Notes under the pieces: model-generated
Database searches by the model: none
Told to the model about the DNA's origin: nothing
Seen by the model: only the letters and a program-made list of their open reading frames with translations
Program-made: the position numbers and the translations under genes
Source of the DNA: Fontisphaera persica
GTDB lineage: Bacteria > Verrucomicrobiota > Verrucomicrobiia > Limisphaerales > Fontisphaeraceae
Assembly (NCBI RefSeq): GCF_024832785.1
Contig: NZ_CP116615.1
Location: 3,658,001-3,722,000, forward strand
DNA: 64,000 nucleotides
Direction: 5' to 3'
Shown: positions 1 through 64,000 of the stretch, one piece after another
Layout of the letters: each line of letters begins with the position of its first letter
Numbering within the stretch: the stretch's first letter is position 1

Positions 1-2167
1 GCACCTCGGCGGCGGCTTCAAACACCGCCCGCGCCTGCATCTCGCTGATTTCCGGATACACAATCCCCAGCCGGCACCCGCGGAAGCCCAGCATCGGGTT
101 GAACTCGTGCAGCTCCTTCACGCGGTTGCGGATTTTCTCCACCGGCACGCCCATCTTCTGGGCCAGGTCCTGCTGCGCCTTGTCCTCATGCGGCAGGAAC
201 TCATGCAGCGGCGGGTCCAGGAACCGGATGGTGGCCGGATAGCCGTTGAGGGCCTTGAAGATGCCCACAAAGTCCTCCTTCTGGTACGGCAGCAGCTTCG
301 CCAGCGCCTTCTTCCGATCCTCCAGATTGTCCGCGAGAATCATCTCGCGCATGGCGTCAATGCGGTTGCCCTCGAAGAACATGTGCTCCGTGCGGCACAA
401 GCCAATGCCCGTCGCGCCGAAGGCAATCGCGTTCTCCGTCTGCTCCGGCGTGTCGGCGTTGGTGCGGACCTCCAGGCGGGTCACCTTGCTGCACCAGTCC
501 ATCAACTGCTTGAACATCTGGTAGGTCTTGCTCTTCTTCGGATCGAGCGACTTCTCAATCAGCACCTGCACAATCTCCGATGCCGCCGTCTTGATTTCGC
601 CGGCGTACACATTGCCCAGCGTGCCGTTGATGGACATGTAGTCCCCTTCCTTGAAGGTCTGCCCGCTCACCGTCACCGTGCGCGCCGCATAGTCAATCTG
701 CAACGCCCCGGCGCCGCACACGCACACCTTGCCCATTTGCCGGGCCACCAGCGCCGCGTGCGAGCTGACGCCGCCCTTGGCCGTCAAAATGCCCTCGGCG
801 GCAATCATGCCGCGCAGGTCTTCCGGCGTGGTCTCATTGCGCACCAGCAACACCTTCTCGCCCTTCGCCGCGGCGGCCGCCGCGCGGTCGGCGTTCAGGT
901 AAATCTTGCCCGAGGCCGCCCCCGGCCCCGCCGGCAGACCCGTCGCCACCACCTTGGCCGCCTTCTCGGCCTTCTGGTCAAAGATGGGCGCCAGCAACTG
1001 GTCGAGCTGGTCGGCCGGGTTGCGCCGGATGGCCGTCTTCCAGTCAATCAGCTTCTCCTCCACCATGTCCATGGAGAACTTCAACGCCGCAAACGCGGTG
1101 CGCTTGCCGTTGCGCGTCTGCAGCATGAACACCTTGCCGTCCTGAATGGTGAACTCGAAGTCCTGCACATCCTTGAAGTGCTTCTCCAGAATCTTCCGGA
1201 TGTTCTCCAACTCGGCAAACGCCTGCGGCAGGTGATTCTTGAGCTGCACCACCGGCTCGGGCGTGCGGATGCCCGCCACCACGTCCTCGCCCTGGGCGTT
1301 GATGAGAAACTCACCGTAAAACTCCTTCTCGCCGTTGGCCGGGTTGCGCGTGAACGCCACGCCGGAGCCGGAGCGTTCGCCGGTGTTGCCGTACACCATG
1401 GCCTGCACGTTCACCGCCGTGCCCCACTCGCTCGGAATGTTGTATTTGCGGCGGTACACAATCGCGCGGTCATTCATCCACGAGCCAAACACCGCGCCAA
1501 TCGCGCCCCAGAGCTGCTTCCACGGATCCTGCGGAAACTCCTTGCCCGTGCGCTCCTTGATCAGGCCCTTGAACCGCACCACCAGCTCCTTCAAATCGTC
1601 CACCGTCAGCTTGGTGTCCTCAATGTCCTCGTGGTAGCGCTCGTGCTTCAGGTTGTGAATCACCGTTTCAAACGGCTCATGGTCCTCACCCGGCCGCTTC
1701 TGCACCCCCATCACCACGTCGCCGTACATCTGCACAAAACGGCGGTAGCAGTCCCATGCAAAACGCTCGTTGTTCGTGGCCTTCACCAGGGCCAGCACCG
1801 TCTCGTCGTTCAAGCCCAGGTTCAAAATCGTGTCCATCATGCCCGGCATCGAGTCCCGCGCGCCCGAACGCACGCTCACCAGCAGCGGCATCGCGGTCTT
1901 GTCGCCGAACTTTGTGCCCATAATCTTCTCAATATGGGCCATGCCGGCCTTCACCTGCGGGTCCAGCACCTTCGGATAGGTCTTCTTGTTTTGATAGTAA
2001 TAAGTGCAAACCTCCGTGGTAATCGTGAACCCCGGGGGCACCGGCAGCCCAATCCGCGCCATCTCGGCCAGGTTGGCGCCTTTGCCGCCCAACAAGGGTT
2101 TCATTGAACCATCACCATCGGCCTTTTTGTTGCCGAACAGATAAACGTATTTCGGTGTCTTTGCCAT
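1..2167 (-). CDS. ppdK: Pyruvate, phosphate dikinase (3' end beyond window)
   Basis: The enzyme interconverts pyruvate, ATP and phosphate with PEP, AMP and pyrophosphate in cytoplasmic central carbon metabolism. Reading down from an ATG at 2167, the protein opens [18 protein letters not shown] and continues with the N-terminal ATP-grasp region ([12 protein letters not shown], then [16 protein letters not shown]). The swivelling phosphohistidine domain carries [12 protein letters not shown] with the catalytic histidine at about residue 470, and the C-terminal barrel begins ([17 protein letters not shown]). About 722 residues are present against the roughly 880-930 usual for the family, so the last part, including the catalytic cysteine region, lies left of base 1. 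Upstream, 2168-2338 is a plain leader before a repeat array, so the gene is probably transcribed alone. Family assignment is secure. Confidence 0.97.
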
Positions 2168-2338
2168 AAGTTATTTCAATCTTAAGTGGGTTCCAGCATT
2201 AGTTCTTGACCCAAAGTCCTCCCAGCATCACTAAATCCCCTGACCCTGTCAATGACCTATTTGAAACCTTTGCCTTGCCTTGTTTCCTGCATTAGCCCTC
2301 TTCATTATCCCCAATAATTTCAAACCCCCTGCCCCCCG

Positions 2339-2918
2339 GTAGCGCAGGCGTCTCGCCTGCGAGTAAGGCCTGCGTCCCGCAGGCCCTCCTCACAAGAAAT
2401 AGAGGTCATTCACGCCGCATCCATCCCCCTCTCCCCCCCGGGAGAGGGCCGGGGTGAGGGAAAATTGTAGCGCAGGCGTCCCGCCTGCGAGTAACGCCTG
2501 CGTCCCGCAGGCCGGGGCAAGGGGAAGAACTCGGCGATGCCTGGTTCATCAATCAATATCCCCCTCTCCCTCAGCGAGAGGGCCGGGGTGAGGGAAAATT
2601 GTAGCGCAGGCGTCCCGCCTGCGAGTAACGCCTGCGTCCCGCAGGCCCTCCTCACAAGAAATAGAGGTCATTCACGCCGCATCCATCCCCCTCTCCCCCC
2701 CTGGAGAGGGCCGGGGTGAGGGAAAATTGTAGCGCAGGCGTCTCGCCTGCGAGTAACGCCTGCCTCCCGCAGGCCGGGGTGAGGGAAAATTGTAGCGCAG
2801 GCGTCTCGCCAGCGAGTAACGCCTGCGTCCCGCAGGCCGGAGCAAGGGGAAGAACTCGGCGATGCCTGGTTCATCAATCAATATCCCCCTCTCCCTCAGC
2901 GAGAGGGCCGGGGTGAGG
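2339..2918. repeat. Array of palindromic repeats in two alternating unit types
   Basis: Five copies of an element beginning GTAGCGCAGGCGTC start at 2339, 2467, 2601, 2729 and 2792. Each contains two 7-bp hairpins, GCAGGCG/CGCCTGC and GCCTGCG/CGCAGGC. They are followed by one of two different tails, each ending in a third hairpin with CCCTCTC/GAGAGGG arms. Tail type 1 (with CACAAGAAATAGAGG) follows copies 1 and 3. Tail type 2 (with GAACTCGGCGATGCC) follows copies 2 and 5. Copy 4 is short. The stretch 2168-3026 holds no gene; open frames here translate the repeats into low-complexity peptides and I treat them as spurious. Confidence 0.9.
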
Positions 2919-3026
2919 GCAAAAGCAAAACCATGCCCAAACCTCACCCGCCAGACTCTCCCCCTCCTCCCCACTTTTCCGCTTGCCGCCTCCGTCACGC
3001 CGCCCAACACTGCCTCCGCCCGCTGC

Positions 3027-4049
3027 ATGAGTGAGCTATGGCAAAGCATTGACTGGCAGGCCCTCGAACGCCTGCGCGCCGCCTTCCTGAACCGCACCGC
3101 CGGCGCGGGAGATTACTGGCTCTGCCGGCGTGACCTGGACAGCTACGACCAAACCTTCGCCCAGCGCATCGGCTGGAAATGGGACTGGCTCCTGGCCGAA
3201 TTGGACCGCCGCGCCTGGGCGCCTCCGCCCGGCCCCGTCCTCGATTGGGGCTGCGGCAGCGGTGTGGCGGGCCGCGCTTTTCTGGACCATTACGGCGCCG
3301 GCGCCCACCCCCTCCTCTGGCTGCACGACCGCTCCCTCCTGGCGGTGGAATACGCGGCCGAGCGCGCCCGCGTCAAATACCCCGGCCTCTCCGTGGCGGC
3401 CGCCCCGCCGGAGGCCCGGCCCGCCGTCCTCCTTCTGAGCCACGTGCTCTCCGAGCTGTCCGCCCCGGCTTTCTCCGCGTTGTTGGAGGTCATCCGCCGC
3501 GCCACCGCCGTTCTCTGGGTGGAATCGGGCGACTACGAAACCAGCCGCGCCCTCATTGCCGCCCGCGAAGTGCTGCGCGCCGAGTTTCAAGTGGCCGCCC
3601 CCTGCACCCACCAGCAACGTTGCGGCCTGCTGGACCCGGAAAACGCACCCCACTGGTGCCACCATTTCGCCACCCCCCCGCCGGAAATTTTCGCCGACGG
3701 CGACTGGGTGCGCTTTGGCCAGCTTGCCGGCGTGGACCTTCGCAGCCTGCCCTTGAGCTGTCTGGCGCTCGACCGGCGCCGCCTCCCCCCGCTGCCGGAG
3801 GGCAGCTTCCGCCTGCTTGGGCGGCCGCGCCTCTACAAACCCAACGCCCAGCTCCTCGGTTGCGATGCCGCCGGCGTCCGGGAAGCCAGCCTGTCCCGCC
3901 GCGAGCATCCGGAAGCCTGGCGCCGGTTGAAAAATGGCGATTATCCCACTCTCCTGCGCTGGCAGACCGTCCACCACCAAATCCAGGCGTTGCACATGGA
4001 GGAAACTTCCCCGCCGGGCATGGATGACGCGGCCCAGGCTGGGCCATGA
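3027..4049 (+). CDS. Rsm22-like small-subunit rRNA methyltransferase family protein
   Basis: This 340-residue protein looks like the Rsm22 family, SAM-dependent methyltransferase-like proteins associated with the small ribosomal subunit. The SAM-binding motif VLDWGCGSGVAGRAF lies near residue 75 and is followed by LLLSHVLSEL. A cysteine/histidine cluster with CTHQQRCGLL and HWCHHF near residues 195-215 is typical of the family. The open frame extends upstream to 2862, but that part only translates the repeat array, so I chose the ATG at 3027. The gene precedes prs with 193 bp between. The substrate is not determinable from sequence, and some family members may lack methylation activity. Confidence 0.8.
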   Translation: MSELWQSIDWQALERLRAAFLNRTAGAGDYWLCRRDLDSYDQTFAQRIGWKWDWLLAELDRRAWAPPPGPVLDWGCGSGVAGRAFLDHYGAGAHPLLWLHDRSLLAVEYAAERARVKYPGLSVAAAPPEARPAVLLLSHVLSELSAPAFSALLEVIRRATAVLWVESGDYETSRALIAAREVLRAEFQVAAPCTHQQRCGLLDPENAPHWCHHFATPPPEIFADGDWVRFGQLAGVDLRSLPLSCLALDRRRLPPLPEGSFRLLGRPRLYKPNAQLLGCDAAGVREASLSRREHPEAWRRLKNGDYPTLLRWQTVHHQIQALHMEETSPPGMDDAAQAGP

Positions 4050-4242
4050 GGGTGGAAACGCCCGCCCCCCCGAGGTAACCACCGGCAATCCAGGGGGGTA
4101 TTCCATGGGCGCCCCCCCGCCCGGCCCACCCGGCCGGAATTTCCACTTGCGCCGGCGTCCGGGATTGTTACATTCCGGGCATTGAAATGGGCCACCGGCA
4201 AGGTGGTCTTTTGTTTTGCGGGAACCCGAAAGCACAGCAATC

Positions 4243-5187
4243 GTGAAAATCTTTAGCGGCAATTCCAATCCCAAACTGGCCCGCGCCATTTGCGACGCCA
4301 TTGGCGTCGAGCTGGGCCGTTGCACCGTCAGCGCGTTTCCGGATGGCGAGACTTTTGTGAAAATTGAGGAAAACGTGCGTGGCGAGGATGTGTTTGTGGT
4401 TCAGAGCACCTCGCCGCCCACCAATCATAACCTGATGGAGATGTTCATCATGATGGACGCCCTGCGCCGCGCCAGCGCCGACCGCATCACCGCGGTGCTG
4501 CCGTTTTACGGGTATGCGCGCCAGGACCGCAAAGACCAGCCCCGCGTGCCCATCACCGCCAAACTGGTGGCCAACCTGCTGGTGGCCTCCGGCGCCAACC
4601 GCGTCCTGACCATGGACCTCCATGCCCAGCAAATCCAGGGCTTCTTCGATATTCCCGTGGACCATCTCTACGCCGCGCCGGTGATGTACAATTATCTTAA
4701 ACAGAAAGGCCTGCCCAACCTCGTGGTGGTCAGCCCGGATGTGGGCGGCATCAAAATGGCCTATGCTTATGCGCAAGTCCTCGGCGCCGAGCTGGCCATC
4801 GTGGCCAAGCGCCGCAAAAGCGCCCATGAAGTGGAATCCATGGCCGTCATCGGCCATGTGCGCAACAAAAACGTGCTGCTGGTGGATGACCTCACCGAAA
4901 CCGCCGGCACCCTCACCGCCGCGGCCACCCTGCTCCGGCAGCGGGGCGCCAAACAGATTCTGGCCTGCGTCAGCCACGCCATCCTCAACCAAACCGGCAT
5001 CGAGCGGCTCAAAAATTCTTGTATTGACGAATTGATAACCACTGATAGTGTATGCCGCCCTGTGATACGGGGCGTGAACATCACGACCCTGTCCGTCGCG
5101 GGACTGCTCGGCGAGGCGATTAAGCGGATAGCCAACAATCTGTCCGTCAATTCGCTGTTCGAGTTTAGAGGCGGGCGGACCAGTTGA
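4243..5187 (+). CDS. prs: Ribose-phosphate pyrophosphokinase
   Basis: PRPP synthase transfers pyrophosphate from ATP to ribose-5-phosphate, feeding purine, pyrimidine, histidine, tryptophan and NAD synthesis. The 314-residue product starts MKIFSGNSNPKLA, the usual family start, and has the ATP loop FPDGE, the RQDRKDQPRVPITAK flexible loop and the PRPP-binding loop VDDLTETAGTL. The VVVSPDVGG segment is also in place. I start at GTG 4243 because this gives the standard N-terminus; an in-frame TTG at 4216 would add nine residues. It heads a run of translation genes with rplY 46 bp downstream, a common arrangement (prs-rplY-pth). Confidence 0.96.
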   Translation: MKIFSGNSNPKLARAICDAIGVELGRCTVSAFPDGETFVKIEENVRGEDVFVVQSTSPPTNHNLMEMFIMMDALRRASADRITAVLPFYGYARQDRKDQPRVPITAKLVANLLVASGANRVLTMDLHAQQIQGFFDIPVDHLYAAPVMYNYLKQKGLPNLVVVSPDVGGIKMAYAYAQVLGAELAIVAKRRKSAHEVESMAVIGHVRNKNVLLVDDLTETAGTLTAAATLLRQRGAKQILACVSHAILNQTGIERLKNSCIDELITTDSVCRPVIRGVNITTLSVAGLLGEAIKRIANNLSVNSLFEFRGGRTS

Positions 5188-5233
5188 CCGCGGGTCAACC
5201 GGCCGTCCGAAGGTGACTTGAATACATAAACGA

Positions 5234-6016
5234 ATGAAAACGGTAGCATTAACGGCTTATCCGCGCACGCTCGCTCGGCGTGGCGGCGCAAAAAAACTTC
5301 GGGATGCCGGCCGCGTGCCGGCCGTCATTTACGGGCGGCAGGCCCCGCCCCAAAACCTGGAAGTCCAGGGCAAGCAAATCAAGGATTTGCTCCACCACGC
5401 GGTCTCTGAAAACCTGCTGCTGGATTTGCTGGTGGAAGGCGACCCCCGCCCCAAACGCCTGGCTTTGCTGCGCGAGGTGCAGCATCACCCCCTCACCGGC
5501 CAGGTGCTCCATGTGGATTTTCACGAAGTCAGCGAAACCGAAAAGGTCACCGTGATGGTGCCCATCGAAACCACAGGCGAGGCCAAGGGCGTCAAGGAAG
5601 GCGGCGTGCTCGAGCACGTGCTCTTCAAGGTCAAAGTGCGCGCCCTGCCCAAGGATTTGCCCGAGCAAATCATCATTGATGTCAGCCATCTGGGCATCGG
5701 CCAGGCCGTCCATCTGGGCGAAATCCAACCCCCGCCCGGCGTCGAAATCCTGGGCGACAAACACATTTCCGTCGTCGCCGTCGCCGCGCCGCTCACGGAG
5801 GAACAGGAAGCGGCCGCCGCCGCCGAGGAAGCCGTGGCTGCGGGCGAGGTCGAGATGATCAAGGAAAAGAAAGAAGAAGGTGGCGAAGGCGCCCCAGCCG
5901 AGAAGGAAAAAGGCGAAAAAGCGGGGGCCAAACCGGCCGCTGGCGACAAGGCTGCTGCCAAACCCGGCGCCGAGAAGGCGGCCGAGAAGGCGCCAGCCGC
6001 CGAGAAAAAGAAATAA
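5234..6016 (+). CDS. rplY: 50S ribosomal protein L25 (Ctc/TL5 type) with charged tail
   Basis: L25 binds 5S rRNA in the large subunit. The first roughly 95 residues form the L25 core (AVIYGRQ, LREVQHHPLTGQVLHVDFHEV). The following TL5/Ctc beta domain, about residues 100-185, ends near DKHISVVAVAAP. The last 70 or so residues are a low-complexity Glu/Lys/Ala tail with repeated EKA and PAA blocks. This makes it a long, 260-residue form of the protein. It sits between prs and pth, which is its classical neighbourhood. The tail resembles the one on L9 further down the same run. Confidence 0.95.
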   Translation: MKTVALTAYPRTLARRGGAKKLRDAGRVPAVIYGRQAPPQNLEVQGKQIKDLLHHAVSENLLLDLLVEGDPRPKRLALLREVQHHPLTGQVLHVDFHEVSETEKVTVMVPIETTGEAKGVKEGGVLEHVLFKVKVRALPKDLPEQIIIDVSHLGIGQAVHLGEIQPPPGVEILGDKHISVVAVAAPLTEEQEAAAAAEEAVAAGEVEMIKEKKEEGGEGAPAEKEKGEKAGAKPAAGDKAAAKPGAEKAAEKAPAAEKKK

Positions 6017-6061
6017 ACCCTGCCCGGCTCCTGCCTGCCGCCGGGGGGCATTACCGGCCTT

Positions 6062-6673
6062 ATGGACGCGCCTTTTCTGGTGGCTGGCTTGGGAAACCCC
6101 GGCGCCGAGTATGCGCAGACCCGTCACAACATCGGCTTTCAGGTGGTCGAGTGCCTGGCCCGGCGTTGGGGCTGCGGCTGGGAAGAATCCCGGCGCTTGC
6201 GGGCGCGGATGGCGCGGGCCGTGTTTGCCGGCCAGCGCGGCTGGTTGTGCGAGCCGCTGACCTATATGAACCTGAGCGGCGAGGCGGTCGGGGCGGCACT
6301 GGATTACTATCAAGTGCCCTTGACAAGGCTGCTGGTCATCGTGGACGATGCCGATTTGCCGCTGGGCGTCCTGCGGCTGCGGCCCGAGGGCAGCGCGGGC
6401 GGGCATCATGGACTGGAGTCCATCCAGTCCCGCCTGGGTTCAACGGCGTTTGCCCGGCTGCGGGTGGGGATTGGGCGCCAGGCCGGGCAGCCCCGCGAGC
6501 TGGCCAGCCATGTGCTGAGCCGGTTTGCGGCGGATGAAAAAGTGGTGGCCGACAAGGCTGTGGAACGGGCGGCCAGCCAGGTGGAATGCTGGCTGGCGCA
6601 CGGCGTGCAGTCGGCCATGAATCAGTTTAACGGGCCGGTGGAACGGCCCTCAAGTCAGGAGAATGCGGAGTGA
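6062..6673 (+). CDS. pth: Peptidyl-tRNA hydrolase
   Basis: Pth releases peptides from prematurely dropped peptidyl-tRNA so the tRNA can be reused. The 203-residue protein has the N-terminal signature VAGLGNPGAEYAQTRHNIGF with Asn12 and the catalytic His22. PLTYMNLSGEAV, VDDADLPLG and GSAGGHHGLESI follow in order, all family hallmarks. Length is normal. The stop codon overlaps the GTG start of rpsF by four bases (GTGA at 6670-6673), so the two are probably translationally coupled. It lies 45 bp after rplY. Confidence 0.97.
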   Translation: MDAPFLVAGLGNPGAEYAQTRHNIGFQVVECLARRWGCGWEESRRLRARMARAVFAGQRGWLCEPLTYMNLSGEAVGAALDYYQVPLTRLLVIVDDADLPLGVLRLRPEGSAGGHHGLESIQSRLGSTAFARLRVGIGRQAGQPRELASHVLSRFAADEKVVADKAVERAASQVECWLAHGVQSAMNQFNGPVERPSSQENAE

Positions 6674-6990
6674 AAAAGTACGAAGGTCTGTTTATTTTGA
6701 ACATGGCGGGACGCGAAGAAGGCGTCAAGGAAGCCATTGACAAGGTCGTGGCGGAAATTACCGCCGCCGGCGGCAAGGTCGAAACCATCCAGAAGATGGA
6801 CAAGCGCAACTTTGCCCGCGTGCGCAACCGCAAGGTCACCTCGGGCTTTTACGTCAACATCATCTTTGACGCCCCCGAGGCCGCCATTGCCCCGTTGCGC
6901 GCCAAGTTCGCCCTCAACGAAGAGGTCTTCCGGGTGATGTTCACCGCCGCGCCCAAAGTGTCGGCGCCGGTGGCCCCCGCCACGGCTTAG
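6670..6990 (+). CDS. rpsF: 30S ribosomal protein S6
   Basis: S6 is a small-subunit platform protein. The 106-residue sequence opens MKKYEGLFILNMAGREEG and contains MDKRNFARVRNRKVTSGFY, both characteristic. The start is a GTG overlapping the end of pth, with GGAG upstream inside the pth coding sequence. Its usual partners ssb and rplI follow in order. The common rpsR (S18) gene is not between ssb and rplI, so S18, which pairs with S6 on the ribosome, must be encoded elsewhere. Confidence 0.95.
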   Translation: MKKYEGLFILNMAGREEGVKEAIDKVVAEITAAGGKVETIQKMDKRNFARVRNRKVTSGFYVNIIFDAPEAAIAPLRAKFALNEEVFRVMFTAAPKVSAPVAPATA

Positions 6991-7023
6991 GCCCCTTCCC
7001 CAACGCTCCGCCTCCGCTCGCTT

Positions 7024-7482
7024 ATGGCCAGTTACAACAAAGTGTTGCTGATCGGGAACCTCACCCGGGACCCCGAACTCAAATACACCCCCAAAGGCAC
7101 CGCCGTCGCCCGCCTCGGCCTGGCCGTCAACCGCCGCTGGCGCTCGGAGTCTGGCGAGGAAAAAGAAGAGGTCACCTTTGTGGACATTGACGCCTTTGGC
7201 CGGCAGGCGGAGGTGCTGGCCCAATACCTCAAAAAAGGGCGGCCCTTGTTTGTCGAGGGGCGGCTTCGCCTCGACACCTGGGAAGACAAAAACACCCGCC
7301 AGAAACGCTCCCAATTGCGCGTGGTCCTGGAAGGCTTCAGCTTCCTGGACAGCGGCGGCCGTGCCGACGCCCCCGCCAACGGCAATGCCGGCCGTCCTAA
7401 CGCCGCCCCGGCCGCGGCGCCCCCCGCGCCGCCGCCGCCCGAGGACGCGCCCCCCCTCGACGACGACGATGTGCCTTTCTAA
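7024..7482 (+). CDS. ssb: Single-stranded DNA-binding protein
   Basis: SSB coats single-stranded DNA in replication, repair and recombination. The N-terminal OB fold, about residues 1-110, shows MASYNKVLLIGNLTRDPEL, then FVDIDAFGRQAEV and FVEGRLRLDTW. A disordered Ala/Pro/Asn-rich linker follows, and the protein ends in the acidic tip DDDDVPF, which normally recruits partner proteins. Length is 152 residues, which is ordinary. It lies between rpsF and rplI, the common bacterial order. Confidence 0.97.
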   Translation: MASYNKVLLIGNLTRDPELKYTPKGTAVARLGLAVNRRWRSESGEEKEEVTFVDIDAFGRQAEVLAQYLKKGRPLFVEGRLRLDTWEDKNTRQKRSQLRVVLEGFSFLDSGGRADAPANGNAGRPNAAPAAAPPAPPPPEDAPPLDDDDVPF

Positions 7483-7531
7483 TCCACAGCTATTCCTGAA
7501 TTAACCCTTTATCACCCACAAGTCTCGATTT

Positions 7532-8137
7532 ATGGCTAAGACAGAAGTCATCCTCACCAGTAACATCCCCGGTCTGGGCGCTGAATCCGACCAGGTCAAA
7601 GTCGCCGCCGGTTATGCGCGTAATTTCCTCTTTCCTCAAGGGCTGGCAATCCCTCTGAGCGCCGGCAATAAAAAGCGGCTCGAGGCCCTCCGCCGCCGCC
7701 GCGCCGAGCGCGAAGCCCAAGAGTACAACACCATGACCGAGCTGGCCCGCAGCCTCCAGAAACTTATCTGCATCATCACCGTCAAAACCGGTGAGGACGG
7801 CAAAATGTTCGGCAACGTCACCAGCGGCACCATCGCCGATGCCCTCAAAACCCAGTTCGACATCGCCCTCGACCGCAAGAAAATCCATCTCGAAAAACCC
7901 ATCCACACCCTCGGCGAGCACGAAGTCGAAATGCGCCTCCACCCCGAAGTCCGCGCCACCCTGAAAATCCGCGTCGAAAGCGCCACCCCGCCGCCCACCC
8001 CGGCGCCGGAATCCGCCGCCGCGGAGGCCGACAAGCGTGATAAGAAGGGGGAACGCGCCGGACGCAAGGACAAGGCCGACAAAACCGACAAAGCGGAAAA
8101 AGGCCCCAAGCCTGAAAAAGCCGAAAAAGCCAAGTAA
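7532..8137 (+). CDS. rplI: 50S ribosomal protein L9 with Lys-rich tail
   Basis: L9 binds 23S rRNA near the L1 stalk. The N-terminal RNA-binding domain is clear (MAKTEVILTSNIPGLGAESD, GYARNFLFPQG). A connecting helix and the C-terminal domain follow (KTGEDGKMFGNVTSGTIADAL). From about residue 155 a 45-residue tail rich in Lys, Asp, Glu and Ala (DKADKTDKAEKG) extends beyond the roughly 150-residue norm, giving 201 residues. It is the last gene of the run and is followed by a strong terminator at 8161. Confidence 0.95.
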   Translation: MAKTEVILTSNIPGLGAESDQVKVAAGYARNFLFPQGLAIPLSAGNKKRLEALRRRRAEREAQEYNTMTELARSLQKLICIITVKTGEDGKMFGNVTSGTIADALKTQFDIALDRKKIHLEKPIHTLGEHEVEMRLHPEVRATLKIRVESATPPPTPAPESAAAEADKRDKKGERAGRKDKADKTDKAEKGPKPEKAEKAK

Positions 8138-8160
8138 TCTTGACCCCCATCATTTGCGCA

Positions 8161-8187
8161 GCGGGCCTCCATGGCCCGCTTTTTTTT
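8161..8187 (+). terminator. Rho-independent terminator after rplI
   Basis: A perfect 7-bp stem, GCGGGCC with GGCCCGC around a TCCAT loop, is followed directly by eight T residues. It lies 24 bases after the rplI stop and fits the end of the prs-rplY-pth-rpsF-ssb-rplI transcript. The tandem repeat array starts 33 bases later. Confidence 0.9.
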
Positions 8188-8219
8188 CGCCCCTCCATGC
8201 AGCGCAGGCGTCCCCTCTC

Positions 8220-9806
8220 GTAGCGCAGGCGTCTCGCCTGCGAGTTCACGGAGCCTCCTGGCTCCGTGATTGCAGAACTGCCGAAGTCAAATGAACACGC
8301 TTGGTAGCACCAGGCCGCCCGTCAATCTTTCCTGTGCCGTAGCGCAGGCGTCTCGTCCCGCAAAGCGGGATTCAACCTGCGTCCCGCAGGCCTCCTCACA
8401 AAAAGCAAGAATCCTTTGCGCCGCATTCTTCCCCCTCTCCCTCCGGGAGAGGGTCAGGGTGAGGGAGCGCTTCTCTCTCTTCGTTCTCGTCGTTTCCTTC
8501 TGTTTCTTGAAGTTGTATGCTCGACTGGGGCAACCCCAACACTGTAGCGCAGGCGTCTCGCCTGCGAGTTCACGGAGCCTCCTGGCTCCGTGATTGCAGA
8601 ACTGCCGAAGTCAAATGAACACGCTTGGTAGCGCCAGGCCGCCCGTCAATCTTTCCTGTGCCGTAGCGCAGGCGTCTCGTCCCGCAAAGCGGGATTCAAC
8701 CTGCGTCCCGCAGGCCCTCCTCACAAAAAGCAAGGATCCTTTGCGCCGCATCCCTCCCCCTCTCCCTCCGGGAGAGGGTCAGGGTGAGGGAGCGCTTCTC
8801 TCTCTTCGTTGTCTTCGTTTCCTTCTGTTTCTTGAAGTTGTATGCTCGACTGGGGCAACCCCAACACTGTAGCGCAGGCGTCCCGCCTGCGAGTTCACGG
8901 AGCCTCCTGGCTCCGTGATTGCAGAACTGCCGGAGTCAAATGAACACGCTTGGTAGCACCAGGCCGCCCGTCAATCTTTCCTGTGCCGTAGCGCAGGCGT
9001 CTCGTCCCGCAAAGCGGGATTCAACCTGCGTCCCGCAGGCCTCCTCACAAAAAGCAAGAATCCTTTGCGCCGCATTCTTCCCCCTCTCCCTCCGGGAGAG
9101 GGTCAGGGTGAGGGAGCGCTTCTCTCTCTTCGTTCTCTTCGTTTCCTTCTGTTTCTTGAAGTTGTATGCTCGACTGGGGCAACCCCAACACTGTAGCCCA
9201 GGCGTCCCGCCTGCGAGTTCACGGAGCCTCCTGGCTCCGTGATTGCAGAACTGCCGAAGTCAAATGAACACGCTTGGTAGCGCCAGGCCGCCCGTCAATC
9301 TTTCCTGTGCCGTAGCGCAGGCGTCTCGTCCCGCAAAGCGGGATTCAATCTGCGTCCCGCAGGCCCTCCTCACAAAAAGCAAGAATCCTTTGCGCCGCAT
9401 CCCTCCCCCTCTCCCTCCGGGAGAGGGTCAGGGTGAGGGAGCGCTTCTCTCTCTTCGTTGTCTTCGTTTCCTTCTGTTTCTTGAAGTTGTATGCTCGACT
9501 GGGGCAACCCCAACACTGTAGCGCAGGCGTCTCGCCTGCGAGTTCACGGAGCCTCCTGGCTCCGTGATTGCAGAACTGCCGAAGTCAAATGAACACGCTT
9601 GGTAGCACCAGGCCGCCCGTCAATCTTTCCTGTGCCGTAGCGCAGGCGTCTCGTCCCGCAAAGCGGGATTCAACCTGCGTCCCGCAGGCCTCCTCACAAA
9701 AAGCAAGAATCCTTTGCGTCGCATCCTTCCCCCTCTCCCTCCGGGAGAGGGTCAGGGTGAGGGAGCGCTTCTCTCTCTTCGTTGTCTTCGTTTCCTTCTG
9801 TTTCTT
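8220..9806. repeat. Five-copy 324/325-bp tandem repeat with A-B-A-B-A order
   Basis: Copies begin at 8220, 8544, 8869, 9193 and 9518, with spacings 324, 325, 324 and 325; the last is cut at about 9806. Each copy contains the GTAGCGCAGGCGTC hairpin element, an 8-bp hairpin ACGGAGCC/GGCTCCGT, a second hairpin element, a GGGAGAGGG element, a CTCTCTTCGTT pyrimidine-rich stretch and a CTCGACTGGGGCAACCCC end. Copies 1, 3 and 5 share small differences (CAGGCCTCC) that copies 2 and 4 lack (CAGGCCCTCC), so the unit of duplication appears to be a dimer of about 649 bp. No believable gene lies inside; the repeated open frames starting ATGCAGAACTGC mirror the DNA repeat. The region separates rplI from the sigma-factor gene. 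Confidence 0.95.
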
Positions 9807-9888
9807 CAACCCGTCCCCTAAACCGCGGCCACCACCCCGCACATTTTGGGTGTGCCAGCGCCCCATTTTAGTGCTAGGCTGGAGGGGC

Positions 9889-10521
9889 ATGGCTGAGGAA
9901 GCCCAATTGGTGCAGCGCTGCCTGCAGGGTGATGCCCAGGCATGGGAGGAATTGTTTGCCCGCCACTATGACCCCACCTGCCGCTTTATTTTCCAGCTCT
10001 CCCATGACCTCACCCGCGAAGACGTCGAGGAAATCTGCCAGGAAGTCTTCCTCTCGGTGGTCCGGCACCTGGCCGATTTCAACGGCCGCAGCCAGTTGCA
10101 AACGTGGATTTTTCGCATCGCCGTCAACAAAACCCGCGACTTCGTGGACAAGCGCCTCACCGCCAAACGCGGCGGCGGCCAGGCCCCGGTTTCCCTCAGC
10201 GAAGCAGACCCCGAAACCGGCCTGACCCTCGACCTCCCCGCCCCCGCGCCCGGCCCGGACGCCTCCCTCATGGCGGCGGAAGATGCCACCCTGGTGGTGG
10301 AAGCCCTCCGCCAACTGGGCGACCCCTGCCGCGAAATCATTGAGCTGCGCTACTTTGCCGATTTGCGGTACGAAGAAATTGCGGCCGCCCTCCACCTCAA
10401 CCCCAAAACCGTCAGCTCACGCCTCAGCAAATGCCTGGACAAACTGGCCGCCGTGGCCCGCAAACTTTTTCAGCAGCATTCACCGCCGTCTCCCGTCCAA
10501 TCCACTGAACGGCACCGCTAG
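9889..10521 (+). CDS. ECF-family RNA polymerase sigma factor
   Basis: This 210-residue protein is a sigma-70 group IV (extracytoplasmic function) factor. Region 2 covers about residues 5-80, with EEICQEVFLSVVRHL and TWIFRIAVNKTRDF. Region 4 covers about 130-190, with IIELRYFADLRYEEIAAALH as the helix-turn-helix. A Pro/Ala-rich linker joins them. I chose the ATG at 9889 because GGAGGGG lies just upstream; the longer open frame only translates repeat DNA. Eight bases after its stop comes a gene for a one-pass membrane protein that is probably its partner. The target promoters cannot be inferred here. Confidence 0.93.
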   Translation: MAEEAQLVQRCLQGDAQAWEELFARHYDPTCRFIFQLSHDLTREDVEEICQEVFLSVVRHLADFNGRSQLQTWIFRIAVNKTRDFVDKRLTAKRGGGQAPVSLSEADPETGLTLDLPAPAPGPDASLMAAEDATLVVEALRQLGDPCREIIELRYFADLRYEEIAAALHLNPKTVSSRLSKCLDKLAAVARKLFQQHSPPSPVQSTERHR

Positions 10522-10529
10522 ACCTTGGT

Positions 10530-11996
10530 ATGACGCCGGAACACACACCGCATCCGATGGAGAGCTGGCTGCGCCGGTACGCCCAAACGCGCCGGCAACA
10601 GTCCGGCCCGCCCTTCACGCTGCATCCGGCCGACAAGGAAACCCTGCTGGCCGAGGCCCGCAAGGTGCATGCGGCCTCCCAAACCCGGCCGCGTCCATGG
10701 TGGGCCTTCTGGCACGCCCTGGCCGCTCCCCGTTGGGCCATGGCTGCTGCGCTGCTGGCCGTGCTGGGCGTGGCTGTTTATTCCCTGTGGCTGGCTGAGC
10801 GCCCCGGCCTCAGCCGCGCCGATAATACGCTCGCCTTGCACAAAGCGCCGGCCGGCACCGTGGCCCGCTCCCTGCCCGCTCCGGCGCCGTCCCCCGCCGC
10901 CCTCCCGGAAAAAGAATCGCGGGAAAACCAGCCCGCCGTGACCAGGGACGCCGCCCCCTTGGCGGACCGTACCACCACCGCCGCCCTCCCGACTCCCCCT
11001 GAGCCAGACCGGCTGGAAGTCAAACGCGAGGAAGTCGTGGCTTTCCGGGCGGCGACCGTCGCAGAAGGCCGCGCTGCCGATGCCGCCCCACCCCCATCGC
11101 GAGCTGCGCGTGCCGAACGCCAGACCGATATAGGAGAGGGAGCCGTGCGCCGAAGCGCGCCCCCCGCCCCAGTGCTGGCCGCTCCGTCTCCCAATGTGGT
11201 CATGCGTGGAGCAGCCGCGCGCAACGGCGCCCCGGCCGCTCCCCCACCGCCCGCGCCGCCACCCATCGCCGACGCCGTGGAAGCGCAAAAAACAACCGCG
11301 CCAGCGGTGGCAGCGCCAGCGGCCCAAACCCCGCCTGTGCAACTTCAAAGTCTGGCAGACCTTTACCTCGCGCAACAAGCCGCGCCCCTGAGCCGTCCCG
11401 CCGCCGGTCCAGCCGAAACGCGCGTGCGCCTCATGCAATCCAGCCCCGGCGCCGCCGGCGGTGCAGCGCCAGAAACCGCGGCCGCCACCGCCCCATCCGC
11501 CGGCCAGTTCAGCGGTCAGGCGAAACAAGCCATGGCCGCCGTGGCACTGCCGGCGCCCGCCCCTGCCGAACGCCCCGGCCGCCGCTATGTCAGCATCCAT
11601 GAAAACGCGCCTGCCGCACTCCCGGCCACTTTCCATCTCATGGTCAGCAACGACGTCGTGCGCGTGGTGGACGCCGACGGCACGGTGTACGAGGGCCGCC
11701 TGGAAAACCTCCCCGCGCCCGTGGCCGCCGCCAGCCGTCGTCAAACCAGCGAGAAAGCCTCGGCCCGCGAGCTGTTGTCGCCGTCCGCCCGAAAGAATGA
11801 AGCGGCGCCGCCTCCCTCCGCCGAGACCGGCAGGGTCTCCCGTGCCTTTCAAGTCATGGGCAGGCATCCGCGACTGCAGGAAGACATGATTATTACCGGC
11901 CAATGGCCGCCCGCGCCGGACGGCCTGCTGCGGTTGCAAATCCGCCTGGGCAGCGGGCCCCCTCAAACTTTGACCGTGCGCCCGGCGGAAAACTGA
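10530..11996 (+). CDS. Single-pass membrane protein, likely anti-sigma partner
   Basis: I do not recognise a named family. The 488-residue protein has a short positively charged cytoplasmic N-terminus (MESWLRRYAQTRRQQ) and one hydrophobic segment at about residues 69-88 (WAMAAALLAVLGVAVYSLWL). About 300 residues of Ala/Pro-rich, probably disordered, external sequence follow. A more ordered end contains YVSIHENAPAALPATFHLMV near residues 355-375. The gap of eight bases from the ECF sigma gene and this topology suggest an anti-sigma or signal-relay role. The zinc HxxxCxxC motif of classic anti-sigma factors is absent. Its 3' end overlaps the convergent glycerate kinase gene by 34 bases. Confidence 0.7.
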   Translation: MTPEHTPHPMESWLRRYAQTRRQQSGPPFTLHPADKETLLAEARKVHAASQTRPRPWWAFWHALAAPRWAMAAALLAVLGVAVYSLWLAERPGLSRADNTLALHKAPAGTVARSLPAPAPSPAALPEKESRENQPAVTRDAAPLADRTTTAALPTPPEPDRLEVKREEVVAFRAATVAEGRAADAAPPPSRAARAERQTDIGEGAVRRSAPPAPVLAAPSPNVVMRGAAARNGAPAAPPPPAPPPIADAVEAQKTTAPAVAAPAAQTPPVQLQSLADLYLAQQAAPLSRPAAGPAETRVRLMQSSPGAAGGAAPETAAATAPSAGQFSGQAKQAMAAVALPAPAPAERPGRRYVSIHENAPAALPATFHLMVSNDVVRVVDADGTVYEGRLENLPAPVAAASRRQTSEKASARELLSPSARKNEAAPPPSAETGRVSRAFQVMGRHPRLQEDMIITGQWPPAPDGLLRLQIRLGSGPPQTLTVRPAEN

Positions 11997-13093
11997 GCCG
12001 CCAGCCGGGCCGCGCCTTCCGTCACCCAATACGCCGCGCGCGCCTGCGCCTCCTCCGGAGTGGTTAAATCCGTCAGCCCCAGCGTGCCCGCAAACCACCG
12101 CCGCCAGCGCGGGGACGGTTTCACCACCCCGGCCAGCCCCAGGCAGGGCAGGCGGCGCCGCGCACACCACTGCGCCAGCTCGCCCACGCCCTTGCCCATG
12201 AGCGACGAAGCATCCAGCGCGCCCTCGCCGGTAAGCACCACATCCGCCCAGCGCAGGGCTTGTGCCAGGCGCGTTTGCCGGGCCAGCAGCGCAAAACCCG
12301 GCGCCAGCCGGGCCTGCAGAAAAGCCATCAACCCGAAGCCCAGCCCCCCCGCCGCCCCGCTGCCCGGCTCGCGATGAAACGCCCGCCCGCGCGCGCGTTG
12401 CATCACCAGCGCCAGCCGCCGCAGCGCCGCTTCCGCCGGCGCAAAATCGGCCGGCCCCAAACCTTTTTGCGGCCCGTAAATGCGCGTGCATCCCCGCGGC
12501 CCGAGCATACGGTTTTGCACATCCACCGCCACGGTGATGCGCAACGGCAGCCGCCGCCGCGGCGGCGCCACCCGCTCCAGCCGCGCCAGCTCCGTCCACG
12601 ATTCCAATGGCTGCTCCTGCGCATCCCAAAATGTCCATCCCAGCGACCGCGCCAGTCCAAAACCCGCGTCATTGGTGGCGCTGCCGCCAATCCCCACCAG
12701 ACAGCGCCGCGCCCCTTTTTCCGCCGCGGCGCGCAGGGCCGCGCCCAGCCCATAAGTGTCCAACTGGCGCGGATGAAACTGGCCGCGCGGCAGCAAGGCC
12801 AGCCCGATAATCCGCGCTGATTCAATAATCGCGGTTTTTTGCCGCGGCTCCCACCACCATGTCGCCGTCAGCGGCCGATGCGCCGCATCCACCGTCGCCA
12901 GCGTCATGGGGACCGCGCCCAGCGCGGAGCTGAGCACCTCGCCAAATCCATCCCCCCCATCACTGATGGGCAGGCAGCGCACCTCGTCTTGCGGCCGGGC
13001 CTGCCGCCAGCCTGCCGCCATGGCCGTCGCGGCGGCCGCCGCGGTCAAGGTGCCTTTGAACTTGTCCGGTGCGATGAGCACACGCAGGGGCAT
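11963..13093 (-). CDS. Glycerate kinase (GlxK/GarK type)
   Basis: The enzyme phosphorylates D-glycerate, usually at the 2-position in this family, feeding it into glycolysis. The 376-residue product begins MPLRVLIAPDKFKGTLTA and contains PISDGGDGFGEVL and GIGGSATNDAGFGLARSLGW. It also has DVQNRMLGPRGCTRIYGPQKG, AAGGLGFGLMAFL and LTGEGALDASSLMGKGVG, all typical. Open frame continues upstream to 13495 through a repeat-derived segment, so I took the ATG at 13093, which gives the family N-terminus. It converges on the putative anti-sigma gene and the coding ends overlap by 34 bp. Confidence 0.93.
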   Translation of the reverse strand: MPLRVLIAPDKFKGTLTAAAAATAMAAGWRQARPQDEVRCLPISDGGDGFGEVLSSALGAVPMTLATVDAAHRPLTATWWWEPRQKTAIIESARIIGLALLPRGQFHPRQLDTYGLGAALRAAAEKGARRCLVGIGGSATNDAGFGLARSLGWTFWDAQEQPLESWTELARLERVAPPRRRLPLRITVAVDVQNRMLGPRGCTRIYGPQKGLGPADFAPAEAALRRLALVMQRARGRAFHREPGSGAAGGLGFGLMAFLQARLAPGFALLARQTRLAQALRWADVVLTGEGALDASSLMGKGVGELAQWCARRRLPCLGLAGVVKPSPRWRRWFAGTLGLTDLTTPEEAQARAAYWVTEGAARLAAQFSAGRTVKV

Positions 13094-13234
13094 GGCCCTA
13101 TCATGGGCCGGAAGCGGCGGCGCGCGCAATGGCAATTCACCTGGCTCCTTCATCGTTGCCAATGGAGTAACGTCTTCCACGGCGTCCTTCCCTGCGCCAG
13201 CCTCTCGCCCCAATGAAACACGCCACACTGAAGT

Positions 13235-13366
13235 ACCCTTCCGCCACCCAGCCGGCGCTTCCCTTCCTCTCCCTCCGGGCGAGGGCCAGGGTGAGGGGCA
13301 CTTCGCTCTCTTCGTTCTCTTTGTTACCTTCTGTTTCTTCAAGCTGTCCCCCAAACCGCGGCAAGC
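13235..13366. repeat. Dispersed copy of the CTCTCCCTC/GAGGG repeat element
   Basis: This stretch repeats part of the 8220-9806 unit: a CTCTCCCTCCGGGCGAGGG hairpin, GGTGAGGG, the CTCTCTTCGTTCTC pyrimidine run, TTCTGTTTCTTCAA and then AAACCGCGG. The final part matches the sequence just after the last tandem copy (about 9796-9829), so these two sites share the same flank. It lies in the divergent gap between the glycerate kinase and the double metallo-beta-lactamase gene (13094-13421), where I see no other feature. Confidence 0.8.
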
Positions 13367-13421
13367 CTCCCCCCTCTCAAGGTGATTGTCTGCTGGCGCC
13401 GGTCCGCTAAAATCACCGCCG

Positions 13422-15419
13422 ATGAAAATCACCCGCTTTTCTCGCCTCATCCCTTGCCTGCTGCTCTGCCTCGCCCTGCCGGGCCTGGCCGCCACCGCCG
13501 CACTCCAGCCGGTGGACGCGGCGCGTTTTCCCCAGCTCTTTCAGTGGACGGATACCTGCAACGTGTACGTGCTCCGCGAGGGCGACGCCGCGCTGTTGAT
13601 TGACCTGGGCGACGGCTCGGTGCTCGAACGCCTGCCGGACCTCGGCGTGCGCCGCGTGGAATGGGTGCTCTTCACCCATCATCATCGCGAGCAATGCCAG
13701 GGCGCCCCCCGACTCGCAGGCAGCCAGACCCAATTCGCCGCGCCCGAGGCCGAGCGGGAATTGTTCGAGCAACCGCTGAACTTCCGCCAACTCCACGTCA
13801 GCCTGGGCGACCGCTTCACCGTCTATGGCGCCAGTTACGTGCGCCCCCCCATTCAACCCATCCCGCTGGCCCGCGCCTTCCGCACCAACGACACCTTTAC
13901 CTGGCGCGGTCACGAATTCCGCTGCGTGGCCACCCCCGGCAACAGCCCCGGCAGCATGACCTACCTCCTCCGCCAGAGCGGCCAATGGCTGGCCTTCAGC
14001 GGGGATTTGATGCTGGCGGGCGCGCGCCTGCACACCTGGCACGACAGCGAATGGGACTACGGCTTCGGCGCCGGCATCCGCGCGTTGCGCGATTCCACCG
14101 CCCGCCTTGAAGCACTTTCCCCCGCCCTCATGCTGCCCGCCCACGGCCCGCTCATTCCGCAACCTGCCCCGCAACTGCGCGCTTATCAGGAAACCCTCCA
14201 GCGCTTTGAAAAATTATACCTGCGCGGTTATGACGTCGGCGCCGCCGATGCCCACCAGGACAAAATCAGCGCCCCCACCGCCATTTCCAACGTCGTGCAA
14301 ATCTCGCCGCATCTCTTCAAATTCAAGCGCCCGGGCTTCTGGGGCAACTTCGTCCTGATTCTGGCCGACACCGGCCGCGCGCTGGTGGTGGACTGCGGCT
14401 TGTTGGGCGAAGCCATGTTGGACGCCGCCCTCGAGGGCCTGCGCCAGCATTACGGCCTCAAAGCCGTGGATGCCGTCATCGTCACCCACATCCACGGCGA
14501 CCACTTTCTGGAGGCGCCGCATTTGCGCGACCGCTGGGGCGCCCAGGTCTGGGCGCTCGACAACATGGTGGACAAGATGGAGCGCCCCGAGCGGTACAAC
14601 TACGCCGCCATGATTCAGGCCTACGGCAAAAAACGCCCCAATGGCGCCGTCGTCCGCAGCGTCCAAGTGGACCGCGCCTTCCGGCCGGGAGAAAAATTCA
14701 ACTGGGAAGGCTACCGCTTTACCGTGGACTGGATGCCGGGACAAACCGAGTTTGCGCTCTGCCTCCACGGCTTCATTGACGGGCGCAAAGTGGCCTTCAC
14801 CGGCGACAACCTCTTTGGCGATCCCGACAATCCCGCCCACAACGGCCACGAAGCCGTGGTGGCCTTCAACAGCGCCATTTTGGAAGAAGGTTATATCTAC
14901 GCTGGTGAGTATTTGAAACGGTTGCAGCCCGATTTGCTGCTCGGCGGACACTCTTTCGTCATGCCCCGGCCCGCCCAGCTCATCGAGCGTTACCGCCAGT
15001 GGGCCTATGCCATGCGCGACGCCTATCAAGGCCTGAGCGCGGAAAAAGACTACCGCTACCTGTTCGACCCCTTCTGGGTCCGCGCCGAACCCTATCGCGT
15101 CTCCCTCCCGGCGGGCGGCCACGGCGATTTTCAACTGCACGTCCGCAACTTTCTGCGCGTCCCCCAGCGCCATCGGATTGCCGTGCATACACCGCCGGGA
15201 TGGAGCGCCGAGCCGGCCGTGCTGGAAGGCCGGTTGCCCGGCGAGTCGCGGCGCGCCTTCCCCGTGCGCCTTCACGCGGGCGCCGCCACCTCGCCCGGCG
15301 CGCACCTCGTGGCCTTCGATGTCACCCTCGACGGCCAGCGGTACGGCCAGCGTTTTGATGCCCTGGTGGAAGTGACCCCCCACACCCCACGCACAACCCC
15401 GGCCAGCGAGCCACACTGA
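13422..15419 (+). CDS. Secreted protein with two metallo-beta-lactamase-fold domains
   Basis: The ATG at 13422 gives a clear signal peptide (MKITRFSRLIPCLLLCLALPGLA), so I prefer it to the TTG at 13386. The 665-residue mature protein carries two tandem MBL-fold domains. The first, roughly residues 30-270, has FTHHHREQ where HxHxDH is expected, so the last metal-site histidine is replaced. The second, roughly 290-540, has a full VTHIHGDHF motif, LVVDCG and AFTGDNLFGDP. A beta-rich C-terminal domain follows, similar to NPCBM/NEW3-like accessory folds. Function is likely a periplasmic or secreted hydrolase of unknown substrate; the neighbours give no clear pathway. Confidence 0.82.
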   Translation: MKITRFSRLIPCLLLCLALPGLAATAALQPVDAARFPQLFQWTDTCNVYVLREGDAALLIDLGDGSVLERLPDLGVRRVEWVLFTHHHREQCQGAPRLAGSQTQFAAPEAERELFEQPLNFRQLHVSLGDRFTVYGASYVRPPIQPIPLARAFRTNDTFTWRGHEFRCVATPGNSPGSMTYLLRQSGQWLAFSGDLMLAGARLHTWHDSEWDYGFGAGIRALRDSTARLEALSPALMLPAHGPLIPQPAPQLRAYQETLQRFEKLYLRGYDVGAADAHQDKISAPTAISNVVQISPHLFKFKRPGFWGNFVLILADTGRALVVDCGLLGEAMLDAALEGLRQHYGLKAVDAVIVTHIHGDHFLEAPHLRDRWGAQVWALDNMVDKMERPERYNYAAMIQAYGKKRPNGAVVRSVQVDRAFRPGEKFNWEGYRFTVDWMPGQTEFALCLHGFIDGRKVAFTGDNLFGDPDNPAHNGHEAVVAFNSAILEEGYIYAGEYLKRLQPDLLLGGHSFVMPRPAQLIERYRQWAYAMRDAYQGLSAEKDYRYLFDPFWVRAEPYRVSLPAGGHGDFQLHVRNFLRVPQRHRIAVHTPPGWSAEPAVLEGRLPGESRRAFPVRLHAGAATSPGAHLVAFDVTLDGQRYGQRFDALVEVTPHTPRTTPASEPH

Positions 15420-15529
15420 ACCATCGTGCCGCACCCTGAATCCTTCCAACAACCCGCGGCCCCGTTCATTCCATCATTGACTTGACCCCCTTAAGCCGTT
15501 ATTCCCCACCAGAACAAAAACACGAACCT

Positions 15530-16621
15530 ATGGCCGCCAAATCCGCCGATAAAACCACTGCTGAAACCAAAGCCGCCAGCGATGCCGCCAAGCTTCAGGC
15601 CGCCCGCCAGCGCGACCTGGAAAACGCCATCGCCACCATCACCAAGGCCTACGGCGACGGCGCCATCATGCGCCTGGGCGAAGCCCGCGCCGACCGCCAG
15701 ATTGAAGTCATCCCCACCGGCGCGCTCGCCGTGGACCTGGCCCTGGGCGTGGGCGGCATTCCCCGCGGACGCATCGTCGAGATTTTTGGCCCGGAATCTT
15801 CCGGCAAAACCACCCTCATGCTGCACGTCATCGCCAACGCCCAAAAGGCCGGCGGCCAAGCCGCGTTCATTGACGCCGAACACGCCCTGGACCCCGCTTA
15901 TGCCAAACGCCTGGGCGTGAATCTGGACGAGCTCCTCGTCTCCCAGCCCGACAGCGGCGAAGAAGCCCTCAGCATCTGCGAAACCCTCGCCCGCTCCAAC
16001 GCCCTGGACGTCATCGTCGTGGACTCCGTCGCCGCTCTCGTCCCCAAGGCCGAACTGGAAGGCGAAATGGGCATGGCCACCATGGGCATGCAGGCCCGCC
16101 TCATGAGCCAGGCCCTCCGCAAACTCACCGCCATCCTCGCCAAGGCCCGCACCACCTGCGTCTTCACCAACCAAATCCGCGAAAAAGTCGGTGTCATGTT
16201 CGGCAATCCCGAAACCACCCCCGGCGGCAAAGCCCTCAAGTTTTACGCCAGCGTCCGCATTGACATCCGCCGCCGCGACAGCATCAAAGACCCCGCCGGC
16301 AACGTCGTCGGCAACCACGTCAAAGTCAAAATTGTCAAAAACAAGGTGGCCCCGCCCTTCGCCGAAGCCGAGTTCGACATTCTCTTCAATCACGGCATCA
16401 ACCGCGAAGGCAGCATCCTCGATGTCGCCATTGAACAGGGCGTCGTCGAGAAAAAGGGCGCCTGGCTCCAATTCGCCGGCGAGCTTATCGGCCAGGGACG
16501 CGAAGCCGCCGAACGCGCCTTGCGCGAAAATCAGGCCCTGGCCCAGAAAATCATCGAGGCCATCATGGCCAAACGCGCCCAGGCCCAGGCGGCGGCCGAA
16601 ACGGCCGGCAAAACCACCTAA
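15530..16621 (+). CDS. recA: Recombinase RecA
   Basis: RecA forms filaments on single-stranded DNA, catalyses strand exchange and stimulates SOS repressor cleavage. The 363-residue protein has the Walker A loop [44 protein letters not shown] and the DNA-binding loop 2 region [20 protein letters not shown]. The C-terminus is Gln/Ala-rich. I chose the ATG at 15530; an in-frame TTG at 15482 would add 16 residues with no family support. The ribosome-binding site is weak. No SOS box is obvious to the eye in the 110 bp upstream. Confidence 0.98.
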
Positions 16622-16892
16622 CCTGACACCGCGCCGCAGCAGTGGAATCCCACCCCAGCCAGCACATGACCGGCCAGCGAATGAGCCCGCCCCGGCTCCG
16701 GCCAGCCGCGCCATTTTGGCACTGTTCACTTTTTGCGCCAACTGCGTGAGCTTGGCGCAAACGGCGGAAACCGGACTTTATCGGCACTTGGGTGAAATCT
16801 TCGCATTTCTTCATTGTCATCCGGGCCAAACTCTGGCTTGATGGGGCGGGCGGCTTAGTCCCGCCCATGCCAGGTGCCCGAAATGCAAGGGC

Positions 16893-17171
16893 ATGAAACG
16901 AGAACGTGTCAGAGTCTATTATTCCGGCCGGGTGCAGGGAGTGGGTTTCCGGTACACGGTAAAATCCCTGACGCCGGGTTTTGAAGTTTGTGGAACGGTA
17001 CGAAATTTGCTTGATGGTCGGGTTGAACTCGTGGCTGAAGGGCCGCGCCCGGAACTGGAAGCTTTTTTGCAAGCGGTGCGGGACTCAGCCGTAGGCCGGT
17101 TTATCCGGCACGAGGCCATTGAATGGCTGGAAGCCAGGGGTGATTTGCGCGGATTCCAGATTACGGGATAA
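16893..17171 (+). CDS. acyP: Acylphosphatase
   Basis: Acylphosphatase hydrolyses carboxyl-phosphate bonds of small acyl phosphates in the cytoplasm. The 92-residue protein has the family signature SGRVQGVGFR with the phosphate-binding Arg20, and GTVRNLLDGRVEL with the catalytic Asn38. The end, GDLRGFQITG, fits the usual final strand. Length is normal. It is 12 bp upstream of a metallophosphoesterase gene and probably co-transcribed. The 271 bp between recA and this gene hold only a GGGCGGG/CCCGCCC inverted repeat. Confidence 0.95.
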   Translation: MKRERVRVYYSGRVQGVGFRYTVKSLTPGFEVCGTVRNLLDGRVELVAEGPRPELEAFLQAVRDSAVGRFIRHEAIEWLEARGDLRGFQITG

Positions 17172-17183
17172 ACGGGACTGCAG

Positions 17184-17909
17184 ATGACCAGGTACGCGAT
17201 TATTGCCGATATCCATGCCAACCTCGAGGCCTTCAAGGTCGTGTTGGAGGATATCAAGGCCCAGAATTGCACCCATGTGGTGTGCCTGGGGGATGTGGTC
17301 GGCTATGGCGCCAACCCCAAGGAGTGCCTCGACATCGTGCGCGAAATGAAAATCCCCTGCATCAAGGGCAACCACGATGAAATGTGCTCGGTGGACAAAA
17401 ACCTCGAGGGCTTCAACCCCTACGCCGCCGAAGCCATCATGTGGACGCGCGACCAGCTCACCGAGGATGACCGCCAATGGCTGCGCGACCTCAAGTATCA
17501 GCGCCTCATCGCCAATTTCACCATCGTCCATGCCACCCTCGACCTGCCCCATCAATGGGGGTATGTGTTCGATAAACTAATGGCGGCCGCCAGTTTCACC
17601 TACCAGAACACGCCCGTCTGTTTCTTCGGCCATACCCATGTGCCCCTGGCCTTCATCCGCGACTCCGTCGTCCGCGGCGGCACCTATTCCAAGTTCAAGG
17701 TCGAGCCGGGCAAAAAATACTTTGTCAACGTCGGCAGCATCGGCCAGCCCCGCGACAACGACCCCCGCGCCGCCTACGTCGTGTACGACCTGGATGAAAA
17801 CACCATCGAGCTGCGCCGCCTCGAATACGACATCCCCACCGCCCAGAAAAAAATCCTGGCCGCCGGTCTTCCCGCCCGCCTGGCCGAGCGCCTGGCCTAC
17901 GGCAAATAA
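17184..17909 (+). CDS. Calcineurin-like metallophosphoesterase (YfcE/MJ0936 type)
   Basis: The 241-residue protein has all metal-binding motifs of the superfamily in order: IIADIHANLEAF (Dxh), LGDVVGYGANP (GDxxxxG), KGNHDEM (GNHD), IVHAT and FFGHTHVPLAF (GHxH). Two metals are expected in the active site. The family hydrolyses phosphodiesters, with natural substrates mostly unknown. It directly follows acyP, so the pair may be cytoplasmic house-cleaning phosphatases. About 100 bp separate it from the convergent DUF190 gene. Confidence 0.9.
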   Translation: MTRYAIIADIHANLEAFKVVLEDIKAQNCTHVVCLGDVVGYGANPKECLDIVREMKIPCIKGNHDEMCSVDKNLEGFNPYAAEAIMWTRDQLTEDDRQWLRDLKYQRLIANFTIVHATLDLPHQWGYVFDKLMAAASFTYQNTPVCFFGHTHVPLAFIRDSVVRGGTYSKFKVEPGKKYFVNVGSIGQPRDNDPRAAYVVYDLDENTIELRRLEYDIPTAQKKILAAGLPARLAERLAYGK

Positions 17910-18007
17910 ACCCGCCCCGCCTCCGCGCCTGCAGTCCTTGGTCTAGGCTTTTGCCCTTGGGCGAGGGGATTTTTGCCGGATTTCGGTTTTCCCCTTGTTG
18001 CTCGGGC

Positions 18008-18367
18008 TCAAATGCTCACTGGCTCGGACAAGTCCGGGTCGCTGCGGTAATCTATCACCCGCACTTTTTCCAGCGTCACCAGGCCGCCCTTCATCACCTC
18101 GTCCAGCCACGGCAGCAACTGCTGGATTTTTTCCTCCGTGTCCACAATCTCAATCACCAGCGGCAAATCCATCGAAAGCCGCAATATTTTGGCGGTGTGC
18201 AGCCGGCTGGAGCGGCCAAACCCCATCGAGCCGCGCAAGACCGTGGCGCCCGCCAGATGCATTTCCCGCGCCTTCAACACAATGGCTTCGTAGAGCGGAC
18301 GCGCGCCGTGCCGGTCGCTTTCCCCCAGAAAAATCCGCAACAACATCGCTTCTTTGGGCAGGTGCAT
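18008..18367 (-). CDS. DUF190 family protein next to fluoride channel
   Basis: The 119-residue product (MHLPKEAMLLRIFLGESDRHG) matches the DUF190 family, small PII-like proteins often encoded beside crcB. The segments LYEAIVLKAREMHLAGATV and GSMGFGRSSRLHT are typical, followed by LPLVIEIVDTEEKI. I chose the ATG at 18367, eight bases below the crcB stop; an upstream frame runs into crcB. The arrangement fabD-crcB-DUF190 on the minus strand suggests one transcript and a role in fluoride tolerance or its regulation, which is inferred from neighbourhood. Confidence 0.85.
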   Translation of the reverse strand: MHLPKEAMLLRIFLGESDRHGARPLYEAIVLKAREMHLAGATVLRGSMGFGRSSRLHTAKILRLSMDLPLVIEIVDTEEKIQQLLPWLDEVMKGGLVTLEKVRVIDYRSDPDLSEPVSI

Positions 18368-18375
18368 AAGAAGGC

Positions 18376-18774
18376 TCAGGAAAATTTTTGATTGATGTAC
18401 ATTCCCACAAAATACCCCGCCGTCACCGCCGCGAGGCACAGCACCACCGACAAAGCGGCGTTAGCCGCCGCCCAGCCCCATTGCCCCTCCCGCATGAGGG
18501 TCAACGTCTGCCAGCTAAAGGAGGAAAAGGTGGTGTATCCCCCCAGGAATCCCAGCAGCAGAAACTGCCGCACCGAAGCCCCCAGCCAAAACCGCCCATC
18601 CGGGTCGGTCACGGTGGCCAGCAGCCCAATCAGAAAACTGCCGCTCACATTCACCAACAGGGTGCCCCAGGGGAACACCTCGCCCACGCGGCTGGCCACC
18701 CAGCCGGACATCCAATAGCGGGCCACGCTGCCCAGCCCGCCGCCAATAAAAATCCACACTGCATTCATGGCCAT
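18376..18774 (-). CDS. crcB: Fluoride channel CrcB/FluC
   Basis: FluC is a small four-helix membrane protein that works as a dual-topology dimer and exports fluoride. The 132-residue product has GGGLGSVARYWMSG, TLLVNVSGSFLIGLL with the conserved asparagine, and GFLGGYTTFSSFSWQT, which holds the central Na+ and phenylalanine-box residues. Four hydrophobic segments are visible. I start at ATG 18774; a second ATG six bases downstream is also possible. There is no room for a fluoride riboswitch between fabD and this gene (35 bp). Confidence 0.95.
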   Translation of the reverse strand: MAMNAVWIFIGGGLGSVARYWMSGWVASRVGEVFPWGTLLVNVSGSFLIGLLATVTDPDGRFWLGASVRQFLLLGFLGGYTTFSSFSWQTLTLMREGQWGWAAANAALSVVLCLAAVTAGYFVGMYINQKFS

Positions 18775-18809
18775 GCTGGGGCGCCGCGCCCGGGCCTCCC
18801 CCGCCGCCG

Positions 18810-19739
18810 CTACCCGGCCAGCGCCTTGACCGTGGCCTCCAGGCTCGGCACATCGGCCACATTCAGGCACTGCGCGCTTTTGTCAATGCGCTTCATGAAA
18901 CCGCTCAGCGCCGTGCCCGGCCCCAATTCGATGAACCGGGTGAATCCTTGCGCCAGCAGGTAGCGCATGGAGGCCTCCCACCGCACCGACGCGGTGACTT
19001 GTTCCACCAGCCGCTGCCGGATTTCCTCCGGCGCGCCATGCGGCTGGGCGGTCACGTTGGAGATGACCGGCACCGCCGGCGGGCGGAGGGCAATGCGCTC
19101 CAGCTCCGCCTGCAATTTGGGCTGGGCCGACGCCATCAGGGGCGAGTGATAGGCCCCCGCCACCACCAGCGGCAACGCTCGTTTGGCCCCGCGGGCCTTG
19201 GCCAGCTCGCACGCCCGCTCGATTTGCCCAGCGGCGCCCGAAATCACAATCTGGCCCGGACAATTCAAATTGGCAATGGACACGCCCGCCGCCTCGCAGA
19301 CCTGCCGGCATTCCGGCTCTTCCAGCCCGATAATCGCCGCCATTCCGCCGCGCGTGGCATCGCACGCCTCCTGCATGAACCGCCCCCGCTGGCGCACCAC
19401 CCGCAAACCATCCGCAAAATCCATCGCCCCCGCCGCCGTCAGCGCGGTGAACTCACCCAGCGACAATCCGGCCGTGGCCTCGAAGCGCAGGCCGGGGCAA
19501 CGCTCCTTCAGCAGCTCCAGCGCCACCCAGCTCACCAGAAAAATGCCCGGCTGGGCGTTTTCGGTCTTGGTCAGCTCCGGCTCCGGGCCATGGAAGCAAA
19601 TGGCGGCCAAATCATAACCCAGCGCGGCGTTGGCGCGCTCAAACCAGGCCTGAGCAGTGGGAAATTGCGCGGCCAAATCTTTGCCCATCCCCACCACTTG
19701 GGCGCCCTGTCCAGCAAACACTAATGCAGTTTTACTCAT
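18810..19739 (-). CDS. fabD: Malonyl-CoA:ACP transacylase
   Basis: FabD loads malonate onto acyl carrier protein for fatty acid synthesis. The 309-residue protein begins MSKTALVFAGQGAQVVGMGK and carries the nucleophile motif GLSLGEF (Ser93). It also has RGRFMQEAC with the malonyl-binding arginine, and GAYHSPLM with the catalytic His198. Length is normal. It is the first gene of a minus-strand group with crcB and DUF190. No other fatty acid synthesis gene lies nearby, which is unusual because fabD often sits with fabH, fabG or acpP. Confidence 0.96.
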   Translation of the reverse strand: MSKTALVFAGQGAQVVGMGKDLAAQFPTAQAWFERANAALGYDLAAICFHGPEPELTKTENAQPGIFLVSWVALELLKERCPGLRFEATAGLSLGEFTALTAAGAMDFADGLRVVRQRGRFMQEACDATRGGMAAIIGLEEPECRQVCEAAGVSIANLNCPGQIVISGAAGQIERACELAKARGAKRALPLVVAGAYHSPLMASAQPKLQAELERIALRPPAVPVISNVTAQPHGAPEEIRQRLVEQVTASVRWEASMRYLLAQGFTRFIELGPGTALSGFMKRIDKSAQCLNVADVPSLEATVKALAG

Positions 19740-19878
19740 AAATGGCCCGACATTAAGCCCGAAAGCGTCCCCGCTGAAAAGCCTGAATTATGCCTTGCGC
19801 CGCCGCGGGCGCCCGCCCGGAGCGGGTGGCAAACCGGCTTGGCCGGCCCCCTCGCCTTCCTCAAACGCCGCTGCCGCG

Positions 19879-20358
19879 CTACGGGGTGACCGGCAACCGC
19901 CCGTTGTTCTCCTCCCGATGCATCAGGATGCCCTCCACCTTGTACGGCTTGAGCATGAAATGGGTGGCCGTGCTCAACACGCCCTGGATGGTGGCCAGTT
20001 TCTCCGACACAAACGCCGCCACTTCCCGCAAATTATCCCCCTCCACCACCACCAGCAAATCATACCCCCCTGACATCAGGTAGCAGGAGCGCACCTCGTC
20101 ATACTTGGCAATCCGCTCCGCCAGGCGGTCAAAGCCGCCGCCGCGTTCCGGGGTGATTTTCACCTCAATCACCGCGCGCACCATTTCCACCCCGAGCTTT
20201 TCCTCGTTGAGCACGGCATGCGTGCCCAGAATAAGCTGCTGCTCCTCGGCAGCTTTGAGCCGGGCGCGCACCTCCTCCTCGCTGAGGTTCAACATGGCCG
20301 CCAATTGCGCCGGTTGCAGGGTGGCGTTATCGCGCAACAACTTCAAAATCATTTCCAT
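19879..20358 (-). CDS. Lrp/AsnC family transcriptional regulator
   Basis: The 159-residue protein has an N-terminal winged helix, about residues 5-55 (LAAMLNLSEEEVRARL). A RAM ligand-binding domain follows, with VEMVRAVIEVKITPERGGG and SGGYDLLVVVEGDNLREVAA. It ends with FMLKPYKVEGILM. The family usually senses amino acids and regulates their metabolism. It stands alone, divergent from the sirtuin gene with about 150 bp between them, and its targets cannot be inferred. Confidence 0.9.
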   Translation of the reverse strand: MEMILKLLRDNATLQPAQLAAMLNLSEEEVRARLKAAEEQQLILGTHAVLNEEKLGVEMVRAVIEVKITPERGGGFDRLAERIAKYDEVRSCYLMSGGYDLLVVVEGDNLREVAAFVSEKLATIQGVLSTATHFMLKPYKVEGILMHREENNGRLPVTP

Positions 20359-20512
20359 GCCAGTTCATGTACCACGCCTGCCCGCCCAGGGCCAACGAAA
20401 AAGCCGCCGCCCTTCCCCACCGCCAGCCCGCGGGGTCTGAGGCCAAGCGGGGAGCGGCCGCCGGCCAGAATATTCACTGGTCTTGGGTGCAGCCGTCGTG
20501 CATCCTTGGCGC

Positions 20513-21289
20513 ATGAGCACCAACGGCGTTGTCTTTCCCCCTGAATTAGTGCAGGCCATGCGCCAGGCCGGGCACATTGTCGCCTCCACCGGCGCCGGGG
20601 TTTCCGCCGAAAGCGGAGTGCCCACCTTCCGGGATGCCCAGACGGGCTTCTGGGCGCAGTTCAAGCCGGAGGAACTCGCCACCCCGGAGGCGTTTGCCGC
20701 CAATCCGGAGCGCGTCTGGCAATGGTACGCCGTCCGGCGGCGGCGGGTGCGCGAAGTGCAACCCAATCCGGGGCACCTCGCGCTGGCGGAAATGGAGCGG
20801 CGGGCGCGGCGGTTCACCTTGATTACCCAAAATGTGGACCGGCTGCATCAGCGCGCAGGCAGCCGCAACGTGGTGGAGTTGCATGGGTGCATTTTGAGTG
20901 TGCGCTGCCCCCGGGGCCATCATGTGATTGAGGATTATCAGGATGCCGCCGATGAGGCCGTGCCGCGGTGTCCCCTGTGCCAGGCGTACCTCAGGCCGGC
21001 GGTGGTGTGGTTTGGAGAGGAGCTGCCGGCGCATGCCCTGGAAGCCGCGGACACAGCGGCGCGGCAGTGCGAGGTTTTTCTTTCCATCGGCACCTCTACG
21101 CTCGTGTATCCGGCGGCGCAGTTGCCCTTCACGGCCCTCGAATGCGGCGCCACCGTCGTAGAAATCAATCCCCAGCCCACCCCCTTGACCGATTCGGCCA
21201 CCTACACCTTTCACGGGCCAAGCGGGGTGATTCTGCCGCAGTTGTTGAAGGCCGTTTGGGGGGAAATGGCGGCGCCTCAAAATCCATAA
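20513..21289 (+). CDS. Sir2-family NAD-dependent deacylase (class III)
   Basis: Sirtuins remove acyl groups from lysines using NAD. The 258-residue protein, started at ATG 20513, has the NAD motif STGAGVSAESGVPTFR, TQNVDRLHQRAG and the catalytic histidine in VELHG (about residue 124). Tyr72 and Arg75 (WYAVRR) form the Y-x-x-R motif of class III, CobB/SIRT5-like enzymes that prefer succinyl or malonyl lysine. In the zinc knuckle the first pair is CPRGHH rather than CxxC, so a histidine may replace one cysteine; the second pair CPLC is intact. The upstream frame to 20483 lacks family support. Confidence 0.92.
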   Translation: MSTNGVVFPPELVQAMRQAGHIVASTGAGVSAESGVPTFRDAQTGFWAQFKPEELATPEAFAANPERVWQWYAVRRRRVREVQPNPGHLALAEMERRARRFTLITQNVDRLHQRAGSRNVVELHGCILSVRCPRGHHVIEDYQDAADEAVPRCPLCQAYLRPAVVWFGEELPAHALEAADTAARQCEVFLSIGTSTLVYPAAQLPFTALECGATVVEINPQPTPLTDSATYTFHGPSGVILPQLLKAVWGEMAAPQNP

Positions 21290-21341
21290 GAGGTGGGCGG
21301 AACGCGGTACTCCCGGTCCCTGGGGGGGAAACGGCCGGGAA

Positions 21342-22910
21342 TTATTTGGCCAGCTCCACGCAGCGGGTTTCGCGCAGCACCACCACTTTAATCTGGCCGG
21401 GGTATTGCAGCTCCTCCTCGATTTGCCGGGCGATGTTCCGCGCCAGCACCAGCGCCTGGGCGTCATCCACGCGCTCCGGCTGCACCAGCACCCGCAGCTC
21501 GCGGCCGGCCTGTACGGCAAAGCATTTGTCCACGCCAGGGAAGGAGCGGCCGATGCGCTCCAAATCCTCCACCCGCTTGAGGTAGGTGGTCATGGTTTCA
21601 ATGCGCGCCCCCGGGCGGGAAGCACTGATGGCATCGGCGGCGGCCAGAATGGCACTAATCGGCCCATCCACCTCCACATCCCCATGATGCGCGGCCACCG
21701 CCTTGACCACCACTTCCGGCTCGCCGTGGCGCTTAATCAGCTCCGCCCCCACCAGCGCATGGGCGCCTTCCACTTCATGGCTCACAGCCTTGCCAATGTC
21801 ATGCAGCAGGCCGGCGCGTTTGGACAACGCCACATCCACGCCCAGCTCCCCGGCCATCAAACCGGCCAGGTGGGCCACTTCCACGGAGTGCTCCAAAATG
21901 TTCTGCGAAAAACTGTGCCGGAAGTGCAACCGGCCCAGCACTTTCAGGATTTCCGGATGCAGGCTGTTGACCCCGGCCCGCAAGGCCGCCTGCTCGCCGT
22001 AGCGGTAAATGGTTTCATCCATCTCCTGGGTGACCTTGGCCACCACTTCCTCGATGCGGGTGGGATGAATGCGGCCATCCTGAATGAGCCGTTGCATGGC
22101 CTCCCGCGCAATTTCGCGGCGCACCGGGTCAAAGCCGCTCAACACCACGGCGTTAGGCGTGTCATCAATCAACACCGTCACCCCGGTCGCATTTTCAAAG
22201 GCGCGAATGTTCCGGCCCTCGCGCCCAATAATCCGGCCTTTGATTTCCTCCCCGGGCAGGGCAATGGTGGCGGTGGTGGATTCAAAAGTCAGGCTGCCAG
22301 AGTAACGCTGAATGGCCAGGCTGACGATGAACCGCGCTTTTTCGTCCGCGGTGTGGCGCGCCTCCTCCAGAATCCGCCGGGCCAGCGCGGCCGCCTCGTG
22401 GGCGGTCTCGGCTTCCACCTCCCGCAACAGCTCCGCCCGGGCGGCCTCGGCGCTCAAATGGCACAGGGATTCGAGCCGTTCACGCTGCTGCTTCATGAGC
22501 GCCGCCAAATCCTCCTGTTGTTGGGCCAGAATCTCGGCTTTGCGCTGGCATTCCTGCTTTTGAGTTTCCAGGGCGGCTTCGCGTTCGAGAGCGGCTTTGA
22601 GCTGCTGGGCAAGGAGGGCTTCGCGCTGGGCCAGGCGCTGCTCGGCTTCCGACACTTCACGCCGCCGGGCAGCCAGCGCCTGCTCGTTTTCCTGGCGCAG
22701 CTTCATGGCCTCCTCGGTGGCGGCCAGGCGCGCCTCGCGGGTGATGGCCTCGGCCTCTCTCCGGGCGTTTTGCAGGATTTGCTGCTCTTGCTGGGCCAGG
22801 GCTGAGCGGGCGCACTTCTCCCGCCAGCGTGCCAGCAGCAAACCCAGAATCACGCCCCCGGCCAGAGCTGCCAACCCGATCGGGGTCTCAATTCCAGCAA
22901 ATAACATCAT
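21342..22910 (-). CDS. rny: Ribonuclease Y
   Basis: RNase Y is a membrane-anchored endoribonuclease that starts mRNA decay. The 522-residue protein has one N-terminal membrane helix (about residues 8-26). A long Glu/Gln/Ala-rich coiled coil follows (about 30-190), then a KH domain with GRIIGREGRNIRAFE. The HD domain holds LLHDIGKAVSHE and AVAAHHGDVEVDG. The end, KVVVLRETRCVELAK, is typical. It is the last gene of a three-gene minus-strand unit, three bases after the 5-formyl-THF cyclo-ligase stop and start region. Confidence 0.96.
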   Translation of the reverse strand: MMLFAGIETPIGLAALAGGVILGLLLARWREKCARSALAQQEQQILQNARREAEAITREARLAATEEAMKLRQENEQALAARRREVSEAEQRLAQREALLAQQLKAALEREAALETQKQECQRKAEILAQQQEDLAALMKQQRERLESLCHLSAEAARAELLREVEAETAHEAAALARRILEEARHTADEKARFIVSLAIQRYSGSLTFESTTATIALPGEEIKGRIIGREGRNIRAFENATGVTVLIDDTPNAVVLSGFDPVRREIAREAMQRLIQDGRIHPTRIEEVVAKVTQEMDETIYRYGEQAALRAGVNSLHPEILKVLGRLHFRHSFSQNILEHSVEVAHLAGLMAGELGVDVALSKRAGLLHDIGKAVSHEVEGAHALVGAELIKRHGEPEVVVKAVAAHHGDVEVDGPISAILAAADAISASRPGARIETMTTYLKRVEDLERIGRSFPGVDKCFAVQAGRELRVLVQPERVDDAQALVLARNIARQIEEELQYPGQIKVVVLRETRCVELAK

Positions 22911-22913
22911 GTG

Positions 22914-23498
22914 TTAACCGCGGCCGTGCATTGGCTGCAGGCCGGACGGTGTGGCCACTGCTTCCATGGCCACGTCCTGCGGCTCGCCTGGAAAATCCAG
23001 GCCCACCTGCCAGGCATATCCCACGCCCCATTTTTGACCGGCAAAGCCAGCCAGCATCCGGTCATAGTATCCTGCCCCGCGTCCCAAGCGGACGCCATCC
23101 TGATTAAAACCTAGCGCAGGTACCACCACCAAGTCCAGCAACTTTAACGAAATTTCTACTGTTTCCGGCCCCGGCTCCAGAATGCCGTACCTCCCCGGCG
23201 CCAGGTCCCGCCCCAGGTCCCGGACCTCCCGCGGCTTGTAGCCACCGGTGGCAACGTCAAAGGCGGGCAGACCCACGCGCTTGCCCTGCGCCAGCGCCGC
23301 CGCCAGCAACGCGCTCACCTCCAGCTCGTCCGGCAGGGCGGAATACAGCAACACGGTCTTGGCCGCCTGCCACAACGGCTGCGCCGCCAACACCTCCACC
23401 AAGGCGGCAGAGGCTCTTGCCCGCTCCGCCGCAGGGACTTGCCGCAAACGCTCCCGCATCCGGCGCCGCCACTGCGCTTTGATTTCCGCGGGGTTCAT
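22914..23498 (-). CDS. 5-formyltetrahydrofolate cyclo-ligase
   Basis: The enzyme converts 5-formyl-THF with ATP to 5,10-methenyl-THF, returning a storage folate to the one-carbon pool. The 194-residue product has an N-terminal basic helix (KAQWRRRMRERL), YSALPDELEV, and the ATP-binding signature DGVRLGRGAGYYDRML. VVPALGFNQ precedes it. Its ATG overlaps the rarA stop by four bases (23495-23498) and rny starts three bases beyond its own stop, so the three genes form a tight operon. Gene names vary between species (ygfA, fau, yqgN), so none is given. Confidence 0.93.
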   Translation of the reverse strand: MNPAEIKAQWRRRMRERLRQVPAAERARASAALVEVLAAQPLWQAAKTVLLYSALPDELEVSALLAAALAQGKRVGLPAFDVATGGYKPREVRDLGRDLAPGRYGILEPGPETVEISLKLLDLVVVPALGFNQDGVRLGRGAGYYDRMLAGFAGQKWGVGYAWQVGLDFPGEPQDVAMEAVATPSGLQPMHGRG

Positions 23499-24901
23499 GT
23501 TGCGGGAGGCGCCGGCGGGGCATCAGCAGACCCCGTTTTCTTGACGGCATCCAACTGGGCGCGCCAGTAATCCAGACGCTCCTTGATTTTCTTTTCCGTG
23601 CCCAAAGTGCCGGGCTGATAATAATGCCGCACAGCGCCCAGGTAATCCTGCGCCACAAAATGCCCGGGGTGGTCATGGGCATAGGCGTAGCCCTCGCCAT
23701 GTCCCAGCCGCGCCGCGCCCGCATAATGGGTGTCCTGCAACGCCTTGGGCACGGGCAGCGTCCGGCCGGAGCGCACGTCCTCCAGCGCCGCATCAATGGC
23801 CAGGTAGGCGCTGTTGCTCTTGTAAGCCGTCGCCAGGTACACCGTGGCCTCCGCAATCGGTATGCGCGCCTCCGGCCAGCCGATGAACTCCGCCGCCTGA
23901 TGCGCCGCCACCGCCAGCACCAGGGCCATGGGGTCGGCCAGCCCCACATCCTCCGCGGCCAGAATGATCAGCCGCCGGGTGATGAACCGCGGGTCCTCCC
24001 CCACATGAATCATCTTGGCCAGCCAGTACAACGCCGCGTCCGGGTCGCTGCCGCGCACAGACTTGATAAAGGCCGAAATGGTGTCGTAATGCGCATCCTC
24101 ATCCCCGTCATAGACAATGGCTTTTTTCTGGATGCTTTGCTCGGCCACCGCCAGGGTGAGGTGAATGAAACCATCCGGCCCGGCCGGGGTGGTCAAAGCC
24201 GCAATCTCCAGGGCGTTCAGGGCCTTGCGGGCGTCGCCGTCCGCCACCCGCGCCAGGTGCCGCAACGCCTCCTCGTCCGCCTTCAGCGGCATGGCGCCCA
24301 GGCCGCGCTCGCGGTCCTGCAAGGCCCGCCGCAACACCACCAGCAATTCCTCCTCGCTCAGCGGTTGCAGCTCAAAAATCTGCGAACGCGACACCAGCGG
24401 CGAATTGACAAAGAAAAAGGGATTGTGCGTGGTGGCCCCAATGAGCCGGATGGCGCCATTCTCCACCTCCGGCAGCAGGACATCCTGCTGCGCCTTGTTG
24501 AACCGGTGAATCTCATCCACCAGCAGCAGTGTGGGCTGGCCCGTCTGGCGCAGGCGATACGCCGCCGCCGCCAGCACCCGCCGCATGTCGGCCACATTCG
24601 ATTCCACCCCGCTCAGCCGCTCGAAATGGCAGCGCGTGCGCCGCGCAATAATCTGGGCCAGGGTGGTCTTCCCCGTGCCCGGCGGCCCGTAAAAAATCAG
24701 GGACTGAATGCGGTCCGACTCAATGGCCCGCCGCAACAACAAACCGGGGGCCAGAATATGTTGCTGGCCCACGAACTCCTCCAGCGTCTGCGGGCGCATC
24801 CGCGCGGCCAGGGGCGCCGCGTGCATGGCGGCGGCGCCACCGGCAGCCTCTGGCTCCGGCGCAGCCCTGCCTTCGGCGGCAAACAAGTCGTCCTGCGCCA
24901 T
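23495..24901 (-). CDS. rarA: Replication-associated recombination protein A (AAA ATPase)
   Basis: RarA/MgsA belongs to the clamp-loader-like AAA+ ATPases and acts at stalled replication forks. The 468-residue protein has Walker A FYGPPGTGKTTLAQ, Walker B LLLVDEIHRFNKAQQD, sensor 1 LIGATTHNPFF and an arginine-finger region. The C-terminal tetramerisation domain follows, with YDGDEDAHYDTISAFIKS and GSDPDAALYWLAKM. An Ala-rich N-terminal extension precedes RPQTLEEFVGQQHIL. It is the first gene of the rarA, cyclo-ligase, rny operon. Confidence 0.95.
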   Translation of the reverse strand: MAQDDLFAAEGRAAPEPEAAGGAAAMHAAPLAARMRPQTLEEFVGQQHILAPGLLLRRAIESDRIQSLIFYGPPGTGKTTLAQIIARRTRCHFERLSGVESNVADMRRVLAAAAYRLRQTGQPTLLLVDEIHRFNKAQQDVLLPEVENGAIRLIGATTHNPFFFVNSPLVSRSQIFELQPLSEEELLVVLRRALQDRERGLGAMPLKADEEALRHLARVADGDARKALNALEIAALTTPAGPDGFIHLTLAVAEQSIQKKAIVYDGDEDAHYDTISAFIKSVRGSDPDAALYWLAKMIHVGEDPRFITRRLIILAAEDVGLADPMALVLAVAAHQAAEFIGWPEARIPIAEATVYLATAYKSNSAYLAIDAALEDVRSGRTLPVPKALQDTHYAGAARLGHGEGYAYAHDHPGHFVAQDYLGAVRHYYQPGTLGTEKKIKERLDYWRAQLDAVKKTGSADAPPAPPAT

Positions 24902-25071
24902 GTCTCCAACTTACCCCTTATCCGGCTCGCAAAAAAGCGCCAAGTTGCAGGCAGCGGCCGCCACCTCGCTTCCTCCCGCGCCCGCCATGCCCGGCCAGCC
25001 AGCCCGGCGGGGACTGCGCCCTCCCAACAAGAGCTTGGCGGGAGGAGGAAGACGGGATATGTTAGGGGACG

Positions 25072-25881
25072 ATGAGACATTTATTCGGGTTACTGCTTTG
25101 CGCCGTGGCGGCCTGCGGGTTGGGGGCGGCCGAGCCGCTGAAGGCGCTCTACATCACCGGCGGCTGCTGCCACGATTACCAGCGGCAAAAAGAAATCATC
25201 CCCGCCGGGGTCAAACAGCGCGCGAACGTGGAGTTCACTGTGGTGCACGCGGGAGGCAACGGCACGCGCTACCAGGGCATTGAAAACAGCCTGTACCAAA
25301 AGCCCGATTGGGCCAAAGGTTACGACGTGGTGATTCATAACGAGTGTTTCGCCGATGACCAGGACCTCGAGTACGTCGAGCGGGTGCTCAAGCCCCATCG
25401 CGAGGGCGTGCCCGCCGTGGTGGTGCACTGCACCATGCACACCTTCCGCGCCCTGAAAACCAACGTCTTCCGCGAATTCCTCGGTGTCTCCTCCTTTGGC
25501 CACGGCCCGCAGCATCCGCTGGATGTGCAGCTCGTCAAACCCGACCATCCCATTCTCCGCGGCTTTCCGGCGGACTGGAAAACCGGCCCCGAAGAGCTGT
25601 ACGCCATCAGCCAGGTCTTCTCCAACACCACCGTGCTGGCCACCGCCGCGGACAAGAAAAAGGACGCCAGCGGCCAGTGGGTGGCCACCGAGCGGCAGCA
25701 CGCTTTGATTTGGGTGAACACCTTCGGCAAGGGCCGCGTCTTCGGCACCACCCTCGCGCACAACAACTACACCTTCGCTGACCCCGTGTTTCTGGACATG
25801 TTCACCCGCGGGTTGTTGTGGGCCTGCGACAAGCTCGATGACCAGGGCCGGCCCAGGCCGGGGTATGGTCCGGTGAAGTAA
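25072..25881 (+). CDS. Secreted ThuA-like domain protein
   Basis: The 269-residue protein has a signal peptide (MRHLFGLLLCAVAACGLGAAE) and a ThuA-like glutamine-amidotransferase-fold domain. Characteristic segments are LYITGGCCHDYQRQ, YDVVIHNECFADDQDLEYVE, GVPAVVVHCTMHTFR, and HPILRGFP. The family is abundant in Planctomycetes and Verrucomicrobia, where it often neighbours sugar dehydrogenases; its biochemical activity is poorly known. hflX begins three bases after its stop, and a Gfo/Idh/MocA gene, its common partner family, comes next after hflX. Confidence 0.88.
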   Translation: MRHLFGLLLCAVAACGLGAAEPLKALYITGGCCHDYQRQKEIIPAGVKQRANVEFTVVHAGGNGTRYQGIENSLYQKPDWAKGYDVVIHNECFADDQDLEYVERVLKPHREGVPAVVVHCTMHTFRALKTNVFREFLGVSSFGHGPQHPLDVQLVKPDHPILRGFPADWKTGPEELYAISQVFSNTTVLATAADKKKDASGQWVATERQHALIWVNTFGKGRVFGTTLAHNNYTFADPVFLDMFTRGLLWACDKLDDQGRPRPGYGPVK

Positions 25882-25884
25882 GCC

Positions 25885-27174
25885 TTGAAAGCGCTCATTG
25901 AAACCGCCGCGCAACGCACCGCGCGGGTCTTCCTGGTGGGTGTCGAGCTGAAGTCCGCCCCCGCCAGCGAAGCGCTGGACTCCTTGGAGGAACTCGCCGA
26001 GCTCGCCACCACCCTGGGCGCGCGCGTCCTGGGGCGCGGCATGCAAAAACTTGACGCCCCCACCCCCGCCACCTACATCGGCCAGGGCAAGGCGGCTGAA
26101 TTTGCGGCCCAGTGCGACGCCCTGGGCGTGGATACGGTCCTCTTTGACGATGAACTGACCCCCGCCCAGACCCGCAACCTGGAAAAAATCTTCAACCGCA
26201 AAATCCTGGACCGCACCGCCCTCATTCTCGAAATCTTTGCCATGCGCGCCCGCACCCGCGAAGGCAAGCTCCAGGTCGAGCTGGCCCAACTGGAGCATCT
26301 GCTGCCGCGCCTCACCCGCTACTGGGGGCACCTCTCCCGCCAGGCCGGCGGCATCGGCATCCGCGGCGGCGAGGGCGAATCCCAGTTGGAGGCTGACCGC
26401 CGGCGCGTGCAGGAGCGCATTGACAAAATCCGCGAAGAAATGGAAATCGTCCGCCGGCAGCGGCAAACCCGCCGGAGCGGGCGGCAGCGCAGCCACTGGC
26501 CCCTGGCCTCGCTCGTGGGTTACACCAACGCCGGCAAGAGCACCCTCCTGAACACCCTTACCCATGCCGGCGTGCTGGCCGAGGACAAACTCTTTGCCAC
26601 CCTCGACCCCACCACCCGCCGCCTGCGCCTGCCCACCAACCAGAACGTGCTCCTCTCCGACACGGTCGGGTTCATCCGCAAGCTGCCCCATCAACTGGTG
26701 GACGCCTTCAAGGCCACCCTGGAGGAAGTGGTCATGGCCGACCTCCTGCTCCATGTGGTGGACGCCAGTCATCCCCGCGTACGCGAGCAAATTGCCGCCG
26801 TGCAACAGGTGCTCGAAGAAATCGCGGCGGCCGACAAACCCACTCTGGTGGTTTTCAACAAAATTGACCGCCTCCCCGGCGCCGGCGAAGTGGCCGCCCT
26901 CCTCGCCGAGCATCCCGGCGCCGTGGCCATCTCGGCGCTGACCGGCGAGGGCATTTCCGAGCTGATGGAGGAATTGGGAGCGCGCCTCCGGCCCGTGCGC
27001 GACTATCTGGAGCTGGAGGTGCCGCATGGCGAAGCCGCGGTGATTGCCCGCCTCCATGCGGTGGCCCAGATTACCGAAAAAAATTTCCTCCCCAACACCG
27101 CCCGCTTCAAGGCGCGCATCCCCCCGCATCTGCGCATGGAGTTCAGCCCCTTCATCGTGCGCGAGCTGGCCTGA
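25885..27174 (+). CDS. hflX: GTPase HflX
   Basis: HflX is a ribosome-binding GTPase that splits stalled or stressed 70S ribosomes. The 429-residue protein has the N-terminal HflX domain with ATYIGQGKAAEFA, LFDDELTPAQTRNLEK and GIGIRGGEGESQLE. The coiled linker and G domain follow: GYTNAGKSTLLN (G1), DTVGFI (G3), NKIDRL (G4). The start is a TTG at 25885, three bases after the ThuA stop. No better start exists without cutting into conserved sequence. Confidence 0.95.
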   Translation: MKALIETAAQRTARVFLVGVELKSAPASEALDSLEELAELATTLGARVLGRGMQKLDAPTPATYIGQGKAAEFAAQCDALGVDTVLFDDELTPAQTRNLEKIFNRKILDRTALILEIFAMRARTREGKLQVELAQLEHLLPRLTRYWGHLSRQAGGIGIRGGEGESQLEADRRRVQERIDKIREEMEIVRRQRQTRRSGRQRSHWPLASLVGYTNAGKSTLLNTLTHAGVLAEDKLFATLDPTTRRLRLPTNQNVLLSDTVGFIRKLPHQLVDAFKATLEEVVMADLLLHVVDASHPRVREQIAAVQQVLEEIAAADKPTLVVFNKIDRLPGAGEVAALLAEHPGAVAISALTGEGISELMEELGARLRPVRDYLELEVPHGEAAVIARLHAVAQITEKNFLPNTARFKARIPPHLRMEFSPFIVRELA

Positions 27175-27249
27175 CCCCTCCCGGCTGCCGGCCGCCGCGG
27201 CTGTTCAAATGAGGTTGAAGTTTTTGCCGCTTGCCGCATTATCTCTCCC

Positions 27250-28608
27250 ATGAACCGCCGTCAATTTCTCGCCGTCAGCGGCGCTACTGCCGCCGCCACC
27301 GTGTTGTCCGCCAACCGCCTGTTTTCCGCCGACCTGGCCGATATGAAGAAACGCGTCGGCCTCATCGGGTCCGGCTGGTACGGCAAATGCGACCTCTGGC
27401 GCCTGGTCCAGGTGGCCCCCGTGGAAATCGTCTCCCTGTGCGACGTGGACAAGAAGATGCTGGCCGACGCCGCCGACATGGCCGCGCAACGGCAGCTCAG
27501 CAAGAAACGCCCGCGCACCTACACCGATTACCGCGAGATGCTCAAGGAGAAGGATTTGGACATCGTGCTCATTGGCACCCCCGACCACTGGCACGCCTTG
27601 CAGGCCATTGAAGCCATGCAGGCCGGCGCCGATGTGTATGTGCAAAAACCCACCAGCGTGGACGTCGTGGAAAGCCAGGCCATGCTCGCCGCCGCCCGCA
27701 AATACGGGCGCGTCGTGCAGGTGGGCACCCAGCGCCGCAGCACGCCGCACCTCATCGAGGCGCGCGACCGCGTCCTCAAGGAGGGCCGCCTTGGCAAAAT
27801 CGGGCGCGTCGAAATTTGCTGCTACTGGCACATGCGCGCCCGTGGCAACCCGCCGGACACGCCGCCGCCCGAAAACCTGGATTACGAGCTGTGGACCGGA
27901 CCGGCCCCCATGCGGCCCTTCTGCCGCTTGACCCATCCCCGGGGCTGGCGCGCCTTCATGGAGTACGGCAACGGCATCGTGGGGGACATGTGCATCCACA
28001 TGCTCGACATGGTCCGCTGGATGCTCGACCTGGGCTGGCCCAGGAAAATCTACTCCACCGGCGGCATCCTGGTGGACAAGGCCAGCAAGGCCAACATCAC
28101 CGACACCCAGCATGCCGTCTTTGATTATGGCGATTTCCAGGTGGTCTGGAATCATCGCACCTGGGGGGACATGCCGGACAAGGATTATCCGTGGGCGGCC
28201 ACCTTCTACGGCGAGCGCGGCACCCTCAAGGCCAGCGTGTTCAAATACGAATTCTTCCCCCAGGGCAAAGACAAGCCCGAGCTGCGCGGCGAGCCTTTGT
28301 ACGAGTACGAAAAATATCCCGAGGACCGCACCGAAAAAGACCTGGAGCAACACTGCGCCTCCGCCATCCGCTGGCACATGCAGGACTTCCTCAAAGCCAT
28401 CGCCAACCGCGGCAAACCCGTGGCTGACATTGAGCAGGGCGCCATTTCCACCATTGCCTGCATCCTGGCCAACCTCTCCCTGGACCTCGGCCGCGCCCTG
28501 GTCTATGACCCCGCCACCGGCAAAGTCGTGGGCGACGAGGAAGCCAACCGCCGCCTGGCGCGCCCCTACCGCGCCCCGTGGGTCCATCCGCACCCTCAAA
28601 AAGTCTAG
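27250..28608 (+). CDS. Tat-exported Gfo/Idh/MocA family oxidoreductase
   Basis: The 452-residue protein begins with a twin-arginine signal (MNRRQFLAVSGATAAATVLSA), so it is probably exported folded with its NAD(P) cofactor. The Rossmann part shows VGLIGSGWYGKCDLWR and IVLIGTPDHWHALQAIEAM, with VYVQKPTSVDVVES holding the usual lysine. The C-terminal alpha/beta domain includes GDMCIHMLDMVRWML. The family oxidises or reduces sugars and cyclitols; the substrate is unknown. It follows hflX by 75 bp and is near a ThuA-like gene. Confidence 0.9.
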   Translation: MNRRQFLAVSGATAAATVLSANRLFSADLADMKKRVGLIGSGWYGKCDLWRLVQVAPVEIVSLCDVDKKMLADAADMAAQRQLSKKRPRTYTDYREMLKEKDLDIVLIGTPDHWHALQAIEAMQAGADVYVQKPTSVDVVESQAMLAAARKYGRVVQVGTQRRSTPHLIEARDRVLKEGRLGKIGRVEICCYWHMRARGNPPDTPPPENLDYELWTGPAPMRPFCRLTHPRGWRAFMEYGNGIVGDMCIHMLDMVRWMLDLGWPRKIYSTGGILVDKASKANITDTQHAVFDYGDFQVVWNHRTWGDMPDKDYPWAATFYGERGTLKASVFKYEFFPQGKDKPELRGEPLYEYEKYPEDRTEKDLEQHCASAIRWHMQDFLKAIANRGKPVADIEQGAISTIACILANLSLDLGRALVYDPATGKVVGDEEANRRLARPYRAPWVHPHPQKV

Positions 28609-28629
28609 GCCTGCCGCCGCCAGCGTCCC

Positions 28630-29124
28630 ATGCCCTCGCCGCCCAAACGCTCCCGCGTCAGCGCCGGATTGCTGATGTACCGTTTCCGGCCCGATGGCCC
28701 GGAAGTCCTGCTCGCCCATCCGGGCGGCCCGTTCTTCGAGCAACGCGACTGGGGTTACTGGTCCATCCCCAAGGGCGAAGTGCACGAGGGCGAAGACTTA
28801 CTCGCCACCGCACTGCGCGAATTCTACGAGGAAACCGGCATCGCCGTGCCACCCACGGCCGAGTTTGTGCCCCTGGGCCACATCCAGCAAAAAGGCGGGA
28901 AAATTGTCCATGCCTGGGCTGTGCTGGGCGAAATCGAACCGAAAAATCCACCCCCCAGCTCCACTTTCACCCTGGAGTGGCCGCCAGACTCGGGCCACAT
29001 GCAGGAGTTTCCGGAGGTGGACCGCATTGAATTCTTCCCCTTCGAGCTGGCGCGGCGCAAAATCAAAATCACCCAGGTGCCGCTCATCAACCGGCTGGAA
29101 GAAGGGCTGAAAAAAAGCTGGTAA
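28630..29124 (+). CDS. Nudix hydrolase
   Basis: The 164-residue protein has a complete Nudix box at residues 49-71 (GEVHEGEDLLATALREFYEE, then TGI) matching Gx5Ex7REUxEExGU. It resembles the Ap4A/diadenosine-type or general NTP-pyrophosphohydrolase group with HAWAVLGEIEP before the C-terminal part. Substrate cannot be fixed from sequence. It begins 21 bp after the Gfo/Idh/MocA gene and converges on the cyclophilin gene with about 20 bp between. Confidence 0.92.
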   Translation: MPSPPKRSRVSAGLLMYRFRPDGPEVLLAHPGGPFFEQRDWGYWSIPKGEVHEGEDLLATALREFYEETGIAVPPTAEFVPLGHIQQKGGKIVHAWAVLGEIEPKNPPPSSTFTLEWPPDSGHMQEFPEVDRIEFFPFELARRKIKITQVPLINRLEEGLKKSW

Positions 29125-29145
29125 CCGCGCCCCCCGCCTGCCCGC

Positions 29146-29976
29146 TCAGTACGCCATGCGCACGCGGAAAAAGGCCGCCCCCGCCGGCGCGCTGTTGGTG
29201 ACGCGCAAGGTTTGATTCTGCCCGGGTACCGCCACCCACGTCTGCCACACCGCCTCCTCCGGCCGGCGCCATTCCACCACATTGGTGACCCCGGCGACGC
29301 CGTTCCAACTCACCTCCAGCCCTTGCGCCACCCGCCGGATGCCCACCCGCAACAGGCGGATGTCGCAGTACAGCAAATCCTCGTAGCCCGGCGTGCTGCT
29401 CAACACCGGCAATTCATCCAGCGGCGCCCCCAGATTCAACAGCCACAGACTATGCGTGGCCGACACATCGTTGAACCGCGCCAGCACATTGGTGCCGCGC
29501 ACCACCCGCCCAAACACCGTGAAACCGCCATTCTGATTATCCAGATTGGCCGAATTATCCCCCAAGTTGAAAAACCACTGCGACGAGGCGGAATGGGGGT
29601 CCCCGCTCACCTTGGCCATCGCCAGCGTGCCAAAGGTGTTGCTGACCCGCCGGCCCACCAGGAACTCATTGGTGATGCTGCCGTAATTGGGCACGTAGGC
29701 CAGTTGCGCGTTGGTGGTCCCCCGCTGCGCCACATAGAAACCCCCGCCCTGCATGACGAAGCCCGGCACCCACCGGTGAAAAATCATGTTGGAATAGGCG
29801 CCGCTCTCCACATAACGCAGAAAGTTGGCCGTGGTGACCGGCTTGTCCTCCAGCAGCTCCACCTCCAAATCCCCCAGCGCCGTGCGAAACACCGCCAGCG
29901 GCCCGCCCGCCACCGGCCACGCCAGCGCGGCCAGCAGCAGCAGCCAGCCCATCCGCCCGATGCCGGGCCTTGCCAT
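29146..29976 (-). CDS. Secreted cyclophilin-type peptidyl-prolyl isomerase with extra C-terminal domain
   Basis: The 276-residue protein has a signal peptide (MGWLLLLAALAWPVAGG) and a cyclophilin domain at about residues 27-190. Typical segments are VELLEDKPVTTANFLRYV, FHRWVPGFVMQGGG, GTLAMAKVSGDPHSASSQWF and FTVFGRVVRGTNVL. It speeds proline cis/trans isomerisation during extracytoplasmic folding. The last 80 residues form a beta-rich domain (WNGVAGVTNVVEWR, ending FFRVRMAY), a C-terminal module common in Verrucomicrobia secreted proteins. It lies three bases after the TPR membrane protein gene, so the two are probably co-transcribed. Confidence 0.92.
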   Translation of the reverse strand: MARPGIGRMGWLLLLAALAWPVAGGPLAVFRTALGDLEVELLEDKPVTTANFLRYVESGAYSNMIFHRWVPGFVMQGGGFYVAQRGTTNAQLAYVPNYGSITNEFLVGRRVSNTFGTLAMAKVSGDPHSASSQWFFNLGDNSANLDNQNGGFTVFGRVVRGTNVLARFNDVSATHSLWLLNLGAPLDELPVLSSTPGYEDLLYCDIRLLRVGIRRVAQGLEVSWNGVAGVTNVVEWRRPEEAVWQTWVAVPGQNQTLRVTNSAPAGAAFFRVRMAY

Positions 29977-29979
29977 ACC

Positions 29980-30855
29980 TCACTTCTTGGCCGGCGCCGG
30001 CGCGGGAGCCGGAGCTGGCTTGGGCGCGTTGACATTCACGTTGGTCAACGTGATGACATTCTGCGGACGGGGTTGCTGCGCGGCGGCGGCCGCCGCCATC
30101 TTCTGCAGCCGGGCATCCTTCAAGGCCGGATGCGCCTTTTCCAGCGCCGCCAGCCGCATCTGCGCCTCCATGGCCCAGGTGTTGAAGCCCGTCTTCATGC
30201 TTTCCAAAATCTCCAGATACATCCCATGCGCCTGCTCCAACTTGCCCTCCGCCTCGTACAACCGCCCCAACGCCAGCTTGGCCTGGCTCACCACCGCGCC
30301 CTCCATCGCCCAGCGCTTCCGCACCAAATCATACGCCTCGATGGCCTCCTTCCGTTTGCCTGCCGCATCCAGGCATGCCGCCATGCCCAATTCGGCCTGC
30401 GGCACCAGCGGATGCCCCACATTCTCCGTCACGAAACGCTGGAACACCGAGCGCGCCTGGTCATACTTGCCCTCCAGATACAGGGCCTCCCCCGCCTGCA
30501 GCAATGCATGCCGCCCGGCGGTGGTCCCCGCAAAACCCTCCGCCAAAGCCAGCAACTTGTCCGACGGAGCGGTCTTGCCGCGGTTCTCCCCGATAATGGG
30601 CGCCCGCAACGCCAGCAGCGCCTCGCTGGCCTGCATCTCCCGCTGGGCCGTATAATGATTATAAATCACCGCCGCAATAATCACCGCCAGCGCCACGGCC
30701 CCCGCCACCATCAATTTCTGTTTGTGCACCTCCACCCACGCCATCATCTCCAATCCCAGCGTGGATTCACTGCCGGTGGTCACTTTAATGTCCTGCGCTG
30801 ACGCCGGTTTCCGGCGTGGCGGCTCGGTATTCACAATATTCTTGCCCGCGTCCAT
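29980..30855 (-). CDS. Membrane-anchored TPR protein (YfgM-like)
   Basis: The 291-residue protein has a cytoplasmic N-terminus of about 45 residues and one membrane helix (KLMVAGAVALAVIIAAVIYN). Tetratricopeptide-like helices follow, with ALYLEGKYDQARSVFQRFV and GRLYEAEGKLEQAHGMYLEI. It ends in an Ala/Pro-rich tail (PKPAPAPAPAPAKK). It resembles YfgM-type periplasmic TPR proteins that work with chaperones at the Sec translocon. That role fits the secreted cyclophilin encoded three bases downstream, but this is inference. Confidence 0.82.
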   Translation of the reverse strand: MDAGKNIVNTEPPRRKPASAQDIKVTTGSESTLGLEMMAWVEVHKQKLMVAGAVALAVIIAAVIYNHYTAQREMQASEALLALRAPIIGENRGKTAPSDKLLALAEGFAGTTAGRHALLQAGEALYLEGKYDQARSVFQRFVTENVGHPLVPQAELGMAACLDAAGKRKEAIEAYDLVRKRWAMEGAVVSQAKLALGRLYEAEGKLEQAHGMYLEILESMKTGFNTWAMEAQMRLAALEKAHPALKDARLQKMAAAAAAQQPRPQNVITLTNVNVNAPKPAPAPAPAPAKK

Positions 30856-30948
30856 AATACGACAATAAGTCAGGCATTTTCCGGTTCAGCCCTCAAAAGG
30901 CAAGCGTGAAAAACACCCCTCCCCTGCCGCGCTCCGTCCCCGCCGCAA

Positions 30949-30969
30949 GCTGGCCGGGGGCCGGCCAGC
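30949..30969. repeat. Perfect 9-bp inverted repeat upstream of rhamnulokinase
   Basis: GCTGGCCGG, a GGG loop and CCGGCCAGC form a strong hairpin about 60 bp before the rhamnulokinase start, between divergent genes. There is no T run after it, so it is not a standard terminator. It may be an operator or a transcript-end structure; the sequence alone does not decide. Confidence 0.55.
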
Positions 30970-31029
30970 GGATTTTGCGTTTGAATTCCCGCGGCAAAGC
31001 CCGCAATTTAAGGGCCAGCATCCTGAATT

Positions 31030-32514
31030 ATGGCAACACGAGTTTACCTGGCGGTGGATCTGGGCGCCGAAAGCGGGCGGGTCATGGCCGGCCTGTGGAA
31101 TGGCAGGAAAATCAAACTCCAGGAGGTGCATCGGTTTCCCAACGGCGGCGTGCCCCTGGGCGGCACGTTGCGCTGGAATGTGCTGGGCCTCTGGCAGTCC
31201 ATTCACCAGGGGCTGACCCTCGCCGCCCGCCAGTACGGTAAAAACATTGCCTCGGTGGGCGCCGACACCTGGGGAGTGGATTTTGTGCTCCTCAACCGCC
31301 AGGACGAGCTCCTGGGCCTGCCCTACCATTATCGGGATGCCCGCACGCAGGGGGTCATGGAGCGCGCTTTCCGGCGGGTGCCGCGGGAAAAAATCTTCGC
31401 CCAGACCGGCCTGCAATTTTTGCCGTTCAACTCGCTGTTTCAATTGCTGGCCTGGCAGAAACAGGCGCCGCAGTTGCTGGAGGCCGCGGACCGGCTGTTG
31501 TTCATGCCGGATTATTTCCACTGGTGCCTCTGCGGCTCGCGGGTGGCTGAGTTCACCATCGCCTCCACCTCGCAATGCCTGCATCCGCTCAAGCGCGACT
31601 GGAATCGCAGCCTGCTCAAGGCCCTGGGCCTGCCGTTGCGGCTGCTGCCGCCCCTGGTGCAGCCGGGCACGGCGCTGGGGCCGTTGCGGCCGGAGGTGGC
31701 GGAGGGGACCGGCCTGCGCGGTGTCCGCGTCATCGCGCCACCCTCGCACGACACGGCGGCGGCGGTGGCCGGGGTGCCCACAGCGCACACGGGCAAGGCC
31801 AACTGGGCGTACATCAGCTCCGGCACGTGGAGCCTCATGGGAGCCGAGGTGGCGCAGGCCTCGCTCACCCCGCGCACGCTGGCGTATAACCTGACCAATG
31901 AGGGGGGGCTGGACGGCACCTACCGCCTGCTCAAAAACATCATGGGCCTGTGGCTCGTGCAGCGCTGCAAAGCGGCCTATGACGCCGAAGGCAAAACTTA
32001 CGATTACGCCGAGCTGGTGCGGCTGGCCGCCGCGGCGCCCGCCTTCCGTTCGCTGGTCAACCCGGATGACCCGCGTTTCCTCAATCCCCGGGACATGCGC
32101 GTGGCAATCCAGGAGTATTGCCGCGAAACCGGCCAGCCCATCCCCCGCACGGCGGGCGAGCTGGTGCGGTGCGCCTATGAGAGCCTGGCCCTGCGGTACC
32201 GCCAGGTGCTGGGCTGGCTGGAGGAGCTGACCGGCCAGCGCATGGAGGTGATTCACATTGTGGGCGGCGGCTCCAAGAGTGAGCTGCTCAACCAGTTCAC
32301 CGCCAGCGCGTGCAACCGGCCCGTAATCACCGGCCCCGTCGAGGCCACCGCCCTGGGCAACCTGATGACGCAGGTGCGCGCCGATGGTGAAGTGCGCTCG
32401 CTGGCCGACATGCGCGAGGTCATCCGCCGCTCCAGCGAAATGCGCCGATACCAGCCGGCCGACCTCGACAAATGGGACATGGCCGCCGCCCGTTTTGCCG
32501 CGCTGGCCCGCTAA
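31030..32514 (+). CDS. rhaB: Rhamnulokinase
   Basis: The kinase phosphorylates L-rhamnulose to rhamnulose-1-phosphate in rhamnose breakdown. The 494-residue FGGY-family protein starts [17 protein letters not shown], followed by [26 protein letters not shown] and [10 protein letters not shown]. The [11 protein letters not shown] and [17 protein letters not shown] motifs close the ATP site. These are the rhamnulokinase forms rather than xylulo- or glycerol kinase. Isomerase, aldolase and regulator genes (rhaA, rhaD, rhaS) are not in the window. The downstream lactate genes may use lactaldehyde-derived lactate, which is inference. Confidence 0.93.
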
Positions 32515-32530
32515 CCGCCCTCCACTGCGC

Positions 32531-33079
32531 ATGGGCATCCTGGACCGATTTCAAATCAAGGCCGGCGGCTGGCGTGCCAGCGCCGAGCAACCCTGGGAGC
32601 TGGACCTGGACCGCCCGGCGGTGGCCGGTGTGGCCTTGCGGGACCCCGCCACGCTATTGTGGAAACTCGGGCCGGTGGATGACCCCGCCGCCGCGGCGGA
32701 CGAAGGCCGCCATTGCTATTTTGCGCGGGGCGTGGAGGCCCGGGTCGCGCGGCAGCGCGTGGAGCAATGGCGCGTGTACTGGCACGAGCCGGCCGGCCGG
32801 TTTGTCCCCTTTGCCGGCCCCTGCCGCTTCCGGGGAGCCTGCATGGAATTGCACCCAGGGCTGCGCGAGCCGGAGCTGGAGGCCTGGCTGGGACCGCCGG
32901 TGTGGCGGCAGGTGGAAGGCCACGTCATCCATTGTTTTTATGCGCATCACGCGGCCGATTGGGAATGGCGGTTCAGCCAGGACCACGGCCTGCAGCAGCT
33001 TGTGTTGAGCGCCCAGCCTTTGTACGCCCGCGGCGCCGATGGGGCGCCACCGCCGCCGTCCCCTGCGGACTCCGCCTGA
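32531..33079 (+). CDS. Protein of unknown function
   Basis: I do not recognise this 182-residue protein. It starts at ATG 32531 (MGILDRFQIKAGGWRAS), 16 bp after rhaB. It contains Trp- and His-rich stretches (WRVYWHEPAGRFVPFAG, VIHCFYAHHAADWEWRFS) and ends in a Pro-rich tail. No signal peptide or membrane segment is visible. The reading frame, GC-rich codon use and tight spacing before the OPT transporter (13 bp) support a real gene, probably in the same transcript as rhaB. Confidence 0.72.
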   Translation: MGILDRFQIKAGGWRASAEQPWELDLDRPAVAGVALRDPATLLWKLGPVDDPAAAADEGRHCYFARGVEARVARQRVEQWRVYWHEPAGRFVPFAGPCRFRGACMELHPGLREPELEAWLGPPVWRQVEGHVIHCFYAHHAADWEWRFSQDHGLQQLVLSAQPLYARGADGAPPPPSPADSA

Positions 33080-33092
33080 CGCTGTTTATCCC

Positions 33093-35144
33093 ATGTCTGA
33101 CTCGCCCAACCGTGAGGAAGTCCAGCCGGCGGCTCCCCGGCCGGAAACCATCCCTCCGCTGCCGCCCGAGGCAACGCCGGAGGAAAAAGATTTGCACTGG
33201 TACACCCACTATTACCAGGGCGACAAGGTTAAACAGCTCACCCTTCGCGCCGTGCTCATGGGCGGGATACTGGGCATGTTCATGTCCGTTTCCAACCTGT
33301 ACACCACGCTCAAGCTGGGGTGGGCCTTTGGGGTGGCCATCACCGCCTGCGTGCTCTCCTTTGTCATCTGGAATGCCTTGCGCGCCCTGAGCCGGGGACG
33401 CCTCACCCCCATGACCATTCTGGAAAACAACTGCATGCAATCCACCGCTTCGGCGGCGGGTTACTCCACCGGCGGCACCATCGGCACGGCTTTTGGCGCG
33501 CTGCTGCTCATTGAAGGCCAGCATCGGCCCTATGTGGTGGTGGCCTCCTTTGCGCTGCTGACCGCGGCGCTGGGTGTTTTCCTGGCGATTCCAATGAAAC
33601 GCCAGATGATTAATTACGAGCAGCTCAAGTTTCCCAGCGGCATCGCCGCCGCCGAGACCCTCCGCAGCCTCTATTCGCACGGCCAGCAGGCCCTGCGCAA
33701 GGCATACTCCCTCATTTACGCGCTGGCCTTTGGCGGGCTGGTGGGATTCCTGCGCTCCTACTACAATTTGATGGACCAGCTCAAGGACTGGCAGCCTTCG
33801 GAAAAATTGGCCGCCTTCAGCCAGCGCCTGCACGTGCCGCTGGACCAATGGCTGGCGGCCCTTGGCCCGGCGCTGCAACGCCTCCATCAATGGCTGCACA
33901 TTCCGGAGCAAATCGCCCTCCGCGCCGGCTGGTCGCCCGTCCACCCCTACCAGCTCAGCGGGCTGGCCTTCGAGCCGAGCGTGCTGCTGATTGGGGCGGG
34001 GATGATTGTGGGCCTGCGGGTCTCGCTTTCCATGCTGCTCGGCTCGGTGCTGCTGTATTTTCTGGTGACGCCGTACCTGCTGACCCTGGATTTGGCCCGG
34101 GCGGGTGCGCCGGGCTTTGTGCCCTCCTTCACCATCAACGCCCAGGGCATGATTAATCCCACCCGCTGGGCCCTGTGGGGCGGCACCGCCATCATGGTGT
34201 TCTCCAGCCTCACCGCGGTGGCCTTGCAATGGCGCACGCTGGCGCGGGCATTTCAGGTCTTCAAGCGCCGCGGCCAGCCGACCGCCACCAGCGACCGCCT
34301 GGCCGCCATTGAAGTGCCCGCCACCTGGCTCGTGGCCGGGCTGATCCCCATCACCGTGGGGCTGGTCGTGGTGCAATTCCTGGCCTTTCACATCAATCTC
34401 TGGCTGGGGCTGCTGGCCGTGGTGATGTCCTTTGTGGTGTCGCTGGTCTGCTGCCGCGCCACCGGCGAAACGGACACCACCCCCATCGGCGCGATGGGCA
34501 AGGTGACCCAGTTGCTCTACGCCGTCCTCCCCGGCGCCAAAGGCAACATCGTCATCAACCTCATGTCCGCCGGCACCACCGCGGCGGCGGGCGGCAGCTC
34601 GGCGGATTTGCTGACCGATTTGAAAAGCGGCTATCTGCTGGGCGCCAATCCCCGCAAACAATTTCTGGCCCAGTTCATCGGTATTTTCTTTGGCACGCTC
34701 GCCGTGGTGCCCGCGTGGTTTGCCATGGTGCCGGACAAGGCCACGCTCGAGAAATTCAATCCGCCGGCCACCTACATGTGGAAGGCGGTGGCGGACCTGC
34801 TCACCCAGGGAGTGCACATGCTGCCGAAGACGGCCATTGTGGCCATTGTGATTGGCGCGCTGCTGGGCGTGCTGCTGCCGCTGCTGGAAAAACTGGCCCC
34901 CAAACTGCGCCCCTGGCTGCCCTCCGCCATGGGGCTGGGCCTGGCCTGGGTCATCCCATTTCAAAACTGCCTCTCCTTTGCCATTGGCGCCGTCCTGGTC
35001 TGGGTATGGACCCAATGGCGCGCCCGCTCCGCCGAGGAATATAACGTCCCCATTGCCTCCGGCCTGGTGGCGGGTGAATCCTTGGTGGCCGCCCTCATTG
35101 CCATTGCCTGCACGCTGGTGGGCTTTCTGGGCATGGCCAAATAA
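33093..35144 (+). CDS. OPT-family oligopeptide transporter
   Basis: The 683-residue integral membrane protein belongs to the OPT superfamily (peptides or metal chelates, proton-coupled). After a Pro/Glu-rich N-terminus it has LTLRAVLMGGILGMFMSVSNLYTTL within the first membrane helix. ENNCMQSTASAAGYSTGG and YEQLKFPSGIAAAETLRSLY follow, both typical of the prokaryotic PTB/OPT branch. GTTAAAGGSSADLLTDLKSGYLLGANPRKQ is the signature of the second half. Start ATG at 33093, 13 bp after the preceding gene. Substrate cannot be read from sequence. Confidence 0.92.
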   Translation: MSDSPNREEVQPAAPRPETIPPLPPEATPEEKDLHWYTHYYQGDKVKQLTLRAVLMGGILGMFMSVSNLYTTLKLGWAFGVAITACVLSFVIWNALRALSRGRLTPMTILENNCMQSTASAAGYSTGGTIGTAFGALLLIEGQHRPYVVVASFALLTAALGVFLAIPMKRQMINYEQLKFPSGIAAAETLRSLYSHGQQALRKAYSLIYALAFGGLVGFLRSYYNLMDQLKDWQPSEKLAAFSQRLHVPLDQWLAALGPALQRLHQWLHIPEQIALRAGWSPVHPYQLSGLAFEPSVLLIGAGMIVGLRVSLSMLLGSVLLYFLVTPYLLTLDLARAGAPGFVPSFTINAQGMINPTRWALWGGTAIMVFSSLTAVALQWRTLARAFQVFKRRGQPTATSDRLAAIEVPATWLVAGLIPITVGLVVVQFLAFHINLWLGLLAVVMSFVVSLVCCRATGETDTTPIGAMGKVTQLLYAVLPGAKGNIVINLMSAGTTAAAGGSSADLLTDLKSGYLLGANPRKQFLAQFIGIFFGTLAVVPAWFAMVPDKATLEKFNPPATYMWKAVADLLTQGVHMLPKTAIVAIVIGALLGVLLPLLEKLAPKLRPWLPSAMGLGLAWVIPFQNCLSFAIGAVLVWVWTQWRARSAEEYNVPIASGLVAGESLVAALIAIACTLVGFLGMAK

Positions 35145-35247
35145 GCCAGCACCGGCGGGCCAGGCGCTGCCTTGCCTCGTCCGCCTCACGGATTTTGCTG
35201 TTGCCGGCCGCAGGAAACGCTAGAATGCACCCGGCTTTACCGGCGTC

Positions 35248-35967
35248 ATGAAGATTACGCTGTTCATACCGTGTTTTATTGACCAGTTCTACCCGCAGGT
35301 GGGCGTGAGCGTGGTCAAGATTCTGGAAAAACTGGGCCATGCCGTCGAGTATCCTGAAGCCCAAACCTGCTGCGGCCAGCCCGCCTTCAACTCCGGCCTG
35401 TGGGACGAAGCCCGCGCCGTGGCCGAGCACGCCCTGGACGTTTTTCAATCCGCCGAAGTCATCGTGACGCCCTCCGGCTCCTGCGGGGCGATGCTGCGGG
35501 TGTTTTATCCGCAGCTTTTCGCGGGCACGCCGCGTTACGATTTGGCCTGCGCCGTGGGGCGCAAGACGTTTGAGTTCAGCGAATTCCTCGTCCGGCGGCT
35601 GGGGGTCACGGATGTGGGGGCGGAGTTCAAGGGCCGCGCCACCTTCCACGACGGCTGCCACGGGTTGCGGGAGCTGGGGGTGAAGGACGAGCCCCGCCAA
35701 CTGCTGCGCCAGGTGCGCGGGCTGGAGCTGGTGGAAATGGACCCGCCGGAGGTCTGTTGCGGGTTTGGCGGCACCTTTGCGGTGAAGTTTCCCATGATCT
35801 CCACCGCCATGGGCGAGGGCAAATGCCAGGCCATCGCCGGCACCGGGGCCGACTACGTGATTTCGCTGGACTCCAGTTGTCTGATGCATCTGCAGGGGCT
35901 GTTGGCGCGGCAGGGCAAAAACATCCGCTGCCTGCATCTGGCCGAAGTGCTGGCACAATCCCTCTGA
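35248..35967 (+). CDS. lutA: L-lactate utilisation protein A, Fe-S/CCG-domain
   Basis: LutA is the two-CCG-domain subunit of the LutABC L-lactate dehydrogenase complex, related to heterodisulfide reductase subunit B. The 239-residue product has MKITLFIPCFIDQFYP, then the first cysteine motif TCCGQPAFNSG with the preceding VTPSGSCGAML. The second set is TFHDGCHGLRELG followed by VCCGFGGTFAVKFP. The gene is followed by lutB after a 13-bp gap containing GAGGAG and then lutC, the standard order. It probably oxidises lactate to pyruvate in the cytoplasm at the membrane. Confidence 0.95.
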   Translation: MKITLFIPCFIDQFYPQVGVSVVKILEKLGHAVEYPEAQTCCGQPAFNSGLWDEARAVAEHALDVFQSAEVIVTPSGSCGAMLRVFYPQLFAGTPRYDLACAVGRKTFEFSEFLVRRLGVTDVGAEFKGRATFHDGCHGLRELGVKDEPRQLLRQVRGLELVEMDPPEVCCGFGGTFAVKFPMISTAMGEGKCQAIAGTGADYVISLDSSCLMHLQGLLARQGKNIRCLHLAEVLAQSL

Positions 35968-35980
35968 GGAGCACGTGACC

Positions 35981-37396
35981 ATGAGCCCGAACACCGCAGT
36001 TCAATTCAAGGCCCAGGCCACGCGGCTGGCGGCGGACCTGGAGCATCGCCAGTGGATTTTCAAGGCCCTGCGCGGCTACGAAGCCAAGCGCGACGAATGC
36101 AAGGCCCGTTTCCAAAACTGGGAGGGCGCGCGCCAGGCCGCCGCTGAAATCAAGTACGACACCCTCAACCACCTCGACCGCTACCTCGAACAGTTTGTCC
36201 ACCACCTGGAAAGCCGCGGCGCCCGCGTCCACTGGGCCGCCGACGCCCGCGCCGCCCGCGAAATCATTCTCGACCTCGCCCGCCAGAACCAGGTGCGTTT
36301 CATCATCAAATCCAAAAGCATGACCTCCGAGGAAATCCACCTCAACGAGGCCCTGGAGGCGGGCGGCTTCGAGGTGTTTGAGTCGGACTTGGGCGAGTAC
36401 ATCGTGCAACTGCGCCAGGAGCCGCCCTATCACATCGTGTTTCCCGCCATGCACCTCAAGCGCGGCCAGATTAGCGAGGTGTTTCAACAGAAACTGCAGG
36501 CCGAGCCGGTCACCGACCCCGAGGCCCTCACCATGATTGCCCGCCGCGTCATGCGCCAAAAATTCTGCCAGGCCGACATGGGCATCAGCGGCGTCAACTT
36601 TGGCGTGGCCGAAAACGGCATGATTTCCATCACCGAAAACGAGGGCAACGCCCGGCTGACCACAGCGCTGCCGCGGATTCATGTGGCCTTGATGGGCATC
36701 GAAAAACTGGTGCGCACCATGGATGACCTGGCGCTGCTCCTCCCCATGCTCGCCACCGCCGGCGCCGGCCAATGGCTGACCGGCTACAACACCCTTTACG
36801 GCGGCCCGCGCCTGGCAGGCGAAAGCGACGGCCCCGAGCAATTCCATGTGGTGCTCCTCGACAACGGGCGCACCCGCCTGCTGGCCGATGCCGAGCAGCG
36901 GGATGTGCTGCATTGCATCCGTTGCGGTGCCTGCCTGAACGTCTGCCCCATCTTCCGCAATGTGGGCGGGCACACCTACGGCACCACCTACCAGGGCCCC
37001 ATCGGCTCGGTGCTCACCCCGCACCTGCGCGGCCTGCGGGAGTGGAAACATCTCTCCTACGCCTCCTCCCTCTGCGGCGCCTGCACCGAAACCTGCCCCG
37101 TGAAAATTGACCTGGCCCATCACCTCCTGCATAACCGCCGCAACGCCGTCCAGGCGCATCCCCCCTTCTTCGAGCGCCTCGCCTTCGCCGGCTTCCAGGT
37201 GATGATGCGGCATCCAGCCCTGTATCGTCTGGGCACCACCCTGGCCCGCTGGTTGCAGCCGCTGCACGGGCTGGTGCAGGGCACCGCCCTGGACCCCGCC
37301 CGCGCGTGGACCCGCTCGCGCGAGGCGCCGCGCCTGGCGCGCGAGAGCTTTCATGCCTGGTGGAAAAAACATCGCCGAACCACCTCCCCCTCCTGA
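35981..37396 (+). CDS. lutB: L-lactate utilisation protein B, Fe-S subunit
   Basis: LutB carries the LUD domain and two 4Fe-4S clusters of the lactate dehydrogenase complex. The N-terminal half has KSKSMTSEEIHLNEALE and VFPAMHLKRGQISEVFQ. The C-terminal half has CIRCGACLNVCPIFRNVGG and CGACTETCPVKIDL, which supply two sets of four cysteines. I start at ATG 35981 because GAGGAG at 35966-35971 is well spaced for it; a GTG six bases earlier is too close. The 471-residue length is normal, and lutC starts five bases after the stop. Confidence 0.95.
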   Translation: MSPNTAVQFKAQATRLAADLEHRQWIFKALRGYEAKRDECKARFQNWEGARQAAAEIKYDTLNHLDRYLEQFVHHLESRGARVHWAADARAAREIILDLARQNQVRFIIKSKSMTSEEIHLNEALEAGGFEVFESDLGEYIVQLRQEPPYHIVFPAMHLKRGQISEVFQQKLQAEPVTDPEALTMIARRVMRQKFCQADMGISGVNFGVAENGMISITENEGNARLTTALPRIHVALMGIEKLVRTMDDLALLLPMLATAGAGQWLTGYNTLYGGPRLAGESDGPEQFHVVLLDNGRTRLLADAEQRDVLHCIRCGACLNVCPIFRNVGGHTYGTTYQGPIGSVLTPHLRGLREWKHLSYASSLCGACTETCPVKIDLAHHLLHNRRNAVQAHPPFFERLAFAGFQVMMRHPALYRLGTTLARWLQPLHGLVQGTALDPARAWTRSREAPRLARESFHAWWKKHRRTTSPS

Positions 37397-37401
37397 GTGC
37401 C

Positions 37402-38097
37402 ATGAATCATTCCGCTCGTGAAGCCATGTTGGGACGCATCCGCGAAGCCTTGAAAATCAAGGCTCCGCCGCCCGGTCCTCACGCCGGCGCCGCGCCGCAC
37501 CCCGCCCCCCGCGACGGCGAATTTCGCCCGCTCTTGCCGGCTGTGGGGGCGACGTGGGAGGAGCAATGCCGGCAATTTGCGCGCAACGCCGAGCTGCTCA
37601 AGGCCGCCTTCCAGGTGGTGCCCAACACCGCGGCGGCGCGCGCGGAGGTGGAGCGCATCGTGCGCGAGGAGCAATGGCAGCGCCTGGCCACTTATGACCA
37701 TCCGCTGCTGCGCGAAATCGGCCAGGACCTCGGCCCCACCCCCCTCTTCACCGACCGCCCCTATGACAAGGCCGAGCTGGAAAAATGCGAAGGCGCCGTG
37801 ACCACCTGCGAGGCGCTCATCGCCCAGACCGGCAGCGTGCTGGTCACCAGCCGCGGTTGCGGCGGGCGGGCCATCTCCATCCTCCCGCCGCACCACGTGG
37901 TCATCGCCCGGCGCGAACAGTTGCTCCCCGATTTGCTGGCCGCCTTTGCCCTGCTGCGCCAGAAATACGGCGCCCATTACCCGAGCATGATTTCCTTCAT
38001 CACCGGCCCCAGCCGGACCGGGGACATCGAACGCATCCTTGTGCTGGGCGCGCACGGCCCCAAGCGGCTGACGATTTTGCTGCTCGAAGGGAAATGA
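37402..38097 (+). CDS. lutC: L-lactate utilisation protein C, LUD domain
   Basis: This is the third subunit of the LutABC complex. The 231-residue product begins MNHSAREAMLGRIREAL and has a Pro-rich loop. The LUD domain includes VTTCEALIAQTGSVLVTS, ILPPHHVVIARREQLLPDL and FITGPSRTGDIERILVLGAHGP, all family hallmarks. ATG 37402 is the standard start and follows lutB by five bases. A tRNA-Tyr gene on the other strand begins 38 bp downstream. Confidence 0.94.
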   Translation: MNHSAREAMLGRIREALKIKAPPPGPHAGAAPHPAPRDGEFRPLLPAVGATWEEQCRQFARNAELLKAAFQVVPNTAAARAEVERIVREEQWQRLATYDHPLLREIGQDLGPTPLFTDRPYDKAELEKCEGAVTTCEALIAQTGSVLVTSRGCGGRAISILPPHHVVIARREQLLPDLLAAFALLRQKYGAHYPSMISFITGPSRTGDIERILVLGAHGPKRLTILLLEGK

Positions 38098-38135
38098 CGC
38101 CGCCCAAAAGAAGTCTGAAAAGCTCCAAAGAAAAG

Positions 38136-38222
38136 TGGTGGTAGGAGCTGGATTCGAACCAGCGTAGGCCGTAGGCCAGCAGATTTACAGTCTGCCCTCG
38201 TTGACCGCTTGAGTATCCTACC
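38136..38222 (-). tRNA. tRNA-Tyr (GUA)
   Basis: Read on the minus strand, the acceptor stem GGTAGGA pairs with TCCTACC. The anticodon loop gives CTGTAAA with anticodon GTA, a long variable arm marks a class II tRNA, and the T arm is GCTGG-TTCGAAT-CCAGC. The discriminator is A and the CCA end is encoded. The mature length is 84 plus CCA. It is convergent with lutC. Confidence 0.96.
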
Positions 38223-38536
38223 ACCCAACCGTCCCCGTGGGGGCGGGCGAGGAAAAATAAACCACACGCCCGCCGGCCGACAAGAGGAAAAATACCATCC
38301 CCCGCCGGCCGGTTTTTGGCCTCCCGGCCCATCCAAAAAAGCAGGGAAAACCCACCGCCAGAGCCGGGCGCACGTGAACGCGCGATACTTGCCCGCTCAC
38401 CCTCTCCCGCAGGGCATAAGTCGGAGCAAGGCCAACCATAAACCTAATGCCACCTGCCTGAGCGGACGGCACTGTCCACCCGGTCCGTGCCACTTGAAAC
38501 TTGCCTCCGCCAACCTCTTTGCCCTTTCATCACCCC
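38223..38536. other. Gap between tRNA-Tyr and VanZ gene with no visible feature
   Basis: This 314-base stretch has no convincing open frame, RNA gene or array. It contains scattered G/C-rich inverted segments such as CGCCCGCCGGCC. It must carry the promoter for the tRNA on one strand and that of the VanZ-like gene and comEC on the other; I cannot point to their elements. Confidence 0.5.
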
Positions 38537-39040
38537 ATGCACGAGCGGCCTTCCTGGCTTCAGCGCTGGTTGCCCGTGGGGTTGTGGATGCTGGTCATCT
38601 TTGTCGCCTCCACCGGCGCGTTGTCGGCCGACAACACCTCGCGGGTCATCGGCCCCGTGCTGCGTTTTTTCTTCCCTGACATCCAGCCCGAAACCATCGC
38701 CCAAGCGCAATGGTTCTGCCGCAAGGCCGCCCACGCCGCTGAATATTGGGTGCTTGCGCTGCTGGTCTGGCGCGCCCGCCGCCAGGGCCGCCTGGCTTCC
38801 CCCGCCGAATGGTCGTGGAAAGACGCCGCTTTCGCCCTGGCCTTCGCGGTGGCCTACGCCGTCACCGACGAAATCCACCAGGCGTTTGAACCTTCGCGCC
38901 AGGGACATCCCTTGGATGTGGCCATTGATGCCCTCGGCGCGGCGGCCGGTCTGGGCATGGCTTGGTGGAGCACCCGCCGCGCCGCCGCCCGCGCCCGGCA
39001 GTCGCCCTCCACTTTCTCCGTGGCCGCCTCCCGCTCATGA
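38537..39040 (+). CDS. VanZ-like family membrane protein
   Basis: The 167-residue protein, started at ATG 38537 (MHERPSWLQRWLPVG), has four hydrophobic segments and the VanZ-family pattern. FFFPDIQPETIAQAQWFCRK and AAHAAEYWVLALLVWRA are followed by AVAYAVTDEIHQAFEPSRQG and PLDVAIDALGAAAGLGM. VanZ itself gives teicoplanin resistance in enterococci, but most bacterial relatives are uncharacterised and this does not imply resistance. Its stop overlaps the comEC start by four bases (ATGA at 39037-39040), so translation is probably coupled. Confidence 0.9.
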   Translation: MHERPSWLQRWLPVGLWMLVIFVASTGALSADNTSRVIGPVLRFFFPDIQPETIAQAQWFCRKAAHAAEYWVLALLVWRARRQGRLASPAEWSWKDAAFALAFAVAYAVTDEIHQAFEPSRQGHPLDVAIDALGAAAGLGMAWWSTRRAAARARQSPSTFSVAASRS

Positions 39041-41490
39041 GACACTGTCCCATGCTTGCCGTCGGCGGCTTTTTCGCCTTGGGCGTGCTGGCGGGACGTT
39101 ATCTGGAAACCTCTCCCTTCGGGTGGCTGGCCGCCCTGGCTGCGGTTTCGCTGGCGGCCCTGCTTCACCGCCGCTGGGCCATGATGTGGACCTTGCTCAT
39201 CGCCGGCCTGGCGGGGGGTGCACACGTTGCAGGCTGGAGTTTCCCGTGGCACTCCCACGACCTGCGCCATCTCGTCGCCGAGGACATGGTGGAAGTGGAG
39301 GTCTCCGGCGTCCTGGCCGAGTCCCCCCTTTTCAAACCGTTCACCCGCCGCCATGGCGCCGAATTATTCACCGCGGCCATCCTGCAAGTTCACCACCTCC
39401 AGCGCGACCGCCAGCCTCCCGAACCGGCCTGCGGCCTTGTCATGGTTACGGTGCCCGAACCGCTGGACGAATCCTTCTTTGCCGGCCAGCGGGTGCGCGT
39501 GCGCGGCGTGCTCCAACGGCCCTCCCGCGCCCTCCTTCCCGGCGCGCTGGACTACCGCACCCATCTGGAACACCGCGGCATTTATTACCTCCTGCGCACC
39601 CGCCAGGCGGCCGACTGGCTGCTGGCAGGCGGCGGCGCAACCCATCCGCCGTTGCCGGCGCGCTTCCAGGCCTGGGCGCGCCAGGCGCTGGCCCACGGGC
39701 AGCCCGAAACCGATGACGCCGTGAAATTGCTCTGGGCCATGCTGCTGGGCTGGCGCGCGGGGCTGACCGACGAAATCGCCGCGCCGTTCATGCAGTCCGG
39801 CACCATGCACCTTTTCGCCATCAGCGGCCTGCACATCGGCCTGCTCGCGTATGTGCTGATGTCCCTGCTGCGCCTGCCGGGCCTTTCCCTGCTCATGGCC
39901 CGCCTGTGCGTCCTCCCCTTGATGTGGTTTTACATCGCCGCCACGGGCTGGCCGGCCTCGGCCGTGCGCGCCGGTCTCATGCTCACCGTCTGGTGGTCGG
40001 CCGGCCTGCTGCGGCGTCCCCCGCAACCGCTCAACACCGTCTGCGCTGCTGCCTTCCTCATTCTGCTCTGGCAGCCGCGCCAGCTTTTTCAAGCCGGATT
40101 CCAACTCAGCTTTGGCGTGGTGCTGGGACTGGTTTTATGGATGCCCCCCATGACCCGCTGGCTGGAATCATGGGCGCAGCCGGACCCGCTGGCGCTGCCC
40201 GCCACCTCCCCGCTTGCCGCCGCCCTGCGCCACGCCTGGCGCTGGTTGGCACAAGCCGCCGCTGCCTCCATTGCCGCCTGGCTGGCTTCTGCTCCCCTGG
40301 TCCTCTACCATTTTAGCTGGGTCACCCCCGTTTGCCTCCTGGCCAATCTGGTGATGGTTCCCCTCGGCAGCCTCATCGTCGCCGCCGGCGCGGGCGCTCT
40401 GCTCACGCATGGCTGGTGGCCGGCCCTCGGGGAAATTTTCAATCACAGCGCCTGGGCGCTGATGTCCCTGCAACTTCATTGCAGCCACGCTTTTGCGGAC
40501 CTTCCCATGGGCCACTGGCCCGCGCCGCGACCCCCCTGGCCGGGGTTGTTGATGTATGGCGTTGTTTGGGTATGCATCGCTGCCCCCTTCCTGAACCGCC
40601 GCAGGCGTATGGCCGCAGCCACCCTGCTCACCGTTGCCCTGCTGGCCTGGGCGCCCCTGGCCCAACGCATCCATCCCTCCACCGTCACCATCCTGCCGCT
40701 CGAAGATGGATACTCCATTCTCGTGCGTGAACCCGGCTGGGCGGCGCTGCTGGACACCGGGCGCCCCCTGCCGGCCGAACGCCATGTCACCCCTTTCTTG
40801 CGCGCCCAGGGCCTGGCGCGGCTCGATGCCCTCATCCTCACGCATGGCGACCTCGGCCAGATGGGCGGCCTCTCCTGCATCGTCTCCGAATTTCAACCCC
40901 GCCAAATCCTCCATGGCCCCTTGTGGCATCGCTCCCCGGCCTACCGTGACTGGCTGCAATCCACCCAGCACGCCACGTTGCGCCAGGCTGTTGCCGCCGG
41001 CTTTCAGCTTCACACCTGGCAACTGCTTCATCCCGCCGCTGACGATCCCCTCGGCGCAGCCGATGACAGCCCGCTGGTCTGGCGGCGCGAGTCCCCCCAC
41101 GGCGCCTGTCTGCTCCTCTCCGACCTCAGCCGCGCCGGCCAAAACCAACTGGCCCAGCGCCTCCCACCCCATCGCCTCCGCGCGGACCTTCTCATCTGCG
41201 GCCTGCCGGAGCAGGGCGAACCCCTCGCCGATGGCTTCCTGCGCCTGGTACAACCGCGCCTGGTCATCGTGGCCGACAACCTTTACCCCGCAGACCGCCG
41301 CGCTCCCTCCTCACTGTCACGGCGGCTCGCCCGCCAGCGCGTGGCCCTCTGGTGCACCCGTGAATGCGGCGCCGTGGAAATACAATTCACCTCCACAAGC
41401 TGGCGCGCCACCGCCATGGACGGCCGCTGCGCCACCCCCGACCTGCTGCCCGGCTGGCAACCGCCCCCCGACCTCGAAAACTCGGAATAA
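39037..41490 (+). CDS. comEC: ComEC/Rec2-type DNA-uptake channel protein
   Basis: ComEC is the inner-membrane channel that carries single-stranded DNA into the cell during transformation. The 817-residue product has an N-terminal DUF4131 region with an OB-like part (about residues 80-200). The Competence domain follows, with FAISGLHIGLLAYVLM and many helices to about residue 530. A C-terminal MBL-fold domain runs from about 545. In that domain the expected THxDxDHxGG metal motif reads LTHGDLGQMGGLS, so key metal ligands are missing. The start overlaps the VanZ gene stop. The open frame extends upstream to 38962 without support. Confidence 0.92.
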   Translation: MRHCPMLAVGGFFALGVLAGRYLETSPFGWLAALAAVSLAALLHRRWAMMWTLLIAGLAGGAHVAGWSFPWHSHDLRHLVAEDMVEVEVSGVLAESPLFKPFTRRHGAELFTAAILQVHHLQRDRQPPEPACGLVMVTVPEPLDESFFAGQRVRVRGVLQRPSRALLPGALDYRTHLEHRGIYYLLRTRQAADWLLAGGGATHPPLPARFQAWARQALAHGQPETDDAVKLLWAMLLGWRAGLTDEIAAPFMQSGTMHLFAISGLHIGLLAYVLMSLLRLPGLSLLMARLCVLPLMWFYIAATGWPASAVRAGLMLTVWWSAGLLRRPPQPLNTVCAAAFLILLWQPRQLFQAGFQLSFGVVLGLVLWMPPMTRWLESWAQPDPLALPATSPLAAALRHAWRWLAQAAAASIAAWLASAPLVLYHFSWVTPVCLLANLVMVPLGSLIVAAGAGALLTHGWWPALGEIFNHSAWALMSLQLHCSHAFADLPMGHWPAPRPPWPGLLMYGVVWVCIAAPFLNRRRRMAAATLLTVALLAWAPLAQRIHPSTVTILPLEDGYSILVREPGWAALLDTGRPLPAERHVTPFLRAQGLARLDALILTHGDLGQMGGLSCIVSEFQPRQILHGPLWHRSPAYRDWLQSTQHATLRQAVAAGFQLHTWQLLHPAADDPLGAADDSPLVWRRESPHGACLLLSDLSRAGQNQLAQRLPPHRLRADLLICGLPEQGEPLADGFLRLVQPRLVIVADNLYPADRRAPSSLSRRLARQRVALWCTRECGAVEIQFTSTSWRATAMDGRCATPDLLPGWQPPPDLENSE

Positions 41491-41499
41491 CCCATCTGG

Positions 41500-41562
41500 A
41501 GCGCAGGCGTCCTCGTCCCGCAAAGCGGGATAAGGCCTGCGTCCCGCAGAGCTGGGGCAGGA
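41500..41562. repeat. Dispersed copy of the GCAGGCGTC palindromic element
   Basis: AGCGCAGGCGTCCTCGTCCCGC, CAAAGCGGGAT and GCCTGCGTCCCGCAG match part of each tandem unit at 8220-9806 (the half with CGTCCCGCAAAGCGGGA). It starts ten bases after the comEC stop and may act as a transcript end, like REP-type elements elsewhere. Confidence 0.8.
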
Positions 41563-41567
41563 CAAAA

Positions 41568-41655
41568 CGCGGGGACGGCACTTTTTTTCTGTCCGCCTAC
41601 AGTGGTTTTTGTTAGTTAACGCGCCAGAAAGCCACAACCCATGAAAGCACGCATT
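41568..41655. repeat. Left 88-bp direct repeat flanking darTG
   Basis: Positions 41568-41655 match 43568-43655 with only about four mismatches, exactly 2000 bp apart. The block begins CGCGGGGACGGCAC, includes TTTTTGTTAGTTAACGCGCC and GCCACAACCC, and ends in the first codons ATGAAA?CACGCATT. The right copy leads into the intact GH116 gene, while the left copy leads into a decayed version of its signal sequence. Confidence 0.93.
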
Positions 41656-41724
41656 ACTTGCAGCTCTTCTGCTTCTCCACGTGCAGTTTCTCCAGCGGGG
41701 ACATTCCTGGCCTTGATCACTTAA
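41641..41724 (+). pseudogene. Decayed copy of the GH116 signal-peptide start
   Basis: From ATG 41641 a 27-codon frame ends in TAA at 41722-41724. Its translation starts MKARITCSSSAS and contains FLALIT, aligning with [12 protein letters not shown] and FLALTA of the intact gene at 43641. The DNA is nearly identical for the first 15 bases and then diverges. It looks like a truncated duplicate of the 5' end of the glycosidase gene, left upstream of the inserted darTG module. Confidence 0.7.
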
Positions 41725-41746
41725 TGGGCATTGTCATGCAGATGCC

Positions 41747-42385
41747 ATGAGTGCTCTAACTCCACAAAATGCGCTGATATTCCGCATTACTCACCTGGCT
41801 AATATTCCCTGGCTATTGGATCATGGCCTGCATTGCCAAAGCGCCCCCCAACGAGACCCTCATTTCCATGCTCTCGGCAATCCGGAGTTGATTGCGCGCC
41901 GCCAGCACCGCCGCGTGCCCATTGCCCCCGGGGGCACTCTGGCCGATTACGTGCCGTTTTACTTCACGCCCTATTCCATCATGCTTTACAATATCAAGAC
42001 GGGTCATGGGGGAGTTCCCCACGTCGCCAACGAACAGATTGTTTTTCTGGTGAGCTCCCTGCGCCGGGTGGCTGAAATGGGAATTGCGTTTGTTTTCACC
42101 GACCGGCACGCCTATGTGCAAACCGCAGCGTATTATAACTCCCTTGAGGACCTGGCGCAGGTGGATTGGAAGCTCCTGCAGTCCCGCGATTTCAGCAACG
42201 ACCCGAACGACCCGGGCAAAAAGGAGCGATACCAAGCCGAGGCCCTGGTGTATCGCCATCTACCCATGGCCGGCCTTATGAGTCTCGTTTGTCACAATCC
42301 GGAAGTGGAAGCGTACTTGTGCCAGGAAGTGGCCCGGCGTAATTTGTCCTTGAAGATTGCAGTACGACCGCGCTGGTATTTTTAA
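41747..42385 (+). CDS. darT: DarT-type DNA ADP-ribosyltransferase toxin
   Basis: DarT toxins transfer ADP-ribose from NAD onto bases of single-stranded DNA and block replication. The 212-residue protein has the DarT (DUF4433) layout: ALIFRITHLANIPWLLDHG at the N-terminus, Arg51/Arg52 near RRQHRRVP, VPFYFTPYSIMLYNI, and YQAEALVYRHLP. The glutamate at about residue 165 in QAEALV is the likely catalytic residue. It starts 22 bp after the decayed GH116 leader and ends two bases before darG, so the two are coupled. Base target cannot be stated from sequence. Confidence 0.93.
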   Translation: MSALTPQNALIFRITHLANIPWLLDHGLHCQSAPQRDPHFHALGNPELIARRQHRRVPIAPGGTLADYVPFYFTPYSIMLYNIKTGHGGVPHVANEQIVFLVSSLRRVAEMGIAFVFTDRHAYVQTAAYYNSLEDLAQVDWKLLQSRDFSNDPNDPGKKERYQAEALVYRHLPMAGLMSLVCHNPEVEAYLCQEVARRNLSLKIAVRPRWYF

Positions 42386-42387
42386 TC

Positions 42388-43458
42388 ATGATTACCTTCC
42401 AACAAGGTAATTTGCTCGAAGCCGAGGTGGAAGCCCTGGTGAACACGGTCAACACCGTGGGCGTCATGGGCAAGGGGATTGCGCTCATGTTCAAGGAACG
42501 CTATCCGGAAAATTTTCGCGCCTACGCCCAGGCCTGCAAAGCCGGCAAGGTGCGTCCGGGCCGAATGTTTGTCACTGCCACGGGCGAATTGACCGGCCCC
42601 CGATGGATCATCAATTTTCCCACCAAAGAACACTGGCGCAATCCATCGCGATTGGAGTGGATTGCGGCCGGTTTGGAAGACCTGGTGCGCGTAATCCGCG
42701 AAAAGAACATCCGCTCCGTGGCCCTGCCCCCCCTCGGTTGTGGGCAGGGCGGCCTCGATTGGAACCAGGTGCGCCCCCTCATCGAAAGCATTCTGGGACA
42801 GCTTTCGGAAGTGCAGGTCATCGCCTTTGAACCCACGGTCCAATACCAGAATGTCGCCAAGCATGGCGGCGTGGCGCAGTTGACCGTGCCGCGGGCCTTG
42901 ATGGCGGAAACCATCCGCCGCTATTGGGTCTTGGGCATTGAGTGCACGCTCCTGGAAATTCATAAATTGGCCTGGTTTCTCAGCCAGGCCATCCAGCGGC
43001 GAAACCTTCCCGATGTGCTGGACCTGCGTTTTCAAGCCGATCGTTATGGCCCTTACTCCCATCGCTTGAATCACCTCCTGAACGCCCTGGACGGCAGTTA
43101 TCTGCGCGCGAATAAACGGGTGGCTGATTGCACCCCCTGCGACACCATCGCCTTTGCCGACGAGAAAGCGGAAACGGTGGCTCTCTTCCTGCGCCGCACG
43201 GAAAGCCGCCCTTACCTGCCTGTCCTGGATGACGTGGACCAGTGGATTGACGGCTACCAATCACCCTTGGGCATGGAATTGCTCGCCACGGTGCACTGGT
43301 TGCTGGTGCAAGAGCGTTGCGCGCCGGAAGTGCGCGCCCTGCGGGAAGCGCTCGCTCGCTGGCCCGGCGGCAAGGATGCCGGCCTGCGCAAAAACCGCTT
43401 ATTCCAAGACCACCACCTGGCTGCTGCCATTGAGCGGCTGCGTCCCTTAATAAATTAA
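42388..43458 (+). CDS. darG: DarG-type macrodomain antitoxin
   Basis: DarG reverses DNA ADP-ribosylation through its macrodomain and also binds the toxin through its C-terminal part. The 356-residue protein has the macrodomain at about residues 1-155, with FQQGNLLEAEVEALVNTVNT, VGVMGKGIALMFKERYP and LPPLGCGQGGLDW. The C-terminal 200 residues carry YQNVAKHGG, LLEIHKLAWFLSQAIQRR and RFQADRYGPYSHRLNHLL, as in full-length DarG. It starts two bases after darT. Length fits the full two-domain type. Confidence 0.93.
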   Translation: MITFQQGNLLEAEVEALVNTVNTVGVMGKGIALMFKERYPENFRAYAQACKAGKVRPGRMFVTATGELTGPRWIINFPTKEHWRNPSRLEWIAAGLEDLVRVIREKNIRSVALPPLGCGQGGLDWNQVRPLIESILGQLSEVQVIAFEPTVQYQNVAKHGGVAQLTVPRALMAETIRRYWVLGIECTLLEIHKLAWFLSQAIQRRNLPDVLDLRFQADRYGPYSHRLNHLLNALDGSYLRANKRVADCTPCDTIAFADEKAETVALFLRRTESRPYLPVLDDVDQWIDGYQSPLGMELLATVHWLLVQERCAPEVRALREALARWPGGKDAGLRKNRLFQDHHLAAAIERLRPLIN

Positions 43459-43567
43459 ATTAGGGTTGCTCGATTGGCCAATATCCAGCCCGGCAACGGG
43501 AGGAATCCCACCGCGTCCCAACTGGCCTCATTGCAGGCAAGGATGCTCCCCCGCCCTTCCACCCAGG

Positions 43568-43655
43568 CGCGGGGACGGCACTTTTTTTCTGTCCGCCTAC
43601 ACCGGTTTTTGTTAGTTAACGCGCCAGAAAGCCACAACCCATGAAAACACGCATT
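43568..43655. repeat. Right 88-bp direct repeat, 5' region of GH116 gene
   Basis: This is the right-hand partner of the block at 41568-41655. It covers the last 73 bases before the GH116 start and its first 15 coding bases. The common sequence includes CGGCACTTTTTTTCTGTCCG and TTGTTAGTTAACGCGCC, which probably contains the native promoter or leader of the glycosidase gene. Confidence 0.93.
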
Positions 43656-46211
43656 GTTTCCAAGCCGTCCGCCTCCGGCAACCCACTCAAGCGCCGTCAA
43701 TTCCTCGCGCTCACCGCCGCCTCGGCCGCCGTAAGCGCCACTGGAGCCCTGACACCGCTGGCCGAGGCCGCGCCTGCCACCAAAACCCCCGCCAGCACCA
43801 GCGGGGGCTGGCGTTTCAATGCCGTCTATACTGGCGAGCACCTCAGCCGCATCGCCTTCCCCATGGGCGGCATGGGCGCAGGCATGATTTGCCTCGAGGG
43901 CCTGGGCGCGTTTTCGCATGTCTCACTGCGCCATCGTCCGGAGGTTTTTCATCAGCCCTGCCTCTTTGCCGCCGTCTCCGTCAAAGGCCAGCCGGGCACG
44001 GCCAAAGTGCTGGAAGGACCGGTGCAGCCCTGGAAAATTTTTGGCGCGGGCAACACCGGCAACGGCGCGCCGGGCGCCACCTACGGCCTGCCGCGCTTTC
44101 GCGCCGCCGCCTTTGCCGTGCGCTTCCCCTTCGCCACCGTCACCTTGAACGACCCCAACATGCCCCTGCGCGTGGAGTTGACCGGCTGGAGTCCCTTCAT
44201 CCCCGGCGATGCCGACAGCTCCAGCCTGCCCGTGGCGGGGCTGGAATATCGTTTCACCAACCCCACCAAAAAACCGCTGGAGGCCGTATTTTCGTTCAAC
44301 GCAAAAAACTTCATGGTCGTGGGCAGCAATGCGCAGGCCATTAAACCCATTCGCGGCGGCTTTATGTTGTGGGGCGGCGCGCCCGCCGACCGGCCCTGGG
44401 AGGAAGGCGCGTTCTGCGCCGTGGTGGATGAGCCTGACGTCAAAGTCAACCATGCCTGGTTCCGCGGCGGCTGGTGGGACCCCCTCACCATGGCCTGGAA
44501 AGACATTGCCGCCGCGGCCGCCTATGACCGCCCGCCTGTCACCGAGGGCGGCCCCAGCCCCGGCGCCACCCTCTTCGTGCCCTTCACCGTCGCCCCGGGC
44601 GCCTCGCGCACCATCATCGTCAAGCTGGCCTGGTACGTGGGCCACACCAACCAGCGCATTGGCCGCGACCCCGCCAACACGCCCGCGCCCAAGGAATACT
44701 ACCGGCCCTGGTACGCCGGCCGCTTCAAAGGCGTCGAGGAAGTCGCCGAGTTCTGGCGCACCCGCTATGACGAATTGCGCCGCGGCTCCGCGGCGTTTGC
44801 CGAATGCTTTTACAGCAGCACCCTGCCGCCGGAAGTCCTCGAAGCCGTGGCGGCCAATTTGACCATCCTCAAATCCCCTACCGTCCTCCGCCAGGCCGAC
44901 GGCCGGCTCTGGGGCTGGGAAGGTTGCTCCGACGGCAGCGGCTGCTGCCACGGCACCTGCACCCACGTCTGGAATTACGCGCAGGCCATTCCCCACCTCT
45001 TCCCGGACCTTGAGCGCACCCTGCGCGACACTGAGTTCAACTTCTCGCAGGACAAACGCGGGCACCAAACCTTCCGCAGCGCCCTGCCCATCCGCCCCAT
45101 TGAACCCGACTTCCACGCCGCCGCCGACGGCCAGTTGGGCGGCATCATGAAGGTGTTTCGCGAGTGGCGGTTGAGCGGCGACACCGAATGGCTGCGCCGC
45201 CTCTGGCCCAAGGTGCGCCAAAGCCTGGATTACTGCATCGCCACCTGGGACCCCGGCGAAAAAGGCGTGCTCGAGGAGCCGCACCACAACACCTACGACA
45301 TCGAGTTCTGGGGCCCCAATGGCATGTGCACCAGTTTCTACCTCGGCGCCCTCAAAGCCGCCGTCCTCATGGGCCAGGCCCTGGGCGACAATGTCGCGCG
45401 CTACGCCCAGCTCCTGGAAAAAGGCATCTACAAAACCGAGTCGGAACTCTTTGACGGCGAGTATTTCATCCAGAAAATCGAATGGAAAAACTTGCGCGCC
45501 GGCAACCCCGTCGAAAACAAAAGCATGGTGGGCAGTTACTCGCCCGAAGCCCTGCAACTGCTGGAAAAGGAAGGTCCCAAATACCAATACGGCAAGGGCT
45601 GCCTCTCCGACGGCGTGCTCGGCGACTGGCTGGCGCAGGTCTGCGGCGTGGGTCCCGTGCTCGACACCCAAAAAGTCACCAGCCACCTGCGGGCGGTCCA
45701 TCGCTACAATCTCAAGCATGACCTGACCGATTACCCGAATCCCCAGCGCCCCAGTTACGCCTGCGGCGCCGAAGGCGGCCTCCTGTTGTGCACCTGGCCC
45801 AAGGGCGGCGAACTCTCGCTGCCGTTTGTCTATAGCAACGAGGTCTGGACCGGCATCGAATACCAAGTAGCCTCCCACCTCATGCTCATGGGGCGCGTGG
45901 AAGAAGGGCTGGAGATTGTGCGCGTCTGCCGCCGCCGCTATGACGGGCGCATTCGCAATCCCTTCAACGAATACGAATGCGGCCACTGGTACGCCCGGGC
46001 CATGTCCTCCTATGCCCTCCTGCAAGGCCTCACCGGCGCGCGTTATGACGCCGTGACCAAAACCCTGCACCTCGCCCCCAAAATCAAAGGCGACTGGCGC
46101 GCCTTTTTCAGCGCCCATGGCAGCTTTGGCACGGTGGGCATGAAGCGCGGCAAACCTTTCTACGAGCCGGTGCGCGGGCAGTTGGACATCCAACGCTTCG
46201 AGGTCCACTAA
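43641..46211 (+). CDS. Tat-exported GH116-family beta-glycosidase
   Basis: The 856-residue protein has a twin-arginine signal ([18 protein letters not shown]). The N-terminal GH116 beta domain shows [30 protein letters not shown] and [12 protein letters not shown]. The (alpha/alpha)6 catalytic domain starts near residue 400 with [54 protein letters not shown] and [16 protein letters not shown]. By comparison with family members, the GWEG glutamate and the YDIEF aspartate are candidate catalytic residues. GH116 includes beta-glucosidases, beta-xylosidases and glucosylceramidases; the substrate is open. It belongs to the secreted glycan-degrading set of this region. Confidence 0.88.
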
Positions 46212-46339
46212 TCACGCCAGCCACCCCAAAAGGCCGCCGGCCACGGTTTTCTGTAACCTGCCGCCGCGGCCGCGCGTCTTCACGGTTGCCACGATGCCGC
46301 CGCCAGCCGGCGGCATCGGCGGTTGAATTAACCATAAAC

Positions 46340-47713
46340 ATGACCATGATGCGACGTTATACCACACTCTTGAGCGTCCTGAGCCTGGCCCTGTCATCCG
46401 TCACCCTCCTGGCCGAGGATTGGCCCCAATGGCAGGGTCCGCTCCGCAACAAGATTTCCAAGGAAACCGGCCTCCTCAAAGAGTGGCCCAAGGAAGGTCC
46501 GCCGCTCGCCTGGAAGGCCACCAACCTGGGCGGTGGCGACAGCGCCCCCGCCGTGGCCGCCGGCCGCATCTACGGCATGGCCAACCGCGGCGAAGACGAA
46601 GTTGTGTGGGCCTTGTCGGAAAGTGACGGCAAAGAAATCTGGGTGGCCAAGCTCGGCCCAGCCTACAACCAGCGCATGACCCAAAGCCGCGAAGGCCCCG
46701 CCTGCACCCCCACCGTGGACGGCGACCGCCTTTACGTCGTCGGCCTCGCCGGCGAGGTCGCCTGCCTGCAAACCCGCGACGGCAAAATCCTCTGGCAACG
46801 CAACCTCACCCGCGATTTTGGCGGCCGCATCCCCCCTTGGAGCTACCGCGAATCCCCGCTGGTGGACGGCAACAAGGTCATCGTCACCCCCGGCGCCCAA
46901 GACGCCATGCTGGTGGCCCTCAATAAATTGACCGGGGAAACCCTCTGGAAAACCACCATGCCCACCAACGCCACGCCCCCGCCTGCCGAAGGCGCCGCCC
47001 CCGGCGGCGGTGGTGGCCGTGGCGGCGGCCGCGGCGGATTCGGCGGCATGGGCGGCGGCGGCGCCGCCTATTCCTCTGCCATCGCCATTGACGTGGAGGG
47101 CCAGCGCCAATATGTCCAGTTCACCGCGCGCGGCGTCATCGGCGTCGCCGCCAATGACGGCCGCTTCCTCTGGCGCTACGACAAACCCGCCAACGGCATG
47201 GGCATCAACTGCTCCACCCCCATTTACCAGGACGGCCTGATTTTCGCCGCCTCGGCCTACGGCGCGGGCGGTGGCGCTGTGAAACTCGCCAAAGACGCCA
47301 GCGGCAACTGGACCGCCGAAGAAGTTTATTTCACCCGCCGGATGCAAAATCACCACGGCGGCATGGTGGTGCTCGACGGCTGCCTCTACGGCGCCAACGG
47401 CGGCAACGAAGGCGGTTACCTGGCCTGCATTAATTTCAAAAACGGCGAAGTCCTCTGGGACGCCCGCGACCTGCCCGAGCGCCCCGCTCCCAAAGGCTCG
47501 GTGGCTTACGCCGACGGCCGCATCTACTACCGCACCGAGCGCGGCACCATCCTGCTCATCGAGCCGAATGCCAAGGAATACCGCGAGCGCGGCCGCTTTG
47601 AGCAGCCCGACCGCACCCGCCTGCCCGCCTGGGCCCACCCCGTCATCGCCAACGGCAAACTCTACATCCGCGACCAGGACACCCTCTACTGCTACGACAT
47701 CAAAGCAAAGTAA
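46340..47713 (+). CDS. Secreted PQQ-type beta-propeller with Gly-rich insert
   Basis: The ATG at 46340 gives a signal peptide ([22 protein letters not shown]). The 457-residue protein has repeated blades of the PQQ/WD-like quinoprotein type, each with a GKILWQ-like or GETLWKT-like tryptophan motif ([48 protein letters not shown]). Around residues 230-255 a run made almost only of Gly and Arg ([19 protein letters not shown]) sits between two blades. Such proteins are common in Planctomycetes and Verrucomicrobia and usually lack PQQ-dehydrogenase catalytic residues. Function is unknown; it follows the GH116 gene by 128 bp. Confidence 0.85.
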
Positions 47714-47752
47714 GCCTGCGCTGAACCCGGCAGCAGGAGTGCGCGGTGCCAG

Positions 47753-47778
47753 GCAGCCTGCCGTGGATGGCAGGCTGC
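47753..47778. terminator. Hairpin between convergent genes, likely bidirectional terminator
   Basis: GCAGCCTGCC and GGCAGGCTGC form a perfect 10-bp stem around a GTGGAT loop. It lies between the beta-propeller gene on the plus strand and the secreted unknown gene on the minus strand. No T run follows, so efficiency as an intrinsic terminator is uncertain. Confidence 0.6.
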
Positions 47779-47797
47779 TCCGCCCTCGAAACAGGCG

Positions 47798-49441
47798 TTA
47801 TTCTTTTTCCTGCCGCGTGACGATGGGGACGTAACCCACCTCAAGGCCCTTGGGCGGGGTGACCAACAAGGCCGGGTCAAGCGCGGCCAGCCGGCCCACT
47901 CCGGGCGGCGGCAGATACTCGCGGTCTTTGGTCCACGCGCGATGCAGTTTTTCCACGCGCTGCTGGACCACCTCCCGCTCGGCGGCGGTCAAATCCGCGT
48001 TCAACATCGCGGGCTGGTCGGCAAAGCGATACCAGTAATACGTCACCACGCTGCCATCCCCCAGCCGCGCCTTGAACGGCCCAGCCACCGGCCCGGGCTT
48101 TTTCCAGCAGCTCTGCGGCTCCTCAGGGGTCACATAAGGTTCAGGCCGCCGCCCAGCAGGCCGCTCAAAGCGTACCTGAGCCAGACCGGTTTCCGCCGGC
48201 ACTTCCTTGGCCGCCACCGGGACCCATTCCGCCTTGTTGTTGGCGTTGGTCACCAGACGATAGTATTCCGGCAGCATGACCAGCGGGCCGGCAGGAGTGT
48301 CCACCGGTGTCACCCAATCGCGGTTCCAACGATACCCAAAGGTGTGCGCGTCCGTGGCCTGCGGATGGGCGAATCTCCCCCAGGCCACCGGCCGGCGCTC
48401 CTCTTTGGTGGCGGTGTCGGAGTAAATGCTCCACGTGGCCCCACCGCGCCCGGGGAACACGTGAACCACGGCGCCTTCCTCGCGAATCCGGCCGCTGGCC
48501 ACCGGCCCGCCCTCGAACCAGGCCTGCACGGCATCCCACAAGGCGGCGCGGTTGTAGGACATGATGCGATGCACCACCACGGAGTCCCCGCCGGCCGCGC
48601 GCGGAAAGCGCGTGGGCGCGATGCGGGCGTACGTGTGGCCCTGGGCATCAGTGGCCTGTGCGCTGGGCACGTGCTGCGTCTCCATTTGCAGGGCGCGGTT
48701 GGGATTCGAGGGCCGGCTGTCCAGGAGCAGGCCCGCCATCCGGGAATCCTCCACCGCCGCGCGCGACCAGAAAAACGGCGTGAAAAAGGCCACCGGCCCT
48801 TTGAAATTGGCGGTGTTGAGAAACAGAGTCCAACATTGGTTGCCGGTGGGGATGGGTTTGCCCGCAGTGGTGGACTTCGGATTGGTCAAGGGTAGCGGCA
48901 GGTAACCGTAGCCAAAAAGCTCGCCGCACGTGCCTTGCTTCAAATTCAAACCGTCCGGCGGCCACAACACCCACGGACTGAGCTGCGCCACGCCATATTT
49001 GCCCAGGGGTTTGTCCCAGTCCCTTCCCTTGCCGGCGCCGGGCCCGTTGGCCCACTCGCTGAAATTCGGCGCCACGCCGCCCATGATGAACTTGGGCGTT
49101 TCGGTGGCAAAGCGCGTATCGCGCCACCAGCCCAACCCGCCCTCGATGTCCGAGTAAAGTTTGAACGGCGGGGGCGTCTCGTGCTGCGCGAACATCCACG
49201 TGCCAAACAGGCCGGTTTGAAAACGCGACCCCGGATACGTCTCCAGCAACGGCCACGCCGCCACGTACATGGAAAAACCGGCGTTGAAAGTCTCGGGCAC
49301 CTTCTCGTTGGGCACGAGCAGGTAGCCCGCCATTTCGCCCCGTTGCACGCGGTTGGAGACACCAGCGGCAGGCCGCGCCGGACAAGAAAAAACGACCACC
49401 AGCCCCAAAGCAAGCCACACACACGACGAGGGTTTTAACAT
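47798..49441 (-). CDS. Secreted protein of unknown function
   Basis: I do not recognise the family. The 547-residue protein has a signal peptide (MLKPSSCVWLALGLVVVFSC). The mature part is rich in aromatic residues and Gly/Pro: GFSMYVAAWPLLETYPGSRF, WMFAQHETPPPFKLYSDIEG, GGLGWWRDTRFATETPKF and SRMAGLLLDSRPSNPNRALQ. The Tyr/Trp-rich pattern suggests an all-beta, possibly carbohydrate-interacting, surface protein. No catalytic signature is evident. It lies next to glycan-related genes and, at its upstream end, to an IS remnant. The stop is convergent with the beta-propeller gene. Confidence 0.75.
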   Translation of the reverse strand: MLKPSSCVWLALGLVVVFSCPARPAAGVSNRVQRGEMAGYLLVPNEKVPETFNAGFSMYVAAWPLLETYPGSRFQTGLFGTWMFAQHETPPPFKLYSDIEGGLGWWRDTRFATETPKFIMGGVAPNFSEWANGPGAGKGRDWDKPLGKYGVAQLSPWVLWPPDGLNLKQGTCGELFGYGYLPLPLTNPKSTTAGKPIPTGNQCWTLFLNTANFKGPVAFFTPFFWSRAAVEDSRMAGLLLDSRPSNPNRALQMETQHVPSAQATDAQGHTYARIAPTRFPRAAGGDSVVVHRIMSYNRAALWDAVQAWFEGGPVASGRIREEGAVVHVFPGRGGATWSIYSDTATKEERRPVAWGRFAHPQATDAHTFGYRWNRDWVTPVDTPAGPLVMLPEYYRLVTNANNKAEWVPVAAKEVPAETGLAQVRFERPAGRRPEPYVTPEEPQSCWKKPGPVAGPFKARLGDGSVVTYYWYRFADQPAMLNADLTAAEREVVQQRVEKLHRAWTKDREYLPPPGVGRLAALDPALLVTPPKGLEVGYVPIVTRQEKE

Positions 49442-49484
49442 GCGAGCATCCTAGCCGACGTCGGCGGGGCGTCCACGGATTTTT

Positions 49485-49745
49485 TTACCCCGGCGTCTCA
49501 CTCGGCCCGGCTGCCCTGCGGCGGCGGTTGGGCAGGGCGTCGCCTGTGTATTGGGGACGCCAGCCCTTGAGGGTGGGATAGCTGAAGCCGATCTCGGCGG
49601 CGACCTGGGTGCCGGGCTTGCCACTGCGGAGCCAATGCTCCGTGGCCTGCCGCTTGAAGGCGTCGTCGTAGCGTTTGGCTTAGGGGTGGGGTCTGGCCGC
49701 CGCCGGGGCGGTTTCCTGTGTTTCGTCGGGTTTGCCTTTTTTCAT
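49485..49745 (-). pseudogene. IS3-family transposase orfA remnant
   Basis: On the minus strand from ATG 49745, the frame reads MKKGKPDETQETAPAAARPH, then meets an in-frame TAA at 49680-49682. It goes on in the same frame with KRYDDAFKRQATEHWLRSG and KPGTQVAAEIGFSYPTLKGW, a clear IS3/IS911-type OrfA helix-turn-helix. Homology stops after QYTGDA and the frame ends at 49485. The orfB catalytic gene is absent. This is a dead fragment at the left side of the AT-rich restriction-modification island. Confidence 0.85.
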
Positions 49746-50080
49746 GTGAACGGAGTTTCTACCTCACCAGCCCCCGGCTGTCCATCAAACCGGGGCAAGC
49801 CCAGCGACCCCTTTTCGGCCAGTTTTGCACTCTTCTGCCCCGACCACCTGCTTTACTAGACCGCATTCTCCCCCCAAATTTACCACCCACCCTTCGTTAA
49901 TGATTGAGGGTTCCCAGAGCCCTTAGGTTTCCTTCTTGATAAGATTCACGCTGGGTATTATTCTTAGATTTAAGCAAGTCAGAAAACATGGTTGACTTGA
50001 ATAAATGACATTTGTTTGCTTATTTGCAATTGCTAGAAGTTCCGGCAAAAGAAAAACGAGAACAATAATTTAATACAGAA
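49746..50080. other. AT-rich upstream region of the restriction-modification genes
   Basis: Base composition changes sharply near 49.86 kb from GC-rich to AT-rich. The stretch holds no gene. CAAGTC and GACTTG form an inverted repeat about 13 bp apart near 49975-49997 and could be an operator. TTGACT near 49992 is a possible -35 box. About 80 bp separate this from the methyltransferase ATG. Confidence 0.45.
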
Positions 50081-51232
50081 ATGCAAATCCAAGAGGCACT
50101 GAAATTAGGTATTTGGGCGCAAGACACCGCTATAGCGGAGAATCCCGATTACCTTACGCGGCAGCTAATTACGTATATTGGCAACAAGCGGGCCTTGCTT
50201 GGAGAAATTTCTAATGCAGTTGTGCGAATTAAGAGGCGACTAGGTAAGCAAAAACTTGCTTGCTTCGACGTTTTCAGCGGATCTGGTGTCGTTTCGCGCT
50301 ATCTAAAAGCGCATTCGTCTCGCCTTATCTCTAATGACTTGGAAGATTACGCACGCGTAATCGGTCGATGCTTTCTTGCAAATCGAAGCAGTGTGGACAT
50401 GTTCTTGTTAGAAGACATCGTGAAGGATCTTAATGCTAGGGTCTTAGATGCACCATTTCCCAAAGGATTTATTGAAGAGATGTACGCCCCCCGTGATGAG
50501 TTAAATATTACGAAAGAGGACCGTGTGTTCTACACCCAAAACAATGCTCGGCGGTTAGACAACTACCGAAGGCTAATTAATGAGATACCAGAATATTTAC
50601 ATGATTTCCTTTTAGCTCCACTTTTAAGTGAAGCCTCTATACACGCAAACACCGCTGGAGTCTTCAAAGGATTCTACAAAAATCGTATCACTAGGGTAGG
50701 TCAATTTGGGGGAAGTGGTCGAGACGCTCTTCGGCGCATCATGGGTGAGATCATTCTGGAGACTCCGGTCTTGAGTAATTTCGAGTGTGAAGTTGAAGTG
50801 CTGCAAGAAGATGCAAATAAAGCAGTGAGGAGTATTCGTGGGCTTGATTTAGCGTATTTGGACCCTCCATACAACCAGCATCCATATGGCTCCAATTATT
50901 TCATGCTTAATCTGATTGTTCATTACAAAAGACCTGTACATGTCAGCAAAGTATCAGGGATACCGATTAACTGGCGAAGGTCCCGCTACAACGTCAAAGA
51001 AGAGGCGCCAAAGGTTTTTACAGATCTTGTCGAACATTTAGATGCCGCCTTCCTGTTAGTATCATTTAACGATGAAGGGTTTATCAGTCCCACAGAGATG
51101 TTCAAGATTCTTGGGGCTTTTGGAAAAGTCGAGACTATTCATATTAGATACAACGCCTTCCGCGGAAGTCGAAGCTTTGCGAATCGTTCTCTTCATACAA
51201 CAGAGCATTTGTATATAGTAGAAAGGAGATAA
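50081..51232 (+). CDS. D12-class adenine-specific DNA methyltransferase
   Basis: The 383-residue protein carries the motifs of N6-adenine methyltransferases of the D12 (alpha) class in order. These are YIGNKRALL (residues 32-40), the SAM-binding loop FDVFSGSGVVSRY (about 62-74), and the catalytic AYLDPPYNQHPYG (about 258-270). An intervening target-recognition region runs from about 100 to 245. It should methylate the site cut by the endonuclease encoded six bases downstream, protecting host DNA. Codon use is AT-rich, unlike the neighbours, which points to recent transfer. It is longer than Dam (about 280 residues). Target site is not readable from this protein. Confidence 0.93.
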   Translation: MQIQEALKLGIWAQDTAIAENPDYLTRQLITYIGNKRALLGEISNAVVRIKRRLGKQKLACFDVFSGSGVVSRYLKAHSSRLISNDLEDYARVIGRCFLANRSSVDMFLLEDIVKDLNARVLDAPFPKGFIEEMYAPRDELNITKEDRVFYTQNNARRLDNYRRLINEIPEYLHDFLLAPLLSEASIHANTAGVFKGFYKNRITRVGQFGGSGRDALRRIMGEIILETPVLSNFECEVEVLQEDANKAVRSIRGLDLAYLDPPYNQHPYGSNYFMLNLIVHYKRPVHVSKVSGIPINWRRSRYNVKEEAPKVFTDLVEHLDAAFLLVSFNDEGFISPTEMFKILGAFGKVETIHIRYNAFRGSRSFANRSLHTTEHLYIVERR

Positions 51233-51238
51233 CTGCCT

Positions 51239-51955
51239 ATGTCTCGCAAACATCAACTTCGGACAGATCGGGAAACTAAGTCCCCAATTATCAATGTTAC
51301 TTCTAAACAACAAGAAACCGCTCTTTATATAGCACTGAGCAAAGTTGTCAACCAACTAAATACTAAATTTGGCGATAAAATATCGCTGAAACATCAAAGC
51401 CAGTGGTATCTCAAAGATATTGTAACCGAACTTAAATCTAGCTTTCCTAAAGTGGAGTTTCACGACCGTTTCAAAAACAGTTCTATTCGCCCAGACGGCG
51501 GCATCCTCTACCTAGAAGGAAAGCCTGACGATAAATTTATCTATCCAATTCTTATCGCTGAAGTAAAGAACCAAGGCACCAACGACCAGCGGCTGAAAGA
51601 AGGAAAGCCCGAACAAGCAAAAGGAAATGCGATCGAACGTTTGGGGAAGAACCTTATTGGCTTGCGTACGGCGCTATTGCGAGAGTGCATCTTCCCTTTC
51701 GTATGTTTCGGATATGGTTGTGATTTTGCACAAGGTTCGTCAATTTTAGACCGCGTTAGAACAATGGCCATGTTCGGGGTGCTTAATCAGACCAGGTTAT
51801 ACGATGAGGAAAATGGTAAGTTTAAGAGGGGAAGCTTCTATTTTAGAGAAGAAGAGTGGCAAGTTGACGAAATGGCTAAAATTATGTATAAGATTGCCGA
51901 GTGTTCAGTGTACTACTACTTCTCCAAGTATTCGGAATCACATTTTATAAAATAG
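51239..51955 (+). CDS. EcoRI-family type II restriction endonuclease
   Basis: The 238-residue protein shows an EcoRI-like core. SSIRPDGGILYL holds the PD..(D/E)xK aspartate (Asp86), and PILIAEVKNQG supplies Glu108 and Lys110. The match to EcoRI segments NSSIKPDGGI and VAEAKHQG is direct from recall of that sequence. GNAIER (residues 129-134) followed by KN matches the GNAxER motif that in EcoRI and MunI contacts the inner AATT bases. I infer a recognition site with an AATT centre. It is AT-rich, lies six bases after the methyltransferase gene and is shorter than EcoRI (277 residues). Confidence 0.92.
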   Translation: MSRKHQLRTDRETKSPIINVTSKQQETALYIALSKVVNQLNTKFGDKISLKHQSQWYLKDIVTELKSSFPKVEFHDRFKNSSIRPDGGILYLEGKPDDKFIYPILIAEVKNQGTNDQRLKEGKPEQAKGNAIERLGKNLIGLRTALLRECIFPFVCFGYGCDFAQGSSILDRVRTMAMFGVLNQTRLYDEENGKFKRGSFYFREEEWQVDEMAKIMYKIAECSVYYYFSKYSESHFIK

Positions 51956-52190
51956 TCAATAGTGCGGCTGTCCACGCTTGACGGTATAACTTTCGTCCTG
52001 GCCGCCCGCCGTCCCAAGTTACTTCGCAGGCGGCCGCCGCGCCGCCTGCACCACCGTGGTGTCCACTAGGCCGCAGGTGCTCAAATGCAATCCTCGCTCT
52101 TCCGATGGTTGGTTAAAGAGTTACAACAACTTTTCGTGCAGGCGCACCGCCTGCAGTTTCCGGCGGCGTCCTAGTCGCCGTAGCATCCAT
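51956..52190 (-). pseudogene. IS5-type transposase remnant
   Basis: Minus-strand translation gives LHEKLL, a TAA stop at 52121-52123, then LFNQPSEERGLHLSTC and GLVDTTVVQAARRPPAK. A second TAA at 52019-52021 follows, then a short tail QDESYTVKRGQPHY. GLVDxxVVxAxRRPP and YTVKRGxPHYGYK are hallmark segments of IS5-family DDE transposases. Both stops are in the same frame and the fragment is cut at the endonuclease stop (51955), so the element is dead and truncated. Confidence 0.8.
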
Positions 52191-52216
52191 CCTGATGCGC
52201 TGCTTGAGCCCACGGG

Positions 52217-53482
52217 TCACTCACCGCTACTGCCCTGCGGCGGCGGTTGGGCGGGGGCCGCGCTCCGCATTTGCAGGAGGGACTCCGCAAACGCCCGGCC
52301 CATCAGGGCAAAGGTCTTGGCGCAGCCGAGGTAGTGATAGCCAGCATTGGAAGCGCCGCGTTTCCACAGCGCCGCCTCGGCGGGGCTGATGAGCTCGGAC
52401 TCGTATTTCTTCATGAACTCCCGCTTCTGCTCCTCGGTCATGCTGCCGTCCGCATTGGCGTAGTCCTTGTGTTTCGAGTCCAGGAAATAACGCATCTGCC
52501 GCACCTTCTCGTGCTTCTTGTCAATCGCCCCCAGCTCCTCGCTCCAAAAGGGCGCCGTTTCCACCGCCACCACATTGCCCTGAAACTCCGGCAGCCGCGC
52601 CGGCGCCGCCATGGCCAGGCGAAATTCCCGCATGGTCGCGCTGGCCTGCTTGCCGTCCACCCCCATCACACCAATCACAAACGGCAGCTTGGGCGCGCCG
52701 AGGTCTTTGCGCACATCGCGAATGAAATGCGCCAGCACCTCGCTGTAAGCCGCGTAACCGCCGGGCTTGTTGCGCTCGGGATAAACGTCCCCGTCCACCA
52801 TGTCATTCCAGCCCTGCAGCCACACAAAACCGGCCAGCTCGTAACCTTGCGCCGCATCGTAGTCCGGCACCACGCGCCCGGGGTTGGCGAGCACCTTTTT
52901 GACATGCTCCATCATCAGCCGGTAATACACGCCGGTCTCGGACGCCTTTTTCGCTTTCTCCGCGGCAAGGTCCCGGCCGCGCCGGGCCAGATTGGCAAGC
53001 TGCGTCTCATTGAATACATACGGCCCCGCGCTGGGCGGGCGAAAATCGGTATGCAAACTCTTGCCGCCCCAGGCGGTCTTGATGAGCAGCACCGGCTGGT
53101 CCAGCGCCGCGTCCAGCGTCAACCCAAAGGTGAATTCCGGCCCAATTTTGCGGCCGGGTTTGCCGGTGTTACGGCCGTCCAGCGAGCCAAAGCCGGCCGT
53201 CAGCCTGCCGGTCAGCTCAAAGTTCTGGCCGCCTCCGCCGGTGAGATAAGAAATCCAAACGCGCTCGCAGACGCGCGGCGTGCCGTCGGCGTTCCGCATT
53301 TGCCTCAACAACGGCGCCGTGGCCGGGTCATCGCCGATATAATCAAACGTCTCTATGCGGGCGTGTCCCTCCATGTTCGACTGGCCCGCGAGAATGAAGA
53401 CCAGCAGCGGTTTCTTTGCCGCCGCCAGCGCCGGCCCACTCCAGAGCGCGGCCAGGAGCACCAAACAGGTTATGGGTTTCAT
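52217..53482 (-). CDS. Secreted SGNH carbohydrate esterase (sialate O-acetylesterase-like)
   Basis: The 421-residue protein, started at ATG 53482 (a TTG lies six bases upstream), has a signal peptide (MKPITCLVLLAALWSGPALA). It belongs to the SGNH esterase group near sialate O-acetylesterase: FILAGQSNMEGHARIE holds the catalytic serine (Ser35), LIKTAWGGKSLHTDF and WLQGWNDMVDGDVYPE supply the other blocks, and NAGYHYLGCAKTFALMG supplies the histidine. It probably removes acetyl groups from glycans outside the cell. Its last codons fall in a roughly 35-bp segment also found at 49499-49533. Confidence 0.86.
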   Translation of the reverse strand: MKPITCLVLLAALWSGPALAAAKKPLLVFILAGQSNMEGHARIETFDYIGDDPATAPLLRQMRNADGTPRVCERVWISYLTGGGGQNFELTGRLTAGFGSLDGRNTGKPGRKIGPEFTFGLTLDAALDQPVLLIKTAWGGKSLHTDFRPPSAGPYVFNETQLANLARRGRDLAAEKAKKASETGVYYRLMMEHVKKVLANPGRVVPDYDAAQGYELAGFVWLQGWNDMVDGDVYPERNKPGGYAAYSEVLAHFIRDVRKDLGAPKLPFVIGVMGVDGKQASATMREFRLAMAAPARLPEFQGNVVAVETAPFWSEELGAIDKKHEKVRQMRYFLDSKHKDYANADGSMTEEQKREFMKKYESELISPAEAALWKRGASNAGYHYLGCAKTFALMGRAFAESLLQMRSAAPAQPPPQGSSGE

Positions 53483-53595
53483 GGTCAAGTTTCAGCCAGC
53501 CAACCGCCACGGGCCATAAGCGGGCGCGTCCTAAAGCTGGAAAACCAGGGGTTGATTCATTCGGCAAGGCGCCGTTTTTCCCTGCCGTTTCCCAC

Positions 53596-55383
53596 TCATG
53601 GCACGGGCGTCAGTTTGACCGACCGCAAATTCATCAGACCTTCGCCCTGCCGCTTGAGCGGCTGCACGGTGAAGGTCACCGCCCCGGCGCTTTCCAGTTT
53701 CAACTGGCCAATCTTGGCCGTGACAAAATCACTCCAGTCTTTGGTGGGCGCCACGCTGACTTCCAATTTCTGATTGCCCGCCAGCAACGCATACTGGCCG
53801 CCGCAATTTGGCGCGCAGGCGTAATGCACCTCCACCGCAAACGTGCCGGGCCGCGTGATTTTGGCCGTCCACTCCACGCGGTCTTTGACATTGCTCCAGA
53901 AGCCAATGTTGGGCACGCCGCCCGCCTTGGTCTCCAGCCGCGCCGTGCGCCCGATAATCTCCGCGTCCTCGGCCTTGAGCGTCAGCGTGCCGTCCGCCGC
54001 CTGCGTGATTGCCGGAGCCAGGGCGGTGACCTCCGGCTGGCCCGCGATTTCCAGCACCACCACCGTGGCATTCGCATCCGGCGCCGCCTGAGGCACGTTC
54101 ACCACCAGCCCGCCCGTCTCCGCCGGGCCGGGGGTGACGGTCAACGTCGTGTTGCGCTCCGCCAGCAAATATGCGCGGTTGACGCGGTTGGCCAGCGGCA
54201 CCACCAGCCGGCCATCCTTGGGCCAGTCAAACACGTGCAGATATAATTTGCCCGGCTTCTGCGTGCAGCGGCCCCAGGGCAGTTTTTTGAACGGGCTGGC
54301 CGTCGTCCCATAAATCGCCTCCTGATTCACCTTCATCCACGCCCCCATTTCCGCCAGCCGCTGAATGCTCGGCTCCGGAAACGTCCCCTCCGCCGTCGGG
54401 CCAATGTTCAGCAGGTAGTTACCCCCCTTGCTGGCGCAGTCAATCAAGTTGCGGATGAGCGTGCGCGTGGATTTCCAGTTCTGGTCATGTTTGTTGTAGC
54501 CCCAATGATTGTTCATCGTCATGCACGACTCCCAATCCACCCCCGGCCCAAACCCGGTGGGCGGGATTTCCTGCTCCGGCGTCCCATAATCGCCCACGCC
54601 CTGCCCCTGGTCCATGCCGCTCATCCCCGCCCGCCCCTTGCCCACGCGGTTGTTGACGATGATTTGCGGCTGCAGGCTGCGCACATAATTGCACAAATCC
54701 ACCCCGCGCTCATGCGTCCACGGGCTTTCCCACTCCCCGTCAAACCACAAAATCCCAATCCGCCCATAGCGCGTCAGCAGCTCCTTGAGCTGCCCTTTCA
54801 TGTACGCCACATACCGGTCCATGTCCGGCGTGCCGGTGGCCAGGTCGTGATACTTCCGGCGCGTCCCCCAGTCCGGGTGATGCCAGTCCATGATGGAATA
54901 ATAAAAACAGAGAACAATCCCCGCCTCCTGGCATGCCGCCGCCAGCTCCTGCAACGGGTCCCGCGGAAACGGCGTGCGCTTGATGCACCAGTCCGTCAGC
55001 TCGCTCCGGAACAGCCCGAAACCATCATGATGCTTGCTGGTGATGACGATGTACCGCATCCCCGCCTCCTTGGCCATCCGCACCCATTCCCGCGCGTTGA
55101 ACTTCACCGGGTTGAACTGCTGCGCAAACTTCTCATACTGCGACACCGGCATCTTCGTCTCTTCCAGAAACCACTCGCCATAGTGCGTTTTGCCCTCCCA
55201 CTCCCCGGCCGGCACCGCATAAACGCCCCAATGAATGAACATGCCGAACCGCGCCTCCCGGAACCATGCCATGCGCGCGTCGCGCTCGGCGGGAGTTTCT
55301 TTGCGATAATCCTTGACCGGCGTCTGCGCACCCAGCCCGCCCGCCAACCCCAAAACCAGCAGGAAAATAATACGGTGGCTCAT
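53596..55383 (-). CDS. Secreted GH29 alpha-L-fucosidase
   Basis: The enzyme removes alpha-linked L-fucose from glycans. The 595-residue protein has a signal peptide (MSHRIIFLLVLGLAGGLGAQ). The GH29 catalytic domain includes RFGMFIHWGVYAVPAGEW, YIVITSKHHDGFGLFRS, YYSIMDWHHPDW and ILWFDGEWESPW with the nucleophile at Asp215. SKGGNYLLNIGPTAEGTFP closes the barrel. C-terminal beta domains, from about residue 370, end in MNLRSVKLTPVP, a carbohydrate-binding-like module. It stands with the SGNH esterase and a second esterase on the same strand, an arrangement typical of a secreted fucan or glycan-degrading set. Confidence 0.95.
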   Translation of the reverse strand: MSHRIIFLLVLGLAGGLGAQTPVKDYRKETPAERDARMAWFREARFGMFIHWGVYAVPAGEWEGKTHYGEWFLEETKMPVSQYEKFAQQFNPVKFNAREWVRMAKEAGMRYIVITSKHHDGFGLFRSELTDWCIKRTPFPRDPLQELAAACQEAGIVLCFYYSIMDWHHPDWGTRRKYHDLATGTPDMDRYVAYMKGQLKELLTRYGRIGILWFDGEWESPWTHERGVDLCNYVRSLQPQIIVNNRVGKGRAGMSGMDQGQGVGDYGTPEQEIPPTGFGPGVDWESCMTMNNHWGYNKHDQNWKSTRTLIRNLIDCASKGGNYLLNIGPTAEGTFPEPSIQRLAEMGAWMKVNQEAIYGTTASPFKKLPWGRCTQKPGKLYLHVFDWPKDGRLVVPLANRVNRAYLLAERNTTLTVTPGPAETGGLVVNVPQAAPDANATVVVLEIAGQPEVTALAPAITQAADGTLTLKAEDAEIIGRTARLETKAGGVPNIGFWSNVKDRVEWTAKITRPGTFAVEVHYACAPNCGGQYALLAGNQKLEVSVAPTKDWSDFVTAKIGQLKLESAGAVTFTVQPLKRQGEGLMNLRSVKLTPVP

Positions 55384-55577
55384 GCCGCCATCCTATGCCT
55401 CCCCAGCCGGAAGAGCAAGGCGCAGATGCTGGAATTCTTCGCCGGCAACCCTTCCATGCCGCCCCAGCCCGGCGGGGAACGCTCCGATAATCCAGTCAAT
55501 TGCACCCTTATAGGAAAAGCGGGGTAAATCTTGACCACCGGGGGGTCACCATCTACCCAGTCTTTTCCAGGCTTGTT

Positions 55578-56532
55578 TCAGGGGCTTTTGCTCCACACCG
55601 GCCGGGGCAGCGTGAAATGCTCCGCCGCATATTGCAGCGCCCGCAATTGCAGCTCCAGCTTCCGGGGCGCAAAATCGTGCCCCACTCCCCCCACGATTTC
55701 ATACTCATGCGAGATTTTCAGCTTCACCATGCTCGCGTGCAGTTTCTCGCTCCATTCCAGCAGCCCATCCTCGCTGCCGATGATGATTTTAATGGCCAGT
55801 TTGTCCCGAATGTTGTCCGCATTGCTCACCACCAGTGCCGCCGGACTGTCCTTGGTGAACAACGCCTTGTCCCCGTTGAACAACGCCGGGATGAGCGTCG
55901 GATTCCGCTGCATGTGCGCCTCCGCATCCAGCAACGCCGGGCAAAAAGCCACCACCGAACTGAACAATTCCGGATACTTGAAGGCGAACTTCAAACTGCC
56001 CATCCCGCCCATGGACTCCCCCTGAATCGCCCGCCCGCCCCGATTCCCCATCGTGCGATACGTGGCGTCCACGTGCGGAATCAACTCCCGGATGATGGTG
56101 GTTTCCATCATCACCGTGCCATCCAGCGAATCATAATAACGCGTGTAGCGCCCCCCATTGACGACGATGAAAATGTGGGGCGGCAGTGTGTCCTGCCGGA
56201 TGCACGAGTCCAGTTGGCCCCACAGGCCCGGCGCCAGCGAGGGACTTTCCGGGTCTTCGTTGCATCCGCCTCCCGGCAACCAATAGACGACAGGATAACG
56301 GTTGGTGGTGGTGGCATAGCCCGGTGGAAGGTAAATGCTGTAGCCGACTTCCGTTTTCATGGCGGCGCTGTAATAGGTGCGGTGGGCCACCAGGGGATGC
56401 GGCTTGGCGGGGGTTGGACCATTGGCCCACCTCCAACAACTCGAAGGCGGTGCGGCGCGGAGTTTGAGCCATCCCGGACCACAGAAACATCGCCAGCAAG
56501 CAGGTGGACCAAGTCAGGAGGTCACGGCGCAT
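55578..56532 (-). pseudogene. Secreted alpha/beta-hydrolase esterase, split by a frameshift
   Basis: The signal peptide (MRRDLLTWSTCLLAMFLWSG) lies in one frame from ATG 56532. The body lies in another frame from about 56450 down to 55578, with PLVAHRTYYSAAMKTEVGYS, YLPPGYATTTNRYPVVYWLP, IFIVVNGG, IQGESMGGMGSLKFA (nucleophile serine) and GVGHDFAP (histidine). These are features of the feruloyl/acetyl esterase (EstD/XynZ-like) group. Reading the body frame upstream gives WANGPTPAKPHPLVAHRT without a start codon, so a one-base shift around 56405-56440 separates signal and body. It may be a real mutation or a sequence error. Confidence 0.8.
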
Positions 56533-56581
56533 TTTCGGAAAAGTTCGCGTGTGAGGAGAAGCAAGCCATGTTGGGTTTTCC

Positions 56582-56656
56582 TGGAGGCGAGGGTCGGAAT
56601 CGAACCGACGAATGGAGCTTTTGCAGAGCTCTGCCTTACCACTTGGCTACCCCGCC
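56582..56656 (-). tRNA. tRNA-Cys (GCA)
   Basis: On the minus strand the acceptor GGCGGGG pairs with CCTCGCC with one G-T pair. The anticodon stem-loop is GAGCT-CTGCAAA-AGCTC with anticodon GCA, and the T arm is CGTCGG-TTCGATT-CCGAC. The discriminator is T and CCA is encoded. It lies between two frameshifted genes but is itself intact. Confidence 0.95.
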
Positions 56657-56783
56657 ATCCCATGCGCCCGGAACGGGCGCATCGTACAAATCAAGTTTAT
56701 GCATCAGCGCAGGCGGCGCAAGCTCGTTTTCCGAGATTTCCAGGTTGCGGGCGCCTCTCCCCTCCCCGGCCCGGGCACGCCCT

Positions 56784-59294
56784 TCATGGGCTGATCATGC
56801 GGTAGATGCGGGCTTGGTTGGTAGCGGTGGAATCGCAGAGGGTGGCGGGGCCGTTGTAGGTGAAATTGGTCAGGGTAGTCCAGACCGCATCGCGCTCCAA
56901 GCCGCGGTATTGCAGCCGGTAGCCGGCGCCGGGGTGCCCTCGGCAAAGGTCAGGCAAAAGCCGTTGCCGGGAGAGTAGGCCAGGCTGCCCTGGGCAAAGC
57001 GTACGCCGGCGGGCAGAGAGGTGGCGGGCGTGGCGGAAAGGATCATCTGGCCCATGGAGGTGTTGGCGCTGAAGGCCAGGCCGCCGGTGCTCAGACCCCG
57101 GTGACGGGGCTGAGGGAGGTTACCGATGCACCGCTCAATATGGCGTTGTTCAGGAACAAGGGTTCCATGCCGCCAGCGGTATAATGAAACAGACCCACTT
57201 GAGAGCCGTTGGCCGCCGTGACGAACAGCCCGGTTGGCTCGATAAACACCGAGCCCAAGGTTGGCCGGCCAACAATGCCGGGAAAGGCGGTGTTTTCATC
57301 CACCACGACTTGCGGGGCAAGCTCGCCGGCGGCCACTTTGAAGACGTAGGTCTTGCCAAAACCAACACCCGAGACCAGGGCGCTGAAGTAGAGCTCCCGC
57401 CTGCAAAGCCCAGGCTGTAAAAGCTGTTGTAAAAGCGGTTGGTCCGATCACTGAGCGCCAGGCCGTTGGTGGTCGCCACCGTCAGGACATGGTTGGAGAA
57501 GAGCATCACGGCTGTTTGCTGGTAGTTGGTTCCGGCCTGTCCGATCAACGCCAGAAGATCGCCCTGGCGGGCAAAAGAGACAATGCCCAGGGAGTCGGTG
57601 GTGCCGGGAAAAGTGCGCGTGGAGTCCACCAAGGTGGAGAGAGTGCCGTTGTTGAATTCAAAGACGCCGGAATAATTGTTGGAGCCGGTGCCGTGGAACG
57701 TCAGCCCGGAGCCGGTGAATTGGGCGCGGGAAAAACTGCTGAACGTGCCGAAAGCCCCGCCGGGGATGGCCGTGTTGTTGTCGGCCACCTTGGTGAGCGT
57801 GGTGCCGTCGTAGATGAGCAGCCCCCAATCTCCACCCGCGCTGACAGCGTAAATGGCCACCCGTGCAGGGTCCACCGCGTGAATTTGCAGGCTGGCCACG
57901 GTGCTGGTGGTGCCCGGGAAAACGGTGGTCTGGTTCAAAATGACAGAAATATTACCATCAAGGTAATGATAAAGGCCGAACTGCCCGCCAGCGCCCTGGC
58001 CTGTGAACAACACCCCGCCGCGCCACGGGATGGCCGAGCCGAGGGCAAGAAAATTGCCCGTGCCTCCGGGGATGGGCGTGCTGGTGCCGGCCAGATTCGT
58101 CGCGGCGATTAACGTGCTCGGCGGCGGTATTTTGGCGGCCAGGTAGAGCGCCTTGGTGTTGTTGGAAAAACGCACGACCAGCGCCGCCACCCCCTGGTGA
58201 ACGCAGTTCTGATTGAAAGTAAAAGGTGCGCTGGAGAAAATGGTGGACGGGCCATCCAAGACCATGCCCCCGGAAAGCAGCCGGGTGTAGCGGTTGCTCT
58301 CCCATAAAAACAGGCTTTGGCCGCCAGCACCGCCGGCTTGGAACCAGACACGGCCGTTGTCCACCGCCATCTCCCCAAATGATGTGAGCGCCGTGTTAAA
58401 ACCGGGATGGGCCGCCCCCTGCCTCACTACGGGGATGATGGCGCCCCCTTCAAAAGGACGCAGGAAAATGCCTTCCTGAAAATAATTGTCGGAACCACCC
58501 TTAAAAGCCACCCACCCACCTTGCATGTCCGGGGGACTTTGAAAGGTGGCAAAGTTCACGCTGGTGCCGGGTATGGTGTCATTGGAGGAAACGAGGAAGT
58601 TTTTGGCGCCATTGACCCATGTAAAAATGGCGTTTTGACTGTCGGCGGAAGACCAGAAGGCCAGGCGGTTGCTCTCCACCGCTAGCTGGGCGCTGAAATA
58701 GTGAGGCAGGGTGGCGCCGGGATAGACTTGCAGGGAGCTGACCAGCCCTGTGCTCACCGTCCCATCATAACGATGCACCCCCCGGTAACTCTCACCCTCA
58801 CCACCCATGAAGTAAAGCACACCACGGTCAAAGGTCGGCTGGCCAAAGAAATTAAAACGGTTGGAAGCAGTGCCGGGAATGGAATCGCCGTTTTTGACCA
58901 GGCGCGTCAACTGCTGGTTGGTCCAAAAGAAAATGGCCGGGCCGTTGGCATCCGAGGCAACAAACGCCACTGCGCCATTTTCCAGCGCATAAGCATAAAA
59001 AGAAATGTCCCGCAAATTGCCGCCACCGGGAGAAGGCGTGTTGGTGTCGGCCACCTTAACGAGGGTGCTGCCATTATATAGGTATAGCCCACCCATTCCT
59101 GCATTGTTGGTGGCATAAAACAACACTTGGCCATTGTGCACATAGGGCTGGCCGATTTCCCGAAAGGTGGTGCCGGGAGCGCCGGGTACGGGGGTGTTGT
59201 AATCGGCAACCTTGGTTAAAGTGACTTGCGCGGTGGTGTTGGCCGATAAGATGCAAACGCCTGCAAGGACGGTATAAATAAAATTAACTCTCAT
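56784..59294 (-). pseudogene. Secreted beta-propeller-like protein broken by three frameshifts
   Basis: The gene opens at ATG 59294 with AAGGA upstream and a signal peptide (MRVNFIYTVLAGVCILSANT). It then has many blade-like repeats, each with KVADYNTPVPG- or VLFYATNNAGMGGLYLY-type motifs, through about residue 635. The frame breaks near 57396 at a GGCGGGAG run and continues one frame over as ELYFSALVSGVGFGKTYVFK. It breaks again near 57091-57111 (GLSTGGLAFSANTSMGQM) and again near 56925-56937 (GYRLQYRGLERDAVWTTLT), ending IYRMISP at the TGA 56784-56786. Together they give a roughly 835-residue secreted repeat protein. Function is unknown. Confidence 0.8.
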
Positions 59295-59543
59295 AAGTAG
59301 AAATCCTTATCGGTTGAAAACCAATGCCAAACGAGAATATTGGTGTCAAGCTTTTTTAGTGATGCTTTATCCTAATTCCCAATTTGCTGGTGCAAGAAAA
59401 CAGCACTGAACGGCCGGAGCGCATGAAAAGCAAACATCCGCCGCACAAAATCCCATCAGGAATTACACCTGGTTATCCCACCAGGCGTGCGGCTGGGAAG
59501 CAAACACAGGATTCGCGGCAGCCTCATGTCATGGCCCGCCGGC

Positions 59544-60656
59544 TCAGGACAGGCGCATGGGCATGACGACGTAGAGGAAGGGGCCTTTGATGCGAATGAC
59601 ACCTGGGGCCAGTTCGTCCACCAGGTCAAAGAAGATTTCATCCTCCCCTTCCAGCGCTTCGAGCGGCGAGATGAGGTAGCGCGGATTAAACGCAATCGAA
59701 AGCTGCGGGCCGCTATAATTGATGCCCATGCGCTCTTCGCCTTCGCCCACTTCCGGGCTGTTGGCGGTGATGACCAGGGAATTTTCTGAAAAGTTCAAGC
59801 GCACCGAAGTCTGCTTATCGCTGGTCATAATCTCCGAGCGCCGCAGTGCGTGCATGAATTCCTCACGCGGCAGTTGCACGCGGATTTTGGTCTCAGACGG
59901 GATGACCTGCCGGTAATTGGGATACGTGCCGTCCACCAGCTTGGTGAAAAGAGAGGTCGGGGACTGCCCTTCACCGCGCAAAATGAACCCCGCGTAATTC
60001 TCAGAACTGGCAATTTCCACCTGCCCGTCAGGGCCAAGGAGATGCGAAAGCTCATTGACAGCTTTGGTGGGCACAGTGAATTCCGCCTGCAATCCCTCAG
60101 GCAGGTCGGTTTCCTCTTCGGCCAGGGCCAGGCGGCGTCCATCGGTGGCCACCATGGTCAGCTTGTGATCGCGCAGGCTGATGTTGATGCCGTTCAGCAC
60201 ATAGCGGGCCTCATCATTGGAAGCAGCATAGGAGGTGCGTTTGAGCATCTTCAGCACCTTTTGCTGGTCCACCACCACTTTGCGCTCTTCCTTGAATTTG
60301 GGCAGCGGGGGAAATTCCTCAGGCGAAAGCCCGTGGATTTTGTAGAAGGACGGACCCACCCGCAGGTTGCAGCGGCATTGGTCATCCACATCAAATTCAA
60401 TCTCCCCTCCCCCCAGCTCACGGACCAAACTGAAAAGCCTCCGGGCAGGCAAGGTGACCTGACCCTTGCGAATGACATCAGCAGGCACGGTGCGGGTGAT
60501 GGTCACGTCCAAATCCGTGGCGGTCAAATCCAAACGCCCAGCCTCCGCATGGACCAACACATTCGACAGAATGGGCAACGTGCTGCGATGCCCCACAACC
60601 CCTTGTAGTGCGGCAAGACCATTAAACAGGCTGTCTTTGGTTATTTTGAATTTCAT
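59544..60656 (-). CDS. dnaN: DNA polymerase III sliding clamp (beta subunit)
   Basis: The beta clamp tethers the replicative polymerase to DNA. The 370-residue protein begins MKFKITKDSLFNGLAALQGV and shows LPILSNVLVHAEAGRLDLTATD, FKEERKVVVDQQKVLKML, YVLNGINISL and VATDGRRLALAEEE. It ends with FLYVVMPMRLS, and its three similar clamp domains are all present. dnaA, its frequent neighbour, is not in the window. The 206 bp upstream contain DnaA boxes. Confidence 0.97.
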   Translation of the reverse strand: MKFKITKDSLFNGLAALQGVVGHRSTLPILSNVLVHAEAGRLDLTATDLDVTITRTVPADVIRKGQVTLPARRLFSLVRELGGGEIEFDVDDQCRCNLRVGPSFYKIHGLSPEEFPPLPKFKEERKVVVDQQKVLKMLKRTSYAASNDEARYVLNGINISLRDHKLTMVATDGRRLALAEEETDLPEGLQAEFTVPTKAVNELSHLLGPDGQVEIASSENYAGFILRGEGQSPTSLFTKLVDGTYPNYRQVIPSETKIRVQLPREEFMHALRRSEIMTSDKQTSVRLNFSENSLVITANSPEVGEGEERMGINYSGPQLSIAFNPRYLISPLEALEGEDEIFFDLVDELAPGVIRIKGPFLYVVMPMRLS

Positions 60657-60881
60657 GCGGCTTAATATGCTGATGTCTTAGTAAAACCAAAAGACTATTA
60701 TTAAGGGCTGTGGATAAGGCAAACAACCCCCACTGTCAAGCTTCTATCAGGCATTTGCGAGTGCTGCCGGTTGTGGAAAACAGCCAGGCTCCCCAAGCGC
60801 AACCGGGAAAAGTGATGGTTGTTCACATGGTTTTTCCGTTATCAGGATACCTTTTGGGGGTTTATTCAGAAGTTGTCCACT
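60657..60881. other. DnaA-box cluster upstream of dnaN, candidate origin or regulatory region
   Basis: A perfect DnaA box TGTGGATAA lies at 60709-60717. A close match TGTGGAAAA lies at 60772-60780, TTATCAGGA at 60839-60847 and TTGTCCACT at 60873-60881, the last inside the end of the cysteine desulfurase gene. An AT-richer stretch (CTATTATTAAGG) sits beside the first box. In many bacteria oriC lies next to dnaN, but the region is short and could instead serve DnaA control of dnaN. Confidence 0.5.
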
Positions 60882-62016
60882 TGGCGGCGAGGCGGGAAAA
60901 CACTTGTTTGAAATGTTCAATGTCCTCTGGCGTGTTTTCACGGCCCAGCGAGATTCTAATGAGAGAATTGGCTTCTTCGCGTGAGCGGCCCATCCCTAAA
61001 AGAACGTGCGAAGGCTGCAGCGCACCTGACATGCAAGCAGCCCCGGCGCTGGCCTGGATGCCTTCGAGATCCAAATTGGCCAATATTTCCAAGCTGGTGG
61101 CTCCTTTAACGGTAAATGCCACCGTGTTTGGAAGTGAGTTGGGTGGTTTAATAACATTGACCCCTTTCATCCCATTCAGGAAACTGCGTATTTCCTGCGC
61201 CAAAGACCTGATGGATTCTGCGTCGAAGACAGGCGGGCGGCAGAAACGTTCAAAGGCATCCACCAGACCGGCGATTTGAGCCAGATTTTCCGTGCCTGCT
61301 CTGAGCTCGTTTTCCTGTGGGCCGCCCAGCATCAGCGGTTGCGGCTTGAAGGGAGAGCGTACAAAAAGGAAACCCGCACCCTTAGGACCGTGGAGCTTGT
61401 GGGCACAGCCGGCCACAAGGTCTGCCTCGAAATCATGAATTGTGCCGAAAGGAAGCTTGCCTAACCATTGCACAGCATCCGTGTGGAAGCATATGCCGAG
61501 CTTGCGACACAGAGAACCCACCGCTTTGACGGGTTGCACGGCGCCAGTTTCGTTGTTGGCCGCCATGAGCGAAATCAGCACCGTATCCTTTCTTATGGCA
61601 GACTCAATGGAATGAGGACTGACACTTCCATCCGATTCAGCCGGGACATAGGTGACTTCAAAACCTTCATGCTTCTCCAAATAATGGAAGCACTCGAGCA
61701 CGGCGTGGTGCTCAATCCTGGAAGTGATTAAATGGCGGCCTTTGTGCTTGAGCGCTCGGGCCGCCCCCAGGATTGCCAGGTTGTTGGCCTCGGTGCCACC
61801 GGACGTGAAAATGATTTCCGACGGTTTGCATTGCAGGAGTGCTGCCAGCCGCTCGTGGGCCTCGTCCAGATGGGCGCGGGCCTGGCGGCCACGCGCATGG
61901 ATGCTGGACGGGTTACCGAAAATCTCATTCAAAAACGGCGCCATCGCCTCTCGCACCCTGGCATCAAGAGGCGTCGCCGCATTGTAATCCAGATACACTG
62001 ACCGTCCGTTTCCCAT
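60862..62016 (-). CDS. Cysteine desulfurase, NifS/IscS family
   Basis: The PLP enzyme takes sulfur from cysteine for Fe-S clusters or tRNA thiolation. The 384-residue protein has VYLDYNAATPLDARV, FTSGGTEANNLAIL, EHHAVLE, FHTDAVQ with Asp180, and CAHKLHGPKGAG with the PLP lysine Lys207. ASAGAACMSG carries the catalytic cysteine (Cys328), in the group I style with a longer loop. It is not next to iscU, iscR or mnmA, so the sulfur acceptor is unclear. Its 3' end overlaps the DnaA-box region upstream of dnaN. Confidence 0.93.
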   Translation of the reverse strand: MGNGRSVYLDYNAATPLDARVREAMAPFLNEIFGNPSSIHARGRQARAHLDEAHERLAALLQCKPSEIIFTSGGTEANNLAILGAARALKHKGRHLITSRIEHHAVLECFHYLEKHEGFEVTYVPAESDGSVSPHSIESAIRKDTVLISLMAANNETGAVQPVKAVGSLCRKLGICFHTDAVQWLGKLPFGTIHDFEADLVAGCAHKLHGPKGAGFLFVRSPFKPQPLMLGGPQENELRAGTENLAQIAGLVDAFERFCRPPVFDAESIRSLAQEIRSFLNGMKGVNVIKPPNSLPNTVAFTVKGATSLEILANLDLEGIQASAGAACMSGALQPSHVLLGMGRSREEANSLIRISLGRENTPEDIEHFKQVFSRLAAKWTTSE

Positions 62017-62311
62017 GCGCTGCGTCTCACAGGAAGAATAGCATAAACGCTCATTCAGAAACTAAAAAACAACGCTTATCACCCAAAAACTCAAACACGG
62101 AGCCAAGCGAAGGAAGGTTTCGGATGCTGGCCATTGGAGGCCATTGAGCTATGAGGGGCAGGTCCGTACAGACGGAGAAACATGGGTTTTTCTGGTGTTG
62201 ACAGGCCAAACTCGTGGTTTTAAATAGGGGATTGTTCGTCAATAATGGTTTAGCCGTAATCCACATAAACAAGGACGGCAATTTTAAGGCCGGCTTAAAA
62301 AGACAATCCGT

Positions 62312-64000
62312 ATGAAAAATTCCAATGCGTGGGGGATGGGAGTCATCATGCTCGTTTTCTTTTTCAGCTCGAACGCAAGGCCACAAACTCCTATTGCTGT
62401 GCCACTGCCCGGTAGTGTCATCATCAAAGCGGTGACGGATCACAGCCGCGACCGCGTTTACGCCTTAAACCGGGGTGCCGCAGGCAGCAATGGCAGTCTG
62501 TTGGCGTTGAACGCCACCAACGGCGCAATAGAGGGTGAAATCGCACTAAACGTCAGTCCCTCTGACATGTGCCTGGACTATCGGCACGATGCGGTCTATG
62601 TAGTGCACAACATGGGCCGAACTGTCGCCAAGGTTAATTTGAAAACGTTTTCCAAGGAATCGCAGCGTTCCTTCACCACCACCAACGCCCTCGATAACAG
62701 CAACCCGCTTTATGTAGCTGCTGGCCGCAGTAATTTCCTGTATCTGACGGACGGCGCTGGGGTACCGAACATCATCACCTTTGATTACGCAAATGGCACG
62801 ACCTTAGCCACTACTGAAGCCGGAGCGGGTAACCTAGCTGTGACCCGCGATGGACGGTACTTGTACTATTGGTATCAGTATTTATGGTTTTTGGGATGGT
62901 ACAACTCCAAGGTAGTGGTAATGGATGCCTGGACCAACGCGCATTTAACTGCATTGAGGGAATCGCCGGCTTACCTAAACATGGACTCACTTGATACGCC
63001 GTTGCTGCTGGATGCCAGCGAACGCCTGATTTTTGTCAAAACCCACGTGCTGCGGGCTGATAACCCCCAAGTCATCGTACAAGTCTTTGATGAAAACATC
63101 TATGCCATCTCGATGGATGGCCGTTATGCTTTTGGCCGCAGCAAAGTTTACAACGTTATGACGGGAAACGTGGTTACCAATTATCCCTTTGCCAGCAACG
63201 TCCAGGCGGTGTCAGACCGCCACAAGAAATTATTTCGATATCAGGCTGCCACAGAAACCATGTTCATTTATCCCCTTGGTTACCTGGGGGACGTCGCAGG
63301 AATTCAGCCCAAAGGAATTCCGGCTGATGGGGCAACGGTCAGTGCCGTGATGACCAACCTGAGTTGGACGGCCTATCCCCCTGCCCTGGCCTTCGATGTT
63401 TACTGGGGCACCAATGCCCAGGACGTGGCCCAGGCCGGCTTGAATTCCGCATGTTATTTGGGCCGCACCCAGGGTACGACCATGGGGCTGCCGGGAGCCC
63501 TTGCGCCCGGCCGCGACTATTACTGGCGTTTGGACGTGTTCACGCATACCTTCACCAACCGAGGCCCTGTATGGAGCTTTCATACCTTCGACCTTATGGT
63601 CCAACCCACTGAGTTGAACGAGTTGGCCTACAACCTTTCGATGCCTTTTACTCAGTCCGTGAGTGTTGAAGGCCAGGGCCAGTGGCAGGCATGGGTGCAG
63701 GACCCTTCCTGGGTGGCGCTGCCCATGAGCAATGGTACTGCGCCCGCCACCATTGCCATCGAATTTCGCCCAGGCAACCTGACTCCCGGCTCTTATACCA
63801 ACGTGCTGTGGATTCAGCCGAATGGCTCACAACAGGCCATACCCCTCCAACTCACCATTGTGGCCATGAACATTTCGAAAATGACGGCGGATTACCAGCG
63901 GCCTTACATTTACGCTTTGTCGCCCCCTGAGGTTACCCAAGGGCAACCAGGGCGTTTGCTGTTTATTCGCACCGACAATGGCTTGGTGGAGCGGTCATTG
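62312..64000 (+). CDS. Large secreted beta-propeller protein with BACON-like domain (3' end beyond window)
   Basis: From ATG 62312 an uninterrupted frame runs to the right edge (563 codons so far). A signal peptide (NAWGMGVIMLVFFFSS) leads into YVTN/NHL-like beta-propeller repeats such as VYALNRGAAGSNGSLLALN and YVVHNMGRTVAKVNLKTF. A fibronectin-like module (TVSAVMTNLSWTAYPPALAF) lies at about residues 335-425, and a BACON-like domain (WVALPMSNG, NLTPGSYTNVLWIQPNG) at about 430-510. It is divergent from the cysteine desulfurase gene with about 295 bp between them, in which I see nothing else. Role is unknown; BACON domains are often linked to carbohydrate contact. Confidence 0.85.
   Translation, partial: MKNSNAWGMGVIMLVFFFSSNARPQTPIAVPLPGSVIIKAVTDHSRDRVYALNRGAAGSNGSLLALNATNGAIEGEIALNVSPSDMCLDYRHDAVYVVHNMGRTVAKVNLKTFSKESQRSFTTTNALDNSNPLYVAAGRSNFLYLTDGAGVPNIITFDYANGTTLATTEAGAGNLAVTRDGRYLYYWYQYLWFLGWYNSKVVVMDAWTNAHLTALRESPAYLNMDSLDTPLLLDASERLIFVKTHVLRADNPQVIVQVFDENIYAISMDGRYAFGRSKVYNVMTGNVVTNYPFASNVQAVSDRHKKLFRYQAATETMFIYPLGYLGDVAGIQPKGIPADGATVSAVMTNLSWTAYPPALAFDVYWGTNAQDVAQAGLNSACYLGRTQGTTMGLPGALAPGRDYYWRLDVFTHTFTNRGPVWSFHTFDLMVQPTELNELAYNLSMPFTQSVSVEGQGQWQAWVQDPSWVALPMSNGTAPATIAIEFRPGNLTPGSYTNVLWIQPNGSQQAIPLQLTIVAMNISKMTADYQRPYIYALSPPEVTQGQPGRLLFIRTDNGLVERSL

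What the first reader, a model, noticed from the sequence alone, without database searches (positions are those of the whole stretch)
50081..51955. EcoRI-family restriction-modification pair with a predicted AATT-centred target
The endonuclease has the PD..ExK residues Asp86, Glu108 and Lys110 and a GNAIER motif at 129-134, which in EcoRI and MunI contacts the inner AATT. It is paired with a D12-class methyltransferase carrying DPPY, unlike EcoRI's own methylase type as I recall it. This suggests a re-paired system with GAATTC, CAATTG or a related site.
Basis: partly seen in the sequence, partly recalled or inferred. Interest (0 to 1): 0.75.

Follow-up and report, generated by a model that had tools for sequence, protein, structure and literature searches.

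The report
EcoRI-like restriction-modification pair, probably RAATTY-specific
A bacterium carries a two-gene DNA immune system related to the famous enzyme EcoRI, and comparison with relatives, including phage versions whose own genomes lack the site, suggests which DNA word it cuts.

Summary
The pair is real: 50081-51232 encodes a D12 adenine methyltransferase and 51239-51955 an EcoRI-family endonuclease (Pfam 9.1e-15; best fold match EcoRI, Z 15.3). It is not a one-off re-pairing: short EcoRI relatives sit beside D12-type methyltransferases in 15 loci, window included, while 6 long EcoRI relatives have other types. Two findings sharpen the target to RAATTY. (1) The closest endonuclease (L020, 72%) is coupled to a different methyltransferase, 52% identical to the A. 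baumannii enzyme that I take for AamA, whose reported motifs are GAATTC and TTTRAATTYAAA. (2) Eight phage contigs with a solo endonuclease of this kind and no methyltransferase seen hold 0 RAATTY in 111.7 kb (about 223 expected); 12 related phage loci without it hold 229 in 129.5 kb. One fragment, L041, goes against this, and the eight are close kin. The window system is an ordinary type II R-M system of an EcoRI subtype with a predicted ApoI-like target. More novel is the side finding: a phage restriction enzyme apparently tolerated by purging its sites. No activity was measured.

The parts
50081..51232 (+). D12-class (alpha order: FSGSG 65-69, then DPPY 261-264) adenine DNA methyltransferase, 383 aa
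   Evidence: Pfam MethyltransfD12 7.5e-19, PADLOC MTase_II PDLC03257 1.3e-112; motif positions
50273..50287 (+). methyltransferase motif I FSGSG (residues 65-69)
50861..50872 (+). methyltransferase catalytic motif DPPY (residues 261-264)
51239..51955 (+). EcoRI-family type II endonuclease, short form, 238 aa
   Evidence: Pfam EcoRI 9.1e-15, PADLOC REase_II 1.5e-16, PDB EcoRI 3.8e-9, fold match to EcoRI Z 15.3
51494..51568 (+). PD-ExK active site: D86, E108, K110 (EcoRI D91, E111, K113)
   Evidence: alignments; invariant also in the solo phage relatives aligned
51614..51640 (+). recognition segment QAKGNAIER, residues 126-134: EcoRI N141, A142, E144, R145 kept; EcoRI M137 is Q126 here
   Evidence: roles of EcoRI residues from passages of PMC4081073, PMC11755562, PMC3806743
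51740..51754 (+). SILDR, residues 168-172, aligned with NRLDR/NRIDR of long EcoRI relatives (I169 at the place of R200)
   Evidence: the number R200 is placed by inference
49491..49679 (-). fragment of a transposase (HTH_Tnp_1) left of the R-M pair
   Evidence: Pfam PF01527 7.9e-6, over its cut-off; two related copies elsewhere in the genome
49498..49537 (.). left copy of an imperfect (85%) 40-nt direct repeat (22-nt exact core 49512-49533), inside the transposase fragment
   Evidence: the 22-mer, with up to 2 mismatches allowed, occurs only twice in the 4.73-Mb genome
52217..52256 (.). right copy of the direct repeat (22-nt exact core 52231-52252), at the 3' end of a SASA-esterase gene

Best explanation
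A type II restriction-modification system, probably horizontally acquired. The D12 methyltransferase, encoded first, makes N6-methyladenine in an AATT-centred palindrome of the host; the EcoRI-fold endonuclease, presumably a homodimer, cuts the same site when unmethylated, probably leaving 5' AATT ends as EcoRI does. The core AATT is read by the conserved GNAIER segment. The outer base pair is read more loosely than in EcoRI, most likely as purine/pyrimidine, so the target is probably RAATTY (GAATTC included). Shown by sequence: both families, the catalytic residues, the recurring pairing, the methyltransferase swap in L020, and the absence of RAATTY from phage contigs with solo relatives. Inferred: activity, cleavage position, exact target and defence role.
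For: Family assignments and fold (five EcoRI entries Z 14.5-15.3, next 9.5). A D12-type partner in 15 of 15 short-form loci, leaving aside the 8 solo phage loci and L041, which is cut by its contig end. L020: REase 72% identical and grouped with the window (98/96), MTase 37% identical to the window's but 52% to the L030 enzyme that I take for AamA, and grouped with it (98/99); the two ORFs overlap on one contig. AamA motifs: GAATTC in vitro, TTTRAATTYAAA by SMRT. In the MTase tree the window type and AamA type are sisters (85/97), apart from the 12 other D12 enzymes put in, among them FokI-, AlwI- and putative Tsp509I-type ones. Solo phage nucleases share N111, T114, N115, Q126, S168 and I169 with the window, fall on its side of the split from long EcoRI (100/99), and their contigs lack RAATTY.
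Against: No activity or methylome data. The window REase is only 35-42% identical to the solo phage nucleases over 113-159 aa, and three recognition positions differ: EcoRI A138, A139 and A142 are A, K, A here and S, M, G in the solo phages, so the outer-base preference could differ. L041, a 4.1-kb contig with a partial nuclease 67% identical to the phage type, has 18 RAATTY. The solo phages are close kin, perhaps one event. The host genome sample shows no special RAATTY avoidance (0.84 of expected, against 0.78 for YAATTR), as expected if methylated, so it does not help. AamA's exact motif is disputed: the NAR 2023 passages found no specific GAATTC methylation, and that L030 is AamA is my inference from its neighbours.
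Confidence: 0.68

Rival explanations
1. Same type II system, but strictly GAATTC-specific, an EcoRI isoschizomer with a D12 methyltransferase.
For: EcoRI homology; A127 and A131 match EcoRI A138 and A142, unlike the solo phage enzymes, and the A138T change is reported to raise cutting at AAATTC, so alanine there fits a strict G; AamA methylates GAATTC in vitro.
Against: EcoRI M137 and R200, reported to matter for recognition and guanine contact, are Q126 and I169 here, as in the solo nucleases linked to RAATTY. AamA by SMRT also methylates sites holding AAATTT and AAATTC.
Confidence: 0.17
2. AATT tetranucleotide specificity (as recalled for Tsp509I and MluCI) or another outer base pair such as CAATTG.
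For: The inner determinants alone would give AATT; a Thermus phage D12 enzyme is labelled putative M.Tsp509I by its depositors.
Against: YAATTR and mixed sites persist in the solo phages (213 and 439 in 111.7 kb); CAATTG and TAATTA remain present. The labelled Tsp509I-type MTase falls outside the window/AamA group, on a long branch.
Confidence: 0.1
3. The absence of RAATTY in the phages reflects a host restriction system and says nothing about their nuclease.
For: The nuclease-bearing contigs are close kin (neighbouring protein 69-100% identical), so the association may be a single event; GATC is absent or rare in phages with and without the nuclease, so site loss from other causes does happen here; L041 keeps RAATTY.
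Against: RAATTY, the one degenerate palindrome of those tested that should be frequent and is wholly lost (0 against 53.7 by Markov model), has the AATT core that an EcoRI-type enzyme reads; the 12 relatives without the nuclease keep it; nuclease dN/dS is 0.10-0.28.
Confidence: 0.25
4. A decayed or inactive pair.
For: It sits beside a transposase fragment, and a relative in L003 has a broken or partial REase.
Against: Both ORFs are full length with the catalytic residues, and the C-terminus aligns to the end with L002, L020 and L029.
Confidence: 0.07

Closest known systems
EcoRI (and isoschizomers such as RsrI and LraI), Pfam PF02963
   Same: PD-ExK residues, GNAIER segment, overall fold
   Different: 238 aa instead of about 277; an insertion of the long forms is missing; M137 to Q, H114 to N, R200 to I by alignment; partner MTase of another class; predicted RAATTY rather than GAATTC
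AamA, orphan D12 methyltransferase of Acinetobacter baumannii (GAATTC / TTTRAATTYAAA)
   Same: D12 class, 32% identical over 386 aa, sister group in the MTase tree; an AamA-type enzyme replaces the window type in L020
   Different: orphan, with no endonuclease among the annotated neighbours in L030; longer protein. L030 is taken for AamA from its neighbours
EcoRI-family pair on Paracoccus marcusii plasmid pCP157_17 (RefSeq annotation)
   Same: same gene order and both protein types (53% and 47% identical)
   Different: annotated without specificity
ApoI (RAATTY) and C. jejuni M.CjeNI / Cj0208 (RAATTY)
   Same: the predicted target, as given in passages of PMC5608340 and PMC4889913
   Different: their sequences were not compared, so homology was not tested

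Membership tests
EcoRI endonuclease family (PF02963) | Pfam EcoRI model over its gathering score | tested here: met
   54.9 bits against 22
EcoRI endonuclease family (PF02963) | PD-ExK catalytic residues and GNAIER segment | tested here: met
EcoRI endonuclease family (PF02963) | EcoRI-like fold | tested here: met
   VIA-align Z 14.5-15.3 to five EcoRI entries, next Z 9.5; the model is only moderate, pLDDT 66.8
EcoRI isoschizomers (GAATTC) | EcoRI residues M137 and R200 (reported for recognition and guanine contact) | tested here: not met
   Q126 and I169 by alignment; the R200 number is placed by inference
EcoRI isoschizomers (GAATTC) | cleavage at GAATTC only | not testable with these tools
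   needs enzyme
D12 (alpha) adenine methyltransferases | Pfam MethyltransfD12 over cut-off | tested here: met
   68.9 bits against 22
D12 (alpha) adenine methyltransferases | motif I (FxGxG) before DPPY with a long segment between | tested here: met
   FSGSG 65-69, DPPY 261-264
MunI/MfeI (CAATTG) enzymes | similarity to MunI | tested here: inconclusive
   MunI not among the rows shown
Type II R-M system | adjacent MTase and REase of one specificity | tested here: inconclusive
   adjacency met in the window and relatives; shared specificity inferred only

The most novel reading that the evidence does not exclude
The short EcoRI subfamily is RAATTY-specific and exists in two forms: with a methyltransferase in bacteria and some phages, and as a solo weapon in a phage lineage that replaced methylation by complete loss of RAATTY from its own genome. 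There the enzyme would cut host or rival DNA while the phage is immune because it has no sites.
Probability: 0.55. Interest if true: 0.75.

Novelty: new variant of a known kind. Interest (0 to 1): 0.55.

Why it matters
It shows how a restriction enzyme's target can be predicted without biochemistry, by joining a natural methyltransferase swap with a site purge in phages that carry the enzyme alone. It adds a compact, differently partnered branch to the textbook EcoRI family, useful for asking how the outer base pair is read. If the solo phage enzymes act as proposed, phages can carry a restriction enzyme with no antidote by deleting its sites, a form of self-immunity that could be looked for in other phages by the same word-count test.

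Tried and rejected
Own-genome avoidance: 464 kb (20 sampled stretches of 20 kb plus the window, of 4.73 Mb) gave RAATTY 365 against 433 expected and YAATTR 243 against 311; no signal.

Phage records: no match at E 1e-3 to the window REase or to the solo phage nuclease in the 50,697 phage records, so no isolate in that collection carries a recognisable one. PDB: the MTase has no match better than E 1.1.

Structure: AlphaFold from 9 rows gave pLDDT 66.8, about 58-61 in the blocks that hold GNAIER, too weak to place it against DNA. The viral-library fold search was not run.

Methyltransferase in the solo phages: the motif [DNS]PP[YFW] was sought in all ORFs of 80 aa or more of L043-L047, L052 and L053, that is 4 of the 8 nuclease-bearing contigs and one close relative (none); blastp or tblastn with the window MTase and AamA covered L034-L042 and the 20 loci, none in any solo locus. 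The contigs are fragments, so one elsewhere is possible.

A further scan with the solo nucleases found the same contigs again and no new one.

Literature: searches on RAATTY/EcoRI/phage, solitary phage REases and site avoidance listed no paper that I recognised as being on phage EcoRI-type nucleases with site purge; only 12 of 325 papers were listed. PMC4176335 (passages) reports 12 solitary REases in 831 phages, so solitary phage REases as such are known. Only the open library was searched; REBASE was not available.

A first reading of the left flank used the wrong frame; corrected. A first dN/dS run was misaligned; corrected. Both trees carry long-branch warnings (REase: L032, L033 and L005; MTase: L109), so deep placements are unsure.

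Full report
Observation. The upstream gene (50081-51232) is a D12 methyltransferase (Pfam 7.5e-19; PADLOC MTase_II 1.3e-112) and the downstream one (51239-51955) an EcoRI-family endonuclease (Pfam 9.1e-15; PADLOC REase_II 1.5e-16). phmmer finds EcoRI in the PDB at 3.8e-9. D86, E108, K110 and GNAIER 129-134 are as stated. A predicted model (pLDDT 66.8, pTM 0.68) has five EcoRI entries as its best fold matches, Z 14.5-15.3, the next being SgrAI at 9.5. The GNAIER stretch itself is modelled with low confidence, so I do not claim that it faces DNA.

Setting. From about 50101 to 51900 the GC is 0.38-0.47 in 200-base steps, in a window of 0.63, so the pair is probably horizontally acquired. Left of it lies a transposase fragment (49491-49679, minus strand; PF01527 7.9e-6; two related copies elsewhere in the genome). 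An imperfect 40-nt direct repeat flanks the locus 2719 nt apart; its 22-nt exact core, sought with up to 2 mismatches, occurs only at these two places in the 4.73-Mb genome. This would fit the long target duplications described for R-M insertions (PMC3031569, passages), but the repeat is GC-rich and simple, and no empty site was examined, so it is a suggestion.

Relatives. Short-form endonucleases (46-72% identical to the window; in L003 only a C-terminal piece is in frame) were found in a genome-contig scan (L002 Acidobacteria and L003 Candidatus Poribacteria), on a Paracoccus marcusii plasmid (L004), in 8 of 387 genomes searched in the phylum, besides the window's own (L020-L027; the other two of the 11 matching genomes have long EcoRI relatives), and in 3 viral contigs (L029, L032, L033). 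All 14, plus the window, have a relative of the window's D12 MTase next to the REase (blastp 5e-62 or better; in L033 it is on the opposite strand). The Pfam D12 model itself was run on the window and L020 enzymes (and on L030). In contrast, the 6 long EcoRI relatives examined (4 of the 17 weaker plasmid records, and 2 genomes) have EcoRI_methylase (5) or N6_N4_Mtase (1) partners.

Methyltransferase swap. L020 (genome G074) has the REase closest to the window, 72% identical, yet its MTase is only 37% identical to the window's and 52% identical to an A. baumannii MTase (L030). I take L030 to be AamA because it lies near nrdR and a DNA polymerase III chi gene (that chi is holC is recalled), and the AamA paper names holC and nrdR as neighbours of its MTase genes (PMC10483419, passages); the ATCC 17978 sequence itself was not compared. 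In trees, the L020 REase groups with the window (98/96) while its MTase groups with L030 (98/99). The two ORFs overlap on one contig, so a binning error is unlikely. Since an MTase must protect the sites that its partner cuts, the REase target should lie within what an AamA-type enzyme methylates. AamA was reported to methylate GAATTC in vitro and TTTRAATTYAAA sites by SMRT (PMC10483419, abstract and passages); another paper found TTTRAATTNA and TNTNAATTNAAA partly methylated and not GAATTC specifically (PMC10287943, passages). All have an AATT core. The window-type and AamA-type MTases are sisters in a 28-row tree (85/97), apart from 12 other D12 enzymes that I chose from the hits, among them ones next to FokI-type and AlwI-type REases and one labelled putative M.Tsp509I; support is moderate.

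Recognition residues. EcoRI's N141, A142, E144 and R145 are kept in the window. EcoRI M137 and H114 are Q126 and N111, and the place of R200 (reported to contact guanine; PMC11755562, passages) holds I169; this number was placed by me from the RxxR spacing. Q126 and I169 are shared by the short forms aligned wherever that part of the protein is present; N111 too, except S in L026. The solo phage enzymes differ from the window at EcoRI A138, A139 and A142 (S, M, G instead of A, K, A).

Phage solo enzymes. Of 12 viral loci found with the REase alignment, 3 are the pairs above, 8 carry an EcoRI-type nuclease (ORFs of 225-238 aa; one, L042, cut by its contig end) without a recognisable MTase, and 1 (L041) is a truncated gene. 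The 8 solo loci have 0 RAATTY, with 7-18 YAATTR and 14-33 mixed sites each. On longer stretches, 84 kb of four contigs had 0 RAATTY against 53.7 by a maximal-order Markov model; the six other degenerate palindromes of that test with no occurrence had 1.4 or fewer expected, though GATC, CCGG, GGCC and CGCG are scarce as such. Over all 8 contigs (111,724 bases; 83 bases of G389 unread) there were 0 RAATTY, 213 YAATTR, 194 RAATTR and 245 YAATTY; independence of the flanks would give about 223. As a control I fetched 20 loci by a neighbouring phage protein: 6 are nuclease-bearing (0 RAATTY each), 2 are close kin whose contigs end before the nuclease position (0 RAATTY in the 17.9 kb read), and 12 are more distant kin (42-56% in that protein) without the nuclease, with 229 RAATTY in 129,548 bases (254 by the same formula). 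Six of those 12 cover the nuclease position (142 RAATTY in 80,648 bases), and two of the contigs are long, 75.6 and 104 kb, with no nuclease match anywhere. GATC, by contrast, is missing or rare in phages with and without the nuclease, so its loss has another cause. The nuclease evolves under purifying selection (pairwise dN/dS 0.10-0.28 among four copies). Two phage contigs with an MTase beside the REase are not depleted in the 40 kb read of each (G391 37 against 37.8; G392 181 against 201.6). G389 is phage: DNA polymerase, helicases and ligase match PHROGs.

Limits of the phage argument. The nuclease-bearing contigs are close kin (neighbouring protein 69-100% identical), so this may be one evolutionary event; a host R-M system could be the cause; the contigs are fragments; and L041, with a partial nuclease 67% identical to the phage type, has 18 RAATTY in 4.1 kb, which I cannot explain except by an unseen MTase, a young acquisition or another target.

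Conclusion. The window encodes a type II R-M pair of a short EcoRI subfamily with a D12 partner; the target is AATT-centred and most likely RAATTY. The same pairing is already annotated, without specificity, on a Paracoccus plasmid, so the system is a variant of a known kind. The apparent purge of sites in phages that carry the enzyme alone is the more novel observation.

Noticed in passing
L034-L040, L042 (IMG/VR contigs); stretches L043-L047: Phages with a solo EcoRI-type nuclease and no RAATTY site in 111.7 kb; the 12 relatives fetched without the nuclease keep the site.
   Followed up: yes
L041: Truncated nuclease of the solo phage type (67% identical) in a 4.1-kb contig that has 18 RAATTY: a counter-example.
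   Followed up: partly
L052-L071: GATC is absent or rare in many of these phages whether or not they carry the nuclease, and present at about 3-4 per kb in five others.
   Followed up: no
own genome, 464 kb sampled (L079-L098 and window): GATC at 0.25 of expected and GTATAC at 1 against 18.3 expected: avoidance of two palindromes in the host genome sample.
   Followed up: no
L003:3896-6609: In a Poribacteria MAG the pair, with a broken or partial REase, lies between genes that I read as NADH dehydrogenase subunits, next to another putative methyltransferase ORF with NPPY.
   Followed up: no
L040:4573-4827: A ribosomal protein S21 gene (Pfam 7.8e-11) lies just beside the phage solo nuclease.
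   Followed up: no
L102, L104: Plasmids of Bartonella and Psychrobacter carry two adjacent different D12-like methyltransferases followed by a large hypothetical protein, perhaps another R-M type.
   Followed up: no
window 49498-49537 and 52217-52256: Imperfect 40-nt direct repeat around the R-M pair; its exact 22-mer is found only at these two places in the genome, a possible insertion footprint.
   Followed up: partly
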